64,000 bases of DNA from contig NZ_CP009528.1 of assembly GCF_000970025.1 (NCBI RefSeq), positions 124,001 through 188,000 of the forward strand. The letters are read 5' to 3'. This document shows, one piece after another, positions 1 to 64,000 of the stretch. This DNA comes from Methanosarcina barkeri MS. Lineage in GTDB: Archaea; Halobacteriota; Methanosarcinia; Methanosarcinales; Methanosarcinaceae. Within the stretch, counting starts at the first letter, position 1; each line of letters starts with the position of its first letter. The notes beneath the pieces were generated by a model, which did not search any database, was not told the origin of the DNA, and was given only the letters and a program-made list of their open reading frames with translations. Position numbers and translations under genes: made by a program.

Positions 1-417
1 TCTGAGGTCTGCACCGTTAAGGACTACTTTGGCAGGCAATTCGAGTTGTGGAACTCTTGGTTCTGCTCGAATCGTAGAAGGATCGAGAAGAGAAAGTGTA
101 TAAGACAGCCCTCCGACATCAATCAGGAGTTTGTGATTTTCTTCCTCAAGTTCCATCCGGACTGTGTCATTCTTATCCGCAATTCCCAGTAGGTCTGTAA
201 TCTTGTTCAGGTCGACTCCGATTTCACATTCATCAGCGTTATACTCGTCGAAAGCAGATGATCCAAGCTCGAAAATTCCCATTGCAACATTGGCAGGATC
301 AACGGCTTTTACCGAAATACCTTCAGGGTTTATTTTGAATCTGACCTCATCTACAATTACAGCTAGTGCGGCAACCGCGTCTTTCAGAAGCTCTGCATTA
401 ATTGCTGCCTTAAACAT
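1..417 (-). CDS. pcn: DNA polymerase sliding clamp (PCNA), N-terminal part
   Basis: The minus strand reads MFKAAINAELLKDAVAAL and continues open to the window edge, so only the first 139 residues are present. The first PCNA domain is recognisable, including the DPANVAMG segment. PCNA is a homotrimeric ring that tethers DNA polymerases, ligase and FEN1 to DNA. The start ATG at 417 follows a GGAGAAAAAAT ribosome site. It is the third gene of a same-strand run behind a NUDIX gene and tfs, but a 296-bp gap with its own TATA element suggests separate transcription. Identity is confident from family motifs; the C-terminal domain lies outside the window. Confidence 0.93.
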   Translation of the reverse strand, partial: MFKAAINAELLKDAVAALAVIVDEVRFKINPEGISVKAVDPANVAMGIFELGSSAFDEYNADECEIGVDLNKITDLLGIADKNDTVRMELEEENHKLLIDVGGLSYTLSLLDPSTIRAEPRVPQLELPAKVVLNGADLR

Positions 418-464
418 ATTTTTTCTCCAATAATAAATTTAAATCTAAACTCTTTATTACCCTT

Positions 465-480
465 GAGATATATAAATTTC
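465..480 (-). promoter_or_regulatory. TATA-box promoter of pcn
   Basis: On the minus strand AAATTTATATATCTC lies about 50 bp upstream of the pcn ATG, with purines just upstream that could act as a BRE. It fits an archaeal promoter giving a short leader. Inferred from sequence only. Confidence 0.5.
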
Positions 481-713
481 TTTACAGATTCCTAAATTCC
501 AGCTCATCTTTAAAAAAATTAACTATCAGAATTTGACCAAACAGGGTTTTGGAGTCAGAAAAACCATTAGATTCAAACTCCTGATAACTATATAAATCTT
601 GGTCAGAATTCAGGGTGGCTTCAGGTTCTGCGTGAAGCAGAAAGGAAGCTCCTGATGAAGCTGTTTTTCCGGGAAATGTACTCTTCGAGGGGGAATAGAA
701 GGGCAATTAAATC
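481..713. other. Intergenic gap between pcn and tfs
   Basis: No supported gene. A 74-codon minus-strand frame is present (482-706), but it has low-complexity composition and no recognisable domain, so it is not called. Confidence 0.4.
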
Positions 714-1028
714 TTAGTCGTATTCTCTCCAGGTAAATCCGCATTTCGTACACTTGAAGAAGCGAGTTTCGGATTCATCGGCAGATCTAAGTTGTCTGAG
801 CCACCAGGCTGCAGTATTATTCCCACATTCTGGGCATTTTGCACTTGTTGTCGGCAGGCCTGAAGTCTGCTCACCTTCCAGAACTACTATCTCATGGTCA
901 TCGATCTTGTCTTTGGAGACAAAGCTTTTTTCATCACTTTTTATAGGTATTATGTTCCCGCATTTTCTACACTCGTAGTTCCCGTTTTTAGGAAACATCA
1001 TACTTTTACATTTGGGGCAGAATTGCAT
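714..1028 (-). CDS. tfs: Transcription factor S (TFS, TFIIS/RPB9-like)
   Basis: A 104-aa protein starting MQFCPKCKSMMFP. The N-terminal zinc ribbon has CPKC...CRKC. The C-terminal zinc ribbon has CPEC...CTKC followed by GFTWREYD. Between them is a linker, and the RSADESETRFFKC stretch contains the acidic DE hairpin that TFIIS-type factors insert into RNA polymerase to stimulate cleavage of backtracked RNA. The ATG at 1028 is preferred over the upstream in-frame start at 1046 because it begins the conserved ribbon. The start overlaps the end of the NUDIX gene (stop at 1006), so the two are probably translationally coupled. Length and both ribbons match archaeal TFS. Confidence 0.93.
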   Translation of the reverse strand: MQFCPKCKSMMFPKNGNYECRKCGNIIPIKSDEKSFVSKDKIDDHEIVVLEGEQTSGLPTTSAKCPECGNNTAAWWLRQLRSADESETRFFKCTKCGFTWREYD

Positions 1029-1422
1029 TAATATCACTTTTTGCATCGTTTATAATTTTATTGTGGTCAAAAGCCAGTTCAGGAATAGAATCAAGCTCGA
1101 AAAGATCGGCGGAGTCTGCATCAGATCCGGATTTCAGCTCTCCGGAACCCTTTGCAAGGTAACATACTGAAACCGTATGACCTCTGGGGTCACGGTCGGG
1201 ATCGGAATAGACTCCTACAAGTTTGATAAGCTCTACAGAAAGGCCTGTTTCCTCAAAAGCTTCCCTTACTGCTGCTTTTTCTGTAGTTTCCCCGATTTCT
1301 ACGAAGCCGCCAGGAAGGGCAAATTTTCCCTTATATGGGGGATTTTTTCTCTTCACAAGCACAAGCCGGTTTTTAAAGAGGATTACGGTATCAACGGTTA
1401 AACTAGGAGTTTTGGGTTTCAT
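1006..1422 (-). CDS. NUDIX hydrolase (ADP-ribose pyrophosphatase-like)
   Basis: A 138-aa protein with a full NUDIX box around residues 38-60: GGFVEIGE...AAVREAFEETGL, matching GX5EX7REUXEEXGU. The family hydrolyses nucleoside diphosphates linked to another moiety; the archaeal relatives closest in pattern act on ADP-ribose, but the substrate cannot be read from this sequence. The N-terminal TPSLTVDTVILFKNRLVLVKRKNPP is typical of archaeal MutT-like members. It is the upstream partner of tfs with a 23-bp overlap. Fold assignment is sure; substrate is inference. Confidence 0.88.
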   Translation of the reverse strand: MKPKTPSLTVDTVILFKNRLVLVKRKNPPYKGKFALPGGFVEIGETTEKAAVREAFEETGLSVELIKLVGVYSDPDRDPRGHTVSVCYLAKGSGELKSGSDADSADLFELDSIPELAFDHNKIINDAKSDINAILPQM

Positions 1423-1700
1423 AAAACGCCTTCGTATTTCCTTTCCAGGAGATCTCTTTTTCCGCCACCAATCCCTTCTGAATTAGCTTTCCCGGCAGGA
1501 ACGCCAGAATGAAATAATATTATTATTATACATAACGTAGAAATTCTTCATCTTATTTCAATTTTGACATTGTAAGTCAAGTTCCTGTCAAGCAGAAAAA
1601 TCCCTTATGTGGTTGCTTCTCTTAAATGTTTCCCTTTTATCGAAACAAAAATTTTCTGTTCCTGAATCTCTTCAATCTCTATGTTTTTATACAAACGAGA

Positions 1701-1781
1701 AAATGTATGTAATGCTTTGTTTGTAACGTTATTCTTCTATAAAATGTATGTAATGATTTGTTTGTAACGTTATTCTTCTAT
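1701..1781. repeat. Two direct repeats of about 41 bp
   Basis: A unit that begins AAATGTATGTAATG and ends TTATTCTTCTAT occurs at 1701-1740 and again at 1742-1781 with one visible base difference. Non-coding. Confidence 0.85.
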
Positions 1782-1842
1782 AATAGGAATATATTTCTTA
1801 TTTGCAGGCTCAATTACTCGGTATCGTGGGATCTTGACATCT

Positions 1843-2160
1843 AGAGGTAATAATTCTATGTTTCTTTATCAATATAGAAAGTAATGATAGAGGTAATAAT
1901 TCTATGTCTCTTTATCAATATAAAAAGTAATGATAAAAGTAATAATTCTATGTTTCTTTATCAATATAGAAAGTAATGATAAAAGTAATAATTCTATGTT
2001 TCTTTATCAATATAGAAAGTAATGATAGAGGTAATAATTCTACATCTCCTTATTAATATAAAAAGTAATAATAAAAGTAATAATTCTACATCTCCTTATT
2101 AATATAGAAAGTAATAGTAAAAGTAATAATTCTACATCTCTTTATCAATATGAAAAGTAA
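1843..2160. repeat. Tandem repeat, about seven copies of a 46-bp AT-rich unit
   Basis: Each unit contains GGTAATAATTCTA then TCTCTTTATCAATAT or a close variant and ends in AAAGTAATGAT. Copies drift progressively (ATGTTTC becomes ACATCTC). No open frame spans it. It fills most of the 0.95-kb gap between the NUDIX gene and the archaeosortase gene; nothing else is seen there. Confidence 0.85.
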
Positions 2161-2370
2161 AATCCATAAGCTTTGAATTCCTAAATACTAACGATTATGA
2201 ACTAATTTGACTTATTGGAAACTTATTTAAATATTTATTAATTATTTAGACAAGTTCATTTGTCGCTTTCCGGAAACTTCATAACTTGCCCGAGGCTTTC
2301 TGAGCTTTCAGAATAAGAAATATAATATTCAAAACTAAACTTTACCTCTGGCAAAAAAGGTGCGTAAAAA

Positions 2371-3240
2371 ATGATAGAAAGTATACTCTGGCTCGCAGTC
2401 GGGTTAATGGTTGCGTCATCCGTCATCCCCAGAACCTCTCGGGTTCGTAAACTTGTTGGAGGGATTGGATGGGGTGTATTTTCCATCCACTGGAGTTATC
2501 AGCCTCTTCATTATCTCGAAATTATGGACTATGCCAATGTGCTCTTAACAATAGTAGTAGCTCTGTTTTGTCTACTTGTAGCATACATCATGTTTCTAGA
2601 GTACAGAAAAGGTCCTCTAAGGATAATAAATAATAGAGAAGTGCTGCACTCAAAATTTTCATCTCAGGGTGAGGCTGATTCCCTTGACATAACCTCGATG
2701 CTTACAAGTGCCAGTGCACTCGGAGCTCTTGTTTATTTCCCGTTTGCGAATTTCGCCTTTCTGAATACCTGGATTATAGGAGGGGTTACTTCTCAAGTTC
2801 TCTGGGTTCTTCATTATTTAGAGATCCCTGCGTACATGAAAGCCTGGAATATGATATCACTTAATGGGTATACAGTAGAAATCATTCTCGCCTGTACGGC
2901 GATTGAAAGTATTGCTCTCTTTATGGGGCTTATAGGTGCAGTGAGAGCTCCCCTTAGTCGCCTGGTTATGGCGTTTATTGTGTCAGTGCCCGTGATCTAT
3001 GTACTTAATCTTATCCGGGACATTTTCGTAGTAGTTGCTTATGGAGAGCAATGGTTTGGGGCTGACAGCTTTATAATTGCGCATAACTATATCGCAAAGG
3101 CGGGTTCAGGCATTGCCCTCTTTATAATTTCATATGCAGTACTTCGGATTCTGCCAGAACTGTTCGGAATGATTGATGGCCTCTGGGTCATTCTTTCTAA
3201 AGAATTGAAATCTCTTCTGCGCAGGCCCGAGGGGGATTAA
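2371..3240 (+). CDS. artA: Archaeosortase A (exosortase-family transpeptidase)
   Basis: A 289-aa polytopic membrane protein with about seven hydrophobic segments. The archaeosortase triad positions are visible: Cys175 in the ACTAIES motif, Arg216 in NLIRD, and a downstream His238/Arg region before the last membrane segment. In haloarchaea ArtA cleaves the PGF-CTERM tail of surface proteins so that a membrane lipid is attached. The ATG at 2371 begins MIESILWLAVGL. It sits 5 bp upstream of archaetidylserine decarboxylase and synthase genes, which in Haloferax are needed for ArtA-dependent lipid anchoring, so the neighbourhood supports the call. A candidate substrate lies at 56882-57871. Confidence 0.9.
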   Translation: MIESILWLAVGLMVASSVIPRTSRVRKLVGGIGWGVFSIHWSYQPLHYLEIMDYANVLLTIVVALFCLLVAYIMFLEYRKGPLRIINNREVLHSKFSSQGEADSLDITSMLTSASALGALVYFPFANFAFLNTWIIGGVTSQVLWVLHYLEIPAYMKAWNMISLNGYTVEIILACTAIESIALFMGLIGAVRAPLSRLVMAFIVSVPVIYVLNLIRDIFVVVAYGEQWFGADSFIIAHNYIAKAGSGIALFIISYAVLRILPELFGMIDGLWVILSKELKSLLRRPEGD

Positions 3241-3245
3241 GACAA

Positions 3246-3869
3246 ATGCTTGCAAAAGGTTCGGAACCCTGGCTTTTTACAGCTGTGTCTATTACTGCAT
3301 TGTTTGCAATACTCTCCAGAGCAATAAACAGCTCTCATTTAAACCACGTTGCTTACATGGCAATGGCACTGACTTTCTTTATGGTTCTTTTTTTCAGAGA
3401 CCCCGAAAGAAAGGTTGAAGTTTCGGACACTTATATGGTTTCCCCGGCCGATGGCACTGTTATAGACATTCGAGACCGGAAAATCTGTATTTTCATGTTT
3501 CTCCAGAATGTACATGTAAATAGAGCTCCTATTTCGGGAAAGATCAGAGAAATAACTTACAAGAAAGGTGGATATCTTCCCGCTTTCTGTAAAGATTCTG
3601 AAAGAAACGAAAGAAACGAGTTTATTATCCACAGTAAGTATGGGGATGTTAGTGTCATGCAGATTGCAGGCACAATTGCCAGGCGAATAGTCTCTTATTC
3701 TCGAGTAGATGATAACATCGAGCAGGGACAGCGCATTGGGATGATTCGCCTTGGATCCAGAGTTGACGTAACAATCCCCAATAACTTTGAGATTATAGTA
3801 CGGAAAGGAGAGCGGGTACTTGCAGGCAAGACCATTATAGCAACAATAAAAAATGACAGGGACTTTTGA
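3246..3869 (+). CDS. asd: Archaetidylserine decarboxylase proenzyme
   Basis: A 207-aa member of the phosphatidylserine decarboxylase family, short archaeal/PSD type II form. Two N-terminal membrane segments (residues about 8-50) precede the conserved SPADGTV motif (66-72) and FMFLQNVHVNRAPI segment (83-96). The self-cleavage site is Gly170-Ser171 in RLGSRVDV, which gives the beta chain and a pyruvoyl-capped alpha chain. It converts archaetidylserine to archaetidylethanolamine. It is the middle gene of artA-asd-pssA with 5 bp or less between genes, implying one transcript. Confidence 0.92.
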   Translation: MLAKGSEPWLFTAVSITALFAILSRAINSSHLNHVAYMAMALTFFMVLFFRDPERKVEVSDTYMVSPADGTVIDIRDRKICIFMFLQNVHVNRAPISGKIREITYKKGGYLPAFCKDSERNERNEFIIHSKYGDVSVMQIAGTIARRIVSYSRVDDNIEQGQRIGMIRLGSRVDVTIPNNFEIIVRKGERVLAGKTIIATIKNDRDF

Positions 3870-3871
3870 AC

Positions 3872-4660
3872 ATGAACGTATTTCAAATGTTAAGACTCCC
3901 GGACCTGGTCTCTCTTTTGAACCTTATCTGCGGAATCAGCTCAATTGCAGTAGCTGCTCAGGCTACAGTCCAGACTGCCACATCTCAAACGGCTGCTCAG
4001 AATGGATTTGTTCTGGCTTTGATCTTACTTCTTATCGCAGCAATTGCAGATGGAGCGGATGGGTACATTGCCAGGCGATTTAAAGGAGGAGAACTCGGGG
4101 AACAACTTGATTCCCTGGCAGATGCAGTTTCTTTTGGGGTGGCTCCTGCTCTTCTTATATACTTGCAGTTTGGGAAAATAAACCCTCTCGTAGGAGATCC
4201 AGACCCTCTTGTTGCGGTATTTCCGGTTTTCTACGCTATCTGTGGTGTGCTCAGGCTCGCACGTTTCAATTCTATGGCTCCTAGTAAAACTGGATTTGAG
4301 GGCCTTCCCATAACTGCAGGCTGCGTTATGCTTGTTACATATATGTTGTTAAGCGAAGACTTTGTCAAGATAGACTTCCTTCTAGCACTTACCCTTTGTC
4401 TCTCTATTCTTATGGTGAGTTCGGTAAATTATCCGAAGATCAAGAATGTCAGGGTTCTCGCTTTTATAGCTTCCATTTTTGGGATAACTATGCTTCTCTA
4501 CCTGTATAATATCGAATATATGCGAATTTTCTCGATTCTGCCTTTTATTCTGATGTTGATGTACATCTTTTCTCCTTTTTTCAAGATCCCTGTATTAAGC
4601 AACCTGGGTAGTAAGGAATATCGAAATAAAGAACTGAGAATCGGGAAAGAAAAACAGTAA
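3872..4660 (+). CDS. pssA: Archaetidylserine synthase (CDP-alcohol phosphatidyltransferase)
   Basis: A 262-aa membrane enzyme. The CDP-alcohol phosphatidyltransferase signature DG(X)2AR(X)8G(X)3D(X)3D is intact as DGADGYIARR...GEQLDSLAD near residues 60-85. It joins L-serine to CDP-archaeol to make archaetidylserine, the substrate of the upstream decarboxylase. The ATG at 3872 is chosen; an in-frame TTG at 3866 overlapping the previous stop is possible. The stop of asd and this start are separated by only 2 bp. The C-terminus is hydrophobic, followed by a basic tail. Confidence 0.91.
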   Translation: MNVFQMLRLPDLVSLLNLICGISSIAVAAQATVQTATSQTAAQNGFVLALILLLIAAIADGADGYIARRFKGGELGEQLDSLADAVSFGVAPALLIYLQFGKINPLVGDPDPLVAVFPVFYAICGVLRLARFNSMAPSKTGFEGLPITAGCVMLVTYMLLSEDFVKIDFLLALTLCLSILMVSSVNYPKIKNVRVLAFIASIFGITMLLYLYNIEYMRIFSILPFILMLMYIFSPFFKIPVLSNLGSKEYRNKELRIGKEKQ

Positions 4661-4686
4661 AACCAATTTGTCCGAAACATCCATTA

Positions 4687-5082
4687 ATGAATTCCAAAAA
4701 GGAAGTGATTTGTTTGGTCCAAGAAAAAGTAACTGACAGAGATAACGCAATCTTTGAGGCAGGAATAAAACTCGGAGCCCTTTACCACCAATTTACGGGC
4801 TCTCCTGTAAATTTAAATACTGTTTCAAGTCTTGAGCAGGCTATCCAGAAAAGTATTTCAGTTCAGCCCTACGTGGAAGAAATTTCCGTAAAAATCGACA
4901 GAGATATGTTGAAAAGCAAGCTGAATGACGAATTCGGTTATTCTGAACTTCAGGGGCCTATGCTTAAAGTAAAAATCACTGTAAGATACGGCCCCTCAAG
5001 GATAAAAGTCGGAATGGAATATGACCCTGAATTGAATTACCCGTTGATGAAAATTCTAGAAATCGAAGAGATACATGTTTGA
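4687..5082 (+). CDS. mptD: 7,8-dihydroneopterin aldolase, archaeal MptD type
   Basis: A 131-aa protein matching the archaeal MptD (DUF372) family rather than bacterial FolB. The conserved block DRDNAIFEAGIKLGALYHQF (residues 17-36) and the later GPSRIKVGMEYDPELNYP are characteristic. MptD cleaves 7,8-dihydroneopterin to 6-hydroxymethyl-7,8-dihydropterin in tetrahydromethanopterin/sarcinapterin synthesis. It starts 26 bp after pssA. The true start may be an internal codon such as the TTG giving MVQEKVTDRD, since the first ten residues are not typical of the family. Confidence 0.85.
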   Translation: MNSKKEVICLVQEKVTDRDNAIFEAGIKLGALYHQFTGSPVNLNTVSSLEQAIQKSISVQPYVEEISVKIDRDMLKSKLNDEFGYSELQGPMLKVKITVRYGPSRIKVGMEYDPELNYPLMKILEIEEIHV

Positions 5083-5108
5083 AATCAATTTTCTATGTGT
5101 GGATTGAA

Positions 5109-5250
5109 GTAGAAAACAGAGTAAAGCAGAAAACAGAGTAAAGCAGAAAACAGAGTAAAGCAGAAAACAGAGTAAAGCAGAAAACAGAGTAAAGCAGAAA
5201 ACAGAGTAAAGCAGAAAATAGAGTAGAGCAGAAAACAGAGTAAAGCAGAA
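5109..5250. repeat. Tandem repeat, about eight copies of a 17-bp unit
   Basis: The unit AGAAAACAGAGTAAAGC is repeated almost perfectly between mptD and hisC. It has no coding role that can be seen. Confidence 0.9.
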
Positions 5251-5315
5251 ACAGATCTTAACATAAAATATAACTCAACATAAAAATTGAGCTTAAAATA
5301 AAGAAACAGAGGCTT

Positions 5316-6416
5316 TTAAACCTCTTTCTTTGCAGTTTCAAAAGCCCTGACAACTTTTTCATTCTGTTTCAGAGTACCGGCTGTTACTCTTATAAGTGTA
5401 TCTCCAGCATCCCTGAAAGAGTCACAGGAACGTACAATAATTCCCTTTTTCATGAGACTCTGTGTAACGGCTTTTGATTTTAAAGGGGCAACGTCCACAA
5501 GTACGAAGTTTGCCTGGGAAGGATAGACCTTAAAAGGAATTCTTTCTTTCAGGTATTTCCTGCCTTCTCTTGCGATTTCTACGCTTTTTTTGCGGTGTTC
5601 AACGTCTGAAAGGGCAGCTATTCCTGCTTTTAACGCTGGAAGACTTACTGAAAACGGAGTTGCTGCTCTTATATACTCTTTTGCCAGCCATTCGGGCATA
5701 ATCCCATAGCCCAGGCGCAAGCCTGCGAGCCCAAATACCTTGGAAAAGGTTCTGCCCACAACAAGATTATCGTATTCTCTTACAAGTTCTGCAAGGTTCC
5801 TGTCTGCAAACTCGACGTATGCCTCGTCAACGAACACAAGAGCCCTTGTATTTTCAAGGACTTTCCTAAGATCCTTTTCGGGAAGGAGATTGCCTGAGGG
5901 GTTATTGGGGGAACAGAGGAAGATTATCTTTGTCTTGCTGGATGCGGCTTCCAGAAGCTTTTCAGGATCTATTGAGAAGTCCTGGCTTCTCCTGACAAAG
6001 ACAGGCTTTCCTCCGCATGCACGTGCCGGAAGTTCGTAATAGGCAAAAGTAGGAGTAGGGACAATGACTTCGTCCCCTTTTTCGATAACCAGCCTGCAAA
6101 GCCCGTCAAGTAACCCGTCCATTCCTGGCCCTGAGGCTATGAGGTTTGAAACCGGAAAGCCTGTGTATTTCGCGAGTGCCTCCCTGAGTTCAATCGCGTC
6201 TGCTGAGGGGTAAATGTTTGCGAATGGAGCGGTGTCCATCAGGGCCTGAACAGCTCTTGGAGAAGGCCCTAGTGGGTTTTCGTTTGAGCCGAGTTTGATA
6301 ATTGAAGCCGGGCCAAGTCCATAGGCAGAAGCGATTTCTTCAATTGATTTCCCTGGAACGTACTCTGCAATATCAAAGATTTCTTTTTTTATCAGTTCAG
6401 GCCTGCTCAAGAACAT
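5316..6416 (-). CDS. hisC: Histidinol-phosphate aminotransferase
   Basis: A fold-type I PLP aminotransferase of about 366 aa. Motifs: [10 protein letters not shown] near residue 45, [11 protein letters not shown] near 165, VDEAYVEF near 195, the PLP lysine in [17 protein letters not shown], and a terminal RVTAGT. It makes L-histidinol phosphate from imidazole-acetol phosphate in histidine synthesis. The start is uncertain: ATG at 6416, TTG at 6419, or TTG at 6410 giving [12 protein letters not shown]. All of these overlap the end of argD, so the two are coupled. The pairing brings together two glutamate-dependent aminotransferases of different amino-acid pathways. Confidence 0.92.
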
Positions 6417-7608
6417 CAACTACCTTATCTATCTGTTCTTTTGTAATCACAAGTGGGGGAACCAGACGGAGCACTGAGTCCGATGTGCAATTTACAAGCA
6501 CTCCATGTTCCCTTGCAAAGTCCACGAAATCACTGCAGGGATGGTTTATCTCGACTCCTATCATGAGCCCTTTTCCACGGACTTCTACAACATCTTCCCT
6601 TTCCATATTCCTGAGCTTTCCCATGAAATAAGCCCCGTTTTCTTTTGAGCGCTTAAGGAGTCCTTCTTCCCTGATTGCCTCTATTGAAGCGAGTGCAGCT
6701 GCACAGGCAAGCGGCCCGCCTCCGAAGGTAGAAGCATGCTGTCCGCGCCCAAAGCTTAGTCCGTCTCTTGCCGCAATAGCACCCATTGGAAAGCCTCCTC
6801 CAATTGCTTTTGCCATGCTCATGATATCTGGTTCTACGCCGAACTGATCTTTACAGAACCATGTACCTGTCCTTCCAAATCCTGTTTGCACTTCATCAAA
6901 GATAAGGAAAGTTCCGGTTTCATCACAGATTTCCCTGACTTCTTTAAGGTATCCGGGATCCGGGATATTAACTCCGCCTTCTCCCTGAATGGGCTCAAGG
7001 ATCACGGCTGCCGTGTTTTCTGAAATAGCCTTCCTGATAGCATCAGCATCGGAGTACGGGACAAAAGTAGTCTCGGAACTCACAGGCGGCATGAAAGGGT
7101 CCCTGTACATGCTCTTGTGGGTTACGCTGAGTGCCCCTATAGTCCTTCCGTGGAAGGAGTGTTCAGCAGCTATAAAGGCACTTTTTCCGGAAGCCATACG
7201 GGCCAGTTTCATCGAAGCCTCTACGGCTTCTGTCCCTGAATTACAGAAAAAAACGCGTTCCATTCCTGTAACCGAAACCAGGGCTTCCGCAAGTTCAGCC
7301 TGAATCTCAGTGTAATACAGGTTAGAAACGTGCAACAGCTTCTCAGCCTGGGCCTGGATTGCCCTGACAACAGCTGGGTGGCAGTGCCCAACATTGTTTA
7401 CTGCAATTCCTGCTACACAGTCAATATACTCTTTTCCGTAAATATCCCGGACAACCGCTCCCTTTCCTTCTGAAAGTACAAGGGGCTGACGCCCATAAGT
7501 CTGCATTACGTATTTTGAATCTTTTTCTATAATTGAATCGTATTTTGCCTGTAAATTCTCAGGCTCTGTAACCTGTAAATTTTCAGGTCCTATGAAATTT
7601 TCTGTCAA
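6397..7608 (-). CDS. argD: Acetylornithine aminotransferase
   Basis: A 403-aa class III PLP aminotransferase. Visible motifs are [15 protein letters not shown] (substrate/PLP phosphate), the aspartate of [14 protein letters not shown], and the PLP lysine in [14 protein letters not shown]. It converts N-acetylglutamate semialdehyde to N-acetylornithine. The start is TTG at 7608, preceded by GAAGGGATCCAA. The first 20 residues contain a PENLQ duplication ([14 protein letters not shown]), a small oddity that extends the N-terminus compared with the family core, which begins near [12 protein letters not shown]. It overlaps hisC downstream. Confidence 0.92.
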
Positions 7609-8227
7609 TTGGATCCCTTCATGAAATTTGTTCCTTTAAACTGATCGGAAAGTTTAACGAGTAAAGTCTGGAATATTTTGAATGACTTCTGGTTATTTTG
7701 AACTATTTGTAGTTATTTTGCATTACTTCTGGTTATTTTGAATTACTTTTGGGTTTTTGAATTACTTCTGGGTTTTTGAATTACTTCTGGGTTTTTGAAT
7801 TACTTCTGGTTATTTTCGAGTTATATCTAAATCTGGAGATCGAATAGCTCAAAATGAATGTATTATTAAGATATTAAGATTTTTGAGAGCATTTTCTTTT
7901 GAGGGTTCAAAAAGTTTACAATTAGATTTCAGAGTTGAGTTCTGCTCTGTCATCTCCGAAACCCAGATAATTCCCTGATTCCCTATGAATGTTACTGCTC
8001 CTTCTCAAAAAAGAAATTTTTTCCAAGACATTTTTTCCGCAGTTCTTTCTCCCCAAAGCATTAGATCACTTCCTTTAGGGATCAGATTTGCCATATCTTG
8101 AGCGAAAATTCGGGCGAAAATTCGGCAGAAAGTCTGATCAGAGGAAATTCCGGGTTTTCTGGGCGTAAAAAACATACGAAAGGGCTCGAGTTGGATTAAT
8201 CACTCTCCGAGATTAATCACTCTCAGA
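7609..8227. repeat. Intergenic region with degenerate 19-20-bp tandem repeats
   Basis: From about 7680 to 7820 the phrase TTGAATTACTTCTGGGTTTT recurs six or seven times with variants (CTGGTTATTTTG). The remaining sequence is AT-rich with no supported gene. Confidence 0.75.
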
Positions 8228-9418
8228 TTACTCTTCGGACTTATGTTCCTTTTTGTAAGTCCTGGCTCCTGTGAAGCGTCTAGTTCTTTCCAGGGCCTTT
8301 GTTCTGGCAGTTTTTCTTTTTTTACCAGGTCCAAAAATATTACTGGCTTTTTTTGCATTCAGCTTGACAGGTGAATCAATTTCCATCACATTCAGGGGCT
8401 TTGCGGGCTCATCCTGAGAATTTTTTTCGTTTTTATCCCGAGGTTCATTTTCAGTTTCTCCCTTAGGGGCATTTTCGGGCAATTTATAAGTTTCACTCAT
8501 AATTAATTTCCCTAAAGCATTGACTTCTGCAAGAACAGGCATTTCTGCAGCGTCTCTTAAGAAAGATACCCCTGAAGGGGCTTTTATTGTGCCATCAACC
8601 CTTGCTTTTTCAAGCAATAAGACCGAGTTGGCATTTACTCCTCCAAAAACTCGACTGTTCCTGCCAATCTGCACATCTCCTTTTGAATAGAGATTGCCAT
8701 AGACAGTGCAATTTTCACCGATGAAGATCTTGCCTTCTGAGTAAATGCTTCCCTTAATGGTCAGTTTTTCCCCTGTAGTGACAGTCTGTGCCCGAATATT
8801 TCCTGTTAACAGGCAGTTTTTCCCAATAGAGGCTTCCCCGTCGACCTCAATAGTTTCATGGGAAAGCTTTGAGCCGGCTGGTATAATCAGTACTTTTTCA
8901 GCGGGTTCTTTTCCTTCAAAGCTCTGTATGTCCTCAGAATCATCAAAAAGTTCTTCTACGGCTTTTTCAATTTCTTCGCCTTTTCCAAGGCGCATCATTT
9001 CCTTTATGTAAAGAAATAGGAAGATAATTACAGGGATCGGATTCCTCACCACTATCCATCCCTTGGCTTCGAAACCTCCTTGAATTTTAACTTCTTTTCC
9101 TACGTCCAGGTCTCCCTGTACGAGCAGTTTCCCGTCAATGGTTACAAATTCTCCCAGGTAGGCATTTCCGCCGACTTCTACTCTGTTACCCAGTTTTGAC
9201 CACATATCAATTCTGAGATCATTACTTGCCGCAATATCCCCTGAGATGGCTACCCCTTCTCCCATAATAACAGTATCGCCGATTATGCTGTATTCAATAT
9301 TAGAGTGATTGCCGACAATAACGTCTCCCTCGACTGTAATTCTGTTTGCTTCGATTCTGGTGTTATCTGGAACCAGGAAGTATTTTAGAACCTCTTCTGA
9401 CTCTGAAATATTGCTCAC
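8228..9418 (-). CDS. Bactofilin-like polymer-forming beta-helix membrane protein
   Basis: A 396-aa protein with two blocks of hexapeptide-like beta-helix repeats, residues about 20-120 (EGDVIVGNHSNIEYSIIGDTV) and 175-290 (IKGSIYSEGKIFIGENCTVYGN). A short hydrophobic stretch of about 15-18 residues (PVIIFLFLYI, near 130-145) separates them, then an acidic linker. The C-terminus is a long hydrophilic tail, acidic then strongly basic. Bactofilin-family proteins polymerise into scaffolds, often at membranes; similar archaeal proteins are sometimes labelled acyltransferases because of the hexapeptide repeats, but no acyltransferase active site is seen. It starts with GTG at 9418 and stands alone on its strand. 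Fold is likely; function is inferred. Confidence 0.7.
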   Translation of the reverse strand: MSNISESEEVLKYFLVPDNTRIEANRITVEGDVIVGNHSNIEYSIIGDTVIMGEGVAISGDIAASNDLRIDMWSKLGNRVEVGGNAYLGEFVTIDGKLLVQGDLDVGKEVKIQGGFEAKGWIVVRNPIPVIIFLFLYIKEMMRLGKGEEIEKAVEELFDDSEDIQSFEGKEPAEKVLIIPAGSKLSHETIEVDGEASIGKNCLLTGNIRAQTVTTGEKLTIKGSIYSEGKIFIGENCTVYGNLYSKGDVQIGRNSRVFGGVNANSVLLLEKARVDGTIKAPSGVSFLRDAAEMPVLAEVNALGKLIMSETYKLPENAPKGETENEPRDKNEKNSQDEPAKPLNVMEIDSPVKLNAKKASNIFGPGKKRKTARTKALERTRRFTGARTYKKEHKSEE

Positions 9419-9831
9419 TCTCCGGGAAACTGTTATCTTTTGGCTTTATTTCTTGAAACAGTATTCTTGAAACTTTATTTCTTGAAATTTTCATTTCTCG
9501 AAACTTTATTCTTGGAACTTTATTTCTTGAAATTTTTATTTGTCGAAACTTTATTTCTTTAATATTTGGACTTTAGGATTAAAGCTTCTTTTAAAATACG
9601 TTTTTCTGAATGTCATTCATTCAAAAATTACTATCTATGATATATTCTTATTCATTTTATCCGCTCATTATAAGAATATTTGAACAATATAAGTAGCGTT
9701 TTATATCATATTTAACTATATGTAAATTTGTGTGAAATTTAAAAAGCTTCGATATTTAGAATAATACTTAACATTTTTTCTCTTTTCCAATGTCTCTTTT
9801 ATATCTCATAAGTCTTTCTAAGTCTCTTGAT
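9419..9831. repeat. Intergenic region with TTTCTTGAAACTTTA-type repeats
   Basis: Between about 9440 and 9560 variants of ATTTCTTGAAACTTT recur six or seven times. The rest is AT-rich. Divergent promoters are not expected because both flanking genes are on the minus strand. Confidence 0.65.
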
Positions 9832-10314
9832 TCACTTTCCTTTTTTCGAAGCCACTCCTGCTCTTACATCCACAGCTGCCCCACTGTTAAGAACCAGGAT
9901 CTCTGCAGGAGACAGAAGCAGTTGTCCTGTTGCAAGCAGCTTGTCAGTCTCATCTGTGACAAGTACTTCTTCTCCGGCCCTCAATTCAGGATCAATTTCA
10001 ACTACGTGTTTTATAAAAGCGGTTTTACCTTTCTCCACAAAAGGAGCGGCTTCTTCTGAGATAACGACCCTGAGCTTCTTTCCTGGCAAAAGCCTGTGGA
10101 CAATGGAAGCTCCTTCAATACTGAGGGTAAAAAACCCATCCTTTGCTCTTGCTGTAGCCATACGTTTTCCAGAATGTAAGACCTGACGTACTCTTTTTGT
10201 CCTGGATAACTGGAACGTTGAGTCATCCGGAAAAAGTTCTTTTCCAATGCCTTTCCCAAACTGATAGTCTGCTATCGTGCGAACTCTAGCAAGTCTTTCG
10301 GTGCCATTATTCAT
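9832..10314 (-). CDS. PUA-domain RNA-binding protein
   Basis: A 160-aa protein. The C-terminal half (residues about 75-150) is a PUA domain: EGASIVHRLLPGKKLRVVISEEAAPFVEKGKTAFIKHVVEID, then GEEVLVTDETDKLLATGQLLLS. The N-terminal half (LARVRTIADYQFGKGIGKELFP) resembles the small domain that precedes PUA in archaeosine transglycosylase-related proteins. Such stand-alone proteins are common in archaea and are presumed to bind structured RNA; the target is unknown. The ATG at 10314 is well placed. No operon partner. Confidence 0.8.
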   Translation of the reverse strand: MNNGTERLARVRTIADYQFGKGIGKELFPDDSTFQLSRTKRVRQVLHSGKRMATARAKDGFFTLSIEGASIVHRLLPGKKLRVVISEEAAPFVEKGKTAFIKHVVEIDPELRAGEEVLVTDETDKLLATGQLLLSPAEILVLNSGAAVDVRAGVASKKGK

Positions 10315-10706
10315 GAGAGTACGTAATATATGCAGACCTTAAAGCCGTTCCGGTTATCCTGATTCTTGGGACTCTAATTTTACATTGGGACCATGATTCT
10401 ACATTGGGACCACAATTTTACATTTCATATCTATTACTTATAATAAATTTTTAGTCTACTATTCTTCCGGTTGAGCTTCTTACTTTTCTTTACACATTTT
10501 TGCTTTTTGGTCAAATGCAGCTGTTTCTCTCTTTAAATTCCTCACACTTTTTTATTCCAATCTTCATTTTTTTGCTCTCCAAGTCTAGCAAAAATATTAA
10601 GAAGTATAAGCAACAATCTATTATCGGGTTTACGAAAATGAAAACATGAGTATATCAAGAACTTTGAGCTTCTTACGGTCTCAAGAAGGCAGGAGAGGGA
10701 ATCCGC
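10315..10706. other. Intergenic region between divergent genes
   Basis: 392 bp, AT-rich, containing promoters for both flanking genes by position. A short repeat (TACATTGGGACCA) occurs twice near 10381-10412. No gene supported. Confidence 0.4.
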
Positions 10707-11801
10707 TTGATAGTCCGAAAAAATATCTCTATTGACCAGTGTTATGTGGATAAATTAAAGCCCTTTCTGGAAAAAAATAATGGAAATTTAAGTGCGGCAA
10801 TAAGGGATACTATCGAAACTGCCTCTCTTACCCTGGATGGAAGAACCGGTGAAAACGGGGAAAACTCTTCAGGTAAGGTCTCACAGAATGCAGAATATCG
10901 TAATGGACTGATTGAGGAAGAAGAATTCCTGCTTGTTCATCATACTCTGCTTGAGTGGCTTATTAATAATACTTCTGGGTTATTGATCGACGAATCTACC
11001 GTATATGAGATAATTAACCCTTATAAAATTAAACGAATCTCTGATGTTGTCAGTTATATGAATTCGCTCAATGAGAAAATGAGCTGGAAAATTAAGGTTG
11101 ATGTGGAGTACAGTCAGGGTCCTGAACCGGAAACTGCAAGTCTTACTCTCTCAAACGGAAATTCCTGCTTCAGGGAAATTATGGCCCACAGCCTGGCTCT
11201 TTATCTGGCAAAACAGATGAAACTTGATGTTCAGGGTCTATTCTGCAAATCAAACGTAACAAAGGTCTATTTTAAAAGGTTTGAGTTTCTTGATTTTCAA
11301 AAAGTTCCTAACGGGCTTGAGGAACACTTCGGGTCTATGGAAAGTACTTTCCGGGAAATTCAAAAAAAGCCCGAGTTCTGGAAGAATCTTATCAAAACTT
11401 ACAGGCAGCATAATTACCAGCGTCTTAGCGTGCAAAGAAATACTTTCGAGGCTTTTGTTTCAGGAGATCTTCCATCCATGGCTGAATTGAGAAGGAATTT
11501 TGAGTTGATTACAGGAAAGCCCCCAGCAGCTTTCACCCTTGCCGAGCATATAATAATTTTTAAAGAAATTTACCTGACTGACAGCATCGGAAGTGATATA
11601 GAAATTTGCACGGAAAAGGGCAGAGAATATGTGAAACTTATTCACGACTATTCTGATAGAAAAGTATGTGACTCTCTTACAAAATATTATTCCAATGTTT
11701 TCAAGTCAATTAACTACTCTTTTAAAGTCACTACCAATCCTAATATGATTCTTTTTGAGTTCGGAAAAAGTCCTGTTTCAGACGATGATTTTTTGGAGTA
11801 A
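10707..11801 (+). CDS. Ribbon-helix-helix-like N-terminus with methanogen-specific domain
   Basis: A 364-aa protein of unknown function. Residues 1-40 (KNISIDQCYVDKLKPFLEKNN then LSAAIRDTIETA) have the beta-strand plus two-helix pattern of ribbon-helix-helix DNA-binding proteins. A polar linker (45-70) follows, then a mixed alpha/beta region to the end with no motif I recognise. It starts with TTG at 10707 behind AGGAGAGGG. A role as a transcriptional regulator with a sensory or dimerising C-terminal domain is inference. The next gene is on the same strand about 107 bp away. Confidence 0.6.
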   Translation: MIVRKNISIDQCYVDKLKPFLEKNNGNLSAAIRDTIETASLTLDGRTGENGENSSGKVSQNAEYRNGLIEEEEFLLVHHTLLEWLINNTSGLLIDESTVYEIINPYKIKRISDVVSYMNSLNEKMSWKIKVDVEYSQGPEPETASLTLSNGNSCFREIMAHSLALYLAKQMKLDVQGLFCKSNVTKVYFKRFEFLDFQKVPNGLEEHFGSMESTFREIQKKPEFWKNLIKTYRQHNYQRLSVQRNTFEAFVSGDLPSMAELRRNFELITGKPPAAFTLAEHIIIFKEIYLTDSIGSDIEICTEKGREYVKLIHDYSDRKVCDSLTKYYSNVFKSINYSFKVTTNPNMILFEFGKSPVSDDDFLE

Positions 11802-11908
11802 CGAATCTCGAACACTGAATCTCGAGCAATATCGAGCCTTAATTTCTTGATTTTTTGATATTCAATAAGATAGATAAATTCATATGTGGGATTCTCCTAT
11901 CCTTTTTC

Positions 11909-12475
11909 ATGAGTGACGTAATTTTGCTCTGGGACTGCCCTCTTCTCTTTGAAAAACTGTTTGTGGAATATGGGCTTGAATGCACTCGTGCGCTCTCAAC
12001 GTCCCTTGGTACTCCTTATCTTCCTGCCTGCAATGTTCTGATTTTGCCGACAGGTTTTGCAAATAAACAGTATACGAAAACAGGCGCAGGACTTGAACGC
12101 GGTAAACGTTCTCTTGAAAAGTTTGTGACAAAAGGAGGGACTCTTCTTGTTTTCAGCCCTCTTGTCCCGGAATATGAATATGAATGGCTTTCTTTTTCTC
12201 TGAAATACGTAATGGAAGAAAACTCATGCACACCTCAACTTGTAGGTAAGCACGAAGCCCAAAAGCTTGTGGAAAATATCGACCCTCCTGTAGGATGTGA
12301 TGGTTATTTCACGGAAGCCGATGCTGATGTGATATTAACAGATGACAGGGGCAGGCCTATAATGGTCGTAAAAGAAATTGGAGAAGGCATGATCGTTGCA
12401 ACCACAATACACGAGCTCCCCTCAGCCGGATTCTTTGAGTGCAGGGTTGCATGTACAAAAAAGGTAAAACCATAA
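11909..12475 (+). CDS. Conserved protein with glutamine-amidotransferase-like fold (function unknown)
   Basis: A 188-aa protein beginning MSDVILLWDCPLLFEKLF. The alternation of hydrophobic strands and helices, ACNVLILPTGFANKQ and KFVTKGGTLLVFSPL, resembles class I glutamine amidotransferase-like or ThuA-like proteins, but no Cys-His catalytic pair is evident at the expected nucleophile elbow. The ATG at 11909 is chosen over an upstream in-frame start at 11855, because the upstream residues look like read-through of AT-rich leader. The ribosome site is weak. Methanogen context suggests a lineage-specific role; function unassigned. Confidence 0.55.
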   Translation: MSDVILLWDCPLLFEKLFVEYGLECTRALSTSLGTPYLPACNVLILPTGFANKQYTKTGAGLERGKRSLEKFVTKGGTLLVFSPLVPEYEYEWLSFSLKYVMEENSCTPQLVGKHEAQKLVENIDPPVGCDGYFTEADADVILTDDRGRPIMVVKEIGEGMIVATTIHELPSAGFFECRVACTKKVKP

Positions 12476-12566
12476 AAGAAAATTTAAAACAAAAAAATCA
12501 GAACTAAACATATATATAATTTTTAGGAATTAATGCCTGACAACAGGCACAATTGCTTTTTATCCT

Positions 12567-12869
12567 TCATTTAATCTTTTTTATATTTTCATCTTTTTTG
12601 TACTGGCTCCTAAGTCTCTCTATTTCTTCGGTTTCGTTTTTCAGTTTGACCACAAATAAGCCGAAGCAGGGCTTTGTGAACTGAAATATAATATCGTTTC
12701 CTGAAAAACCAACAGGGGCAGCTGTACCCATGAGCATGAGTTCTCTTACTTTGTATCCACCAGGTACAAGGTATACCTCTTCCGAATTTTTGATGATAAA
12801 ACTTTCACATTCTTTAATAGTTGTGTTCTTTAGAAGAACCTCATAGTCATATTCGCTTAAACATACCAT
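12567..12869 (-). CDS. DUF1894 family protein, second copy
   Basis: A 100-aa protein, MVCLSEYDYEVLLKNTTIKECESFI, similar throughout to the protein at 13935-14309: both have ECESFI/EAREYI, a VYLVPGGYK or VYYVSPGYK segment, and FTKPCFG or YTKPCHG followed by a short hydrophobic strand. DUF1894 is, to my knowledge, confined to methanogens, and its function is unknown. This copy is divergent from, and not linked to, a DUF1890 gene and lacks the basic C-terminal tail of the other copy. Start ATG at 12869. Confidence 0.75.
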   Translation of the reverse strand: MVCLSEYDYEVLLKNTTIKECESFIIKNSEEVYLVPGGYKVRELMLMGTAAPVGFSGNDIIFQFTKPCFGLFVVKLKNETEEIERLRSQYKKDENIKKIK

Positions 12870-13479
12870 TTTTGTACCTTTTATTATTTTTTTCTTAGTG
12901 CAAAAGAGAGTAAAGTCTTTTCAATACCTTCATGCCAAGAAAGTTCTGTACAAATACCAAATTTAATATAAATTATTTATATACTTTTCTCTATATAATT
13001 TTTGAAACGCTTGCAGATTAGTGTATACTCGTCTCGACTAAGCAATTTTTAACCTGGTATCAACAATTTTATTTAAATTTAATAATATTAATCGGTTAAA
13101 TGTTATTTACTGGTTGAATATTATTTACTAATTAAATATTATCTAGTAGTTAACTGATACTTTAGATATATTGGAAATAGAAAGCATGGAAGATATTATT
13201 GAAGTTGATCCAAACACTCAAAACATTTCTCTGAATCCCACATTTTGAATCGTTAATTAAGCTTTAAATTATGGAGAATAATTATAAAACTTTTTTCAGA
13301 TTATGAAAATTAGTTCTGAAACCTTATTAATTTTTGGAAACGTAGTCGGTTTTGGGAAGAGTTCTTAAGCTATAATACTGTCACGATTTCAAAAATTTCC
13401 ATCAAAATATTAATTGCAAAGATTAAAATTCAGGGTAAACCTTAATCTTACAGATAAAATACCTAAGAGATGAAATGTT
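12870..13479. other. AT-rich intergenic region
   Basis: 610 bp between divergent genes. It has an unusually AT-rich core near 13060-13160 with repeated AAATATTAT words. No gene or RNA can be supported. Confidence 0.45.
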
Positions 13480-13938
13480 ATGACCGGCGCAAAAGTGCTC
13501 CTCATGATGGGATGTCCAGAGGTTCCGATTCAAACCAGTATTGTATTATATCTTTCCCATAAGCTTACCAAGCTGGGATTTGATGTAACCGTTGCCGGGA
13601 CAACTGCCGCAAGCAAGCTTTTGAAAGTTTCCGATTCCGACGGTTATTATGTAAAAAAGCTGGTAGATCTTGACAAAACCATAGTAGATATTATTGAAAA
13701 AATAACGGATTTCGATATGTGCTTCGCCTTTATGCATAACGATGCCGGAATGACTTATGCAACGACTATGAGCTCCATTTCTCAGGCCAGAATGTATTCT
13801 GTAGTCTTTGGCAGGAACGCTGAGGCTCTGGCTGAAACTATAGAGTTCGATTGTGAAAAGATTGTCGCACAGGATGTTCACAATCCTGTTCGTCTCAAAA
13901 ACAAGCTGGATAAGGTGATGGGGGAGATCGTTATATGA
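13480..13938 (+). CDS. DUF1890 family protein
   Basis: A 152-aa protein recognised by similarity to the structurally solved Methanothermobacter protein MTH777 of the DUF1890 family: both open with a LMMGCPEVPIQ or LMVLGCPESPVQ motif, then SHKLTKLGFDVTVAG. The predicted fold is Rossmann-like alpha/beta. Function is not established; the family is methanogen-associated. The stop overlaps the ATG of the DUF1894 gene by 4 bp (ATGA), so the two are co-translated. Start ATG at 13480 with AAGAGATGAAATGTT upstream. Confidence 0.82.
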   Translation: MTGAKVLLMMGCPEVPIQTSIVLYLSHKLTKLGFDVTVAGTTAASKLLKVSDSDGYYVKKLVDLDKTIVDIIEKITDFDMCFAFMHNDAGMTYATTMSSISQARMYSVVFGRNAEALAETIEFDCEKIVAQDVHNPVRLKNKLDKVMGEIVI

Positions 13939-14309
13939 GCTGTATTGAGCAAATGAAGTATACAATCCATTTGCAAAGGATAAGCTTCAAGGAGGCAAGA
14001 GAGTATATTGAAAAAAATTCGGACGAAGTTTACTACGTATCTCCTGGATATAAAATCTTCAAAAATTACTATATAATAGGAATACCACCCATTGCAATGG
14101 GGGCAAAAGGCAATGCTCTCATTTTCCCATATACAAAGCCCTGCCATGGAAGCTTTGTCCTGAGCATAGACAATGAGGACAGCATAAAAGAGATTAATCG
14201 GCTCAGGGAGACGGGAGAAAAAAAGGCAACGACTTCAGCGAAGAAAAGTAAACCTGCTAAAAGTTCTAGGGCACCTTTAACTAGCTATGAGGACATGTGG
14301 AAAAAATAA
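13935..14309 (+). CDS. DUF1894 family protein paired with DUF1890
   Basis: A 124-aa protein. Residues 1-90 form the DUF1894 domain (MSCIEQMKYTIHLQRISFKEA, VYYVSPGYKIFKNYY, FPYTKPCHGSFVLSID). Residues 91-124 are a lysine/serine-rich tail (KKATTSAKKSKPAK) ending SYEDMWKK that the minus-strand paralogue at 12567 lacks. Overlap with DUF1890 by 4 bp argues for a two-protein complex. No function is known; conserved Cys in TKPCHG is shared by both copies. Confidence 0.8.
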   Translation: MSCIEQMKYTIHLQRISFKEAREYIEKNSDEVYYVSPGYKIFKNYYIIGIPPIAMGAKGNALIFPYTKPCHGSFVLSIDNEDSIKEINRLRETGEKKATTSAKKSKPAKSSRAPLTSYEDMWKK

Positions 14310-14755
14310 AATCTAAAATTTAGCATGATACTATTTAGCATGATACTATTTAGCATGATAATATTTTGGAGATTATTTTAACACTGAATAAGAGAAGAGC
14401 TAAAAAATGGCTCTTCGCTGTTTCGAGTGGGTAACTTCCATTCGGCTCTTAGTATTAAAGTAATATATCTAAAACATAGGAATACTTGTTGTTGAAAATC
14501 AAATTCAAACTTAATGTTTCTCTTTTTGACTTGGCTACTTGAACTCAGCAATTTATTTAAATTCACACAAAATATCGAAGAGCCATTAATTTCTCCTTCA
14601 TTATGCTTTCATTTAAAGGAATTTACGGACATAACATATGCTCCTAAACTTTTACTTCTTTCAATGAATTCCTTTCATATTTTTTTCGCAACGAAACCCG
14701 AAAACTTTAACAATATTAAAGTTATATTGAATAATGTTAAAATTAATATGAAAAG
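14310..14755. other. Intergenic region with triplicated 16-bp repeat and a hairpin
   Basis: TTTAGCATGATACTA recurs three times at 14317-14361, directly after the DUF1894 stop. A hairpin with GAAGAGC/GCTCTTC arms and a 9-nt loop lies at 14394-14416. An 84-codon frame at 14514-14768 is AT-rich and not convincing. Confidence 0.55.
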
Positions 14756-15064
14756 GTGGTTAAATTAAATATAGATAAAATACCGAGATGGATTCTTGAT
14801 TTGGAATTGGAGGATATCTCGTTCATTAAAAATTTTATTTTGAGTTCCGGATCTCTGAAAGAAGTCGCAAAAATATACGATGTTTCTTATCCTACCGTTC
14901 GCCTTCGGTTAGATAAACTAATACAAAAAATCAAACTAAGTGGAAATAAACAAGATGAACCTTTTATAACTTTTATTAAAGGCTTAGCCGTTGATTCCAA
15001 AATTGAACTGGAAACTGCAAAATTGATCATTGAAAAATATAATTCTGAGAAGAGGGATAAATAA
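14756..15064 (+). CDS. DUF2089-like helix-turn-helix protein
   Basis: A 102-aa protein, IPRWILDLELEDISFIKNFI then SGSLKEVAKIYDVSYPTVRL, which matches the DUF2089 family: a short acidic lead followed by a helix-turn-helix in which SYPTVRLRLDKLI is the recognition helix. These small proteins usually precede a membrane protein and probably regulate it. The GTG at 14756 is tentative; the actual start may be a few codons downstream because AAGGTGG overlaps it. The stop is one base before the ATG of the next gene. Confidence 0.72.
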   Translation: MVKLNIDKIPRWILDLELEDISFIKNFILSSGSLKEVAKIYDVSYPTVRLRLDKLIQKIKLSGNKQDEPFITFIKGLAVDSKIELETAKLIIEKYNSEKRDK

Positions 15065-15065
15065 A

Positions 15066-15365
15066 ATGAGTATCTTTTTAGGCTCCTTAATTTCAGCAGT
15101 AATTCTCATATTTCAATATATTCTGAGTGAATCCAAAAATTGGCTACTTGGTGGAATTATTCCGTTGCTTGTAGTCCTTTTCGCTTTGTGGTGTTTTTTC
15201 ATCCGCACTCCACGATTAGGCGTTGAAGCCATAATACCTTTCAGCATATTGTTTTTTTTGCTTTTAGGTGATTGGGTAGATGGAAGGAGCCGCTTTAAGA
15301 AAAAGAAAAAAGAAGATATGGAACACGAACTGAAAAAGATGCAGGTGCATGATCTTAGTGATTAA
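15066..15365 (+). CDS. Small membrane protein, partner of the DUF2089 regulator
   Basis: A 99-aa protein starting MSIFLGSLISAVILIFQYIL. Three hydrophobic segments (about 3-19, 27-46, 54-70) are followed by a charged cytoplasmic tail (RFKKKKKEDMEHELKKM). The ATG at 15066 directly follows the stop of the upstream gene, so an operon is clear. No family function is known to me; pairing of a DUF2089 regulator and a short membrane protein suggests a membrane-stress or signalling unit (inference). Confidence 0.68.
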   Translation: MSIFLGSLISAVILIFQYILSESKNWLLGGIIPLLVVLFALWCFFIRTPRLGVEAIIPFSILFFLLLGDWVDGRSRFKKKKKEDMEHELKKMQVHDLSD

Positions 15366-15382
15366 ACGCAATAAACACAATA

Positions 15383-15505
15383 GCAAGTCGATTATCGACT
15401 CGCTATTACTGTATACCATATTTGCAAGTCGATTATCGACTCGCTATTACTGTATACCATATTTGCAAGTCGATTATCGACTCGCTATTACTGTATACCA
15501 TATTT
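15383..15505. repeat. Three perfect tandem 41-bp repeats, each with a hairpin
   Basis: Each copy (15383-15423, 15424-15464, 15465-15505) starts GCAAGTCGATTATCGACTCG and ends CCATATTT. AGTCGAT/ATCGACT arms form a tight hairpin in each copy. The copies look identical. Confidence 0.92.
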
Positions 15506-15512
15506 TTCTACT

Positions 15513-15757
15513 TCAATTTTGATGTTCAATTTGATGTTCAATTTTAATGTTCAATTTGATGTTCAATTTTAATGTTCAATTTTAATGTTCAATTTTAATG
15601 TTCAATTTTAATGTTCAATTTTAATGTTCAATTTTAATGTTCAATTTTAATGTTCAATTTTAATGTTCAATTTTAATGTTCAATTTTAATGTTCAATTTT
15701 AATGTTCAATTTTAATGTTCAATTTTAATGTTCAATTTTAATGTTCAATTTTAATGT
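15513..15757. repeat. Tandem repeat, about 19 copies of a 13-bp unit
   Basis: The unit TTTTAATGTTCAA runs almost uninterrupted, with a few early TTTGATGTTCAA variants. It follows directly on the 41-bp hairpin repeats, so together they fill the gap between the DUF2089 operon and purM. Confidence 0.92.
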
Positions 15758-15914
15758 TTTCATATTTGATATGAATACTTTCTAACTAAACAATTATCTT
15801 CAACCCATACAAAACAGCAAAGAGCCAAGAAAATTTTGTTTTTTCTCTAAATTGATTACTAAATCGGATCTTGTACAGATCTTGTACATATCTTGTACAG
15901 AATCTTATACATTT

Positions 15915-16916
15915 TCACTCTATTACCAGGTCTTTGACTCTGATCCCGCTTTCTACAATTTTTCCTACGATTTTTCCACCGGTAATCTCTGCAGCTTTTG
16001 CAGCATCTTTTTCAGGCAAGATAACAAGAAAACCCATACCCATATTGAAGGTTCTGTACATTTCAAGATCCTCAACTCCGCCTTCCTTCTGCAAGAATTT
16101 GAAAATATCCTGGGGCTCAAGAGGATCGTAAAAATCAAAACCGAGTTTTGTTACTCTTCTCAGTTTCAAAAGTCCGCTGCCTGTTATATGGGCAAGTCCA
16201 TGGACTTCACATGCCTTCAGCACATCAAGAATCTCAATATAAATTCTTGTTGGAGTTAGGAGCTCATCTCCGATCATTTTTGAATTGTCATAGGGACAGG
16301 GGTCGTGATAAGAGTACTTGGATTCCTCAATGATTTTCCTTACAAGAGTATAGCCGTTGCTATGAACGCCTGTGCTTGGGACACCTACAATCACATCACC
16401 TACCCTTACTTTCTCTCCCTCGACAATCTCGTCTTTCCGGACAATTCCAAGGCAAGTACCTGCAAGGTCAAAACCTTTAATTATCTCTGGCAGGGTTGCG
16501 GTTTCTCCGCCAACGATGGACATTCTGGATATTTCCGCGCCCTTTACCAGCCCTTCTCCAATCTGGGCGGCAAAGCCTTCTTCATGCTTTTCCAGGGCAA
16601 GATAATCTACAAAGGCTACAGGCTCGGCTCCTATGGCTAGAAGGTCATTTACATTCATTGCGATACAGTCTATACCTACCGTGTTCCACCGCTGCATTTC
16701 GTTTGCAATAAGAACTTTTGAGCCTACCCCATCAGTTGTCAGGGCAAGGGCATATTCTCCGAAGTCCAGAAGCCCTGCATAATGCCCTATTCCTGTAAGG
16801 GGAGCTCCTATACCTTTTCGGACATAGCTCAATTTTTCGATAAGGGTTTTGACGGTTTTTTCTTCCTTTGTAATATCTACGCCTGAATCCGCGTACGTTA
16901 AGTGCTTTTCGCTCAT
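15915..16916 (-). CDS. purM: Phosphoribosylformylglycinamidine cyclo-ligase
   Basis: A 333-aa protein starting MSEKHLTYADSGVDITKEE. Signature blocks: YADSGVDI at the N-terminus, TTDGVGSKVLIA, and AMNVNDLLAIGAEP, followed by SMVGGET-like SRMSIVGGETATLPE and VPSTGVHSNGYTLVR. PurM closes the imidazole ring to give aminoimidazole ribotide in purine synthesis. The ATG at 16916 is preceded by GGGAGGGGCGAAAG, clearly better than the longer frame starting at 17015. It lies 22 bp downstream of the aspartate kinase gene on the same strand. Confidence 0.95.
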   Translation of the reverse strand: MSEKHLTYADSGVDITKEEKTVKTLIEKLSYVRKGIGAPLTGIGHYAGLLDFGEYALALTTDGVGSKVLIANEMQRWNTVGIDCIAMNVNDLLAIGAEPVAFVDYLALEKHEEGFAAQIGEGLVKGAEISRMSIVGGETATLPEIIKGFDLAGTCLGIVRKDEIVEGEKVRVGDVIVGVPSTGVHSNGYTLVRKIIEESKYSYHDPCPYDNSKMIGDELLTPTRIYIEILDVLKACEVHGLAHITGSGLLKLRRVTKLGFDFYDPLEPQDIFKFLQKEGGVEDLEMYRTFNMGMGFLVILPEKDAAKAAEITGGKIVGKIVESGIRVKDLVIE

Positions 16917-16938
16917 CTTTCGCCCCTCCCTGCCTGCT

Positions 16939-18357
16939 TTATAGCTGTTTTCCAATTTCATTTCCGTTATATAATTCGAATTCATCATGCAGGGTCTTGA
17001 CTGCAGCAAATGCATCGTTTTCCCGCACTACGAAAGAGATATTGTACTGGGAAGAACCCTGGCTGATCATGATAATATTAATAAGCGAGTTTCCAAGTGC
17101 TCCGAAGACCCGTTTTGCCACGCCTGGGGTCCCTGCCATACCTGCACCCACGACTGCAACTACGCAGACATTTTTGTCTGACGTGATTTCTTTTACGATT
17201 CCGCGGTTGAACTCTTCGTGCAGGGCTTTTAATGCAGTTTCCACATGTGCTTCACTGATCACGAAAGAGATATTTGATTCGGACGAGCCCTGGCTGATCA
17301 TAATAACATTAACGCCTGACTTTGCAAGTACTGCGAAGAGCCTTGCTACAGTCCCGACCGCTCCTACCATTTCTGCGCCTGAAATGTTTATGAGAGCCAC
17401 ATTTTTGATTAGGCTTACGGCTTTTACTACATTCTTGCACTGGAACTTTTCCGCAACTACGAGTGTGCCAGGTAACTTAGGCTCAAAGGTATTCTTGACA
17501 CGTACAGGAATGTGTTCGCGCATAGCAGGCTCAATCGTGCGCGGGTGCAGTACATTTGCCCCGAAGTAAGAAAGTTCCATGGCTTCGGCATAAGAGATTT
17601 GCGGGATAGTTTTTGCCTCGGGCACGATTCTCGGATCGGTGGTCATGATACCGTTTACTTCTTTCCAGAGCCAGATCTCGTCGGCTTTTAAAGCTGCGCC
17701 CAGGATGGAAGCTGTAAAGTCAGACCCACTCCTTCCCAGAGTGGTAATAATTCCTTCCTCGTTTTCTCCGATAAATCCCGTAACTACAAGAATCTGTGTC
17801 TCAAGTCTGCATCCAAGCCTCTTATTCACAAGTTCATAAGTTTTCTCAAGAGGTCTTGCATTTCCGTAATCCGATGATGTTATAATTCCTGCTTCTCCAC
17901 CTGTGAATTCAGTTGATGCGATTCCAAGGGAACGGATAGCTCCTGACACAATCGGAGCAGCCAGGCGTTCTCCGTAAGAGCAAATATAGTCAATTGACCT
18001 TGAAGTAAGCTCACCAAGATAGCAGATTCCAACCAGGGCTTTTTCGAGCTCGTCAATGCGGAGGTCAAGTGTTTGGATAACTTCTTTTGCGACTGTGGGG
18101 TCATCAATGGCATCCTTCACAGCCTCGTGGTGTTTGTTTGTAATTTCTGTTTTAAACTCTTTCACAAGGGCGACTTTGCCTTTTGTTGAGGCAAAGAGTG
18201 CATTTTCCAGAAGCTCGTCGGTTACTCCACCGAGTGCTGAGGTTACTACCACGATCTGGTTGCCTTCTTCACGGTACCTCTTCAGAAGCTGGGCAACATG
18301 ACGGATTTTTTTTCCGTCCCCAACGGAAGTTCCTCCAAATTTCATTACAATTTTCAT
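16939..18357 (-). CDS. lysC: Aspartate kinase
   Basis: A 472-aa protein starting MKIVMKFGGTSVGDGKKI. The kinase domain shows KFGGTSVG (ATP/aspartate), GRSGSDFTASILGAALKADEI and EVNGIMTTDPRIVPEAK. The C-terminus carries two ACT domains, marked by duplicated ISQGSSESNISFVI and ISQGSSQYNISFVV, which normally mediate lysine or threonine feedback. It phosphorylates aspartate, first step to lysine, threonine and methionine. The ATG at 18357 is chosen over an upstream frame start at 18438 because family members begin at this motif. Confidence 0.94.
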   Translation of the reverse strand: MKIVMKFGGTSVGDGKKIRHVAQLLKRYREEGNQIVVVTSALGGVTDELLENALFASTKGKVALVKEFKTEITNKHHEAVKDAIDDPTVAKEVIQTLDLRIDELEKALVGICYLGELTSRSIDYICSYGERLAAPIVSGAIRSLGIASTEFTGGEAGIITSSDYGNARPLEKTYELVNKRLGCRLETQILVVTGFIGENEEGIITTLGRSGSDFTASILGAALKADEIWLWKEVNGIMTTDPRIVPEAKTIPQISYAEAMELSYFGANVLHPRTIEPAMREHIPVRVKNTFEPKLPGTLVVAEKFQCKNVVKAVSLIKNVALINISGAEMVGAVGTVARLFAVLAKSGVNVIMISQGSSESNISFVISEAHVETALKALHEEFNRGIVKEITSDKNVCVVAVVGAGMAGTPGVAKRVFGALGNSLINIIMISQGSSQYNISFVVRENDAFAAVKTLHDEFELYNGNEIGKQL

Positions 18358-18757
18358 GATCGGATCACGTTTTGTCGTTAACTGATTATTCTCGCACCAT
18401 TTACTTAAACTGTTGATAAGAGTTTTAGTTATCCTCACTAATTATTTGGATTGGAATTAATAATTCTCCAAAATTCCTGCAGGTTTGCAGATTGCTTTCA
18501 ATAATATGTTTTTTGTAGAGAAAGCTATATGTCGGCTCTTTCGACACCTAATACATTTTATGCTGAGAACCTGTTCTGTATAGGATATAGATACTATATT
18601 ATAACGTTTGTGTAAAATGGATTAGAAATTAATCTCCGGATCAGCAGAATAACCTGTTGTCAAATACCCGATAAATCTAAGTAATCGGGATCTGGTAGAA
18701 AATATTATATTTAATTCCCGAGATGAAAGACTAAGATAGTTGGAAAGAGATGAATCA
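18358..18757. other. Intergenic region between divergent aspartate kinase and apgM
   Basis: 400 bp expected to hold both promoters. AT-rich TATA-like TAGATACTATATTATAAC is near 18585-18605. No gene supported. Confidence 0.4.
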
Positions 18758-19954
18758 ATGAAATATGCTGTACTTATAGGAGACGGAATGGCTGATTACC
18801 CAATAGAAAAATTGGGTGGAAAGACCATTCTCCAGGCAGCCCAAACCCCTGCTATGGATTATATTGCAGCCCATGGAAAAATAGGGCTTGCAAAAACTAT
18901 ACCTGATGGGCTTCCCGCTGGAAGCGATGTCGCAAATATGTCTATTCTCGGGTACGATCCAGCAGTATACTACTCTGGTAGGGCTCCTCTGGAGGCTGCC
19001 AGTATGGGTGTCGCTCTTGCATCTGATGATGTGGCTTTCAGATGTAATCTTGTGACTATTGAGCATGGGAGAATAAAAGATTACAGTGCAGGGCACATCA
19101 GTAGCGAAGAAGCTAAGATTCTCGTCGAAACCCTTGATGCGGAACTCGGTAATGGAGAACTGAGCTTTTATCCAGGGATCAGCTACAGGCACCTTTTGGT
19201 CGCCAAAAATAATCTGGGGGCTGAAGCGGAGTGTACTCCCCCGCATGATATTACTGGAAAGAAAATTGAGGAATATCTGCCCGAAGGAAAAGAGGGAGAT
19301 TTCTTTTCCGACCTGATCAAAAAATCTATGATCGTTCTTGAACTGCATCCAGTTAACCTGAAAAGAATTGAAGAGGGTAAGAATCCTGCAAATTCAATTT
19401 GGGTCTGGGGCCAGGGATATGCTCCGAAGTTTACGCCATTTCGAGAATTGTATGGAAAAACTGGAGCAGTTATTTCGGCAGTCGATCTTCTGAAAGGCAT
19501 TGGAGTTTATGCAGGAATGGATGTAATTGAAGTTCAGGGAGCAACCGGTTATCTGGATACCAATTATGAAGGAAAAGCCAGTGCTGCAATCGAGGTCCTG
19601 AAAACCAGGGATCTTGTTTTTGTCCATGTGGAAGCTCCAGATGAAGCCGGACATGAAGGGAGTATTGACAAAAAGTTAAAAGCTGTCGAAGATTTCGATA
19701 GCCGAATTGTGTCTCCTATTCTTAAGCATGCTAAAGCTTCAGACGAGCCTTTTACAATTCTTGTACTGCCTGATCATCCAACCCCGATTTCCATAAAAAC
19801 TCATGCTAGAGATCCGGTTCCTTTTGCAGTCTACAGAACTGATAAGGCGGACTCTGATAGTGCGGAGGCTTTCGATGAGGATTCGGCTAAAAAAGGTTCT
19901 CTTGGGCTTGTAAAAGCTTCGGATCTCATAGGAATACTTGTGAAGGCTAAATAA
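18758..19954 (+). CDS. apgM: Cofactor-independent phosphoglycerate mutase, archaeal type
   Basis: A 398-aa alkaline-phosphatase-superfamily enzyme of the archaeal ApgM class. Metal ligand and catalytic motifs: GDGMADYPI at the start, [16 protein letters not shown] containing the phosphorylated serine (near residue 60), [12 protein letters not shown] and [20 protein letters not shown] with metal-binding His/Asp. It interconverts 2- and 3-phosphoglycerate. The ATG at 18758 is preferred to the TTG at 18740 because the family begins [13 protein letters not shown] and GAGATG lies just upstream. Single gene. Confidence 0.94.
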
Positions 19955-20100
19955 CTGCTTTTTCTCGTTTTTCATTTGATGCTTTTATTTGTTTAGCATC
20001 CTGATTTCCAGAAAATCCTCTGTTCTGGATTTTCGGAAATTTTTCTTTTATCATTCTGGCTCTTTTTTGTACTAAGTTTGTGTGAAATTAATCAGGAAAA

Positions 20101-20112
20101 CATATATATCCT
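20101..20112 (+). promoter_or_regulatory. Probable promoter of hsp20
   Basis: CATATATATCC lies about 75 bp upstream of the hsp20 ATG, preceded by an A-rich patch that could be a BRE. Strong ribosome site GGGGGT precedes the gene. Confidence 0.45.
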
Positions 20113-20179
20113 TTCTCAATATATTCGGAATAGCACATAAAATCTGTGTTATCATTTTAACTCAGGGGGTATTTTTTGT

Positions 20180-20641
20180 ATGAGATGGCCTATGAGAAGA
20201 TCATTTTCGGGACCTGCACGCTGGGATCCTTTTGACGAAATAAGAAGGACACAAGAGCGCCTCAACCAGTTGTTTGAAGACTTTATGCCGATGGAAGAAT
20301 GGGGTGGCGGAAAAGTATACACTCCTGCTATCGATATTAAGGAAGAAGACGACAAGCTTGTAGTCACTACCGACCTGCCTGGTATTAATAAAGAGGATGT
20401 TCAGATTAACCTTAAAGAAGACATTCTTGAGATCAGTGCAAAGACTGGGAAGGAAAAAGAGACTGAGGAAGAAGGATACCTGCGCCGGGAAAGAGCATAT
20501 ACACAATTTTACAGGGCGGTTCGCTTACCTGCGAGCGTTAAGGAAGATGGAAGCACTGCAAAAATGGAAAATGGTGTTCTGACAATAACGCTGCCGAAAA
20601 TGCAACTGGGAGAACCGGCAAAGAAGATAGCTATTGAGTAA
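20180..20641 (+). CDS. hsp20: Small heat shock protein (Hsp20 family)
   Basis: A 153-aa protein with a short N-terminal arm (RRSFSGPARWDPFDEIRR) and an alpha-crystallin domain from about residue 47: YTPAIDIKEEDDKLVVTTDLPGINKEDVQI, then FYRAVRLPASV and the hallmark A-x-x-x-NGVLTITLP, here AKMENGVLTITLPK. The C-terminal KKIAIE resembles the I-x-I oligomer anchor. It is an ATP-independent holdase that binds unfolding proteins. Monocistronic. Confidence 0.95.
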   Translation: MRWPMRRSFSGPARWDPFDEIRRTQERLNQLFEDFMPMEEWGGGKVYTPAIDIKEEDDKLVVTTDLPGINKEDVQINLKEDILEISAKTGKEKETEEEGYLRRERAYTQFYRAVRLPASVKEDGSTAKMENGVLTITLPKMQLGEPAKKIAIE

Positions 20642-20778
20642 GTTTTTCCGAGAGAAAAGACAACATCAAATTTAATTTCAGACTGCGAAAGAAAATCGCA
20701 GCCTGTTTTTTGAACTTTTTCCTGCTGATTTTTCTGATATAGCACAAAGAGATTTTCCATGAATCTGATTTTCAATTT

Positions 20779-21774
20779 TCATGATCTGGTTCTATTATCT
20801 GTTCCGGATCTGCCCTTTTTATGATACTCGGAATCAGAACATGGTTCGACATGAATTGAAAAGTGACCATTACTGCCGCAGATTTCTTTTAGCTTGTTTT
20901 CTATCTGCGTTGATATTTCATGTGCGTCCACGATATTCAGATTCCTGTCAACCTCTATATGGACATCTGCAGCCATGGCATTCCCTATTTTTCGAGTTTT
21001 TAGCTCATGGAAGCCTAAAACACCATCAGTAGAATCCAGAACTCGTTCAATATTTCTGTACGTTTCCGAATCAAGCGAAGCCTCCAGAAGCTCATTGAGG
21101 TTTTTGTAAGAAATATCAAATGCCACTTTAAAAATAAAGAAACTCAATATTACTGCGGCTATTGGATCGAGTACTACCCACTTGCCTCCAAGAAGTATGG
21201 CACCTCCTATTCCGATCATGGTTCCTAAGGACGATAAAGCGTCCGAACGGTGGTGCCAGGCATTTGCAGTAAGTGCATCGCTCTTAAGCTTCCTGGCATA
21301 TATTGTGGTATAACGATAGAGCCATTCTTTTGATACAATTGACAGAACTGCCGCAATAAGCGCAATCGAATTTGGGGCTGGTAGTGATTCTCCTTGGAAA
21401 AACGCGAAAACCTTCTGAAGCCCGCCCCATAAAATTCCAAATGCCACTACAGCAAGTGCAAGCCCGATAAATGCCGCAGACAGGGTCTCGATTTTTCCAT
21501 GCCCGTAATTGTGTGTGCTGTCTCTGGGTTTCTTGGAGATCTTTAAACCTATTATTACTGCGATGTCAGTCATGAAGTCGGACAAAGAATGAACTGCGTC
21601 AGCAATCATTGCCGAACTATTTCCAACAATACCGGTCACAAATTTAAAACCTGTCAACAAAACGTTGACTGTCATCCCAACTTTTGTTACATGAGCTGCC
21701 TGGGAGTATCTGGCGTTTTCATTCTCTTCATAATTAAAAAGAGTTTCTCCGTTTGTATCTCCAGTACTTTCCAT
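20779..21774 (-). CDS. Cation diffusion facilitator (CDF) family metal exporter
   Basis: A 331-aa transporter with six predicted membrane segments. The metal-site motifs of CDF proteins appear as ADAVHSLSDFMTD in TM2 and AWHHRSDALSSLG in TM5; a basic/cytoplasmic C-terminal domain (residues about 220-300, HELKTRKIGNAMAADVHIEVD) follows. It exports divalent cations (Zn, Mn, Fe or Co) in exchange for protons; the HxxxD motifs do not settle the metal. ATG at 21774. No partner gene. Confidence 0.9.
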   Translation of the reverse strand: MESTGDTNGETLFNYEENENARYSQAAHVTKVGMTVNVLLTGFKFVTGIVGNSSAMIADAVHSLSDFMTDIAVIIGLKISKKPRDSTHNYGHGKIETLSAAFIGLALAVVAFGILWGGLQKVFAFFQGESLPAPNSIALIAAVLSIVSKEWLYRYTTIYARKLKSDALTANAWHHRSDALSSLGTMIGIGGAILLGGKWVVLDPIAAVILSFFIFKVAFDISYKNLNELLEASLDSETYRNIERVLDSTDGVLGFHELKTRKIGNAMAADVHIEVDRNLNIVDAHEISTQIENKLKEICGSNGHFSIHVEPCSDSEYHKKGRSGTDNRTRS

Positions 21775-22193
21775 AATTTCTCATATTTTCTTAATTATCT
21801 TAATAGATTTGAGATATTATATTTCTACATTTATTATTATTCCATTAAACGAGAGCATAAAAATTAGCGATCAATAGATATAAGGTTATCTTCATTGATT
21901 AAGAAATTTATATAGCTTTATAAGTACACATTTTGGGATTAATCTAATTAGTATATCTACAATTAATTATAAAACTAGCAATATTTTTAAAATAAATTCT
22001 AGGGATTTCCATAAACATTAATATTTTTCACACAACTAACGTATGTAATTTTCTTTTCTCAGTTCCTCTATTAATCGACTTATTACCGACTTATAACCGA
22101 CTTATAATCGACTTATAATCGACTTATTAATCTGGCTATCTACTTCCATACATCTTTTATCTCTTTCTTGCGGTGTTGAAAAATATATACAAT
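21775..22193. other. AT-rich intergenic region with CGACTTATAA repeats
   Basis: About five copies of an 11-12-bp CGACTTATAAC/T unit at 22076-22125. Upstream is a TATA-rich segment facing the CDF gene. No gene supported. Confidence 0.6.
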
Positions 22194-22586
22194 TCAACCG
22201 TAGCGCGGAAGGTTATATTTTATTTCCTTAATTCTTTCTCCTTCTCCTTCCTCAGGAAATTCTTTACTTTTCAGGGCTGCAGTCTGTGCAACTTCAGGGT
22301 GCTGTTTAAGAAATTCTATTGAATAATCCGTAGTTTCACTTGCTGCTGCTTGAAAGGTATTATCTATTTCTTCTTTGCTAAACTGCCCATGATAAAGAAG
22401 AAGCTGAGTTACTTTTTGCCGGGTAGCTTGAGGTTCGTTCTCATAGTCCAGGGAGTAGTACAGCTTACTTACGATAACTCTTAAACTCCATATTCGGCTT
22501 CGTTTTTTGTTTTTTAACTCAAAAGGGACTTTATTCTTTATTTTCTCTATAATTTCGTTCAATTCATACTGGCTCGTGTTTAACAC
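22194..22586 (-). CDS. Conserved hypothetical protein
   Basis: A 130-aa hydrophilic protein beginning MLNTSQYELNEIIEKIKNKVPF from a GTG at 22586. It is predicted mainly helical, with a YHGQFSKEEIDNTFQAAASE segment. No recognised domain, membrane segment or metal motif. Codon use looks genuine and a helical, charged composition argues against chance. I cannot assign a function. Confidence 0.45.
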   Translation of the reverse strand: MLNTSQYELNEIIEKIKNKVPFELKNKKRSRIWSLRVIVSKLYYSLDYENEPQATRQKVTQLLLYHGQFSKEEIDNTFQAAASETTDYSIEFLKQHPEVAQTAALKSKEFPEEGEGERIKEIKYNLPRYG

Positions 22587-23062
22587 CTATATGAAATTTG
22601 GTTTTCAAGCAGATAAAGGATCTTAATAGTTCTTAACTCTGCTCGGGAGAAAAGTGCCGCAGTAAAATAGGACTGAAAATAAGGTCAATTGAAATATATA
22701 ATATCTTAGGAGGATCGGTTAGTTTAAGATATATATTGAGAAAACAGGTAAATTTAGAAAATAATTAGTTGAGAAATGGTGTAAACTGGCAATTAAACTG
22801 AAAGTAATGTAAACTGAAGAAATAAGTCCTATCGAAAAAATAAGTGAAAGCGCGGCATCAGGAAATTATTCTCATCATCTTTTGCTCAGTTGGGGTAACT
22901 TTCATCATCGCCGCAAGATCCAGTATATCGGTGGTCTTATTTATGGTTACTGCCTTTACTGCTGCAAATTGTTGATTTAATGGATTATTTCTTTTATTTC
23001 CTGTATCCAACTGAACAATATTCAGTTGCTCTTATTAACTCAAAGTCTTCCGAGGAAAACAC
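22587..23062. other. Intergenic region upstream of cofE
   Basis: 476 bp with no supported gene or RNA; CGAGGAAAAC just before 23063 is the cofE ribosome site. Confidence 0.4.
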
Positions 23063-23842
23063 TTGAAATTCGAAGCCATAGCCGTTGAGAATATTCCCCT
23101 TATACATACTGGGGATAACCTGCCCTCGATCATTTGTAAGAATCTGGAACTTCAGGACAGGGACATTGTTATCGTTGCCTCGACTGTCGTTGCTAAAGCT
23201 GAAGGGGAGATCTTCAGGCTAGAGGACATTACCCCAGGGAAAATAGCACTTGAGATGGCATCCCGAAACGGAAAAGATGCGAGGTTTATCCAGGCTGTAC
23301 TTTCCCGGAGCAGGGAGGTGCTTGTGGAAAAACCTTTTATGCTTGTGACAACTCTCGCAGGGCATACCTGCGTAAACGCAGGAGTAGATGAGTCAAATAT
23401 TGAAGATGGATTTTTGCTCTATCCTCCTGTAAATCCGGATGCCAGTGCTTCAAGGCTCGGGCAGGAGCTCGAAAAGTTGAGCGGGAAAAAGTTAAGTGTT
23501 ATTGTCACAGACACAAATGGGAGAGCTTTTAAAATAGGACAGACTGGTGCTGCCATAGGAATTTACAAGATAAAACCTGTAAAGCATTGGATTGGAGAAA
23601 AAGATCTCTTTGGAAAAGTCCTTGAGGTTACAGAGGAAGCAGTTGCCGATGAACTTGCAGGTGCCGCAAACCTTCTGATGGGCGAAGGGGCAGGTGGAAC
23701 TCCCGTAGTTGTAATTCGTGGTTTTGATTACTACTGTGGAGAAAAGACCTTTATAAAGGAAATGTATCGTCCCGAAGAAATGGATGTTATTAAAAAAGGG
23801 CTTCGCTGCCTTCAAAAAAAGTTGAATAAAAAATTGAATTAA
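23063..23842 (+). CDS. cofE: F420-0:gamma-glutamyl ligase
   Basis: A 259-aa protein matching CofE: an N-terminal KFEAIAVENIPLIHTGDNL, DRDIVIVASTVVAKAEG, VTTLAGHTCVNAGVDESN, VTDTNGRAFKIGQTGAAIG and ANLLMGEGAGGTPVVVIRGF. The enzyme adds glutamates by GTP-dependent ligation to F420-0, giving the coenzyme F420 used by methanogenesis. It starts with TTG at 23063 after GAGG. Length matches the family. It stands alone. Confidence 0.93.
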   Translation: MKFEAIAVENIPLIHTGDNLPSIICKNLELQDRDIVIVASTVVAKAEGEIFRLEDITPGKIALEMASRNGKDARFIQAVLSRSREVLVEKPFMLVTTLAGHTCVNAGVDESNIEDGFLLYPPVNPDASASRLGQELEKLSGKKLSVIVTDTNGRAFKIGQTGAAIGIYKIKPVKHWIGEKDLFGKVLEVTEEAVADELAGAANLLMGEGAGGTPVVVIRGFDYYCGEKTFIKEMYRPEEMDVIKKGLRCLQKKLNKKLN

Positions 23843-23934
23843 GGAAGTTAAAGCTTCAGATCTTAGATATTGGGCAAAGTAATATCTCGAACTTTGATTT
23901 TAACTCTAAGGCATGAAGTCTCCTTCCTCGATAA

Positions 23935-23954
23935 TTTCCGGCAAAAGCCGGAAA
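23935..23954. repeat. Perfect hairpin after cofE
   Basis: TTTCCGGC and GCCGGAAA arms around an AAAA loop. It has no following T run on the plus strand, so it may be the left-end structure of the decayed transposon downstream rather than a terminator. Confidence 0.55.
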
Positions 23955-24199
23955 ATGGCAGGTGGGAGATGAAAGCTGTCAACATCAACTATTTTTTAAT
24001 AAATCTTATCTATTTTTTTAAAGACTATTACTCTTACAACGAATTTTAATCCATGAAGTAAAACCTGCTAATGAATAGTTGAAATAAGCTAATTCTCAAG
24101 CTTTGCTGGCATGCTTAGTAAGCGTGAGATCCAAATTTACCAGGTTTTTCAGAGAAAAAACTGGATTTCCCAGATTCAAGTCCAAGAAAAAGCCTGTTC

Positions 24200-24800
24200 A
24201 ATCCGGTTGAAAGTCCTGCAAAAAAGAGTACGTTAAAACGTAAAAGGATCTATAAATCGAGAGAAAGTAAAGCTGCAACTTTCAAAACTCCCTGAAAAAA
24301 TCAGCAATCAGAAGAATGATTCCCAGCACAACCTCTCTTCTAAACTTATTAGTGAGAACCAAGCTATTGCTCTGGAAACTCTGATGTTAAAGGGATGCAA
24401 AAAAATAATTGTTTAGCTCAGTCTATAAGTGATTCTGCATGGAGCAGTTTTGTTACAAAGTTAGACTACAAAGCAGAATGGTTCGGTAAACCTATCCTGA
24501 GAATCGGGTAGTTTGAACTCTCTTCTAAACTTTATAGTGTTTGCGGGTATTATAATTCAGATTTGGCATTGAAGGATAGAAAATGGATTTGCTCTGATTG
24601 CAACACAAAATATTATAGGGACATTAATGCTGCATCAATTTCAAAAAATTCTCACTTCAAGATCAAAATCTTATAGTTATTTGACACTCTTATAGTTATC
24701 TGGTACCTGCGGAACGCGGGGAAGGACTTGGGGGCTTGTTTTCAAAAGAGAAAGGAATAAATCAGGAAGTTCCTCCCTGGAACCTGAGCCAAAAAGTGAA
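24200..24800 (+). pseudogene. tnpB: Degenerate TnpB (IS200/IS605-type OrfB) remnant
   Basis: Conceptual translation in two frames gives the C-terminal half of a TnpB protein. One frame reads LPEKISNQKNDSQHNLSSKL then SENQAIALETLMLKG (RuvC-II glutamate region) and stops at about 24413. After a frameshift come SISDSAWSSF, then the zinc ribbon SVCGYYNSDL...CSDCNTKYYRDINAA (RuvC-III aspartate). An in-frame TAG lies at 24509-24511. The tail resembles the TnpB C-terminus (PAERGEDLGA). N-terminal half and TnpA are not recognisable. TnpB is an RNA-guided nuclease; this copy is inactive. Boundaries approximate. Confidence 0.82.
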
Positions 24801-24834
24801 GAATTAAGGGAGAAGTAGTTTATATTCTGTAAGT

Positions 24835-25314
24835 TCAGTTTCCGCTTGAAGTCTCGCTTTTTAACTCAAAAGGTATATATTCCACTTCCACACCCGCGTC
24901 CCTGAAAAACTCAAGTGAATCATTATCTGGATAGAAAGTTGCGTATACCACTCTTTTGATATTCGCGTTTATAAGCATTTTCGCGCAAAGGATACAGGGC
25001 TGGTGTGTACAGTAAATGGTTGCTCCTGCTATGCTTACGCCATGAATTGCGGCCTGGATAATTGCATTCTGTTCTGCGTGCACTGCCCTGCACTTTTCCT
25101 GTCTTGTACCTGAAGGAATCTTTTCCAGATCCCTGATACATCCGATTTCAAGACAGTGTTCCATGCCGCTAGGTGCTCCATTATATCCGGTTGAGAGAAT
25201 GCGTTTATCCTTAACGATCACAGCTCCTACGTTCTTTCGAAGGCAGGTAGCCCGTTTGCCTACCACGAAGGCGATTTCGAGGAAATACTCATCAAGTGAA
25301 GGTCTTTCTGTCAT
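24835..25314 (-). CDS. Deoxycytidylate (dCMP) deaminase
   Basis: A 159-aa zinc-dependent deaminase of the dCMP/ComEB type. The catalytic HAE motif is in [11 protein letters not shown] and the zinc PCxxC in [23 protein letters not shown] is the family's dCMP-binding block. It converts dCMP to dUMP for thymidylate synthesis. It starts at ATG 25314. Its relation to the TnpB relic downstream appears to be accidental. Confidence 0.92.
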
Positions 25315-25725
25315 TATTTTTAATGAACAGTAACTGGTATATATAGCTGTGACGTTAAAGCCTGTACCATTTTTAAGAGTTAATTTTAAGTGGAATAAAT
25401 TAACGGTATATAGAGAAGAATTGCTAGGGGAAGAATTAATATAATCTGTGAGAATACAGAGTTAAAACAAATTAACTTATTTATAACACTAATTTGTTTC
25501 TAATATACTTGTTTATAATCTACACTTATTTACAATATTAAAACATCCAGAACGTTATCCCCCATCACCTGAACCCGAGTAGCAGAGTAAATTCAATATT
25601 CTCAATAAACCTGATTATAAACTTCGTGTTCTGAATTATACATCAGGATTATATATCTGGATGTAATGAGCTGTTCGGATAGGTTCAATAAAATAAATAG
25701 ATACACGCATCCGGAGTATTAAATT
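25315..25725. other. Intergenic region upstream of secF
   Basis: 411 bp between divergent genes. TATA-like stretches near 25320-25345 (minus) and 25645-25655 (plus). No gene supported. Confidence 0.4.
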
Positions 25726-26634
25726 ATGGCAACAGGTTTGGCCGAAATTTTAGATAACTTCGTGAAAAATCACGACAACCGCCAGTTGCTGGCCCTCCCC
25801 CTTGCGATACTCGCAGTTTCTTTGGTAATACTGCTAGTTTCTCTTGTGAGTAGCGGATCGCCGGTAAAACTGGGAATGGATTTCCAGGGCGGCACTCAGA
25901 TTTCGATAGAAACGACTGATTCCCCTGCTGTACTTGAAAAAACGTATTCGTCTTACCCCATCACTAATGTCCGGCAGACCGGAAGCAGGGTTATCATGCA
26001 GTTTGGAATCATGGATGATGAGCAGCAGCGTCAGCTTGAAACGGATATTACGAGTCACAACTATTCCAATGTGCAGATTCAGCAAGTTGGGCCGATTTAC
26101 GGCAAGACTCTGCAGGTACAGGCTCTGGAGGCCCTAGTTATTTCCTTTATAGGAATGGGAATTGTGGTATTCCTGCTCTTCAGGACCTTTGTTCCTTCCC
26201 TTGCAGTGATACTTTCTGCATTTTCAGATATCGTCATTGCAGCTGCTTTCATGAGGGTTGCAGGGATTGAACTTTCCCTGGGAACACTTGCGGCTCTGCT
26301 TATGCTTATCGGTTATTCTGTAGACAGTGATATCCTGCTCACAAACAGAGTACTTAAACGCCGGGGCATAGTAGAAGAGAAAGTTTCCAAGGCTATGCAT
26401 ACAGGTATCACCATGACTACTACAACCCTTGCAGCGCTTGCATCCATGTACATAGTCTCGACTTTCTCCTATGTGGTCATTCCTTCATTCACACAGATTT
26501 CTCTGCTTTCGCAGATCTCAATTGTGCTGATTGCGGGACTTATTGCAGACATGATGAATACCTGGCTCCTGAATACGGGAATCTTACGATGGTATGCGAT
26601 GAAACCCGAATTCAGAGGGAGGTATAACAGATGA
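25726..26634 (+). CDS. secF: Protein-export membrane protein SecF
   Basis: A 302-aa protein with one N-terminal membrane helix (residues about 20-42), a periplasmic-equivalent domain starting LGMDFQGGTQISIE, and five C-terminal helices including SIGMGI-like SFIGMGIVVFLLF and AALLMLIGYSVDSDILLTNRVLKR. SecDF uses ion flow to aid Sec translocation and membrane protein release. The archaeal gene order secF-secD is seen, with a 4-bp overlap (ATGA) to secD. Confidence 0.94.
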   Translation: MATGLAEILDNFVKNHDNRQLLALPLAILAVSLVILLVSLVSSGSPVKLGMDFQGGTQISIETTDSPAVLEKTYSSYPITNVRQTGSRVIMQFGIMDDEQQRQLETDITSHNYSNVQIQQVGPIYGKTLQVQALEALVISFIGMGIVVFLLFRTFVPSLAVILSAFSDIVIAAAFMRVAGIELSLGTLAALLMLIGYSVDSDILLTNRVLKRRGIVEEKVSKAMHTGITMTTTTLAALASMYIVSTFSYVVIPSFTQISLLSQISIVLIAGLIADMMNTWLLNTGILRWYAMKPEFRGRYNR

Positions 26635-28331
26635 GCGACAAAAAAAGCCTTCTTAAAAATCCAAGAGTCATTATCTTTATTATAATCCTTCTTGGCTCTA
26701 TAGTGGCCATTCACCCAGGCTATACCCCCGGAAAAGGGACAACTTCCAATCTTAATTTTGGACTTGATCTGGAAGGTGGGTCCTGGCTCCAGATACAACT
26801 GGAAGGAGCACTTGTCCAGGTAGATGTAGATTCCGGAAAATTAGTTAGCGGAATTGTAGAGCCTATAATTGGAGCCCCTGTCGAGATCACGAAAAATGAC
26901 CTTGATGTCGGCGGCTCTGCCAATAAATCTGTCACCTTTACAACATCTGGGACTGTCAGTGCATCTCAGCTTGAGTATCTTGGCACGGTAAGCGTGGACA
27001 AGCTGAGTGGAAGCACAACTCAGGTAACTATCTCTGATACCAGTAAGGAGAGTCTCATCCAGTCTTACCTATCAAAAGCCCTTGATGCAGAAGTACTTGC
27101 CAAGAGTACTGAGGACGGAACTGTCTACGAAATCAGGACTGCAGTCACCGAACAAAAGCTTGAGTCTCTGCTGGAAAAGGTTGGAGGTTCGATCCACAAG
27201 AACGAAGATGGGACTTCAACTTACGAAGAAGGAGTAAGCACCGATACCAGAGACCTGACAAAGGAGATCCTCAGTGATAAGCTGAACTCTCTGGGTATCA
27301 AAGATATTCCTGTAAGAACCGTAGGGGACAAATACATCCTTATTGATTTTGCAGGCATTGACCTGGCAACTGCCAAGGAAATAGCTGAAAAACCTGGAAA
27401 GTTTGAGATCCGGATTCAGACAACTGGAAATGAAACCGAACATGTCCTTTACGGCGATTCAATTGTAAGTGTGGGAGTTCCAAGCTTCCATGATGAACAG
27501 TGGCATACTCCTTTCACCCTGGATGATGATGGGGCTCGGACACTCCAGAAAGTTGCACTCGAAACCGGAGCAATTGATGATCCGGATTCCCATTACTTGA
27601 AGATGTACCTTGATGGAGTTGAAATCTATGGAGCTCCTTTGAGTCAGTCTGCAGCTGAAAAACTGCGAGATGCCCCTATATATTCCTGGGAAGCTTCCAC
27701 GGGTACAGATGATGCTGCAAAAACCGAAGCTAAAGCACTTCAGGTTCACCTTCGAGCAGGGGCTCTTCCTGTCAATGTAGAACTTGTAGGTTCTGGACAT
27801 GTGGATGCAGGTCTCGGAGCGCAGTTCAAAAGTGCAGCTCTGATTATCGGTTTGATTTCCCTTATTGGGGTGGCAGCCGTGGTTTACTTCAAGTACAGAA
27901 GGTCTGAAATCCTGATACCTATGGTCGGAACTTCTACCAGTGAAGTTATCATGATCCTCGGAGTTGCAGCACTGATAGGATGGCAGCTTGACCTGGCGTC
28001 AATTGCAGGTGTTATAGCTTCCATAGGTACTGGGATTGACCACCTTGTGATCATCACAGACGAGGTGCTTGCTGAAGGCAAACTCCCTCCAACGAGGGTC
28101 TTTAAGTCCAGGATAACAAAGGCTTTTACAATCATTTTAGGGGCAGCCACTGCAAACATAATTGCCCTGTCCCCTCTGGTCGTAATGGGCTTTGGTACTT
28201 TGAAGGGCTTTGCAATTACTACCATCATTGGTGTCTTAATTGGTGTGATTATCGCAAGGCCGGTTTATGGTATAGTAATCAAGGAATTTCTGCACGTAGA
28301 TGAAAACGGAACCGCAAGTATAACTGAGTAA
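26631..28331 (+). CDS. secD: Protein-export membrane protein SecD
   Basis: A 566-aa protein with an N-terminal helix, LNFGLDLEGGSWLQIQLEG, a large extracytoplasmic region (residues about 60-390) and a C-terminal group of helices with IASIGTGIDHLVIITDEV and TVATN-like AATANIIALSPL. It pairs with SecF. The start overlaps the secF stop by 4 bp. Length fits archaeal SecD. Confidence 0.94.
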   Translation: MSDKKSLLKNPRVIIFIIILLGSIVAIHPGYTPGKGTTSNLNFGLDLEGGSWLQIQLEGALVQVDVDSGKLVSGIVEPIIGAPVEITKNDLDVGGSANKSVTFTTSGTVSASQLEYLGTVSVDKLSGSTTQVTISDTSKESLIQSYLSKALDAEVLAKSTEDGTVYEIRTAVTEQKLESLLEKVGGSIHKNEDGTSTYEEGVSTDTRDLTKEILSDKLNSLGIKDIPVRTVGDKYILIDFAGIDLATAKEIAEKPGKFEIRIQTTGNETEHVLYGDSIVSVGVPSFHDEQWHTPFTLDDDGARTLQKVALETGAIDDPDSHYLKMYLDGVEIYGAPLSQSAAEKLRDAPIYSWEASTGTDDAAKTEAKALQVHLRAGALPVNVELVGSGHVDAGLGAQFKSAALIIGLISLIGVAAVVYFKYRRSEILIPMVGTSTSEVIMILGVAALIGWQLDLASIAGVIASIGTGIDHLVIITDEVLAEGKLPPTRVFKSRITKAFTIILGAATANIIALSPLVVMGFGTLKGFAITTIIGVLIGVIIARPVYGIVIKEFLHVDENGTASITE

Positions 28332-28400
28332 GTATTGAGCGAAAAGTAAAGTTCTTTGAGGTTGATTGGTATCTAGGAGTCAAAAATTAAGGTGGAATGT

Positions 28401-29423
28401 ATGCAGGATCTCTGGACTTTAAAATACAGGGCAGGTACTCTGAAGGAAATGCTTGGAAACGAGCATGCTGTAGCCACGCTTTCCGAACTTGCCCAGTCCG
28501 GGATCCTTCCCCATCTTATTTTCTACGGCCCTGAAAATTCCGGAAAAACGACAGCAGCTCTTGCTCTTGCCAGACAGCTCTATGGACGTACCTGGAAAAA
28601 CAATTTTGCATACTTCAATGCTTCTGATTTTTTTGACCAGGGAAAGCGCTATCTCGTCCGAGACAAGCGTTTCGTGCGTTTTCTGGGCACCGATGACCCA
28701 AAGAAAATCTATAAAAGTGTAATCGATATTTTCAAGGAAATTATCAATGAATATGCTGGAATGGCTTCGCTTGATGCCGATTACAAGTTAATCTACATTG
28801 ACAATGCTGAGTCCCTTAATTCTGACGCACAGCATGCTCTAAGGCGAATTATGGAAAAGTACAGTGCAACATGCAGGTTTATTCTTTCCACTACCAAACC
28901 TTCTAAACTTATTGCTCCGCTTCGCTCAAGAGGCCTTCAAATTTTTTTCACATATGTTCCGGATTCGGTTCTGAGAACCCATCTTGAGAAAATCGGCCGT
29001 GCTGAAAAGTTGCAGCTTTCGGAAGGCGCATTTGATGCAATCCTTTATTCTGCGAAGGGAAATGTTGCAAAGGCAGTTCAGACTCTACAGCTTGCTTCTT
29101 TAGTTGCACACGATTCGGTCATTACTGAAGAAATGGTGTATGAGGTTACTCTGGGCAGGGATGAAAATATTGACAATTTACTTTCTGCGGCTCTTGCTGG
29201 AGATTTTTCCAGAGGACGGAAGCTCCTTGATGAGATGATAGTTGAGAAAGGGCTTTTAGGAGTCGAGATTCTTGAAGGGCTTTCCGAAGCTCTCGCAGAT
29301 TCGGGAGAAACGGATACAGACATTGCTCGGATTATTGTGAAAATTTCCGAAGTCGATGCTCATCTTAAGGATGCTGCCAATGAGAGAATTCAGCTTGAGA
29401 AACTGATCTCTTCTCTTTCCTAA
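28401..29423 (+). CDS. rfcS2: Replication factor C small subunit 2 (degenerate AAA+ motifs)
   Basis: A 340-aa clamp-loader subunit. Walker A is present but altered (GPENSGKTTAALAL for the usual GPPGTGKT). Walker B is LIYIDNAESLN, with DNAE in place of DEAD. The arginine-finger SRC motif reads SRGLQ. The ADP/C-terminal domains (residues about 170-335) match RFC small subunits. Methanosarcina acetivorans has a three-subunit RFC with RfcS1, RfcS2 and RfcL; the altered motifs fit RfcS2, which may not hydrolyse ATP normally (inference). The ATG at 28401 follows AAGGTGG. It loads PCNA, whose gene is at the window start. Confidence 0.85.
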   Translation: MQDLWTLKYRAGTLKEMLGNEHAVATLSELAQSGILPHLIFYGPENSGKTTAALALARQLYGRTWKNNFAYFNASDFFDQGKRYLVRDKRFVRFLGTDDPKKIYKSVIDIFKEIINEYAGMASLDADYKLIYIDNAESLNSDAQHALRRIMEKYSATCRFILSTTKPSKLIAPLRSRGLQIFFTYVPDSVLRTHLEKIGRAEKLQLSEGAFDAILYSAKGNVAKAVQTLQLASLVAHDSVITEEMVYEVTLGRDENIDNLLSAALAGDFSRGRKLLDEMIVEKGLLGVEILEGLSEALADSGETDTDIARIIVKISEVDAHLKDAANERIQLEKLISSLS

Positions 29424-29669
29424 TTTTTAGAGTCGTTTTCCTTCTGTCTTCTTTCGCTTCCTTTTTACTGCCTTTTTACTGCCTTCTTTTTATTTCTTAT
29501 ATGTCTGTGAGAGCCTGTGAAAATGGGATCACACACGTATAATTTGTATAAGTAATTGAGTTGTTTATATAAACAATACAAATAACTACAAAGATCAAAT
29601 TGCATATTTTAGTATGTATTCGATCTTAACTTTAAGGGTGGTCTAACGAATAAGAATATCTGGAAACTA

Positions 29670-29837
29670 ATGTTTATTCTTCTTTGGATTGTAGCTTTAG
29701 TTGTATCTTGGCAATTAAAGGGTTTTGAAGCAAATGCAAAAATGGGTTTTTCTGAAGTAACCTATTGGATGGGATTTTTTTTAGGAAATCTTGCAGGAAT
29801 GGTTTCGATTAAATTACAAGATGCATATAAAAATTAA
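29670..29837 (+). CDS. Small membrane protein, 55 aa
   Basis: The frame from ATG 29670 reads MFILLWIVALVVSWQLKGF and ends GNLAGMVSIKLQDAYKN, with two hydrophobic segments joined by a short polar loop. Upstream the frame stays open and begins TNKNIWKL just after AAGGGTGG (29634-29641), where ACG sits exactly where ATG would be expected; the original start could have been there. No family recognised. Likely a real small protein or a recent start-codon mutant. Confidence 0.55.
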   Translation: MFILLWIVALVVSWQLKGFEANAKMGFSEVTYWMGFFLGNLAGMVSIKLQDAYKN

Positions 29838-30493
29838 AATCGGCAAATATTGGTATTTTTTACGGTATCTCCGAATGGCATATGGCTTTTGCATTCGACA
29901 AGCTAATCAGATAAAAAATAATAGTGTTATTTCCAAATTTTGTGGGTTCCGATTCTGTTTTTATCTCTACTTCCCTTCCCTCTTTTTAAAATACTATATA
30001 TATGCTTCTCTCTAGAGTTATTCAATAATAAAAAACTATTTATATTTTAACCATTAAATCAAAATTATCATAGTAAATTATATATACAATTAGCTTTTAT
30101 TTTTTATTGTAGATAGGCCAGAATCTCAAGCTTCTAAGGAGTTAAGGGGCTCCGTTACATTTTTTAAACGAGATATGAACCTTGGAGTTCAGGACATCCA
30201 GAGTGATGTGCTGTACTTCCTGAAGATGGTTCAGAGCCTGGAATTCCTTGGGTGTATGCCAGATCGGGCCTTTTCGAAAATCCACAAATAAATCCACAAA
30301 TAAATCCCTCCATTACTCCCTGAAGAACTCCCTCTTTTCAGGGAGATCATGCTCATATGGTAGAATATAATCCTTAAGTACTCTTGAAAACCTTAAGTAC
30401 TCTTGAAATAGATAATATTCTGCCTTAATTTTAAAAAAAGATTGTCTGCCTGAATTGTTCCTTCAGGCAGTTAGTCTATTAAGTACTCTTTTT
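29838..30493. other. Intergenic region with a possible gene fragment
   Basis: A frame from about 30112 to 30291 reads RPESQASKELRGSVTFFKRD then MNLGVQDIQSDVLYFLKMVQ and ends KIHK. It has a protein-like composition but no start with a ribosome site, so it may be a relic of a longer gene of unknown type. CTTAAGTACTCTTGAAA is repeated near 30372-30408. Otherwise AT-rich. Confidence 0.4.
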
Positions 30494-30730
30494 TCAGTAT
30501 TTATAGTGCTTTACTGAGTGATATAAAATCACAACAAAGAAAGCAACTATCACCAGCAAGAGGCTGAAGAAACCAACAGGGTCCCAGACAAAGCCTATCC
30601 CAGATCCTCCTTCTTCCCAGGAAACGAGTACTGCTCCCTGGAGTTCTGTAGGAATTACCACACAGGCAAAGGCAAGCACGAAGATAAATAAGATGTCAAA
30701 GACTTCTGCAATAATGCTCTTTTCTGCCAT
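30494..30730 (-). CDS. Small membrane protein of the methylamine permease cluster, 78 aa
   Basis: Starts MAEKSIIAEVFDILFIFVLA, with two hydrophobic segments (about 8-32 and 50-70) and a basic end (HSVKHYKY). It lies 12 bp downstream of another small membrane protein gene and belongs by spacing to the permease transcript. No family known to me; perhaps an accessory subunit of the transporter (inference). Confidence 0.7.
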   Translation of the reverse strand: MAEKSIIAEVFDILFIFVLAFACVVIPTELQGAVLVSWEEGGSGIGFVWDPVGFFSLLLVIVAFFVVILYHSVKHYKY

Positions 30731-30742
30731 ACTCCTGTCTCC

Positions 30743-31012
30743 TCAATCATAATATTTGAACTCGAACATGTGGGTTTTGATTGATTCTCTTACCTTCAGG
30801 CACCCTATAGTCTCGATCAAAACGATCAGTCCTATGAAGATTACGTAGAGGTAGAAGAAACCTGAAGCAATCTCCCATGTCTCGGAGAGAATCTTGTATG
30901 CTATAAATCCTTCCACGCATATGAGCAAAGCAAGCATGCCTACAACGAGAGCCGTGTCTCCGGTAAGTTTGCTGTGATATTTGCTTTCCAGTGCCTGATC
31001 ATTCGTCTCCAA
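30743..31012 (-). CDS. Small membrane protein overlapping the permease gene, 89 aa
   Basis: Chosen start is TTG at 31012 (LETNDQALESKYHSKLTGD), because AAGGAGGCAACTGG lies just upstream; the longer frame to 31150 lies inside the permease. Two hydrophobic segments (about 21-38 and 50-68) precede REsIKTHMFEF-type polar end. The start overlaps the permease stop (30999) by 14 bp, so translation is coupled. Function unknown; probable transporter partner. Confidence 0.72.
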   Translation of the reverse strand: METNDQALESKYHSKLTGDTALVVGMLALLICVEGFIAYKILSETWEIASGFFYLYVIFIGLIVLIETIGCLKVRESIKTHMFEFKYYD

Positions 31013-32401
31013 TGCCAGTTGCCTCCTTCTTGATCTTTCTATTTCCCGAGCCTTTGGGTAAGGGCCAGCCCATTTCAGCCCAGTTATTTTCAATGTTTGA
31101 TTTCTTGTGTTTGTGGCTGAAATAGAAGTACGCAATACCGTAGAATACAAAGGCGAAGATCAGGTTGTACTTGTAGCCCCAGAACAGCGTTGAAAGAATC
31201 GTAATTGCAATTGCAATCGCAAAGTAGGCAATATATGGCTGAAGAGGGCCCACAAAAGGTCTGACTTTACTTGTGGTCTCCGGGAAGAGTTTCCTGAAGC
31301 GTATCAGGGAGAAAGGAATCAACACGTAGCAGAGCAGCCCCGAAACAATTGAGAAGGTAATTACCTGGTCAAGATAGCCACTGAATGCAAAGCCGATTGC
31401 AACCGGCACCGTGAAGATTACTGCTCTGTATGGAGTGTTATACTTCGGATGCACTGCTGAGAACCGGATGACACGTAATTGTCTCTTGAGAGAGCAAACC
31501 AGGAGCGTGAAGAGTCACAAACGCAGCCGTTTGCACTGGCAACACATGTCAGAAATGTTCCAAGCCCTAGCAGGGCAACAAAGATAAAGACCCCACTGTT
31601 CTGTGCAGCCTCAAAAAGCGGATACACTGAAACTCCAAGTAGATCGGCAGGGATCAGCACTGAACATAAGTATAGGGTCATTGCCGCTCCTATGAGCAGA
31701 GTAATCATCCCAGCTTGCTGTCCAAGAGGCACTGCCCTTGATGGGTGTTTGCACTCTTCTGCGCACATTGCCGCTCCTTCTATCCCTAAGTAGAACCATG
31801 GCCCGAATTGTAAAGCTGCAAAGAGTCCTATCATGCCGTTTGGTAGAGCGCCCTGTAAAAGGTACTCAGGGTGAATATCCCCTATTCCAAAGGCAGTTGA
31901 AAAGAAGAAGGCCAATATTGCAATGAAAGCGATCATGGTTAGAACAAAGTTCAGAGTCAATGCTGCAACAACGCCACGGTAATTTATGAAAGTCAGAAGT
32001 GCAATAACAAGCAGAGTTACCGGATAAACCTGTAGCTCCGGGAAGATACTCTGCGAAATGGATGCAACAACAATAGCATCTGCTGCTTCAAGGGCTATGT
32101 ACTCCATATATACCGCAAGTCCCACGCTGGCAGCCGCCCCGGGCCCGATAAATAATCTTGCCCAGTCATAAGGTCCTCCTGCAAGTTTGGTTGCTGACCC
32201 AAGTTCACTGGCACAGAGAGAAATTATGACATACATTGTTCCTGCAACCAGCATGGCAAGCAAAGACCCGAGAACGCCTCCTTTTGCAACGGTAAAGTTC
32301 CAGCCCATGTATTCTCCGACCAGCACGATACCAACTCCTAGAGCCCATACATGGAAAGGCCTCAGAGTTTTCACTAAGCTGGCAGACTCATGTTCAGACA
32401 T
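30999..32401 (-). CDS. mtmP: Monomethylamine permease (APC family), interrupted by a frameshift
   Basis: Two frames together give a complete APC transporter. The first (32401 down to about 31465) reads MSEHESASLVKTLRPFHVWA and includes GVGIVLVGEYMGWN, PYDWARLFIGPG and the conserved EGAAMCAEECKHPSRAVP. It shifts after SRDNYVS, and the second frame (31454-30999) continues with HPKYNTPYRAVIFTVPVAIG to the C-terminus. One missing base near 31460-31470 explains it. It is downstream of mtmCB, so monomethylamine is the likely substrate. True frameshift or sequencing error cannot be told apart here. Confidence 0.8.
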
Positions 32402-32406
32402 GCCTA

Positions 32407-32511
32407 TCAGCCTCTTCTTTTTGAAACCTTACTAGCATCCAGTAAGACCCAGCCCATCAATCCGAAAGCCAGGAGATATATAAGTCCGTTTATTAAAGTC
32501 CAGATATCCAT
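32407..32511 (-). CDS. 34-aa single-span membrane protein upstream of mtmP
   Basis: Reads MDIWTLINGLIYLLAFGLMG then WVLLDASKVSKRRG. One strong transmembrane helix, positive C-terminal end. AAGGGGAT lies 8-10 bp upstream of the ATG at 32511, and its stop is 3 bp before the permease ATG. It is too short for usual gene callers. Short leaders like this commonly precede permeases and can be transporter subunits; role is inferred. Confidence 0.72.
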   Translation of the reverse strand: MDIWTLINGLIYLLAFGLMGWVLLDASKVSKRRG

Positions 32512-32631
32512 TTTAATATCCCCTTATTTTTTAATACTAAATTATTATATTTACTCAGTAATTTTTAAAAAATCCTTAGCATTTGTAACATGTCTTTATA
32601 ATTGTTTCGCCTGGATGTTGTTAAAAAAATT

Positions 32632-32654
32632 AGCCAGCGAGAAACTCGCTGGCT
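32632..32654. terminator. Bidirectional terminator hairpin after mtmB
   Basis: A perfect 10-bp stem AGCCAGCGAG/CTCGCTGGCT with an AAA loop. T-runs follow on both strands (TTTTTG on plus, ATTTTTTT on minus). It separates mtmCB from the permease genes on the minus strand. Confidence 0.85.
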
Positions 32655-32697
32655 TTTTGTTTTCTTCAGTATGTATTTTAGGTTCTGGACTTTCGGC

Positions 32698-34074
32698 TTA
32701 GAATACAAGTCCCAGGTCTTCGAGCTTCTTCCTTGCTCCGTCGTAGACCTGCATGTACTCTTCAGTTGGTGTTACTGTCTTTACGTCGTAGCATTCCTGG
32801 AAGGTCTTTCCTGCTGGTGCGCTTGCATAATTCTTTTCGTAAAGAGATACAAGCTTGTCAAGTATTACATTTACTTCTGAGATTTCCACACCTGCGGTTG
32901 CCCTTGCTACTTCTCCCATCATCCTGGCTTCCATACCTGTGGTCTTGTCGGTAACGACACCCTTTGCTGATGCTACTCCTGAGAGAATTTCTCTGCCTGA
33001 AGCGGTGTCGGTAATTGATTGGGCTGAAGCTTCTAGCAGGCACATCTCAGTGCATGGTCCTGCACATGGGTAGTACTGGTTACCTGACAGTATGTCCGTA
33101 AATTCGGAAATTGTTGCACATGCCCAACCTGCAATCATCAGTGTCTCTCTGGTGTTGGTTGAACCCCAGCGGATGTGGACAGGGCCGTCAAGGTGCCAAC
33201 TTGCACTGCTCATGAGAACAGCGTTAATGTGGGTTGCAACATCTACAATTGTTGTTTCTTCAATTCCGCCTGCATACCCTCCAAAGATCGGCATCTGTTC
33301 GTCCATAATGATGTCGCTGTTCCCTTTGTAGTGAGCAATAACTGAAATTGCATCAAGATCAATCTTGAGTTCGTTTAGTTGCGAGACCTCGTGGCTGTCC
33401 GTGCAGGTCATTCCGCCGGTACAATCAGCGGAAATGTTTCCCTGAGCGGACAGGGAGGTCTCTGGGCCCTAGACACCCATGCCAGGCCTACCCGCCATGG
33501 CGCAAGCATTCTTAATTAACCTTGTTTCGGTCTTTGCAGCAAGGACCTCATAAGGACTTTTTGGAATAGGTGATTTCCCACGTACAGAGGTCATTACACC
33601 GTTAACAATCGTGTCTACTTCCTTTTCCAGGGCATAGCTCATGTGAACAGGCATAAACACGTCTTCGGAAATTGGAGAACCGGTAGGCCCGCCCTGTACG
33701 ATTGGTTTTGCCTTGTCACCAACACTTCTCTTTCTTACATTAACGGCATCCCTGCCTGTACCGAGTACAAACTCCTTCTGCACGTTGTTAATTGCATCCC
33801 AGATTTCGTCTTCAGTGTACTTTACGATTCTGTGGGTATCGGTACAGTAAATTCCGCACTCAAGTAACATCTCAAAGCCGGCTTTGAAGAGTTTTTCCAT
33901 CATGTCCTTGTCTGTCGGGATAAACTCTCCCTTGAAGTCAAGCCCGTACTTCTGCTTGAGTTCCATTGCCTTCATTGGGATCTTCATAAGGTCCCAGTCG
34001 TCCTGGGTGCACTTTTCTCCTACTTTAGCTCTGTCGTAGAAATCATAGCAGTCAAATGATTTTCTAAATGTCAT
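32698..34074 (-). CDS. mtmB: Monomethylamine methyltransferase with pyrrolysine at codon 202
   Basis: One 458-aa protein interrupted only by an in-frame amber codon at 33471-33469. The sequence reads MAGRPGMGV, UAG (Pyl202), then GPETSLSAQGN, exactly the MtmB context. The N-terminal part begins MTFRKSFDCYDFYDRAKVGE; the C-terminal part ends ARKKLEDLGLVF. MtmB is a TIM-barrel homohexamer that moves the methyl of monomethylamine to the Co(I) corrinoid of MtmC; pyrrolysine holds the amine. The ATG follows GGGAGG, and mtmC lies 19 bp upstream. A reader that stops at UAG would split it falsely in two. Confidence 0.97.
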
Positions 34075-34093
34075 ATCTTTTTGCCTCCCAGGA

Positions 34094-34747
34094 TTATTTC
34101 ATAACTTCAAGTGCTACTTTTGCGGCTTCTGCAGCGTTTTCTGCAGTTGCGTCAGCTCCGATTTCTTCGATCCATTTATCAGATACAGGAGCTCCTCCAA
34201 ACATGCACTTTACGCTGTCCCTGAGTTTTTCTTCATTGAGCCTGTCCATAAGGTCTTTCTGGCCGAGCATGGAGGTGGTCATAAGAGCAGATCCTACTAA
34301 GAGAACTTTTTCTCCCTTGTGCTTTGCAGCCTCTTCTACAACGTTTTCATTAAGCACATCAACTCCCAGGTCAACGATCTGGAACCCATTTGCTCCGAGC
34401 ATAGTGGTAACAAGCCTGTGGCCAATGTCGTGAATATCTCCTTCTGCAACAAAGGTGATGGCAAGTCCAGCTTCTTCTCCTTCCTTCTTGTTCTTTTCAA
34501 GTTCAGGGGTGAGAACTTCCATTGCATTGCTCATCGCTTTTCCAGACATCATGATCTGAGGCAGGAAAATTTCGGCGGCTTCAAACTTATCACCGACAAT
34601 TTTCATTCCAACGGAAAGGCCCTTTGTAATAATATCAAGTGCTGGAACTCCCGCAGCCAGTGCCTCCTTGCATAGCTCTGGAGTACCTGCAACGTTTTGA
34701 TTTACAATTGCGTCGCGTAACTTATCAAAAATCTCTTGATTTGCCAT
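34094..34747 (-). CDS. mtmC: Monomethylamine corrinoid protein
   Basis: A 217-aa protein starting MANQEIFDKLRDAIVNQN. Residues 1-90 form the helical B12-binding cap; the Rossmann domain has the cobalt-binding motif GDIHDIG with Asp104-x-His106, then GSALMTTS and FGGAPVS. It carries methyl from MtmB to MtbA. The ATG at 34747 follows GGAGGTTTACAAAA, far better than the longer frame from 34846. It is co-transcribed with mtmB. Confidence 0.96.
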   Translation of the reverse strand: MANQEIFDKLRDAIVNQNVAGTPELCKEALAAGVPALDIITKGLSVGMKIVGDKFEAAEIFLPQIMMSGKAMSNAMEVLTPELEKNKKEGEEAGLAITFVAEGDIHDIGHRLVTTMLGANGFQIVDLGVDVLNENVVEEAAKHKGEKVLLVGSALMTTSMLGQKDLMDRLNEEKLRDSVKCMFGGAPVSDKWIEEIGADATAENAAEAAKVALEVMK

Positions 34748-35280
34748 TTTTGTAAACCTCCACTGAGATTCGCAGTTCTGTGCAGTATCGTTGGGCAGTA
34801 AAATGTCTCCTGAGTCATTTCTCGCAAAGGCTTTATGCTTGAACACAGACCCTAGCTCCGCTAGCTAAAAAAGAGCATTTGCATGGGGTTCTCGTTTTAG
34901 GTTCAGGTCCCTGCTGCCTTATATTTTTCAGCCATTAGGCACAAGGAAGTTCCTTTACGAATTTTCTGATTGTTTAGATTCAAAATTATTCACTATCATT
35001 TGCCATTTTGCTCGAACAGGTTCGGGTCCTTTGTGAATAATTTCTTCTCTTATGACATTGTTACCGGGGAATTTACTTGCCGGAAACTGCAAATTTGTTT
35101 CCCAGTCGAATTAGCTTTATATCCCGAATTTCCCAACAGTATGCCTGTTGGAACTGCCTGGAATTGTCCTGAATATTCAAGACTCAATCCCTAAATAAAG
35201 ATTAAAATTATACTATATAAACGAATACTATATTCCCATTATTTTTTTCTCTTAAAATCCAATATATGGGCATGAAAGAA
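34748..35280 (-). other. Long untranslated leader of mtmC
   Basis: About 530 bp between the mtmC start and the nearest TATA-like element. No gene supported (a 74-codon plus-strand frame looks spurious). GGTTCAGGTCC and GGTTCGGGTCC recur near 34900 and 35020. Long leaders are known for Methanosarcina methyltransferase operons and may carry regulation. Confidence 0.55.
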
Positions 35281-35490
35281 AAATATAAATACTGGAATTT
35301 CATGCCAGCGCAACCTCTTTTATATATGCAATCTCCAGCTTCCAAGTCCTGTACTATAATTCTTTTTTATATACAATTTTTAATAATATTAAACATAAAA
35401 ACAAAAAGTATAAATACTAGAATCTAAACTCGCAGTAATCTTTTTCGATATTTACAATCTCCTGCCTCAAGACCTTCTATAGTAAATTTT
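35281..35490 (-). promoter_or_regulatory. Two tandem promoter-like repeats upstream of mtmC
   Basis: The minus strand has two imperfect copies of an approximately 80-bp block, each ending with AGTATTTATA then a T/C-rich stretch (plus-strand TATAAATACTGGAAT at about 35284 and TATAAATACTAGAAT at about 35409). Shared words inside include CAATCTCC and CCTCAAG/TTCCAAG. Probably duplicated promoter and control sites; the transcripts are not known. Confidence 0.6.
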
Positions 35491-35623
35491 TTAAAAAGAT
35501 GTCTTTGTATAATAATTTGACACGCGCGTGCCGAATAATGATTTCTCCTGAAAAATGCGAGATTGAAAAATGCGGGATTAGATGAAAGAAAACAAGCCTG
35601 ATGAAGTAATTTTTTTGGATTAT

Positions 35624-35653
35624 TCTTAAAAATAAGGCCGGCTTAAGGCCGGC
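35624..35653 (-). terminator. mtbA terminator
   Basis: On the minus strand a GCCGGC/GCCGGC stem with a 5-nt loop (35637-35653) is followed by TTATTTTTAAG. It separates mtbA from the mtmC promoter region. Confidence 0.75.
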
Positions 35654-35734
35654 TTGTCCATTTTTAAATTCCATTAACGCGGCACACTATCAGTGTCCGA
35701 TATATTCAGTATCTGAATCTATTCAGCAATGTTT

Positions 35735-36754
35735 TTAGTATGTGTGGCTTTTTGCGCACTCAATCATTTTCTGGAGATTGACTGTTGGGGTCATACTGAC
35801 AGTCCCGCAGCCCACGGTGAGTAACCCAACGCCTGCGTCAAGTGCCTTCTTTGAGGCTTCTGCGATCTCCTCAGGAGTTCCGTTCCAGAGCACGGCTACA
35901 GGGTCAAGGTTTCCAACAATGATTGCGTTTTTCACACTGCCGGTCGCGGTCTTAATGTCTACCTTCTGGTCTACGCTGATCCCATTTACGCCGGTCTTGT
36001 CCATAATTCCAAGGCCGTTAGTTGTGTTTCCGCAAATGTGAAGCACTGTAGCCACATCGAGTTCCTTCATTGCGTCAACTATCTTCTTCTGATAGGGCAG
36101 GGCATACTTCTCGTAGAACTCTCCTCCAATAAGCTCATAGCTTGCTGTCGGGTCAATGATGGCTATGGTGTCTGCACCATTTTCAACCATTGCTTTTGCA
36201 TATGCTACATTGAAGTCCGAGCAGAAGTCCAGAAGCGCGGGGACAACCTCTTCTCCTGTAAAAAGGTTTCCAAACCAGGCATCTCCGTTAATATGCTGGG
36301 CAAGAGAGAAAGGACCTATCATGGATCCTATAATCGGGAGCTCTTTCCCGTATTTTTCGGAGAGAATCTTGACGGCTTCAAGGACTACTGCAATTCTGCC
36401 TTCTTTCAGGTTGTAATTCTTTAATTTCTCCAGATCTTCCAGGTTTTTAACACTGGGTTTGATCACGGATGGCTGCTGCTTCAGGTCGCCAGCCTTTATT
36501 CCGCAGCCAAAAAATTCGGCTTCAGCTGTAATGTCAAAGGGAACTCTCACAGCTTCAAAACCTACTACAGTGTGTGCCGCTTCCGCGAGAGTCGCCATTT
36601 TCTCTGCGTCGGAATGGGCTTCTGGCCAGTAGGCTCCGCAAGCTTCCATCTGTTCGACAGTTGCAGTCTGAGTGAAACAGACAGCCGGCATCCTGTCCAC
36701 CTGCTGTTTCCTTAATGCACGGTACAATCTTTCTTTTGGGGTATATTCTGCCAT
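35735..36754 (-). CDS. mtbA: Methylcobamide:coenzyme M methyltransferase, methylamine-specific
   Basis: A 339-aa protein of the uroporphyrinogen-decarboxylase fold, starting [20 protein letters not shown]. The zinc ligands that activate coenzyme M are His239-x-Cys241 (LHICGNT) and Cys316 (TVGCGTV). The sequence follows the methylamine isozyme MtbA more closely than methanol MtaA. It transfers methyl from MtmC to coenzyme M. The ATG follows AGAGAGGGAT. It lies upstream of mtmCB on the same strand but with its own terminator. Confidence 0.93.
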
Positions 36755-37047
36755 TTATAATCCCTCTCTTATTTTTATAGGTGTGTAGGATTATGAAAAA
36801 TACATACTATTTAATAAATATGTATTTATATCCTTTAATTAAAAATTATGTTATAAAAACTTATCAATTGAACAGCCGGAATAAGCTGAAAAATCCTTCA
36901 AAACAAGTAAATTTGTTTTATTTATAATCGGTGGACGAAATGCTTAAAATAGCTGGGAAATTTGAGGCTTTGACTGACATTTTAAATTAAAGGGTTCCTA
37001 ATAATTATATCAAATGATATATAACTTTCAAAATCTTATGAGCTACC
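36755..37047. other. Divergent intergenic region mtbA/acyltransferase
   Basis: 293 bp, strongly AT-rich. TATA-like ATAAATATGTATTTATAT near 36814-36831 could serve mtbA. No gene. Confidence 0.4.
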
Positions 37048-38220
37048 GTGAAAGAAAAAATACTAACCTTTGATTTTTTGAGAGCAATTGCCATATTAGC
37101 CATACTCTTAACACACAGTACTGCCTACCTAGGATATAAATACATCAAGTATACGATTTTAATATTTACTCCTTTTTTTGCCAAAATTGGATTGTCACTT
37201 TTTGTATTCATAAGCGGATATCTTATACATTATAATAACAGCAAAATTTCATCCATCAAAGATGTATTACTTTTTTATAAAAAACGTTTTTTACGGATTT
37301 TTCCACTTTACTGGGTTGCTCTTGCGGTTTTTACTTTCGTTTTTTATGATTATTCCGGTATTCTTTCTTCACAATTCATTATATCAAATGCGAATACATT
37401 ATTTAGCTTCCGTAATCTCTTAATACACATACTAGGTATGCAAATGCTACTTGCTCCTACATATTCAACACCACTATTCACTCTTCATTTTGTAGGTACA
37501 ATCATAATTTTCTATTTAATTTATCCTTTTCTTATGCTCTATTCAAAAAATACAAGTCGTTTTCTATTAATTTCTTTCTTAGTTTTCATGGTTCTTGCCT
37601 TAATATCTGGTATCTTCAAAATAATTCATGAGAATTTTTTTAGTTATTATCCAATATTCATAGCTGGAATCGTTTTGTCAAGAGTCAATGTTTCAGATAG
37701 ATGGGTGTACAATCCATATTTTGCGATTATTCCCACCTTGTTTTTATTATCTGTTCTCTTGCAAGATAGGTTGTTTTTATTGTTAGACCCGAGGTTCTCT
37801 ATAATTACAACCAGTTCTGAGGCAATCAGTAGTTCTTTAGCAATCACAGTGATCAAAGGATTTGCTGCATCAATAGGTTTGAGTTATGAGGTGGTGAGGT
37901 TTGCGGTCATGTCAATATCATCCAATGTAAGTATGATATTGTTTTGTGTTGCGCAATTGTGGATTGCAAATATTTGTATCAATGATAAATTCTCCCCTAT
38001 GATAAGCTCAATTATTACATACGTTTCAACTGCTTCATACACTGTGTATCTTTTTCATAGACCTGTTCTAGCTCTATGGGTTTCACTGGCTGATCGAATT
38101 CATATGCTTCCATTTTTACAAGACTGTATTACCATAATTTTAATAGTTCCAGCACTTTTTATAGTCTCATACTATATTCAAACTAAAGAATCTTTTCTTA
38201 GGAAACGATTTTTTGATTGA
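37048..38220 (+). CDS. Acyltransferase 3 family membrane protein (OafA-like)
   Basis: A 390-aa protein with about ten hydrophobic segments. The N-terminal motif LTFDFLRAIAILAILLTHST carries the conserved R and catalytic-region H of acyltransferase 3 proteins, followed by GLSLFVFISGYLI and KKRFLRIFPLYW. Such enzymes O-acetylate sugars or other surface molecules. The start is GTG at 37048. The coding sequence is notably more AT-rich than its neighbours and sits alone between the methylamine and pyrrolysine clusters, which suggests acquisition by transfer. Substrate unknown. Confidence 0.85.
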   Translation: MKEKILTFDFLRAIAILAILLTHSTAYLGYKYIKYTILIFTPFFAKIGLSLFVFISGYLIHYNNSKISSIKDVLLFYKKRFLRIFPLYWVALAVFTFVFYDYSGILSSQFIISNANTLFSFRNLLIHILGMQMLLAPTYSTPLFTLHFVGTIIIFYLIYPFLMLYSKNTSRFLLISFLVFMVLALISGIFKIIHENFFSYYPIFIAGIVLSRVNVSDRWVYNPYFAIIPTLFLLSVLLQDRLFLLLDPRFSIITTSSEAISSSLAITVIKGFAASIGLSYEVVRFAVMSISSNVSMILFCVAQLWIANICINDKFSPMISSIITYVSTASYTVYLFHRPVLALWVSLADRIHMLPFLQDCITIILIVPALFIVSYYIQTKESFLRKRFFD

Positions 38221-38813
38221 TTTTGATGAAAATAGAATTCTTGCTAATTCAGTTTTCTAATCAAGAAATGCAAAAATCACTAAATTTTGGAATAGAATCC
38301 ATTTTGGCTTTGCATATAGCCTGTTGTAAAATTATAACATTTTTCAGACTGGCTATTAATAACCAGCCGCTAATCCCTCTCAAAACAATTAGTAATAGTT
38401 TAGCATTCTCTCCACAATCATATCGGTAAAAGTAATTTCACAATAATAGTTTAGCATCCCTTCCACAATCATATCGGTAAAAGTAATTTCACAAATGTGC
38501 TGAATATCCAAAAATTTAGCCAAGTATGAAAAACATGCTCAAAAGGAACATTCAACTTCATAAATGTGTAATAAAATGATTCCCGTACTCTTATAGTTGG
38601 AAAATTCGTCCTTGAATTTGCAGAGGATACATAGTTTATATAATTCCTAACTATATCTATATAATTAAAACTCTAAAATTATTATATCCTTTCCCTATTG
38701 ATGCCGAATTAGAAATTTCACTAAAATTACAGTCCTCATATCCCGCCCCTGTATGAGGTAGTTCCTACTGCCGGACGCCTCAAAACATTATACGTTCCAG
38801 GAGGACCTGAAAA
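38221..38813. other. Intergenic region upstream of ramA
   Basis: 593 bp with a tandem repeat (listed separately) and an AT-rich TATA-containing section (38635-38670). ramA's ribosome site GGAGGACC precedes 38814. No gene supported. Confidence 0.45.
38393..38494. repeat. Two tandem copies of a 51-bp unit
   Basis: Each begins TAATAGTTTAGCAT and includes CCACAATCATATCGGTAAAA and AGTAATTTCACAA; copies at 38393-38443 and 38444-38494 differ by only a few bases. Confidence 0.9.
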
Positions 38814-40436
38814 ATGTATGGAATAGCACTTGATCTGGGTACTAGCGGTTTTAGAACCCAGCTTATTGATCTTGAAACGAAGGAAACCTTAAAGACGGTT
38901 ATAACCATGGGTCATCCCCTCCCCGGGGGAAATGTTATGGATCACCTGGACTTTGCAATCACAACAGGTGAAGATGTGGCTCATGAGGTAATTATCGAGA
39001 CAATCAGGAGAATGTTCCTGCAGTTCGATATTGACCTTTCAAGGGTGGAACGGCTTGCAGTCTGCGGAAACCCTATCCAGCTTTCCCTTTTCCAGAATAC
39101 TGAAATAAGGGACCTTGCCTATGCAGGAGAAAACAAGCAGAAGATGCTCGGAGTCCGGAATGTGAAAAGAGATGCCCGTGTGTTTCCTGCATCTGAAATT
39201 TTCGGAGAAAAATACCTGTCTAACTGTGAAATCATCGTACCCCCTGCAATAAAGCACGAGATTGGAGCTGACGCCCTGGCTATGATGCTTGAAACCGATT
39301 TTCTTATCCAGCCCGAACCTTCGCTTGTCACGGATTACGGAACAAATGCCGAAATGGCTCTGAAAATCGGGGATCGAATTATCACTGCAAGCGCAGCAGC
39401 AGGACCTGCGATTGAAGGACAGGGTATAAGTTCAGGCATGCTCGCAAGTCCTGGCGCGATCTGTGATGTAAAACCTGAAGGACAGTACTGGAGAATTATA
39501 GTTCTTGACAGGGAAATGGAGAAACAGGACGCTTATCTTATCGATCCGGTTAAAGGGGAGATAAAGGATTCCTACGGATTCGAAGCCGTCGGAATCACAG
39601 GCACAGGAGTTATCTCGGCTTTTGCCATGGCACTGAAAGGTGGGCTGATTGAAAAATTTCCTAAACTTCCAAATGGAAAACTGATCCTGGGTCCTGGGAT
39701 TGAGATCACTGAAAAGGATGTCGAAGAGGCCGGAAAGGCTATCGGGGCAATCCGTGCAGCCCATATGACCCTAATCGTTGAATCCGGAATCAAGTACGAA
39801 GACCTGGAATACGCATATATGTCAGGAGCCTCCGGAGCCTATGTGGACGCTGAAGACGCCCGCAGGCTTGGAGCCGCACCGGGTTATGCAAAAAAAATTG
39901 TTCAGTTCGGAAATACCTCGCTTGCACTTGCTCGGGAACTTGTGCTGGAAAAATCCAGGTTGGATGACGTAATTGAGATTGCAAAGAAAATTACTGCCGA
40001 CCACCTTATGATGGCGACAAGCGAGACTTTCAATAATTTCTACCTCTGCGAGCTTTCCTACTGGACTCAGGGCATGCCACTTGAGACGTATGACCAGATG
40101 CTTGAACTCTACGGCCTGCCTCCTCTTCCAAAAATTCTCGAACATGTAACCATCGAAAAGCGAGTCAGCAAAGACATAGAAGAGGTCGGGTCAGGTGGGC
40201 TTTCCATTCTCAAAGAAATTGGCATAATCCTTGAAGTCCCGGTTGAAAAGTGCGTCTACTGCAAAAAATGTGTAAAAGAATGCCCAGAAGCTGCTCTTGA
40301 AATTGTAGAAAGAGATGGGCAAAGAATCGCAAAATACGACAGCCAGAAATGTCTTGGTACAAGCTGCCGCCGCTGTGTCGGTGTCTGCCCCGAAGATGCT
40401 ATCGATATAACGAAACTGAAAATCACAGCGAAATAA
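38814..40436 (+). CDS. ramA: Corrinoid reductive activation protein RamA
   Basis: A 540-aa protein. The N-terminal ASKHA-type ATPase portion begins MYGIALDLGTSGFRTQLIDL, with DYGTNAEMAL and MSGASGAYVD later. The C-terminal ferredoxin-like domain has two cluster motifs, CVYCKKCVKECP and CLGTSCRRCVGVCP. RamA uses ATP to drive reduction of the inactive Co(II) corrinoid of methylamine corrinoid proteins to Co(I). It is followed by the pyl genes on the same strand. The ATG follows AGGAGGACCTGAAAA. Confidence 0.95.
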   Translation: MYGIALDLGTSGFRTQLIDLETKETLKTVITMGHPLPGGNVMDHLDFAITTGEDVAHEVIIETIRRMFLQFDIDLSRVERLAVCGNPIQLSLFQNTEIRDLAYAGENKQKMLGVRNVKRDARVFPASEIFGEKYLSNCEIIVPPAIKHEIGADALAMMLETDFLIQPEPSLVTDYGTNAEMALKIGDRIITASAAAGPAIEGQGISSGMLASPGAICDVKPEGQYWRIIVLDREMEKQDAYLIDPVKGEIKDSYGFEAVGITGTGVISAFAMALKGGLIEKFPKLPNGKLILGPGIEITEKDVEEAGKAIGAIRAAHMTLIVESGIKYEDLEYAYMSGASGAYVDAEDARRLGAAPGYAKKIVQFGNTSLALARELVLEKSRLDDVIEIAKKITADHLMMATSETFNNFYLCELSYWTQGMPLETYDQMLELYGLPPLPKILEHVTIEKRVSKDIEEVGSGGLSILKEIGIILEVPVEKCVYCKKCVKECPEAALEIVERDGQRIAKYDSQKCLGTSCRRCVGVCPEDAIDITKLKITAK

Positions 40437-40803
40437 CGAGATAACTTATGGTGGGCTAAATTCTCACCCACTTTCCCTTTTTACCTTTTTTCATCAGATG
40501 CAACCGTTGATCTGCAATCGTTAAGCCAGTTGACCACGCTGTTGCTAGGGTTTTCGGTCAAGCCTTTTTTGAAAAGGTTTGTGACGCCTATAGGGTCTGG
40601 TGATAAAGTTCTCAAACTCTAATGTTGAGTTGTTTTAGGTCAAACCTTTTTTGAAAGGGTTCGCAAAAAATTTATAAACAAAAACCCTATTTTTCTTAGA
40701 TTTTCACCAACAAACATATATATTAAGTAATATTATTTTATACCATTAATTAAGACCACCATACAGGAAGCAAAACGCTTTGTTCAATCTATTTTGCCGA
40801 GGA
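40437..40803. other. ramA-pylT intergenic region with repeated hairpins
   Basis: Two similar hairpin sequences near 40557-40580 (CCTTTTTTGAAAAGG) and 40641-40662 (CCTTTTTTGAAAGGG). A TATA-like element AACATATATATTAAG at about 40713-40728 lies 75-90 bp before pylT and could be its promoter. Confidence 0.55.
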
Positions 40804-40875
40804 GGGAACCTGATCATGTAGATCGAATGGACTCTAAATCCGTTTAGCCGGGTTAGATTCCCGGGGTTTCCGCCA
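40804..40875 (+). tRNA. pylT: Pyrrolysine tRNA (anticodon CUA)
   Basis: A 72-nt unit beginning GGGAACCTGATCATG and ending GGTTTCCGCCA. The acceptor stem pairs 5' GGGAACC with 3' GGTTTCC (one G-U pair), discriminator G, CCA encoded. The anticodon CTA is at 40834-40836 within CTCTAAA. The short D arm and one-base spacing between acceptor and D stems are tRNA-Pyl features. It reads UAG. Confidence 0.97.
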
Positions 40876-41105
40876 TATTTCTGAATCCCGGAATGGCAAT
40901 ACAATAACATTCTAGATACATTCAGAACATTCCGCCGAAATCTTTTATAAAAGCTGGAGACTTTTTCCAGACTATATAAATTGTTTCTGTTGTGTGGATC
41001 GTTTCTATTTTCCGGGTAGCTGTCAGCAAATTGCTGGCTCCGTGTTTATACTCTGTAAGCCGGGATTTTGAAATACTATTTTTTGGAAATCATCCGGGCT
41101 TTTAA

Positions 41106-42383
<1,278 letters not shown>

Positions 42384-42429
42384 GCCGGAAAGTTCGTCCA
42401 GAGTAACTAAATATCGCTAAAGACAGGTC

Positions 42430-42710
42430 GAAGGTATTAATACACTGCATTAAATGGCAAAAAAGAATTGCGATACTGGATGTCAAAAAGAATTGCAGTA
42501 CTTTATGGCAAAGTGAATTGCAGCTCTGAAAGGCAAAAAGAATTGCGATACTTAATGGCAATATCAAATGGCAAAAGATAAAATAACAGTATTAATGGCA
42601 AAAAGTAAAATGGCAATATCAGTGGCAATATTGAATGACAATATTGAATGGCAAAAAGTAGAATGGCAAGATTGAATCAAAAACGGGATGGTAAAAACTC
42701 AATATGGCAA
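42430..42710. repeat. Degenerate ATGGCAAAAAGAATTG-type repeats
   Basis: Variants of AATGGCAAAAAGAATTGC recur about eight to ten times in the pylS-pylB gap with uneven spacing. No long reading frame; nothing else seen. Confidence 0.75.
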
Positions 42711-42794
42711 AATAAGCTAAATGGTGAGATTAAGTTGACAGTCGGCTCTGATAGGGTCGATAAACATCTGAAGAATCTATGAGAGGGTGAAATT

Positions 42795-43847
42795 TTGATC
42801 CAAAAAATGGCACTTGATGAATTTGACAGTTTGGGAGATAAAGTCATTGAAGGGTATCAATTAACTGATAACGACCTGAGGACTCTTCTTTCCCTTGAAT
42901 CCGAAGAAGACCTGGAAAGGCTTTATTCTGCAGCCCGAAAAGTAAGAGATCATTATTTTGGCAACAGGGTATTTCTTAATTGTTTCATTTATTTCTCCAC
43001 TTACTGTAAAAATCAATGCTCCTTTTGCTACTATAACTGTCGAAACGAGATCAACCGCTATCGACTGACCATGGAAGAAATAAAAGAAACCTGCAAAACC
43101 CTGAAAGGAGTAGGTTTTCATATGGTTGACCTGACCATGGGGGAAGACCCCTATTACTATGAAGACCCGAACCGTTTCGTTGAGCTTGTCCAGTTAGTAA
43201 AAGAGGAACTTGGTCTTCCCATTATGATTTCTCCAGGCTTGATGGATAACGCTACTCTTCTCAAAGCCAGGGAAAAAGGAGCAAACTTCTTGGCTCTTTA
43301 CCAGGAAACGTATGACACTGAGCTCTACCGGAAACTTAGAGTTGGGCAGTCATTCGATGGACGTGTTAATGCACGTCGTTTTGCTAAAAAACAGGGGTAC
43401 TGTGTAGAAGACGGAATCCTCACAGGCGTTGGAAACGATATCGAATCCACCATTCTGTCTTTAAGGGGAATGAGCACAAACGATCCTGATATGGTCAGAG
43501 TTATGACTTTCCTGCCCCAGGAAGGAACCCCTCTTGAAGGTTTCAGGGATAAGTCAAATCTATCGGAACTGAAAATCATATCGGTTCTTAGATTAATGTT
43601 TCCTAAACGCCTTATCCCCGCTTCCCTTGACTTGGAAGGCATTGATGGCATGGTTCTTCGCTTAAATGCAGGAGCAAATATTGTTACTTCCATCCTTCCT
43701 CCCGATTCCCAACTGGAAGGCGTTGCAAACTATGACCGTGGACTTAAAGAACGGGACAGGGATATAAAAAGCGTGATCCAAAGGCTTGAAATCATGGGTA
43801 TGAAACCTGCCAGGCAGGCTGACTTTGAGGCAGTCCTGGGGTGCTAG
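42795..43847 (+). CDS. pylB: 3-methylornithine synthase PylB
   Basis: A 350-aa radical SAM enzyme. The cluster cysteines are Cys71, Cys75 and Cys78 in TYCKNQCSFCYY. PylB rearranges lysine to (3R)-3-methyl-D-ornithine, the first step of pyrrolysine synthesis. TTG at 42795 is chosen (MIQKMALDEF) because this numbering puts the cysteines at the known positions; ATG at 42807 is the alternative. AGAGGGTG lies upstream. The stop is close to the pylC start, so pylB-pylC are coupled. Confidence 0.95.
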   Translation: MIQKMALDEFDSLGDKVIEGYQLTDNDLRTLLSLESEEDLERLYSAARKVRDHYFGNRVFLNCFIYFSTYCKNQCSFCYYNCRNEINRYRLTMEEIKETCKTLKGVGFHMVDLTMGEDPYYYEDPNRFVELVQLVKEELGLPIMISPGLMDNATLLKAREKGANFLALYQETYDTELYRKLRVGQSFDGRVNARRFAKKQGYCVEDGILTGVGNDIESTILSLRGMSTNDPDMVRVMTFLPQEGTPLEGFRDKSNLSELKIISVLRLMFPKRLIPASLDLEGIDGMVLRLNAGANIVTSILPPDSQLEGVANYDRGLKERDRDIKSVIQRLEIMGMKPARQADFEAVLGC

Positions 43848-43848
43848 C

Positions 43849-44940
43849 TTGAAAACGATCTGTCTTGTGGGCGGGAAACTCCAGGGCTTCGAAGCTGCGT
43901 ATTTATCTAAAAAAGCCGGAATAAAAGTAGTTCTGGTGGATAAAAATCCGCAGGCTCTCATCCGTAACTACACGGATGAATTTTACTGTTTTGATATAAT
44001 AAAGGAACCTGAAAAACTTCTTGAGCTCTCTAAAAGGGTTGATGCTGTACTTCCTGTAAACGAAAATCTGGCCTGCATCGAATTTCTGAATTCAATAAAA
44101 GAAAAATTCTCCTGCCCGGTACTTTTCGATTTTGAAGCTTACCGGATAAGCAGGGATAAGAAAAGCTCAAAAGATTATTTTAAGTCCATAGGAGTTCCAA
44201 CTCCGCAGGACAGGCCTTCCCACCCTCCTTATTTTGTAAAGCCTCCTTGTGAAAGCAGCAGTGTGGGAGCCAGGATAATTTATGATGACAAAGAGCTTGA
44301 GGACCTCGAACTTGGCATGCTGGTTGAGGAATATGTGGAAGGCGAGGTCGTTTCTCTCGAAGTTGTCGGGGACGGAAGTCATTTTGCCGTGGTAAAAGAG
44401 ACCCAGGTCCATATAGACGAAACTTATGACTGCCATATGGTAACTCCGCTTCCTGTTAATCCTTTATTCAGGCAGATATCCCATGATCTTGCAGCAAATC
44501 TTCCCTTGAAGGGAATTATGGATGTGGAAGCAATCTTCGGCCCAAAAGGGCTCAGGGTAATTGAAATCGATGCCCGCTTTCCAAGTCAGACACCTACAGT
44601 AGTTTACTATTCTTCTGGGATCAACCTGATAGAATTTCTTTTCCATGCCTTTACTGATGGTATTGAGGAAATCAAGTCTCTTCCCGAGAACAAATACTGC
44701 ATTTATGAGCACCTAATGCTTGGAGAAAATGGTGTTCTTGTTCCTGTGGGAGAACAGGTACTTTCCATGGGTAGCGACTATGGAACATTCTATGAAGAAC
44801 CCGGCATTGAGATCTTTCTTTGCAAAGGAGAAAACCCGGTATTTACCATGATTTTCTGGGGGAAGGACAGGGAAGAAACCGGAGCAAAAAAATGCAAAGG
44901 ATTTTCGGTTCTGAAGGAGCGTTTCGGAGCGACGGTATGA
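43849..44940 (+). CDS. pylC: 3-methylornithine-lysine ligase PylC
   Basis: A 363-aa ATP-grasp ligase starting MKTICLVGGKLQGFEAAYLS. Rossmann-like N-terminus, then ATP-grasp blocks YFVKPPCESSSVGARI, LVEEYVEGEVVSLEV and IEIDARFPSQTPT. It joins lysine to 3-methylornithine. TTG at 43849 is preferred to the frame opening at 43825, since the family begins KTICLVGG and GGGGTG lies just before; it starts one base after the pylB stop. Confidence 0.95.
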   Translation: MKTICLVGGKLQGFEAAYLSKKAGIKVVLVDKNPQALIRNYTDEFYCFDIIKEPEKLLELSKRVDAVLPVNENLACIEFLNSIKEKFSCPVLFDFEAYRISRDKKSSKDYFKSIGVPTPQDRPSHPPYFVKPPCESSSVGARIIYDDKELEDLELGMLVEEYVEGEVVSLEVVGDGSHFAVVKETQVHIDETYDCHMVTPLPVNPLFRQISHDLAANLPLKGIMDVEAIFGPKGLRVIEIDARFPSQTPTVVYYSSGINLIEFLFHAFTDGIEEIKSLPENKYCIYEHLMLGENGVLVPVGEQVLSMGSDYGTFYEEPGIEIFLCKGENPVFTMIFWGKDREETGAKKCKGFSVLKERFGATV

Positions 44941-45070
44941 ATGAACAAATTTGAGAACAGGAACGGAAACTAAAAAAATTAAAAATTTCAATTTAAAAAA
45001 TAGGAAATTAATAACCTTATTTTAATAATCTAAGACTTAAACTGCACTAAAACTGGAAATGGCGATAAAA

Positions 45071-45850
45071 ATGGCACTTTTAACCCCCAATGATTTGATA
45101 AATATTAATAAGCAGCTTCAGGAAGCTGACTCTGTCGTGAAAAGAGTAACAGGGCTTGATATAAAAGGCGTCTGTCAATCTCTTTATGGTACTTCCCCTA
45201 GCTCCAAAAAAGTAGGCATCGTGCCTGTAACTTCAGGAAACGGGATAATAGGAAACTTCTCGGCTTCCTTACATGTAATTACGCAGTATTTCGGATTTGA
45301 CGGTTTTGTTACGGATATGCCGGATGTTAGCGGCTATTATGAAGCTGTGCAGAACGGAGCCGAGATCATCCTTATGGCAGACGATCACACTTTCCTTGCT
45401 CATAACATCAAAAATGGAAAAATGGCCAATAATCAACCCTGCACAGGTATAATTTATGCTGAGATCGCTTCCAGATACCTGAAAGCCGACTCAAAGGACG
45501 TACTTGTTATGGGGCTCGGAAAGGTAGGTTTTCCCGGAGCAGCCCAACTTGTGCAGAAAGGCTTCAGGGTTTACGGGTATGATCCTGATGCAAGACTCCT
45601 TAAGAGAGCCGTTTCAAACCTCGGGATTATTCCTTTCGACCCTGCGAATCCAAAAAAGTTTTCCATTATCTTCGAGGCGACCCCATGCGCAAACACGATT
45701 CCTGAAGCTGTACTTTCGGAGAATTGCGTGCTTTCCACCCCAGGAATTCCCTGCGCAATTTCTGAAGAACTTAAAAATAAATATGATGTTCAACTTGTAG
45801 CGGAGCCCCTTGGAATAGGAACGGTATCAATGTTGTATTCTGTGCTCTAA
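45071..45850 (+). CDS. pylD: Pyrrolysine synthase PylD
   Basis: A 259-aa NAD-dependent dehydrogenase starting MALLTPNDLININKQLQ. VTSGNGIIGNFS and the Rossmann motif VMGLGKVGFPGAAQLVQ are visible, as are the substrate-site residues of TGIIYAEIASRYLKAD. It oxidises the ornithine dipeptide to form the pyrroline ring. The ATG at 45071 is favoured over 45059. It lies 130 bp after pylC, so it ends the biosynthetic run. Confidence 0.94.
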   Translation: MALLTPNDLININKQLQEADSVVKRVTGLDIKGVCQSLYGTSPSSKKVGIVPVTSGNGIIGNFSASLHVITQYFGFDGFVTDMPDVSGYYEAVQNGAEIILMADDHTFLAHNIKNGKMANNQPCTGIIYAEIASRYLKADSKDVLVMGLGKVGFPGAAQLVQKGFRVYGYDPDARLLKRAVSNLGIIPFDPANPKKFSIIFEATPCANTIPEAVLSENCVLSTPGIPCAISEELKNKYDVQLVAEPLGIGTVSMLYSVL

Positions 45851-45867
45851 TACCTTAATTTTGCTTT

Positions 45868-45908
45868 GGCAGCCGGTTGCAGCATTTCGGCAGTCTGCTG
45901 CCCTTTTC
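45868..45908 (+). terminator. Probable pylD terminator
   Basis: GGCAGC and GCTGCC arms, with inner GCAG repeats, lie 18 bp after the pylD stop and are followed by CTTTTC. Moderate support because of the long loop. Confidence 0.5.
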
Positions 45909-46094
45909 GCTATGCTCTTCTTCACTTAAGAGGATGAGCTATGGACAAGAGGAATTGCTTTTAACTCGTTAATTATTAAATCAGAACTCTGAACATTATT
46001 AATTAGTTTAAACCCTATGTACTATTGTTTTTAATTCTAAGAGTTCTGGATATTCCTTCCACAATAAGATTTTTTATTTTATGTTTTTAACCAG

Positions 46095-46114
46095 TACTTA
46101 CTTATATGTAAGTA
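46095..46114. promoter_or_regulatory. TetR-type operator palindrome upstream of DUF3786 gene
   Basis: TACTTACTTATATGTAAGTA, 18 of 20 positions symmetric, 97 bp before the DUF3786 ATG. An identical copy lies at 47553-47572. Interpreted as binding site of the TetR protein encoded between them. Confidence 0.75.
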
Positions 46115-46210
46115 ACTATCTTCTGTAGTGAGGATATATTCAAAATGGAATTCTAATAACTCAAATAAGAGCTAATGAGCACCTTCGGTGCGCACGGAAG
46201 GGAGTATTTT

Positions 46211-46837
46211 ATGAGTAGTGGTTATGAACAAATTTATGAAAGCCTCATACCCAAATTGAGCAAATGCGATTTTTTAGAAGTTGCCGAACGGCTTGGCCTG
46301 TCTCTCCAGCCGGACGGTGCTCTATCTGTCAATTTTCTTGGCCGCGAGTATGAGATAAGTTCTCGCGGTATTAGCCCGACTGACGGCAAGCCGGTTAATG
46401 TCAACAACCTCAGTGTTCTGGCTTACTATTCATTGTCCAAAGGCGTGGGTGAACCTGCATTTTCATATGTGCCTTCTAATCTTGCCGGCACAGGAATAAC
46501 ATTCAGCACAAATACAAAATGGATGACTGATCCGCTTGGTAAAACATTCAGTGGAGATTATGCAACATTCAGTGAAACTATGTGCAAATTAGGTGGGGTT
46601 TTTAATGGCAAGCTGAAATCGGGCGGCTATTCGTGGCTTCTGAAAGCATTGCCTAAAATCCTTCTCCAAATCGTTTATTATGATGGAGATGATGAATTTC
46701 CTTGTGAAGTTCAGGTTCTGTTTGATAAAAATGCTTCACGCTTTCTGGAATTTGAATGTCTGGCTTTTTTAGAGGGATGCCTTGTAAGAGCGATGATTAT
46801 GACAACCAAAACAGGAGATACAACCGGATGGGTGTAA
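46211..46837 (+). CDS. DUF3786 family protein
   Basis: A 208-aa protein, MSSGYEQIYESLIPKLSKCD. Family features: ERLGLSLQPDGALSVNFLGREYEIS, LAYYSLSKGVGEP and YDGDDEFPCEVQVLFDKNA. DUF3786 is found in anaerobes and methanogens, frequently close to corrinoid or CO-dehydrogenase genes; biochemical role is not known. The ATG at 46211 follows GGAAGGGAG. It shares an upstream palindrome with the downstream DUF1638 genes, implying the same regulator. Confidence 0.78.
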   Translation: MSSGYEQIYESLIPKLSKCDFLEVAERLGLSLQPDGALSVNFLGREYEISSRGISPTDGKPVNVNNLSVLAYYSLSKGVGEPAFSYVPSNLAGTGITFSTNTKWMTDPLGKTFSGDYATFSETMCKLGGVFNGKLKSGGYSWLLKALPKILLQIVYYDGDDEFPCEVQVLFDKNASRFLEFECLAFLEGCLVRAMIMTTKTGDTTGWV

Positions 46838-46963
46838 TACTTATGTATATAATGTGAAATGCAAGATGTTTCTCATCTAATAAATCGAAGAACTAAGTTT
46901 ATATGAATAAAAACACTATTCAATTAACTTATTAACGAGTATAAATGTTTTTTATGAATAGAT

Positions 46964-47533
46964 ATGAACGAGACTAATCAGCAAATACTATATTACGCAA
47001 GGAATTTTTTGCAATGTCGGGGCTATAATGGATTTAGTTACAAAGATATTTCTCAGAAATTGGGAATAAAAAATGCAGCAATTCATAATTATTACCCCAA
47101 AAAAGAGGATCTAGTTGCAGCTTTGCTCGAAGACAGCAGAAAGAATTTAGCTGCAAATATTGCTCAAATAGTGGACTCCGGAGGCTCAGCCCGTGATCAG
47201 CTTCAATACTACTTTGATTACGCATTAAAAGAGTTTGATGAAGGCAAAAGAATCTGCCCTCCAGGCTCGGTAATTCTCGATTTTGAGGAACTTCCGGAGA
47301 AAGTTAAAAAACAAAACCTTTTGTTGATGGATGACATCCTGACCTGGATTTCCAGAGTTCTTAAAGTGGGTCTGGAACAGGGGGAGTTTAATTTCTCTGG
47401 TTCTACAGAAGCACGTGCAGAATTAGTAGCTGAAGCCTTGATGGGTGCCAGACAATTCTCCAGTATAAGAGGAAGAAAAACGCTTGTTAGATCTATTTCT
47501 CTAATTAAGTCCGACCTTGGGTGGAAGGACTGA
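46964..47533 (+). CDS. TetR/AcrR family transcriptional regulator
   Basis: A 189-aa protein. The N-terminal helix-turn-helix reads ILYYARNFLQCRGYNGFSYK then DISQKLGIKNAAIHNYYPKKEDLVAALL, the TetR pattern. The C-terminal domain resembles TetR_C ligand-binding domains (residues about 80-180, VILDFEELPEKVKKQNLLLM). No ligand can be inferred. It lies between two copies of an identical palindrome; TetR proteins typically bind such sites and repress flanking genes. Confidence 0.9.
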   Translation: MNETNQQILYYARNFLQCRGYNGFSYKDISQKLGIKNAAIHNYYPKKEDLVAALLEDSRKNLAANIAQIVDSGGSARDQLQYYFDYALKEFDEGKRICPPGSVILDFEELPEKVKKQNLLLMDDILTWISRVLKVGLEQGEFNFSGSTEARAELVAEALMGARQFSSIRGRKTLVRSISLIKSDLGWKD

Positions 47534-47552
47534 TTTTTTTTCTCCTAACCGC

Positions 47553-47572
47553 TACTTACTTATATGTAAGTA
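47553..47572. promoter_or_regulatory. TetR-type operator palindrome upstream of DUF1638 genes
   Basis: Identical 20-bp copy of the 46095 palindrome, 20 bp after the TetR stop and 124 bp before the first DUF1638 gene. Confidence 0.75.
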
Positions 47573-47579
47573 AGTATAT

Positions 47580-47655
47580 TCTATTGCTGAATCAATCTAT
47601 TGCTAAATCAATCTATTGCTAAATCAATCTATTGCTAAATCAATCTATTGCTAAA
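47580..47655. repeat. Tandem repeat, about five copies of a 17-bp unit
   Basis: CTATTGCTAAATCAAT repeated between the operator and the DUF1638 gene. Confidence 0.85.
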
Positions 47656-47978
47656 AAATTAGGTTTTCTGGCATAACTTATGTGGAGATATCTCAATGCC
47701 CACTATGAGTATTATTTCATGCAAGATAATGCAGGACGAAATTATCTGGATTCTTGAAAATGATCCTTCCATTGATGAGATCCTCGTAGTTGATAATGAA
47801 AATATCCGGGAATTTGTAGAAAAGCTGGATAAAATAAACCTTCATTATAAAGTGCTCTCTCTGGAAGACATTTCCTCACTTCCCAAAATCAAAAGCGAAT
47901 GCAAGAAATACACGGTTCTGATTCATCTGATGGAACTTGGTCTTCATAGAAGTCCTAAAGAGTTGAAAATTAAGGTAT

Positions 47979-49117
47979 TAGGAGTTACGCAGTTGGCTCC
48001 TAGCATATTGTTTTTTCCAAACTTTCAAATATTTGAATTAATTTAACGTGTATTGGGGATTCCTTAAGTATTCTGTCACTGCCACTCTTCTAATTTTCAT
48101 AGCACTTTCAAACCAGGATATTCCACTTTTGATTCTTTGTAATTCCAGTCTAAGAAAAGCTCTTAATGAGAACATTATATGTGCTCTTTGTGATTCTTCC
48201 TTTCTTGCCTGACATTTTTCGACACCACAGAACTGTTTTATTCCCCTATGATATTCCTCAATTTTCCATGACTTCTTTGCCAAATCTTCACGTTTTGCTT
48301 CATCCATCTCTTGCACATCTGTAACCCAGTGTTGCGTGTCTCCATTTTTTGAAACTATCCTAAACACCTTTACAAATCCATATGCTTTGAGGTGAACCAC
48401 ACGTCCTTTTGGAGGAATATCTACTGTTTCAAGTGGCACATTTCCCTTGTTGTCAGGATTTACCAAACGATTATTTTTCAATCTTGTAAGGAAATGCCAC
48501 TCTTTCTGTCTAATGGCTTTAAGGTTTTTCACACTTGCATACCATGTATCAAATAAAACGAATTTGGGATTAAAACCACGTTCTTCGGCCTTGTCAAGCA
48601 TATCACGGAAATGGTCATTCTTTGTTTTGTCGTCTACATCGATGTTATAAATTCGAAAATCGATAGGTATAACGGTTGTACCGTCAGTCCAAACTAAGGT
48701 AACCAGGCCTATTCCCTTTACAGTACGATGATGTTTTCCACTCCACATACGACGAACAAAAGCAATTTCTTCTGCGTATGGTTTATCTAATGTTGAATCA
48801 TCAACAATTAGGTATCCTCCCTTAAGCTTGACATAACTTTTTACTTCCTCCCATAGTGCTTCCGTGTCTGGAGGTTGCCTTTGAAGGCAACGAGTAAAAG
48901 CATCATGAGAAGGAGCATTAGCTATGTCTGGATAACATCTAGCAGCTTCAGTACAGCTAAAAACGTTAGAAGCCGCAATGAGAAAATTAATGTAGTCAAT
49001 GTCGGTACACTTAGGTGGATTTATGTCCATAACTCCGTACGTTTTTAGAGAAACACTAAGCCATAAGTATATTTATAAAGATATCAAGTTTTCGGCATTT
49101 TAACTGCGTAAGTCCTA
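47979..49117. mobile_element. Insertion sequence of 1139 bp with 5-bp target duplication
   Basis: Terminal inverted repeats TAGGAGTTACGCAGTT (47979-47994) and AACTGCGTAAGTCCTA (49102-49117), 15 of 16 matching. GGTAT flanks both ends (47974-47978 and 49118-49122) as the target duplication. It holds one transposase gene on the minus strand. Confidence 0.92.
48038..49030 (-). CDS. DDE transposase (IS4/IS701-like)
   Basis: A 330-aa protein starting MDINPPKCTDIDYINFLIAA. DDE-type features: LIVDDSTLDKPYAEEIAF (first Asp), FVLFDTWYASVKNLKAI (second Asp) and a SWKIEEYHRGIKQFCGVEKC segment (Glu). It appears full length and intact. The IS family label is tentative; a 5-bp target duplication is seen. 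The gene is not AT-extreme and looks recently active. Confidence 0.88.
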   Translation of the reverse strand: MDINPPKCTDIDYINFLIAASNVFSCTEAARCYPDIANAPSHDAFTRCLQRQPPDTEALWEEVKSYVKLKGGYLIVDDSTLDKPYAEEIAFVRRMWSGKHHRTVKGIGLVTLVWTDGTTVIPIDFRIYNIDVDDKTKNDHFRDMLDKAEERGFNPKFVLFDTWYASVKNLKAIRQKEWHFLTRLKNNRLVNPDNKGNVPLETVDIPPKGRVVHLKAYGFVKVFRIVSKNGDTQHWVTDVQEMDEAKREDLAKKSWKIEEYHRGIKQFCGVEKCQARKEESQRAHIMFSLRAFLRLELQRIKSGISWFESAMKIRRVAVTEYLRNPQYTLN

Positions 49118-49688
49118 GGTATATGAGACTATAAAGACTCTTGCTCCTTTTTCATCTGGGATTTTGCTCTTTTACGGTTTATGTGGAAATGTATTAGGAG
49201 ACGTTGAAAAAGATTTTCAACATAGTTCAATATCATGTCCGGTCCGTATTCTCAAAGATAAAGATCACAGGATTGTAGATGACTGCATAGGGGCTACCGT
49301 GGGAGGTGTCAAAAACTATCTAAGGATACTCAAAAGTGTTAGTGATGCTGGAACATATCTTTTTACTCCCATGTACAGCAAAGGCTGGAAGGAACTGCTT
49401 GATCTGAATAAGCTAAATAAAGACCCTGCCAAAGCATTGAAATTAATGAAAAAGACCCACGAAATGATTGGTTACAAAAGAGTTGCTAAGATTAATACTG
49501 GCCTTAACTACACTGAAAATTTCGACGCTTCTATTCGGGAATTTGCAGATTTATTTGATTTCGAAATTTTGGAATTCGATGATGGTAATCAGGAAATTTT
49601 TAAAGATTGCTATAACGAACTCAAAATGGAGATTTAGGATAAATCAAAATGTTGACAAATTTTATATTTGTAACTGAATGGTGAGCGG

Positions 49689-50594
49689 ATGCCTGTACTT
49701 AGCATAATTGCCTGTGAAATGCTTGAAGACGAACTTGCATATGTCCTCTCAGAAGACCATGACTTAAATCAATTGATTGTAGTTGAAAACAGGCAAAGTT
49801 TCAGGTTTGTTCGAAAGCTTAAATCCAGAAATTGCCAGCCAAGACTTTTTCCTTTGGACAAAGTACCTATTTTTTTAAAAGAGGCAAATAACTCTGTATA
49901 TAACTCCGTATATAGCTCTGTATCTGTGAATATTTTAAAATTTTTATTGAAATTCCCGTTTTTTAAGAAAATACCTCATAATTCCAGAGGAAAGAGTAAA
50001 GAAAAAAACAAGGAAAAGCCTATTGTCGTTGTAAATACTCTGAAGCTTGGTCTGCACGCAGATTGCGAACTCTTAAGATCTGAAATCTACCAGAATATCA
50101 GGAAAATGGCAACTTTTTCAGATGGTATTCTTATTTTCTATGGAAATTGTGGTCACTCTTTAAGGAACACAGCAGTGGATTTTAAAGATCTTCCTTGCTC
50201 TCTTTATTTTCTCAAAGATGAAAACGGAGAGATTGTGGATGACTGTATCAGCGTAGCTCTTGGGGGCAACGATAATTATGCTGAAGTTATGCAGAGTGGG
50301 AAAGGTATAGGTATGATATACTTGACTCCTATGTGGGCTTCCAGTTGGAAAAAAATGAGAATGGAATCCAACAACACTTCTGACTTTAATGACAGTTTTT
50401 TGAAAAAGCATTACAGAAAAGTTGTCAAAATCAATAACAAGATCTCAAAAAGAGATGAATTCGATAAAAATGTCTTAAATTATTCCCAGACTTTTGATAT
50501 GAGTATTACTGAAATGGAAGGCAGTATGGAAATAGCAAGTAAGTCCTATCTAAATGCCAAAAATGATGTCTGCAAAAAAGTAGTATTAAATTAA
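49689..50594 (+). CDS. DUF1638 family protein, intact
   Basis: A 301-aa paralogue starting MPVLSIIACEMLEDELAYVL. Shared motifs are SIIACEML/SIISCKIM, TLKLGLHAD, GILIFYGNCGHSL, DENGEIVDDCI and YLTPMWASSWKKM. Residues about 65-105 hold a paralogue-specific insertion (NSVYNSVYSSV then a basic KSKEKNKEK). Conserved Cys and His of YGNCGH and the DDC motif suggest a metal or corrinoid-related site (inference). It lies 51 bp after the interrupted copy. Confidence 0.85.
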   Translation: MPVLSIIACEMLEDELAYVLSEDHDLNQLIVVENRQSFRFVRKLKSRNCQPRLFPLDKVPIFLKEANNSVYNSVYSSVSVNILKFLLKFPFFKKIPHNSRGKSKEKNKEKPIVVVNTLKLGLHADCELLRSEIYQNIRKMATFSDGILIFYGNCGHSLRNTAVDFKDLPCSLYFLKDENGEIVDDCISVALGGNDNYAEVMQSGKGIGMIYLTPMWASSWKKMRMESNNTSDFNDSFLKKHYRKVVKINNKISKRDEFDKNVLNYSQTFDMSITEMEGSMEIASKSYLNAKNDVCKKVVLN

Positions 50595-50692
50595 AAACAA
50601 TTAAAAGAGTATACTGAAAATCAAAGAAGGAAAAACAAAATCCTGAAAACAAATCCCGAAGACAAATCCCGAAGATAAATTCCTTCATATTT

Positions 50693-51436
50693 TCAGATTT
50701 TTCTATAAAGTCCAAGAGTACTTAGAGTCAGAGCAGTAGCGTTTATATCATCGTCCTTATTTCCCCAGGCTCCATTTTCATGGACATTTTCAAGGAGCCA
50801 GTGAACTGAATCTTCAACTTCATCTTTAAAACCTGCAAGAAGCAGGGCTTGAATTGCCAGGTTGCTTGTGGAAATATGTTTCCAGCCGTCATCCGTCCTT
50901 CTTTTTGAAAGGATCCATCTGGCTTTTTCCTGGATAAAAGTCTCAAAGGTTCTGGTTTTTGCCAGATTATCCTGCTTTTTGAGAGCTGTAATTATAAGGG
51001 ATGTGGTGCCTACCTGTTCCCAGGCAGGGCAATAGTTTTCAGATAGCCAGTTGCATCCGTCTTTATCCTGAGTTCCCATGTCTGCAAGAGCTGCAAGGGC
51101 ATAGGCTGTGTCGTAAACGTCTCTGTTCCAAGAGTTTTCTCTTTTTCTGGCAAGCAGCCATCTTGCTGAAGCCATAAATACGATTCCTTCTGTAGAAAGG
51201 GCTGAGCAGGCCCTTGCGGTGTCCCTGATTGAAGAGTTCCAGGAACCGTCGTTATCCTGTTCAACAATCAGGCGGGTTATGTAAGGGTTTGGGAGTACCC
51301 ATAGGGCATGTGCGGATAATGTACTTGAAAGTTCCTTTACGGACTGAATTCGCTGGGCAGAGAGCCATTCAAAACTGTTTTTCACAATATCAAATTCCAG
51401 GTTGCTTGACATTTGATTGTGCTTTTCGGGCTTCAC
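50693..51436 (-). CDS. Alpha-toroid (prenyltransferase/squalene-cyclase-like) repeat protein
   Basis: A 247-aa soluble protein with helical repeats of the terpene-cyclase/prenyltransferase type: EQDNDGSWNSSIRDTARACSA, RENSWNRDVYDTAYALAAL, RTDDGWKHISTSNLAIQALL and ENGAWGNKDDDINATALTLS. These QW-like repeats build an alpha6-alpha6 barrel. No DXDD catalytic acid motif of cyclases is present, so it is not a typical hopene cyclase. GTG at 51436 or ATG at 51412; GGGGAGG lies about 20 bp upstream. Function unknown. Confidence 0.7.
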   Translation of the reverse strand: MKPEKHNQMSSNLEFDIVKNSFEWLSAQRIQSVKELSSTLSAHALWVLPNPYITRLIVEQDNDGSWNSSIRDTARACSALSTEGIVFMASARWLLARKRENSWNRDVYDTAYALAALADMGTQDKDGCNWLSENYCPAWEQVGTTSLIITALKKQDNLAKTRTFETFIQEKARWILSKRRTDDGWKHISTSNLAIQALLLAGFKDEVEDSVHWLLENVHENGAWGNKDDDINATALTLSTLGLYRKI

Positions 51437-51509
51437 CTATTAAAACTTGACTAACACCTCCCCTTTCTTTTTCTCTTATGGACATTTTAGAGTCAGAGCC
51501 TAAATGAAT

Positions 51510-51530
51510 GCAAAACTATATATATTTTGC
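51510..51530 (+). promoter_or_regulatory. TATA box inside an inverted repeat, DUF134 gene
   Basis: GCAAAA and TTTTGC arms enclose CTATATATA. The TATA centre is about 27 bp from the ATG at 51547, so the transcript is probably leaderless. A second palindrome TGCATTATTATGCA overlaps the likely start. Confidence 0.6.
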
Positions 51531-51546
51531 ATTATTATGCATAACT

Positions 51547-52041
51547 ATGCGCCCTAGAAAACGAAGGATGGTGGATTTCGAATATTCGGCAAGGCAGTTT
51601 AGGCCTTTCAGTCCAGAAAACGAAATTCCCGAAGAAATCTTGCTGACAATAGACGAACTCGAGACCATGAGACTCAGCTTTCTAGAAAAGCTTTCTCAGA
51701 GTGAGGCTGCAGTCCATATGGAGGTTCACCAGTCCACTTTTCAGAGGGCGCTGAAAAAAGCACTTGAAAAAGTAACTGAAGCACTTGTTTATGGAAAAGC
51801 AATAAGAATTGAAGGAGGAGATTACAGGATGCCAGGAGGAGACGGTACAGGTCCTGCAGGTCAGGGTCAGGGTGGCGGCGGAAGACGTCGCGGACAGGGT
51901 CGAGGCCAGGGAGGGCGATTCGGCGGAAGTGAAGGAACCTGCGTATGTCCTGCCTGCGGGTATGAGACTCCCCATATTCCGGGGGTTGCCTGCAACCAGG
52001 TGAAGTGTGAGAAATGTGGAAGCCCTATGGTCAGAAAGTGA
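51547..52041 (+). CDS. DUF134 (UPF0251) helix-turn-helix protein with zinc-ribbon tail
   Basis: A 164-aa protein beginning MRPRKRRMVDFEYSARQFRP. Residues 25-80 hold the DUF134 HTH (LLTIDELETMRLSFLEKLSQ then SEAAVHMEVHQSTFQRALKK). A Gly/Arg-rich linker (about 100-128) leads to a C-terminal CxxC...CxxC ribbon (CVCPACGYETP and CEKCGSPM). Probable DNA-binding regulator of the next gene(s). ATG at 51547 chosen; the upstream frame from 51508 would include TATA sequence. Confidence 0.8.
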   Translation: MRPRKRRMVDFEYSARQFRPFSPENEIPEEILLTIDELETMRLSFLEKLSQSEAAVHMEVHQSTFQRALKKALEKVTEALVYGKAIRIEGGDYRMPGGDGTGPAGQGQGGGGRRRGQGRGQGGRFGGSEGTCVCPACGYETPHIPGVACNQVKCEKCGSPMVRK

Positions 52042-52222
52042 GTTAAAAAGTAGTTTGAAAAAAGAATGTTGAAAAAAGAATGGGAGAAAAAGGCCAACTA
52101 GGGTTTTTTACCACTTAAGGTCAGTTTGTCTTGTCAGGGTTGTTTAAAGATTTTACCTGATCATATTATGACTTCATAAAATTAATAGTAAATTAAAGAT
52201 ACAATGAAAGGAGTTGGAAACA

Positions 52223-52725
<503 letters not shown>

Positions 52726-52908
52726 TAAGTTCAGAAATGAGTTCGTTAACGAGGCAATCAATTGGTGAATTTCTAATTCACTCATCGATGAGTTTTAAAA
52801 ATAAGTTTCTGGTGTAACATAGAGTGATTTCCATCTATATCCTTGGAAGTCCCTTCTAGGTTTTCTGTTTTTCAGATCCTGATTTTTTATGAAAGGAAGA
52901 GTTAAAAT

Positions 52909-53889
52909 ATGAGGTCAAGAATCGTTTACGGCCCGATTCTTTCAAGAAGGCTCGGTAGGTCTCTGGGTATAGATATAATAAAAAATACCAATTCGAAAAA
53001 GAATTGCAACTACGACTGCATCTATTGTCAACTCGGGCATGTTGAACTAAAAATCAGAAGTCCTGAGGATGTAAGGGAAGCTGTGACTCCGGAAGAGGTT
53101 TCCAAAAGCCTTCAAAAGGTCATTAGCAATGTTGAGGGACTGGATTATATTACGTTTTCCGGCACATGCGAACCTACACTGAACCTTTCTTTAGGGGAAA
53201 TGATACGGAATATCAGGAAAATAAGTGAGATTCCTATCTGCGTAATTACGAATTCTTCTCTTCTGGGAAGAGAGGACGTTCAAAATAATCTGGCAGAGGC
53301 AGATTTAGTAGTTGCAACCCTTGTTTCTGGAAATGAAGAGACCTGCAGAAAAATTCATAGACCTGCTCCGGGTATTAACCTGAAAGAAATAATTGAAGGT
53401 TTGAGGAAACTCGCAAAAGCTGGAATTGGAAAGAGACTAGCACTTGAGGTCATGCTCCTTGAGAACGAAGCTGGCGAACCCCTAAATTTTACTGACGAAG
53501 AGATCGAAGAGCTGGTAAAAACAATAAGGTACATATGCCCAGATGAGATTGAAATTTTAACAGTAAGCCGTCCTCCTTCTGAAAAATGGGTGAGACCAGT
53601 TCCAGAGGAAAAGCTAAAGGAAGTTGCAAAACATTTCATTTCTGAATTTGGAGAGGAAACAGTAAAGTTAGTTTTGAAAGGAAAAAAGAAGAAAGTAAAA
53701 GTGTTACGTACAAATGTGGACGAGGAGGTGTACGCCCTTCTTCTCAGAAGACCCTGTACTTTCAAACAAACATGCCAGAGTTTGAATATTGATCCTAAGA
53801 ATCTCTCTTCTGTTCTCGAGAAATTGCTTGGTGAAGGCAAAATAGAAATAATAAGCTCAGAGGTTGAAAAGTATTACAGGGCAAAATGA
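52909..53889 (+). CDS. Radical SAM protein (COG0731-like) with C-terminal winged helix
   Basis: A 326-aa protein. The CxxxCxxC motif is CNYDCIYCQLG near residues 33-43, preceded by YGPILSRRLGRSLGIDI. FSGTCEPTLNLSL is the SAM-binding GGE-like region. The last 65 residues (VYALLLRRPCTFKQTCQSLN) look like a winged helix. This superfamily includes tRNA wyosine-related and uncharacterised enzymes; substrate not inferred. It is the third gene of the DUF134-DUF5320-radical SAM group. Start ATG at 52909 after GAAAGGAAGAG. Confidence 0.82.
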   Translation: MRSRIVYGPILSRRLGRSLGIDIIKNTNSKKNCNYDCIYCQLGHVELKIRSPEDVREAVTPEEVSKSLQKVISNVEGLDYITFSGTCEPTLNLSLGEMIRNIRKISEIPICVITNSSLLGREDVQNNLAEADLVVATLVSGNEETCRKIHRPAPGINLKEIIEGLRKLAKAGIGKRLALEVMLLENEAGEPLNFTDEEIEELVKTIRYICPDEIEILTVSRPPSEKWVRPVPEEKLKEVAKHFISEFGEETVKLVLKGKKKKVKVLRTNVDEEVYALLLRRPCTFKQTCQSLNIDPKNLSSVLEKLLGEGKIEIISSEVEKYYRAK

Positions 53890-54152
53890 ACTTAATAAAA
53901 ATGTACAATGCTAACTGTCTATGTGCAATGTTAGCTGCCTATGTGCCCTGCTAGCTGCCTTTATCTTAAAAAATAATTTTTAGAGGAAATAATAATTTAT
54001 CATAGAATTAAGTTTTTTTTGATTACAAGAAAAGGGCTGTAGATTTTGGTTCTCAACTTCAAAATTGAGATTACTTTTTAAGCTTCTGAAAAAAAGAAGA
54101 TCTTCCCAATTTATATTTCCTCTGTTACAATTTATACCTCCTCTGTTATAAT

Positions 54153-54650
54153 TTATCTAGGAGGGCTCCTTTTTGCCAGTTCTTGATCAACTGAGGGAAT
54201 TACATATTCATTTTTATCGATGCCTCTCAGTTTGGCAATAATTTCATTGTCGTTTTCTTCCTCTTCGACCTGTTCTTCAACGTACCACTGCAGGAAAGAG
54301 GCTGTGGTTTTATCCTTCTCAGCATTGGCAAGCTCTACCAGTTCATGAATTGAGCGGGTGATGAACTGTTCATGCTTCAGTGTTTGCTGGAACATATCCA
54401 TAGCAGTTCCAAATTCCATAGGTGGCTCTTTGATCTCCTTAAGTTTAACCTTCCCACCCTGGTTGTTTACGTAATCGAAAAGCTTCATTGCATGAATGTT
54501 TTCTTCTTCAACCTGGACTCTAAACCAGTGGGCAAAGCCCGGAAGCCCAACTGATGAACTATACGCTGACATCGCAAGGTACAGATAAGACGAGTACAGT
54601 TCTTTATTGATCTGTTCATTCAGTGCTTCTTCCATCTTTTCACTAAGCAT
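54153..54650 (-). CDS. ftn: Ferritin
   Basis: A 165-aa non-heme ferritin beginning MLSEKMEEALNEQINKELYS. Ferroxidase ligands are seen in the order Glu17, VEEENIHAMKLFDYV with Glu50 and His53, EHEQFITRS-type middle helix, and VEEQVEEEEN. It oxidises Fe(II) and stores iron. ATG at 54650; alone on its strand, with a same-strand stress gene farther upstream. Confidence 0.94.
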   Translation of the reverse strand: MLSEKMEEALNEQINKELYSSYLYLAMSAYSSSVGLPGFAHWFRVQVEEENIHAMKLFDYVNNQGGKVKLKEIKEPPMEFGTAMDMFQQTLKHEQFITRSIHELVELANAEKDKTTASFLQWYVEEQVEEEENDNEIIAKLRGIDKNEYVIPSVDQELAKRSPPR

Positions 54651-54877
54651 TTGTTTCCCCCCATTCTCGAATTTACACCCTAATAATTCTACTCTTCAAT
54701 TCTTCTTTTTGAAGCCAGATCTACGCACGCCATTGCTTTTTGTTCAATCTTTTTTTCAAAAATATTGTTTTAAAAAGTTTGTTTTGAAGCCAGATTCACG
54801 AACAACCTTTTCTTTTTGGTTAACTTTTTTCAAAATGTTGCCTGACACAGCTTCCTTGATTTTTAAATTCTGGATTT

Positions 54878-55420
54878 TCACTGCGTCTCTTCGTATACGA
54901 TGTTTTCTGAGACTTTTTTATTCCTTTTACCGCAACTGAAGATTCTTTCAGGTTTAAATCTCGCACGTACGACAAGTACTGGAACCTTTGCATGCCTTAC
55001 AACTTTTTCTGATACGCTTCCAAGCATGAAACGTTCAGTCCCGCTTTTTCCAGTAGACCCTATGACAATCATGTCAACTTTATGATTCTCAGCAAAATCC
55101 AGGATTTTTTCAGCCGGATTTCCTTTAAGCAGTATAGGCGTAGCTTCTATTCCGGCAGCTTTTGCATTTTCTTCTATGAGACTTATTGCCTCACTACCAA
55201 TTATCTCAAACATCGCGTAGACATTTTTTACAGACGTTTCATCCATCAGAACTGAGTCAAGAAAAGTTACATCGATGACATATATAGCATAGATCTTTGC
55301 CCCACTGCTCCTCGCAATTTCTATCCCGTAATCCGCTACGTTTTCAGAAGCTTTTGAGCCGTCAGTAGCTATCAGAATTTGTTTTTGCGGTTTGGATTTA
55401 AGTTCGCTGCTCTCCTCTAT
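54878..55420 (-). CDS. Universal stress protein with apparent ATA start codon
   Basis: A UspA-type protein of about 180 residues. The ATP-binding motif is GSTGKSGTERFMLGS near the C-terminal part, preceded by ILIATDGSKASENVADYG near the N-terminus. The full domain is only obtained if translation starts at ATA 55420-55418 (IEESSELKSKPQKQ), which lines up with the ATG of the paralogue at 56590 (MEGNIEIKSKPRRQ) and follows GGAGGGGGAGTAGGT. No ATG, GTG or TTG occurs in the first 58 codons; the first ATG (55246) would cut the domain. See findings. Confidence 0.75.
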   Translation of the reverse strand: MEESSELKSKPQKQILIATDGSKASENVADYGIEIARSSGAKIYAIYVIDVTFLDSVLMDETSVKNVYAMFEIIGSEAISLIEENAKAAGIEATPILLKGNPAEKILDFAENHKVDMIVIGSTGKSGTERFMLGSVSEKVVRHAKVPVLVVRARFKPERIFSCGKRNKKVSENIVYEETQ

Positions 55421-55734
55421 ACCTACTCCCCCTCCGTACGTACTCTCCTCTGTACTTACTCCCCTTAGATATGGATCTATTATTTGTTGTTAGATCTGTT
55501 GTTAGATCTGTTTTGTTAGATCTGTTGTTACTGAGTCAATATCGGAATCTATCTTATTGTTTACTGATTTATATTTTTACAATTGCTTTTGTGATCGGAG
55601 ACTTCATTACTCAAAAGATAAGTTCCAAAGATAAGTTCCAAAGACAAGTTCTAAAGACAAGCTTTAAAATAACAAATTTTGAATTTGAGATTGGTTCACT
55701 AAAATATTCCGGTTTTTGTCCTTTTTACGGTCTT

Positions 55735-55900
55735 TTTCTGTGTATGGCAAGTACCGGAACCTTTGCGTTCCTGACGATTTTTTCGGATACACTTCCAAGA
55801 AGGAGGCGTTAGACATCGTTTTCCCCTCACTTAACCGTGTATCTATTCCGGTATTTATTGCCTGTGCACCATTCTCCGAAACATCAGTAAGCAATCAGGA
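55735..55900 (-). pseudogene. Universal stress protein fragment
   Basis: The minus strand encodes a C-terminal UspA end (LLGSVSEKIVRNAKVPVLAI), with flanking residues in other frames (ALSEGK-type), so only a frame-broken relic of a third Usp copy is left. Confidence 0.7.
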
Positions 55901-56010
55901 TCTTTTCTTAAAAATCTCTCCCCACACCCTTTTTCTTCCCCGTCTACCTCGATTTAAGCTGATTCTTTGACTTCGCGGTCTTAACAATAATCAAGTTGTT
56001 TCTAAAAAAT

Positions 56011-56082
56011 TAGATCATCTAATTTAGCTAGATCATCTAATTTAGCTAGATCATCTAATTTAACTAGATCATCTAATTTAGC
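56011..56082. repeat. Tandem repeat, four copies of an 18-bp unit
   Basis: TAGATCATCTAATTTAGC repeated directly after the intact Usp gene on its 3' side. Confidence 0.85.
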
Positions 56083-56095
56083 TACTCATAACTGG

Positions 56096-56590
56096 TTATT
56101 CCTGTATCAATTTTTTCTCACTTTTGTGTCGTTCTCGAACAACCAGAACCGGAATTTTTGCATGCCTTATAACTTTTTCAGATACGCTTCCAAGTAGTAC
56201 GCGCTCATATCCACTTTTTCCAAGCGAACCCATTATGATCATATCGATATTATTATCCTCTGCAAAAGTCACGATCTTCTCAGCCGGATGGCCTTTAAGC
56301 ACCCTGGATTCAACTTCCACTCCTGCAGCTTTTCCAATCTTCTCTATATAAGAAGTTGCTTCACGTCCTTCTTTCTCGAATTCTTCAAGCACTTTGTCTG
56401 ACCAGATTTTATCCAGCGGAACTGAGCGATAAGGTGTCGTATCGATGACATAAATAGCATATACTTTTGCCCCACTACACCCAATCATTTCGATTCCAAA
56501 ATCTGCAGCTTCGTTTGCAGTTTCTGAGCCATCGGTAGCGATTATTACCTGCCTTCTCGGTTTGGATTTAATTTCAATATTTCCTTCCAT
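56096..56590 (-). CDS. Universal stress protein (UspA family)
   Basis: A 164-aa protein starting MEGNIEIKSKPRRQVIIATD. The ATP-binding G2xG9xG(S/T) motif is MGSLGKSGYERVLLGSVSEK, preceded by IIATDGSETANEAADFG. It is the intact member of a three-copy array with 54878-55420 and the relic near 55800. Usp proteins bind ATP and are induced in stress; exact role unknown. Confidence 0.92.
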   Translation of the reverse strand: MEGNIEIKSKPRRQVIIATDGSETANEAADFGIEMIGCSGAKVYAIYVIDTTPYRSVPLDKIWSDKVLEEFEKEGREATSYIEKIGKAAGVEVESRVLKGHPAEKIVTFAEDNNIDMIIMGSLGKSGYERVLLGSVSEKVIRHAKIPVLVVRERHKSEKKLIQE

Positions 56591-56881
56591 AATTACCCCT
56601 CGTATTCTCTATTTGTGTCTATGAATTTGTATTCTCGCATTCTGGATTTTCATACTTTTTCAGGCTTGAAATTTTCTCAGTATGTTCAAATCCACAGGCC
56701 GCAATCAGAATCCTTCAAATTTGTGTTCTATATTCTGACCACTTTATTTTACCCTTTATTTGAATATTGATGTGTTCATATTAATAATTTTCATCCAATT
56801 ATTCCCAAAGATAAGAAAAAGTGTCCATGAAGGCAAAAAGTATATACATTGAAATATAATTACTAAAGAGGAGGGCAGATC

Positions 56882-57871
56882 TTGAATAAATTGGGAACCA
56901 GGTCCACTCACGTCTTATTTTCAAAAAGTTTCTTTTTAATATTCTTTATTTCTATTGTTGCTTTCACCTTCGGCAGCGGCTGTATCAAGAATTTTGAAGA
57001 AGAGAGCTACTACAATATTAGGGATATGGACATCTCAGCAGACCGTACAGGGGCGGCTTTCATAGACCTTAATGTCACAACGTACGTCGAAAAAGTTCAG
57101 GGGGACAGTGCAAAGAACACCTCGCTTCTCCTTAAAGCCTATAGTCGGCAAAGCGGGCTGCTTGAAACTCAGAAGAAGATAGAAATCGGGGCGCTAAAGA
57201 AAGGAGAGACGAAATCAGTGAGTCAGGTTCTGACCCTTCCGAAAGCTGGAGGATACGATCTCCAGGGTGTTCTTTTTGAAGATAATGTGCAGAAAGGCAA
57301 TGGCAAAATCAAGGTTTATAACCTGGATGCTTTGCCTGCCGATGTACAGGAAACTGGGCTTGGGATTCCCGAAATGGATTTCCGGGTGAAAAAAGTGGAA
57401 GGTGGAAAAGTCCTTGTTGAAAGTGATATCTATCTGACAAATGAAGGTAGGGAAACCAGCAAAGATTTTCGTATGCTTGTTAAGGTCCGCGAAATGGATG
57501 CCGGACTACTTGCGGATAAAATCTGGACGCGCACAGGAGAAATCAAACCTGAAGCCACAATTATCCAGACTGTCAACCTGACAATGCCTGATCAGTACAA
57601 TTACATTGTCGAAGTCCTGATCTGGAACAATGACACAATAGTCGAGCGCGGAGAGGGCTATATCCAGCTCAGCCCCATAGTAGAGGTCAAAGAAAAAAAT
57701 ACTACTCAGGCTCGAGAAATCCAGACAAGTGAATTTGAAAATGTTGTGGAACGTGAAATGATTCCTGAAGAGGAATCTATGGCCGAAAAAGAATCCGCAC
57801 CAGGATTCAGCCTATCTTTATCGGCAATCCTGCTCTGTTCGGCAGCAATTCTCAGGAGGCGGTTTGCGTGA
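56882..57871 (+). CDS. Surface lipoprotein with N-terminal lipobox and C-terminal PGF-CTERM-like tail
   Basis: A 329-aa protein. The N-terminal hydrophobic signal ends in a lipobox-like FGSGC (Cys about residue 34). Two Ig-like beta domains follow, in the regions of about 45-150 (ISADRTGAAFIDLNVTTYV) and 165-270 (DFRVKKVEGGKVLVESDIYL). The C-terminus is acidic then SAPGFSLSLSAILLCSAAIL with RRR, i.e. a PGF motif, helix and arginines, as in archaeosortase substrates. TTG start after GAGGAGGGCAGATC. It overlaps the next gene by 4 bp. Likely an envelope protein processed by ArtA at 2371. Confidence 0.75.
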   Translation: MNKLGTRSTHVLFSKSFFLIFFISIVAFTFGSGCIKNFEEESYYNIRDMDISADRTGAAFIDLNVTTYVEKVQGDSAKNTSLLLKAYSRQSGLLETQKKIEIGALKKGETKSVSQVLTLPKAGGYDLQGVLFEDNVQKGNGKIKVYNLDALPADVQETGLGIPEMDFRVKKVEGGKVLVESDIYLTNEGRETSKDFRMLVKVREMDAGLLADKIWTRTGEIKPEATIIQTVNLTMPDQYNYIVEVLIWNNDTIVERGEGYIQLSPIVEVKEKNTTQAREIQTSEFENVVEREMIPEEESMAEKESAPGFSLSLSAILLCSAAILRRRFA

Positions 57872-58125
57872 GTGAAACCTTAGATATTAGGCCAGAGCCA
57901 AAAGCGGAAAAAGTGTTAGACTTGAGGGGAAATTTCAAAAAAGGAATCTTCCTTATCTCAATGCTACTTCTTCTTGTAGCTACTTTCCAACTTTATTTTT
58001 CCATAGAGCAGATAATTGAAATCTGGTTTGAAAATCAATATATCCCAATTTTCAGGGCTGTTTACAATTTCTTTGTCTTGATTGCAAGTCTGTACATAAT
58101 CAGGCTTTACGTTGTAAAGCGCTGA
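57868..58125 (+). CDS. Small membrane protein paired with the PGF-CTERM protein
   Basis: An 85-aa protein starting with GTG (MSETLDIRPEPKAEKVLDLR). Two hydrophobic segments, about 25-48 (KGIFLISMLLLLVATFQLYF) and 60-78 (FRAVYNFFVLIASLYIIRLY). It overlaps the preceding gene by 4 bp, so translation is coupled. Function unknown; a membrane partner of the lipoprotein is likely (inference). Confidence 0.72.
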   Translation: MSETLDIRPEPKAEKVLDLRGNFKKGIFLISMLLLLVATFQLYFSIEQIIEIWFENQYIPIFRAVYNFFVLIASLYIIRLYVVKR

Positions 58126-58450
58126 AAAAAGAAAACACTTGAAAACAAAAACACAGGAAAACGAAAATACTGGATCAAAAAAACGCTGGAAAAAGGAAAA
58201 GCTGAAAAGCGAAATACGCTGGAAAAAAGAACAGCTGAAATATGAAAAGCTGAAAAACGAAAAACGTTGCAAAAAGTTTGAAAATCAGAAACTGCTAATT
58301 AAGGGAAGTCTGAAAGAAAAGATTCGAAAAGAAAATCTGAAAGGAAAATCTGAAAGGAAAATCTGAAAGGAAAATCTGAAAGGAAAATCTGAAAGGAAAA
58401 TCTGAAAGGAAAATCTGAAAGGAGATGTCTGAAAGGAAAAGTTTGAAGTC
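58126..58450. repeat. A-rich region with GAAAGGAAAATCT repeats
   Basis: From about 58330 to 58425 a 13-bp unit TGAAAGGAAAATC is repeated seven or eight times. The 75-codon frame here is a lysine-rich shadow of the repeats. Confidence 0.8.
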
Positions 58451-59113
58451 TCAGGCCTTTTCCATCAGTTTTTTTACGGTTTCAAGCACCAGGACTGCAT
58501 CTTCCCTTTTTACGTCAACTTCATCGCCTGTACAAAAATCCAGAACGGATTTTTTCTTTTCTTCCGGGATCAGTCCCTTTTTCACTCCTTCTTTTACAAG
58601 CCCGAAATAGCTCCGGTCAGGGTAATAAGTGTCAATTGCAAGTTTCAGGAGACCGTCATGTTCTTCTTCACTCACAAGTCCTGAAGTGAGTGCGGCTTTC
58701 AGCGTTTCTCTTATATTGACAAGAGGCACGGAAATGGGTTCGAATGTGTCGGGATTTGTGCTTACTGCAACCTCATCATCGGATTCGATTACACCGTCCC
58801 TGTACCATTCGTAAACCTTTCCTACTCCTATCATTCCATGAGTATCCAGTTCCGAAGCTCGGAGAGCTCCCATGCTTGCTCCTCCGACGACCTTTACTCC
58901 TGAATCAAGCGCAGACAGAATCTCCCTGTGCCCTACAGCCGCCCTGTCAAAAAAGATTCCATCTATTATTCCTATGATCTTATACCCTTCCTGGACGAAT
59001 TTTTCAAGCTGGAATCTGCGTACAGGAGGCTGGTAATTTGCCCCGAGAATTTTTCTTGCGTCCTCATGGCTGATGCTGTTGCCTGTAAAGATTACCGCTT
59101 TTGCTTTCATCAT
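58451..59113 (-). CDS. tfuA: TfuA-family protein, partner of YcaO
   Basis: A 220-aa protein beginning MMKAKAVIFTGNSISHEDAR. TfuA pattern: IFTGNSIS near the start, then IIGIIDGIFFDRAAVGHREI and VGGASMGALRASELDTHGMIG. In methanogens TfuA with YcaO installs thioglycine in methyl-CoM reductase alpha subunit (McrA), probably by delivering sulfide. The ATG overlaps the ycaO stop (ATGATGA), so the pair is coupled. Confidence 0.92.
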   Translation of the reverse strand: MMKAKAVIFTGNSISHEDARKILGANYQPPVRRFQLEKFVQEGYKIIGIIDGIFFDRAAVGHREILSALDSGVKVVGGASMGALRASELDTHGMIGVGKVYEWYRDGVIESDDEVAVSTNPDTFEPISVPLVNIRETLKAALTSGLVSEEEHDGLLKLAIDTYYPDRSYFGLVKEGVKKGLIPEEKKKSVLDFCTGDEVDVKREDAVLVLETVKKLMEKA

Positions 59114-60381
59114 CTCTTCCACGGCTTTTCATTTTTGTTTCTGGAGAATCCTTTCTTCCTCTGGGAGCCGATTCTTTTTCCTTTACGATCACGATCAATA
59201 GTAAAAAGTTCAAAGCCTGGAATTATTACTCGGACAACTGGCACTTTAATTTCTTCTCTTGAGAGGTCTACCACCAGCACTCTTTCGGTAAGGCCCTTAA
59301 GTTTTTCGAGGATCACATCGATATTTTCTACAGGGCTTTTTCTGGACAGGTCCTGCACTTCGGAGAGAGAAATCTTTTCTCCTTCTTCAAACCAGAACCG
59401 GTTCAAACGTTTCATGCGGTCGTATCCTACGCTTCGGATAAAACCTTCCCTATCTGTATCTTCCCTTGCTCCCTGAATTTGAACTAACCGTGACTGGGCA
59501 GCTTCAGTTATGGCCCGTGAAACTGCAATTTCGGGTTTCAGGTGGGATCCTGCCCCCATGACAAGAAGCGCAGGATCCTTCAATTTTACGTCGTCAGTTA
59601 CTGCAATTACTGTCGGAATGCCAGTATCGCTCGGAACCAGCCAGAGTTTGAGTTCTATTCCTGCATCTTTAAATTTGCTGGCAAGTTCGTACAAATATCC
59701 GTCTTCCTCAGTTAGCACGATTTCTTTTCCGAGATTGCGAGAAAACTGTGCTATGCTGATTGCATCTCTTTCAATAACCTCGAGCATCCCGTGGAGAATA
59801 GCTTCCTCAATCACATTTCCGGACGCCAGCCCATTGGTATTGCTCAGGAAGAGTTTCTGGCATTGTCCGGGCGAGTTGTACGGATGGTAAACCGAGTTAG
59901 AGCTTACGAACACTTCTTCTTTGTTCATCAAATCGTATGCTCCAACCCATTCAAGCAAAGACTGGGGAAGATAAGGCTGGGGTAGAAGTAGTGTTTCCGG
60001 GTCGAGCACTGTACAGCTTTCTGAGGCTCTGATATAGGATTCCACAAGTGTAGGGGCGGAAATCTCACCTTTAATATTTGCGTTCAGGCCAGGCTTTTCT
60101 GCAAGGCAGCGCTCAAAGCTTTCCATTATTGCTGAAATGCGGGCTCGCTGCTCGGTCGAGCCCTTGCCTGAGTAAATACTGATCGCTCCCTTTGCGGCAC
60201 TGGGGCGGATTGCCGAAAAAATATGGATTCCGAGCCTATCAAGGTTTGTAATATCTGCAAGTCGGGTAACCCCTATCTTTTTTACCTCATCTTTAGTGTT
60301 TTCCAGGGTTGTGGCTTCGTCATATACTCGCTGTGTACCTTCGAGATATGAGATCGATCTGTCAAGTTTTATTTCAGGCAT
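59110..60381 (-). CDS. ycaO: YcaO-type thioamidation enzyme
   Basis: A 423-aa protein. YcaO features: TRLADITNLDRLGIHIFSAI, the ATP-binding SGKGSTEQRARISAIMESFER, then HGMLEVIERDAISIAQFSRN and ITEAAQSRLVQIQGARED. It activates a backbone amide with ATP so that sulfur can replace oxygen; in Methanosarcina this makes McrA thioglycine. Position with tfuA strongly supports that. The C-terminal end is basic (NKNEKPWKR). ATG at 60381. Confidence 0.94.
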   Translation of the reverse strand: MPEIKLDRSISYLEGTQRVYDEATTLENTKDEVKKIGVTRLADITNLDRLGIHIFSAIRPSAAKGAISIYSGKGSTEQRARISAIMESFERCLAEKPGLNANIKGEISAPTLVESYIRASESCTVLDPETLLLPQPYLPQSLLEWVGAYDLMNKEEVFVSSNSVYHPYNSPGQCQKLFLSNTNGLASGNVIEEAILHGMLEVIERDAISIAQFSRNLGKEIVLTEEDGYLYELASKFKDAGIELKLWLVPSDTGIPTVIAVTDDVKLKDPALLVMGAGSHLKPEIAVSRAITEAAQSRLVQIQGAREDTDREGFIRSVGYDRMKRLNRFWFEEGEKISLSEVQDLSRKSPVENIDVILEKLKGLTERVLVVDLSREEIKVPVVRVIIPGFELFTIDRDRKGKRIGSQRKKGFSRNKNEKPWKR

Positions 60382-60652
60382 AATTAGAAACCTTCCATCT
60401 CTTATTATATATTTTGTGATTTTTCGGGTATCGAATATTTTTAGGAGATTTTATGTAATTTCTCTTAAAGATTTTCTGGGAAAGATAAACATAATGCAAA
60501 CACAGCGCAAACATACTGCAAATTTAATATAAACATGCCGCAAACATCTGCAAACATCTATGAACATAATACAAACAGAGTACAAACAGAATAATGCTAT
60601 ATATTGAAGGATCTATAAGTATGTAAGAGGGCTTATAAGGGGGTTTTGTCCG

Positions 60653-60907
60653 ATGAGTATTAAAAAATTGTTTCTGGAAGAGAATGTAGGAGGCTTTGAT
60701 CTCCTGTTTCGAACGATGTGTGGAGTGCTTTCAATTCTCGCACTGTCAACAGGTCTTGTAAAAAGATTTCCCTGGAAATGGATTGTTGCGGCGATGGCTT
60801 TTACGGGGCTTTGCAGCTCAATTCTGAGGCACTGTACTCTCTATTCTATTCTTGGGATCAGTACCGCAAAGAAAAAGAAAGCTTCTATACCGGAAGCTTG
60901 TCAATAA
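60653..60907 (+). CDS. DUF2892 (YgaP-like) small membrane protein
   Basis: An 84-aa protein, MSIKKLFLEENVGGFDLLFR, with two hydrophobic segments (about 22-38 and 45-60) matching the DUF2892 family: N-terminal ENVGGFDLLFRTMCGV, then FTGLCSSILRHCTLYSILGIST. Function not known; the Cys of GLCSSILRHC is typical of the family. Monocistronic. Confidence 0.78.
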   Translation: MSIKKLFLEENVGGFDLLFRTMCGVLSILALSTGLVKRFPWKWIVAAMAFTGLCSSILRHCTLYSILGISTAKKKKASIPEACQ

Positions 60908-61281
60908 ACAGTACTTCAGGAGATATTAATTCTCCATTTTATTTTTTAATAGATACCAATCTCAAAATTAAATCTCTAAGTTCAGGTCAGTTTTTCTTAG
61001 AATTCTATTCGATGTTTACCTTTTCTCTAAGTTTTAAATTTTCGCTCTAGTTTGTACTTTGTTCGATATATCTCTTTTATAATAGTTGGCCCCCATTCCT
61101 AAATATCTTTTCAGCTCCAGAGTTTGAAAACATATGATTTAATAAAAAGGGGAGAGTTAAAATAAAATAGGTATATATGTCTATTTTTATAATACTGTAC
61201 CATAATTAATTTCAGATTTTGATTTTATAAGATTAGTATTATTTCACACAATAGTTAACTTAAATTTGGAGATGAAGAAAA
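60908..61281. other. Intergenic region
   Basis: 374 bp, AT-rich. A TATA-like AAATAGGTATATATG near 61165-61180 could serve the next gene. No gene. Confidence 0.4.
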
Positions 61282-61518
61282 ATGACCAGCACAAAAAGCT
61301 GTGAAGTTAGATGTACAAAATGTAAAAAATGGTTCTGCTCACAAATTATTCAATTTGAAGATGAAGACTCATTTCTGCACTCTATAATGTACAAAAATAC
61401 AGAAGAATGCCCCTATTGTAAAACAATGGTTACACACGACAAAGAAATCATGAGATTTGTAGAAAAAGATAGCAATGGTAAGGTCATTAAGGAAACCCGA
61501 TACTTGTATGATTTTTAA
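61282..61518 (+). CDS. Small zinc-ribbon protein
   Basis: A 78-aa protein. CTKCKKWFCSQIIQF and ECPYCKTMVTH give two CxxC pairs about 35 residues apart, a zinc ribbon; a WFC follows the first pair. The C-terminal RFVEKDSNGKVIKETRYLYD is polar. Function unknown. GGAGATGAAGAAAA precedes the ATG. Confidence 0.6.
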   Translation: MTSTKSCEVRCTKCKKWFCSQIIQFEDEDSFLHSIMYKNTEECPYCKTMVTHDKEIMRFVEKDSNGKVIKETRYLYDF

Positions 61519-61960
61519 GTTCTGTAGAAGTTCTTTGAGCTAAGAATTCCAGTTAATTTCTAAAGAATTTATCTTGTTTTAATTTAAACTATTTTATTCC
61601 AAAATTATTTCGCTTTTTTGATTTTTTTATTCCAGTTATATCTCTTATACAGGTGACCCATTATTTTACTTCAACTTTGAATTTGTTTCATTTTACGTAA
61701 TCTTCCCACAATACCAAAATGGAATGGAATTTACTCAATGTTTAACTTTTTTCGTCGCATGTTGTTGTATTATGTATTTGACTTCCAACTGATTTTGAGT
61801 CTGCGAAATCATTTCAGGATATAGGATATAGCAGTGTGCATTCGTCTTTGATTTCACAATTATGTATCCTTATTTTAAATCCTTAAACACCTATATTTAT
61901 TTTAATAATTGTATCAGCCAATTCGATAAGTTTATTATATTTGGGCACGTAGATTAAAAT
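61519..61960. other. Intergenic region
   Basis: 442 bp, AT-rich; nothing supported. A TATA-like TTATTATATTTGG is at 61931-61943. Confidence 0.4.
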
Positions 61961-62119
61961 ATGTCTTCATTGCCGCTTGAAGATTTTGGGTCTATCAGCC
62001 ATATTCCTTTGGACATAGCTTTTAGGGATGTTATTTTTATCGGGATCTTTTGCGTTATTTTGTTCTTTATTCTGGTCCTCACTGTGCGTCATAGTGTTCG
62101 GATAGCACAGAGCAGTTAA
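61961..62119 (+). CDS. Small single-span membrane protein, 52 aa
   Basis: Reads MSSLPLEDFGSISHIPLDIA then FRDVIFIGIFCVILFFILVL and ends RHSVRIAQSS. One strong transmembrane helix, basic cytoplasmic end. Ribosome site is weak (GGCACGTAGATT), so leaderless or reinitiation translation is possible. It lies 280 bp before the copper-type ATPase on the same strand. Confidence 0.5.
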   Translation: MSSLPLEDFGSISHIPLDIAFRDVIFIGIFCVILFFILVLTVRHSVRIAQSS

Positions 62120-62399
62120 ACTCTTCTCACATGTATATTTTTTCTTTATTTTCCCTTTAAAAGGCTTAAGGTAGCTTGGTTTCGGTTTCCTTTCCCGGTA
62201 TTTGTTTGTGAATTTTTTGAGTATTTTTTCATTTTTTCCTGTTTTTATCCTTTGAAATTAACCCTTTGAATTAGCTGGTTATAACATAATTTCTTTTTTC
62301 TCGCAAGATATTTGGTTCTTTTAGCTTCATTAGCTTCAAATATATCAGAAATTCTAATATACTTAAAAATAAAATTAAAATCAGGGGAATTGGGAAAAT

Positions 62400-64000
62400 A
62401 TGCAGTCTGATGACAAAGAAATAGGTCTCGAGATTTCTAAAACTCAGGTAAACGCATCTCCATCTCATGATAATGACCACAATTCCGGAGAGAACATGCA
62501 AGGAAATTTCCGTAAGTCTTACGAAGAACGCGGGAACAAGCCTGCCGAAAATATGATACATCAGAGCTCTCTCGAATCCCAAAAGATGCGTCCTGAAGAG
62601 AAATCGCTGGACTATGGACAACTTGAAGAAGTGAAGCTTGGGACTCCTGAGCAGCGTGAAGAAATGAAACATGAACAGCACGGTGAAGATGAACACAAGG
62701 GACATGAACTGCAAGAAGAGTTGAAACACGATCCTGGCGAAGTGAAACGCAAACAGTATGATGAGATGAAGTATAAGCAATATGGCATGAAAGATGAGGG
62801 AACGAAGCATGAAGGCATGAAACACGAAGGAATGAAGCATGAGGGAATGGAACATGAAGGCCACGAGGTTGCGGGTGGAAAAGGACACGGCAATCATCAT
62901 GCCCACATGCTTGAAGATTTCAAAAGGCGATTTATTGTTTCTTTCGTGTTAACTTTCCCGATTTTGCTGCTCTCGCCTATGATCCAGGACTTTTTTAACT
63001 TTGAGCTTCGTGTTCCAGGTGCGGATTATCTAACCTTTTTGCTTTCTTCGGTCGTTTATCTCTACGGCGGGTATCCGTTCCTAAAGGGAATTAAAGACGA
63101 ACTTTCTGAAAAGTCACCTGGCATGATGACCCTTATAGCCATTGCAATCAGCGTGGCCTATTTTTACAGCTCGGCTGTGGTTTTCGGGCTTCATGGTAAG
63201 GTCTTTTTCTGGGAACTCGCGACTCTTATCGATGTAATGCTGATCGGGCACTGGCTAGAGATGCGTTCGGTTATGGGAGCTTCAAGAGCTCTCGAAGAGC
63301 TGGTAAAAATTATGCCTTCGGTTGCCCATCTGAAAAAAAATGGCGATGTTGTTGATATCGCAGTTGACCAGCTAAAAGTCGGGGACAATGTTTTAATCAA
63401 GCCCGGGGAAAAAGTTCCTGTAGACGGCACTGTTGTGGAGGAGACAAGCAGTGTCAATGAATCCATGCTTACCGGAGAGTCGAAGCCTGTCACGAAAAAG
63501 CCGGGAAATGACGTTATTGGCGGTTCGATTAATGGAGAAGCGGCTTTTGTTGTCAGGGTAGAAAAAACCGGAAAGGATACCTATCTCAGCCAGGTTGTCG
63601 AACTTGTCAGGGCTGCCCAGGAAAGCAAATCAAAAACCCAGGACCTCGCAAACCGGGCTGCTATGTATCTAACAATCATAGCTCTTACTGTGGGAGCTCT
63701 TACTTTTATTCTCTGGCTTATTTTCGGCCAGCAGCTTGTCTTTGCGCTGGAAAGGGCCGTTACTGTAATGGTTATTACCTGTCCGCATGCCCTTGGGCTT
63801 GCAATCCCTCTGGTAGTTGCAGTTTCGACGTCCATTGCTGCAAAATCCGGGCTTCTCATCCGGGACAGGCAGGCATTTGAAAGAGCACGCAATCTTCAGG
63901 CTATTATTTTTGACAAAACCGGCACATTGACCGAAGGTCGGTTTGGGGTTACAGATATAGTTTCTCTTTCAGGCGAAGAAAATGAAACAGGGGAGAATTT
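62400..64000 (+). CDS. copB: Heavy-metal-transporting P-type ATPase (CopB-like), truncated at the window end
   Basis: The frame is open to the right edge (533 residues). Residues about 1-175 are a His/Met-rich extension in which KHEGMKHEGM repeats occur. Then membrane segments, the actuator TGESKPVTKKPGNDVIGGS, the intramembrane TCPHALGLAIPLVVAVST (CPH rather than CPC, as in CopB) and the phosphorylation site IFDKTGTLTEGRF. CopB-type pumps export Cu or Ag. AGGGGAATTGGG precedes the ATG. The nucleotide-binding domain lies beyond the window. Confidence 0.92.
   Translation, partial: MQSDDKEIGLEISKTQVNASPSHDNDHNSGENMQGNFRKSYEERGNKPAENMIHQSSLESQKMRPEEKSLDYGQLEEVKLGTPEQREEMKHEQHGEDEHKGHELQEELKHDPGEVKRKQYDEMKYKQYGMKDEGTKHEGMKHEGMKHEGMEHEGHEVAGGKGHGNHHAHMLEDFKRRFIVSFVLTFPILLLSPMIQDFFNFELRVPGADYLTFLLSSVVYLYGGYPFLKGIKDELSEKSPGMMTLIAIAISVAYFYSSAVVFGLHGKVFFWELATLIDVMLIGHWLEMRSVMGASRALEELVKIMPSVAHLKKNGDVVDIAVDQLKVGDNVLIKPGEKVPVDGTVVEETSSVNESMLTGESKPVTKKPGNDVIGGSINGEAAFVVRVEKTGKDTYLSQVVELVRAAQESKSKTQDLANRAAMYLTIIALTVGALTFILWLIFGQQLVFALERAVTVMVITCPHALGLAIPLVVAVSTSIAAKSGLLIRDRQAFERARNLQAIIFDKTGTLTEGRFGVTDIVSLSGEENETGEN

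Follow-up and report, generated by a model that had tools for sequence, protein, structure and literature searches.

A predicted AUA start codon in a universal stress protein gene of Methanosarcina

The window analysed here (64,000 nucleotides; G000:C2:124001-188000, from a Methanosarcina genome of 4.57 Mb) contains, on the minus strand, a universal stress protein (Usp) gene at 54878–55420 that is very probably functional and translated from an ATA codon at 55420, with AUA acting as a rare but regular start codon in Methanosarcina. As judged from the sequences, selection maintains the ATA position, the Shine-Dalgarno (SD) sequence and the frame from codon 2 onwards, and the observation reflects neither a sequencing error nor a dying gene.

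The gene and its start site

The gene is part of a tandem Usp locus on the minus strand, comprising a paralogue with an ordinary ATG start (56096–56590, 57% identical to the ATA gene), what remains of a third Usp gene, now decayed, between this paralogue and the ATA gene (55740–55826; G000:C2:179740-179826), where a Pfam match contains a stop and the frame is just 27 amino acids long, and the ATA gene itself, with 180 codons from the ATA followed by a TGA (54878–54880). Its product matches Pfam PF00582 at residues 13–152 (54965–55384, minus strand) with E = 7.4e-35 and 121 bits against a cut-off of 24, covering positions 3–141 of the 141 in the profile. The curated cut-off is exceeded along the whole domain, placing the product in the Universal stress protein family and bearing out the original prediction of a full Usp domain. 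Residues 121–135 (GSTGKSGTERFMLGS; 55016–55060, minus strand), as read from the translation, carry G-2x-G-9x-G-S, a form of the motif G-2x-G-9x-G(S/T) known from MJ0577-type Usps; by this motif the product would be an MJ0577-type, predicted ATP-binding Usp.

Read on the minus strand, the start region is ...CGTAC GGAGGGGG AGTAGGT ATA GAG GAG AGC AGC GAA CTT AAA TCC AAA CCG... The ATA (55418–55420) follows the SD sequence GGAGGGGG (55428–55435) after a spacer of 7 nt, exactly as had been predicted, and the N-terminal IEESSELKSKP aligns with MEGNIEIKSKP of the paralogue, which also confirms the proposed pairing of the ATA with the ATG at 56590. From the upstream in-frame TAA, ATG, GTG and TTG are absent over 81 codons (23 before the ATA, the ATA, and 57 more). 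The original prediction was right about this absence but placed it over 58 codons after the preceding stop, a figure that in fact describes the distance from the ATA to the ATG at codon 59 (55244–55246, minus strand). This ATG, the first usual in-frame start, lies inside the Usp domain, has an SD score of 0 and is an unlikely alternative. The mRNA structure at the ATA site is unremarkable (z = −1.2), and a scan of the locus for bacterial promoters and terminators, using models that are not applicable to archaea, returned nothing above chance.

ATA starts among orthologues and in other genes

Fourteen genomes carry the gene, the orthologues in the 13 other Methanosarcina genomes being 69–93% identical. 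The original prediction had proposed checking other strains. Across species, the same site is ATA in six (G000, G030, G028, G004, G029 and G003) and ATG in seven (G014, G018, G012, G026, G013, G021 and G015), with no other codon in any of the 13 alignable orthologues; the fourteenth, in G005, is frameshifted. The gene tree requires ATG and ATA to have replaced one another at least twice, with a minimum of three changes on the best tree, and the tree of the flanking ycaO-like gene requires three. The start-codon mutation considered originally therefore holds as a historical substitution (at least 2–3 times) but not as an inactivating event. The direction of change is not fixed by the trees, as two histories would fit equally well: either ATA persisted in a single long-lived lineage, going back to ATG in G026, and a separate change took place in G029, or ATG was lost three times. 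The Usp gene (54872–55465) shares 94% DNA identity with G030, with flanks at 87–89%, and 82% with G004, with flanks at 91%, suggesting either recombination or exchange between lineages, or rapid evolution. In four further genomes (G002, G027, G008 and G025; L032, L033, L034 and L035) a single frame of 300–330 amino acids joins the homologue to a Usp domain upstream of it, so that a start of its own is not needed there.

The same genome contains two more Usp genes in which no usual start precedes the domain and ATA stands where their paralogues have ATG, one at G000:C2:3878848 (...GGGGGG AAA TAA ATA ACT CTT...) and the other at G000:C2:1968340 (...GGGGGA TTTTAC ATA GAG AAC...). The orthologue group of the first has ATA in 4, ATG in 2 and GTG in 3 members, and that of the second, which includes some close paralogues, has ATA in 8, GTG in 3, ATG in 17 and CTG in 1; the two groups together also include one broken copy. 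Replacement at the start position is thus confined to start codons, namely ATA and ATG in the window gene and ATA, ATG and GTG in the two Usp groups, apart from the one CTG and the one broken copy. A stop codon stands immediately before the ATA in three genomes (L004 group); on the opposing side, an in-frame ATG occurs at codon 10 in the L010 Usp group. We collected 152 distinct Usp frames from the genus; a usual start is missing from 14 of them, and in every one of these the start position is occupied by ATA.

Outside the Usp family, we scanned 400 kb of G000 (317 coding frames) for frames in which an SD and ATA precede the first usual start. The scan returned the window gene and also a phosphoribosyltransferase gene (G000:C2:79076-79780; L076:19076-19780). 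The start of the latter, behind an SD that is GGAGG in nearly all cases, is ATA in 26 of 27 Methanosarcina genomes and ATC in the remaining one. The sole usual start nearby is the GTG of codon 7, in place of which G013 and G022 have GTA; in G019 the ATA comes immediately after a TGA. At the position of the ATA, three species of a sister genus have ACG, and another genus has ATG; in more distant genera the start lies three codons earlier and is ATG in nearly all, with TTG in three. No other near-cognate start in the analysis makes as strong a case as that of the phosphoribosyltransferase. In G007 this gene (L355, L356) occurs as two fragments separated by about 1.5 kb, as though an insertion had divided it.

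The same scan of 400 kb each in G001, G004 and G030 (about 275–390 frames per genome, bringing the survey to four genomes) pointed to a radB-like recombinase gene with ATA at its start in G030 (L129:16306-16971; G030:C2:4442058) and in G001, the next usual start being codon 25. An FMN-reductase-like gene has ATA in G030 versus ATG in G004 behind near-identical upstream sequence, its Pfam domain beginning at residue 1, and a second FMN-reductase-like gene has an apparent ATT start after GGGGG in G004 (L107:4725-5327; G004:C2:284725) and G000. The Pfam domains of the radB-like and FMN-reductase-like products begin at residues 1–11. Several further candidates from these three genomes were discarded as antisense or leader frames. 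In this small, hand-filtered survey of four genomes, near-cognate starts amount to roughly 1% of the surveyed genes. ATA is conserved at the phosphoribosyltransferase throughout the genus and at the radB-like gene in two distant species. Of the two options originally offered, that of an uncommon start is supported: six species retain the ATA in an intact gene, and ATA starts recur in the two other Usp groups and in genes of other families, where they are interchanged with ATG and GTG.

Elsewhere in the window, a 256-codon frame (32701–33468) directly follows an in-frame stop, has no usual start at its head and is 94% identical in G001. Its sequence resembles that of a methylamine methyltransferase gene downstream of the TAG (pyrrolysine) codon, and a tRNA-Pyl gene is found at 40804–40875.

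Coding constraint, the leader and alternative readings

The alternative that survives best, itself improbable, is that the start codon was lost and the ATA gene is a young, untranslated pseudogene. It draws on the decay of the neighbouring third Usp copy, on the frameshifted G005 orthologue and on the G000/G030 pair, in which the N-terminal 57 codons differ by 8 nonsynonymous and 3 synonymous changes, counts that by themselves do not reject neutrality (P = 0.62). All 8 of these replacements are, however, conservative (P = 3e-4). Against a neutral expectation of 72% nonsynonymous changes for codons 2–58, all of which lie ahead of the ATG at codon 59 in the window gene, the ATA clade of G028, G003 and G004 gives nonsynonymous to synonymous ratios of 3:8 and 8:15 (P = 0.0025 and 0.0002). 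Constraint from codon 2 is thus seen in the substitution counts of this clade, and in G000/G030 in the conservative nature of the replacements rather than in the counts; in the L004 Usp group, where changes are few, the N-terminal tests were not significant. Purifying selection extends over the whole frame, with omega of 0.12–0.28 within same-clade ATA pairs. The full-length frame is kept in all six ATA species, with no internal stop or frameshift in any of these orthologues, while the neighbouring remnant and the G005 copy are disrupted; neither the frame disruption nor the neutral evolution that would mark a pseudogene was found. Of the nine one-step losses of ATG, ATA alone occurs in the six orthologues, and likewise in the two other Usp groups, and its retention in 26 of 27 phosphoribosyltransferase genes argues in the same direction. 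The 5' leaders are conserved among close genomes too, and a survey of close genomes alone is hence uninformative.

Less probable still is a start at the ATG at 55246, which would yield a shortened protein of 122 amino acids. In its favour, no usual start precedes it in the open frame, and N-terminal constraint in G000/G030 looks weak by substitution counts alone. Starting there would nevertheless cut into the Usp domain, which begins at residue 13, with loss of strand 1 and the ATDGS motif; the ATG has no SD, and codons 2–58 are under selection in other ATA species (the G003/G004/G028 clade).

We calculated a pairing energy of about −10 kcal/mol between GGAGGGGG and the presumed sequence of the 16S 3' tail. 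Among random ATA triplets across 400 kb of the genome, only about 1.5% have an SD this strong at the right distance, which places GGAGGGGG above about 98.5% of such contexts, and GG.GTANGT is conserved upstream of the start in the orthologues. With related sequences counted as independent, the median SD energy is −9.85 kcal/mol at 10 ATA Usp sites compared with −6.4 kcal/mol at 138 usual Usp starts. We considered whether the strong SD compensates for the ATA and rejected this, because the SDs are just as strong where orthologues of this gene start with ATG, implying that a strong SD permits the ATA rather than compensating for it.

In G000, G030, G014, G004, G003 and G028 the leader contains units of 13–17 nt, each with an SD and an ATA-, ATG-, ACA- or ACG-like triplet. 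Nine motif copies lie within 150 nt in G030, five are found in G014 and three in G000 (55421–55464, minus strand), where direct reading gives units of 14–17 nt (GGGGAGTAAGTACA / GAGGAGAGTACGTACG / GAGGGGGAGTAGGT+ATA). The stretch 55421–55464 amounts to a minisatellite of ribosome-binding-site-plus-start units whose copy number is very variable between species. Exchange between such units is a plausible source of the ATG/ATA variation. G029 has an ATA start and no leader repeats, indicating that the repeats are not required.

These repeated SD-start units could also invite a reading in which translation begins upstream, at another codon or in another frame, and reaches the domain by frameshifting or reinitiation; in G028 an upstream ATG unit indeed opens a short overlapping frame that ends within the first codons of the gene. 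We regard this as highly improbable. In the 70 nt upstream of the ATA there is no ATG, GTG or TTG in any frame in G000, which makes an upstream start combined with a frameshift unlikely, and the same holds for G003; moreover, the upstream units are not conserved and are lacking in G029, and the ATA of the L004 group comes immediately after a stop codon. A sequencing or assembly error for ATG, which could explain a single-base difference in one genome, is already refuted by the ATA common to six independently assembled species and by its presence in 26 genomes at the phosphoribosyltransferase.

Possible mechanism and relation to known systems

Initiation at the AUA would begin with the strong SD positioning the 30S subunit at this codon, where Met-tRNAi (anticodon CAU) may accept AUA in the P site despite the third-base mismatch, so that the protein would begin with Met. 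Such initiation would be weaker than at AUG, probably a fraction of AUG efficiency, and might keep the level of an ATP-binding-type Usp low or make it sensitive to the status of initiation factors. The same mechanism could operate in the two further Usp genes, the phosphoribosyltransferase gene, the radB-like gene and the FMN-reductase-like genes. A wider reading, on which our confidence is evenly balanced, is that AUA is a regular but rare start (about 1% of genes), genus-wide at some loci and enriched in Usp genes, perhaps a low-efficiency start responsive to the archaeal initiation machinery, and that the tandem SD-start units may supply ATG/ATA variation in one species group. Since gene finders normally accept only ATG, GTG and TTG, genes starting with ATA are shortened, overlooked or annotated as pseudogenes. 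The AUA start is directly testable, as several Methanosarcina species are genetically tractable, and the natural ATG/ATA/GTG orthologue pairs provide ready-made controls.

A 2021 review of archaeal recoding limits the demonstrated cases of non-canonical translation to the elongation and termination steps (PMC8211752), a list that conserved AUA starts would extend to initiation. Our literature search, mostly without subscription papers, found no report of an archaeal AUA start; an 'ATG-ATA' match in Halobacterium nadA proved to be a laboratory-strain mutation. In bacteria, near-cognate starts are established: infC, ccpN and citZ of S. aureus start with AUA and cvfC1 with AUU, as does infC of E. 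coli, and the S. aureus AUA and AUU starts, which lie behind extended SDs, reach about 10–30% of AUG in reporters (PMC13009471). Like the bacterial cases, the predicted AUA starts of Methanosarcina combine AUA with a strong SD, conservation between species being known there for ccpN (PMC13009471). Unlike them, they occur in an archaeon, a group not known to possess IF3, and in genes for Usps, a phosphoribosyltransferase, a radB-like protein and FMN reductases, and ATA and ATG have been exchanged repeatedly among orthologues. A survey of 61,358 ancestral AUG starts reported switches to GUG, UUG, CUG and AUU, those to CUG and AUU in single digits, with AUA unmentioned (PMC5622118). As in GUG/UUG switching, the start codons of Methanosarcina orthologues change between related genomes with the frame kept, but here the switch involves AUA. 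Compared with PF00582 Usps of the MJ0577 type, the predicted product is alike in its full domain and G2xG9xGS motif, and the gene stands apart solely by its start codon and its SD-repeat leader.
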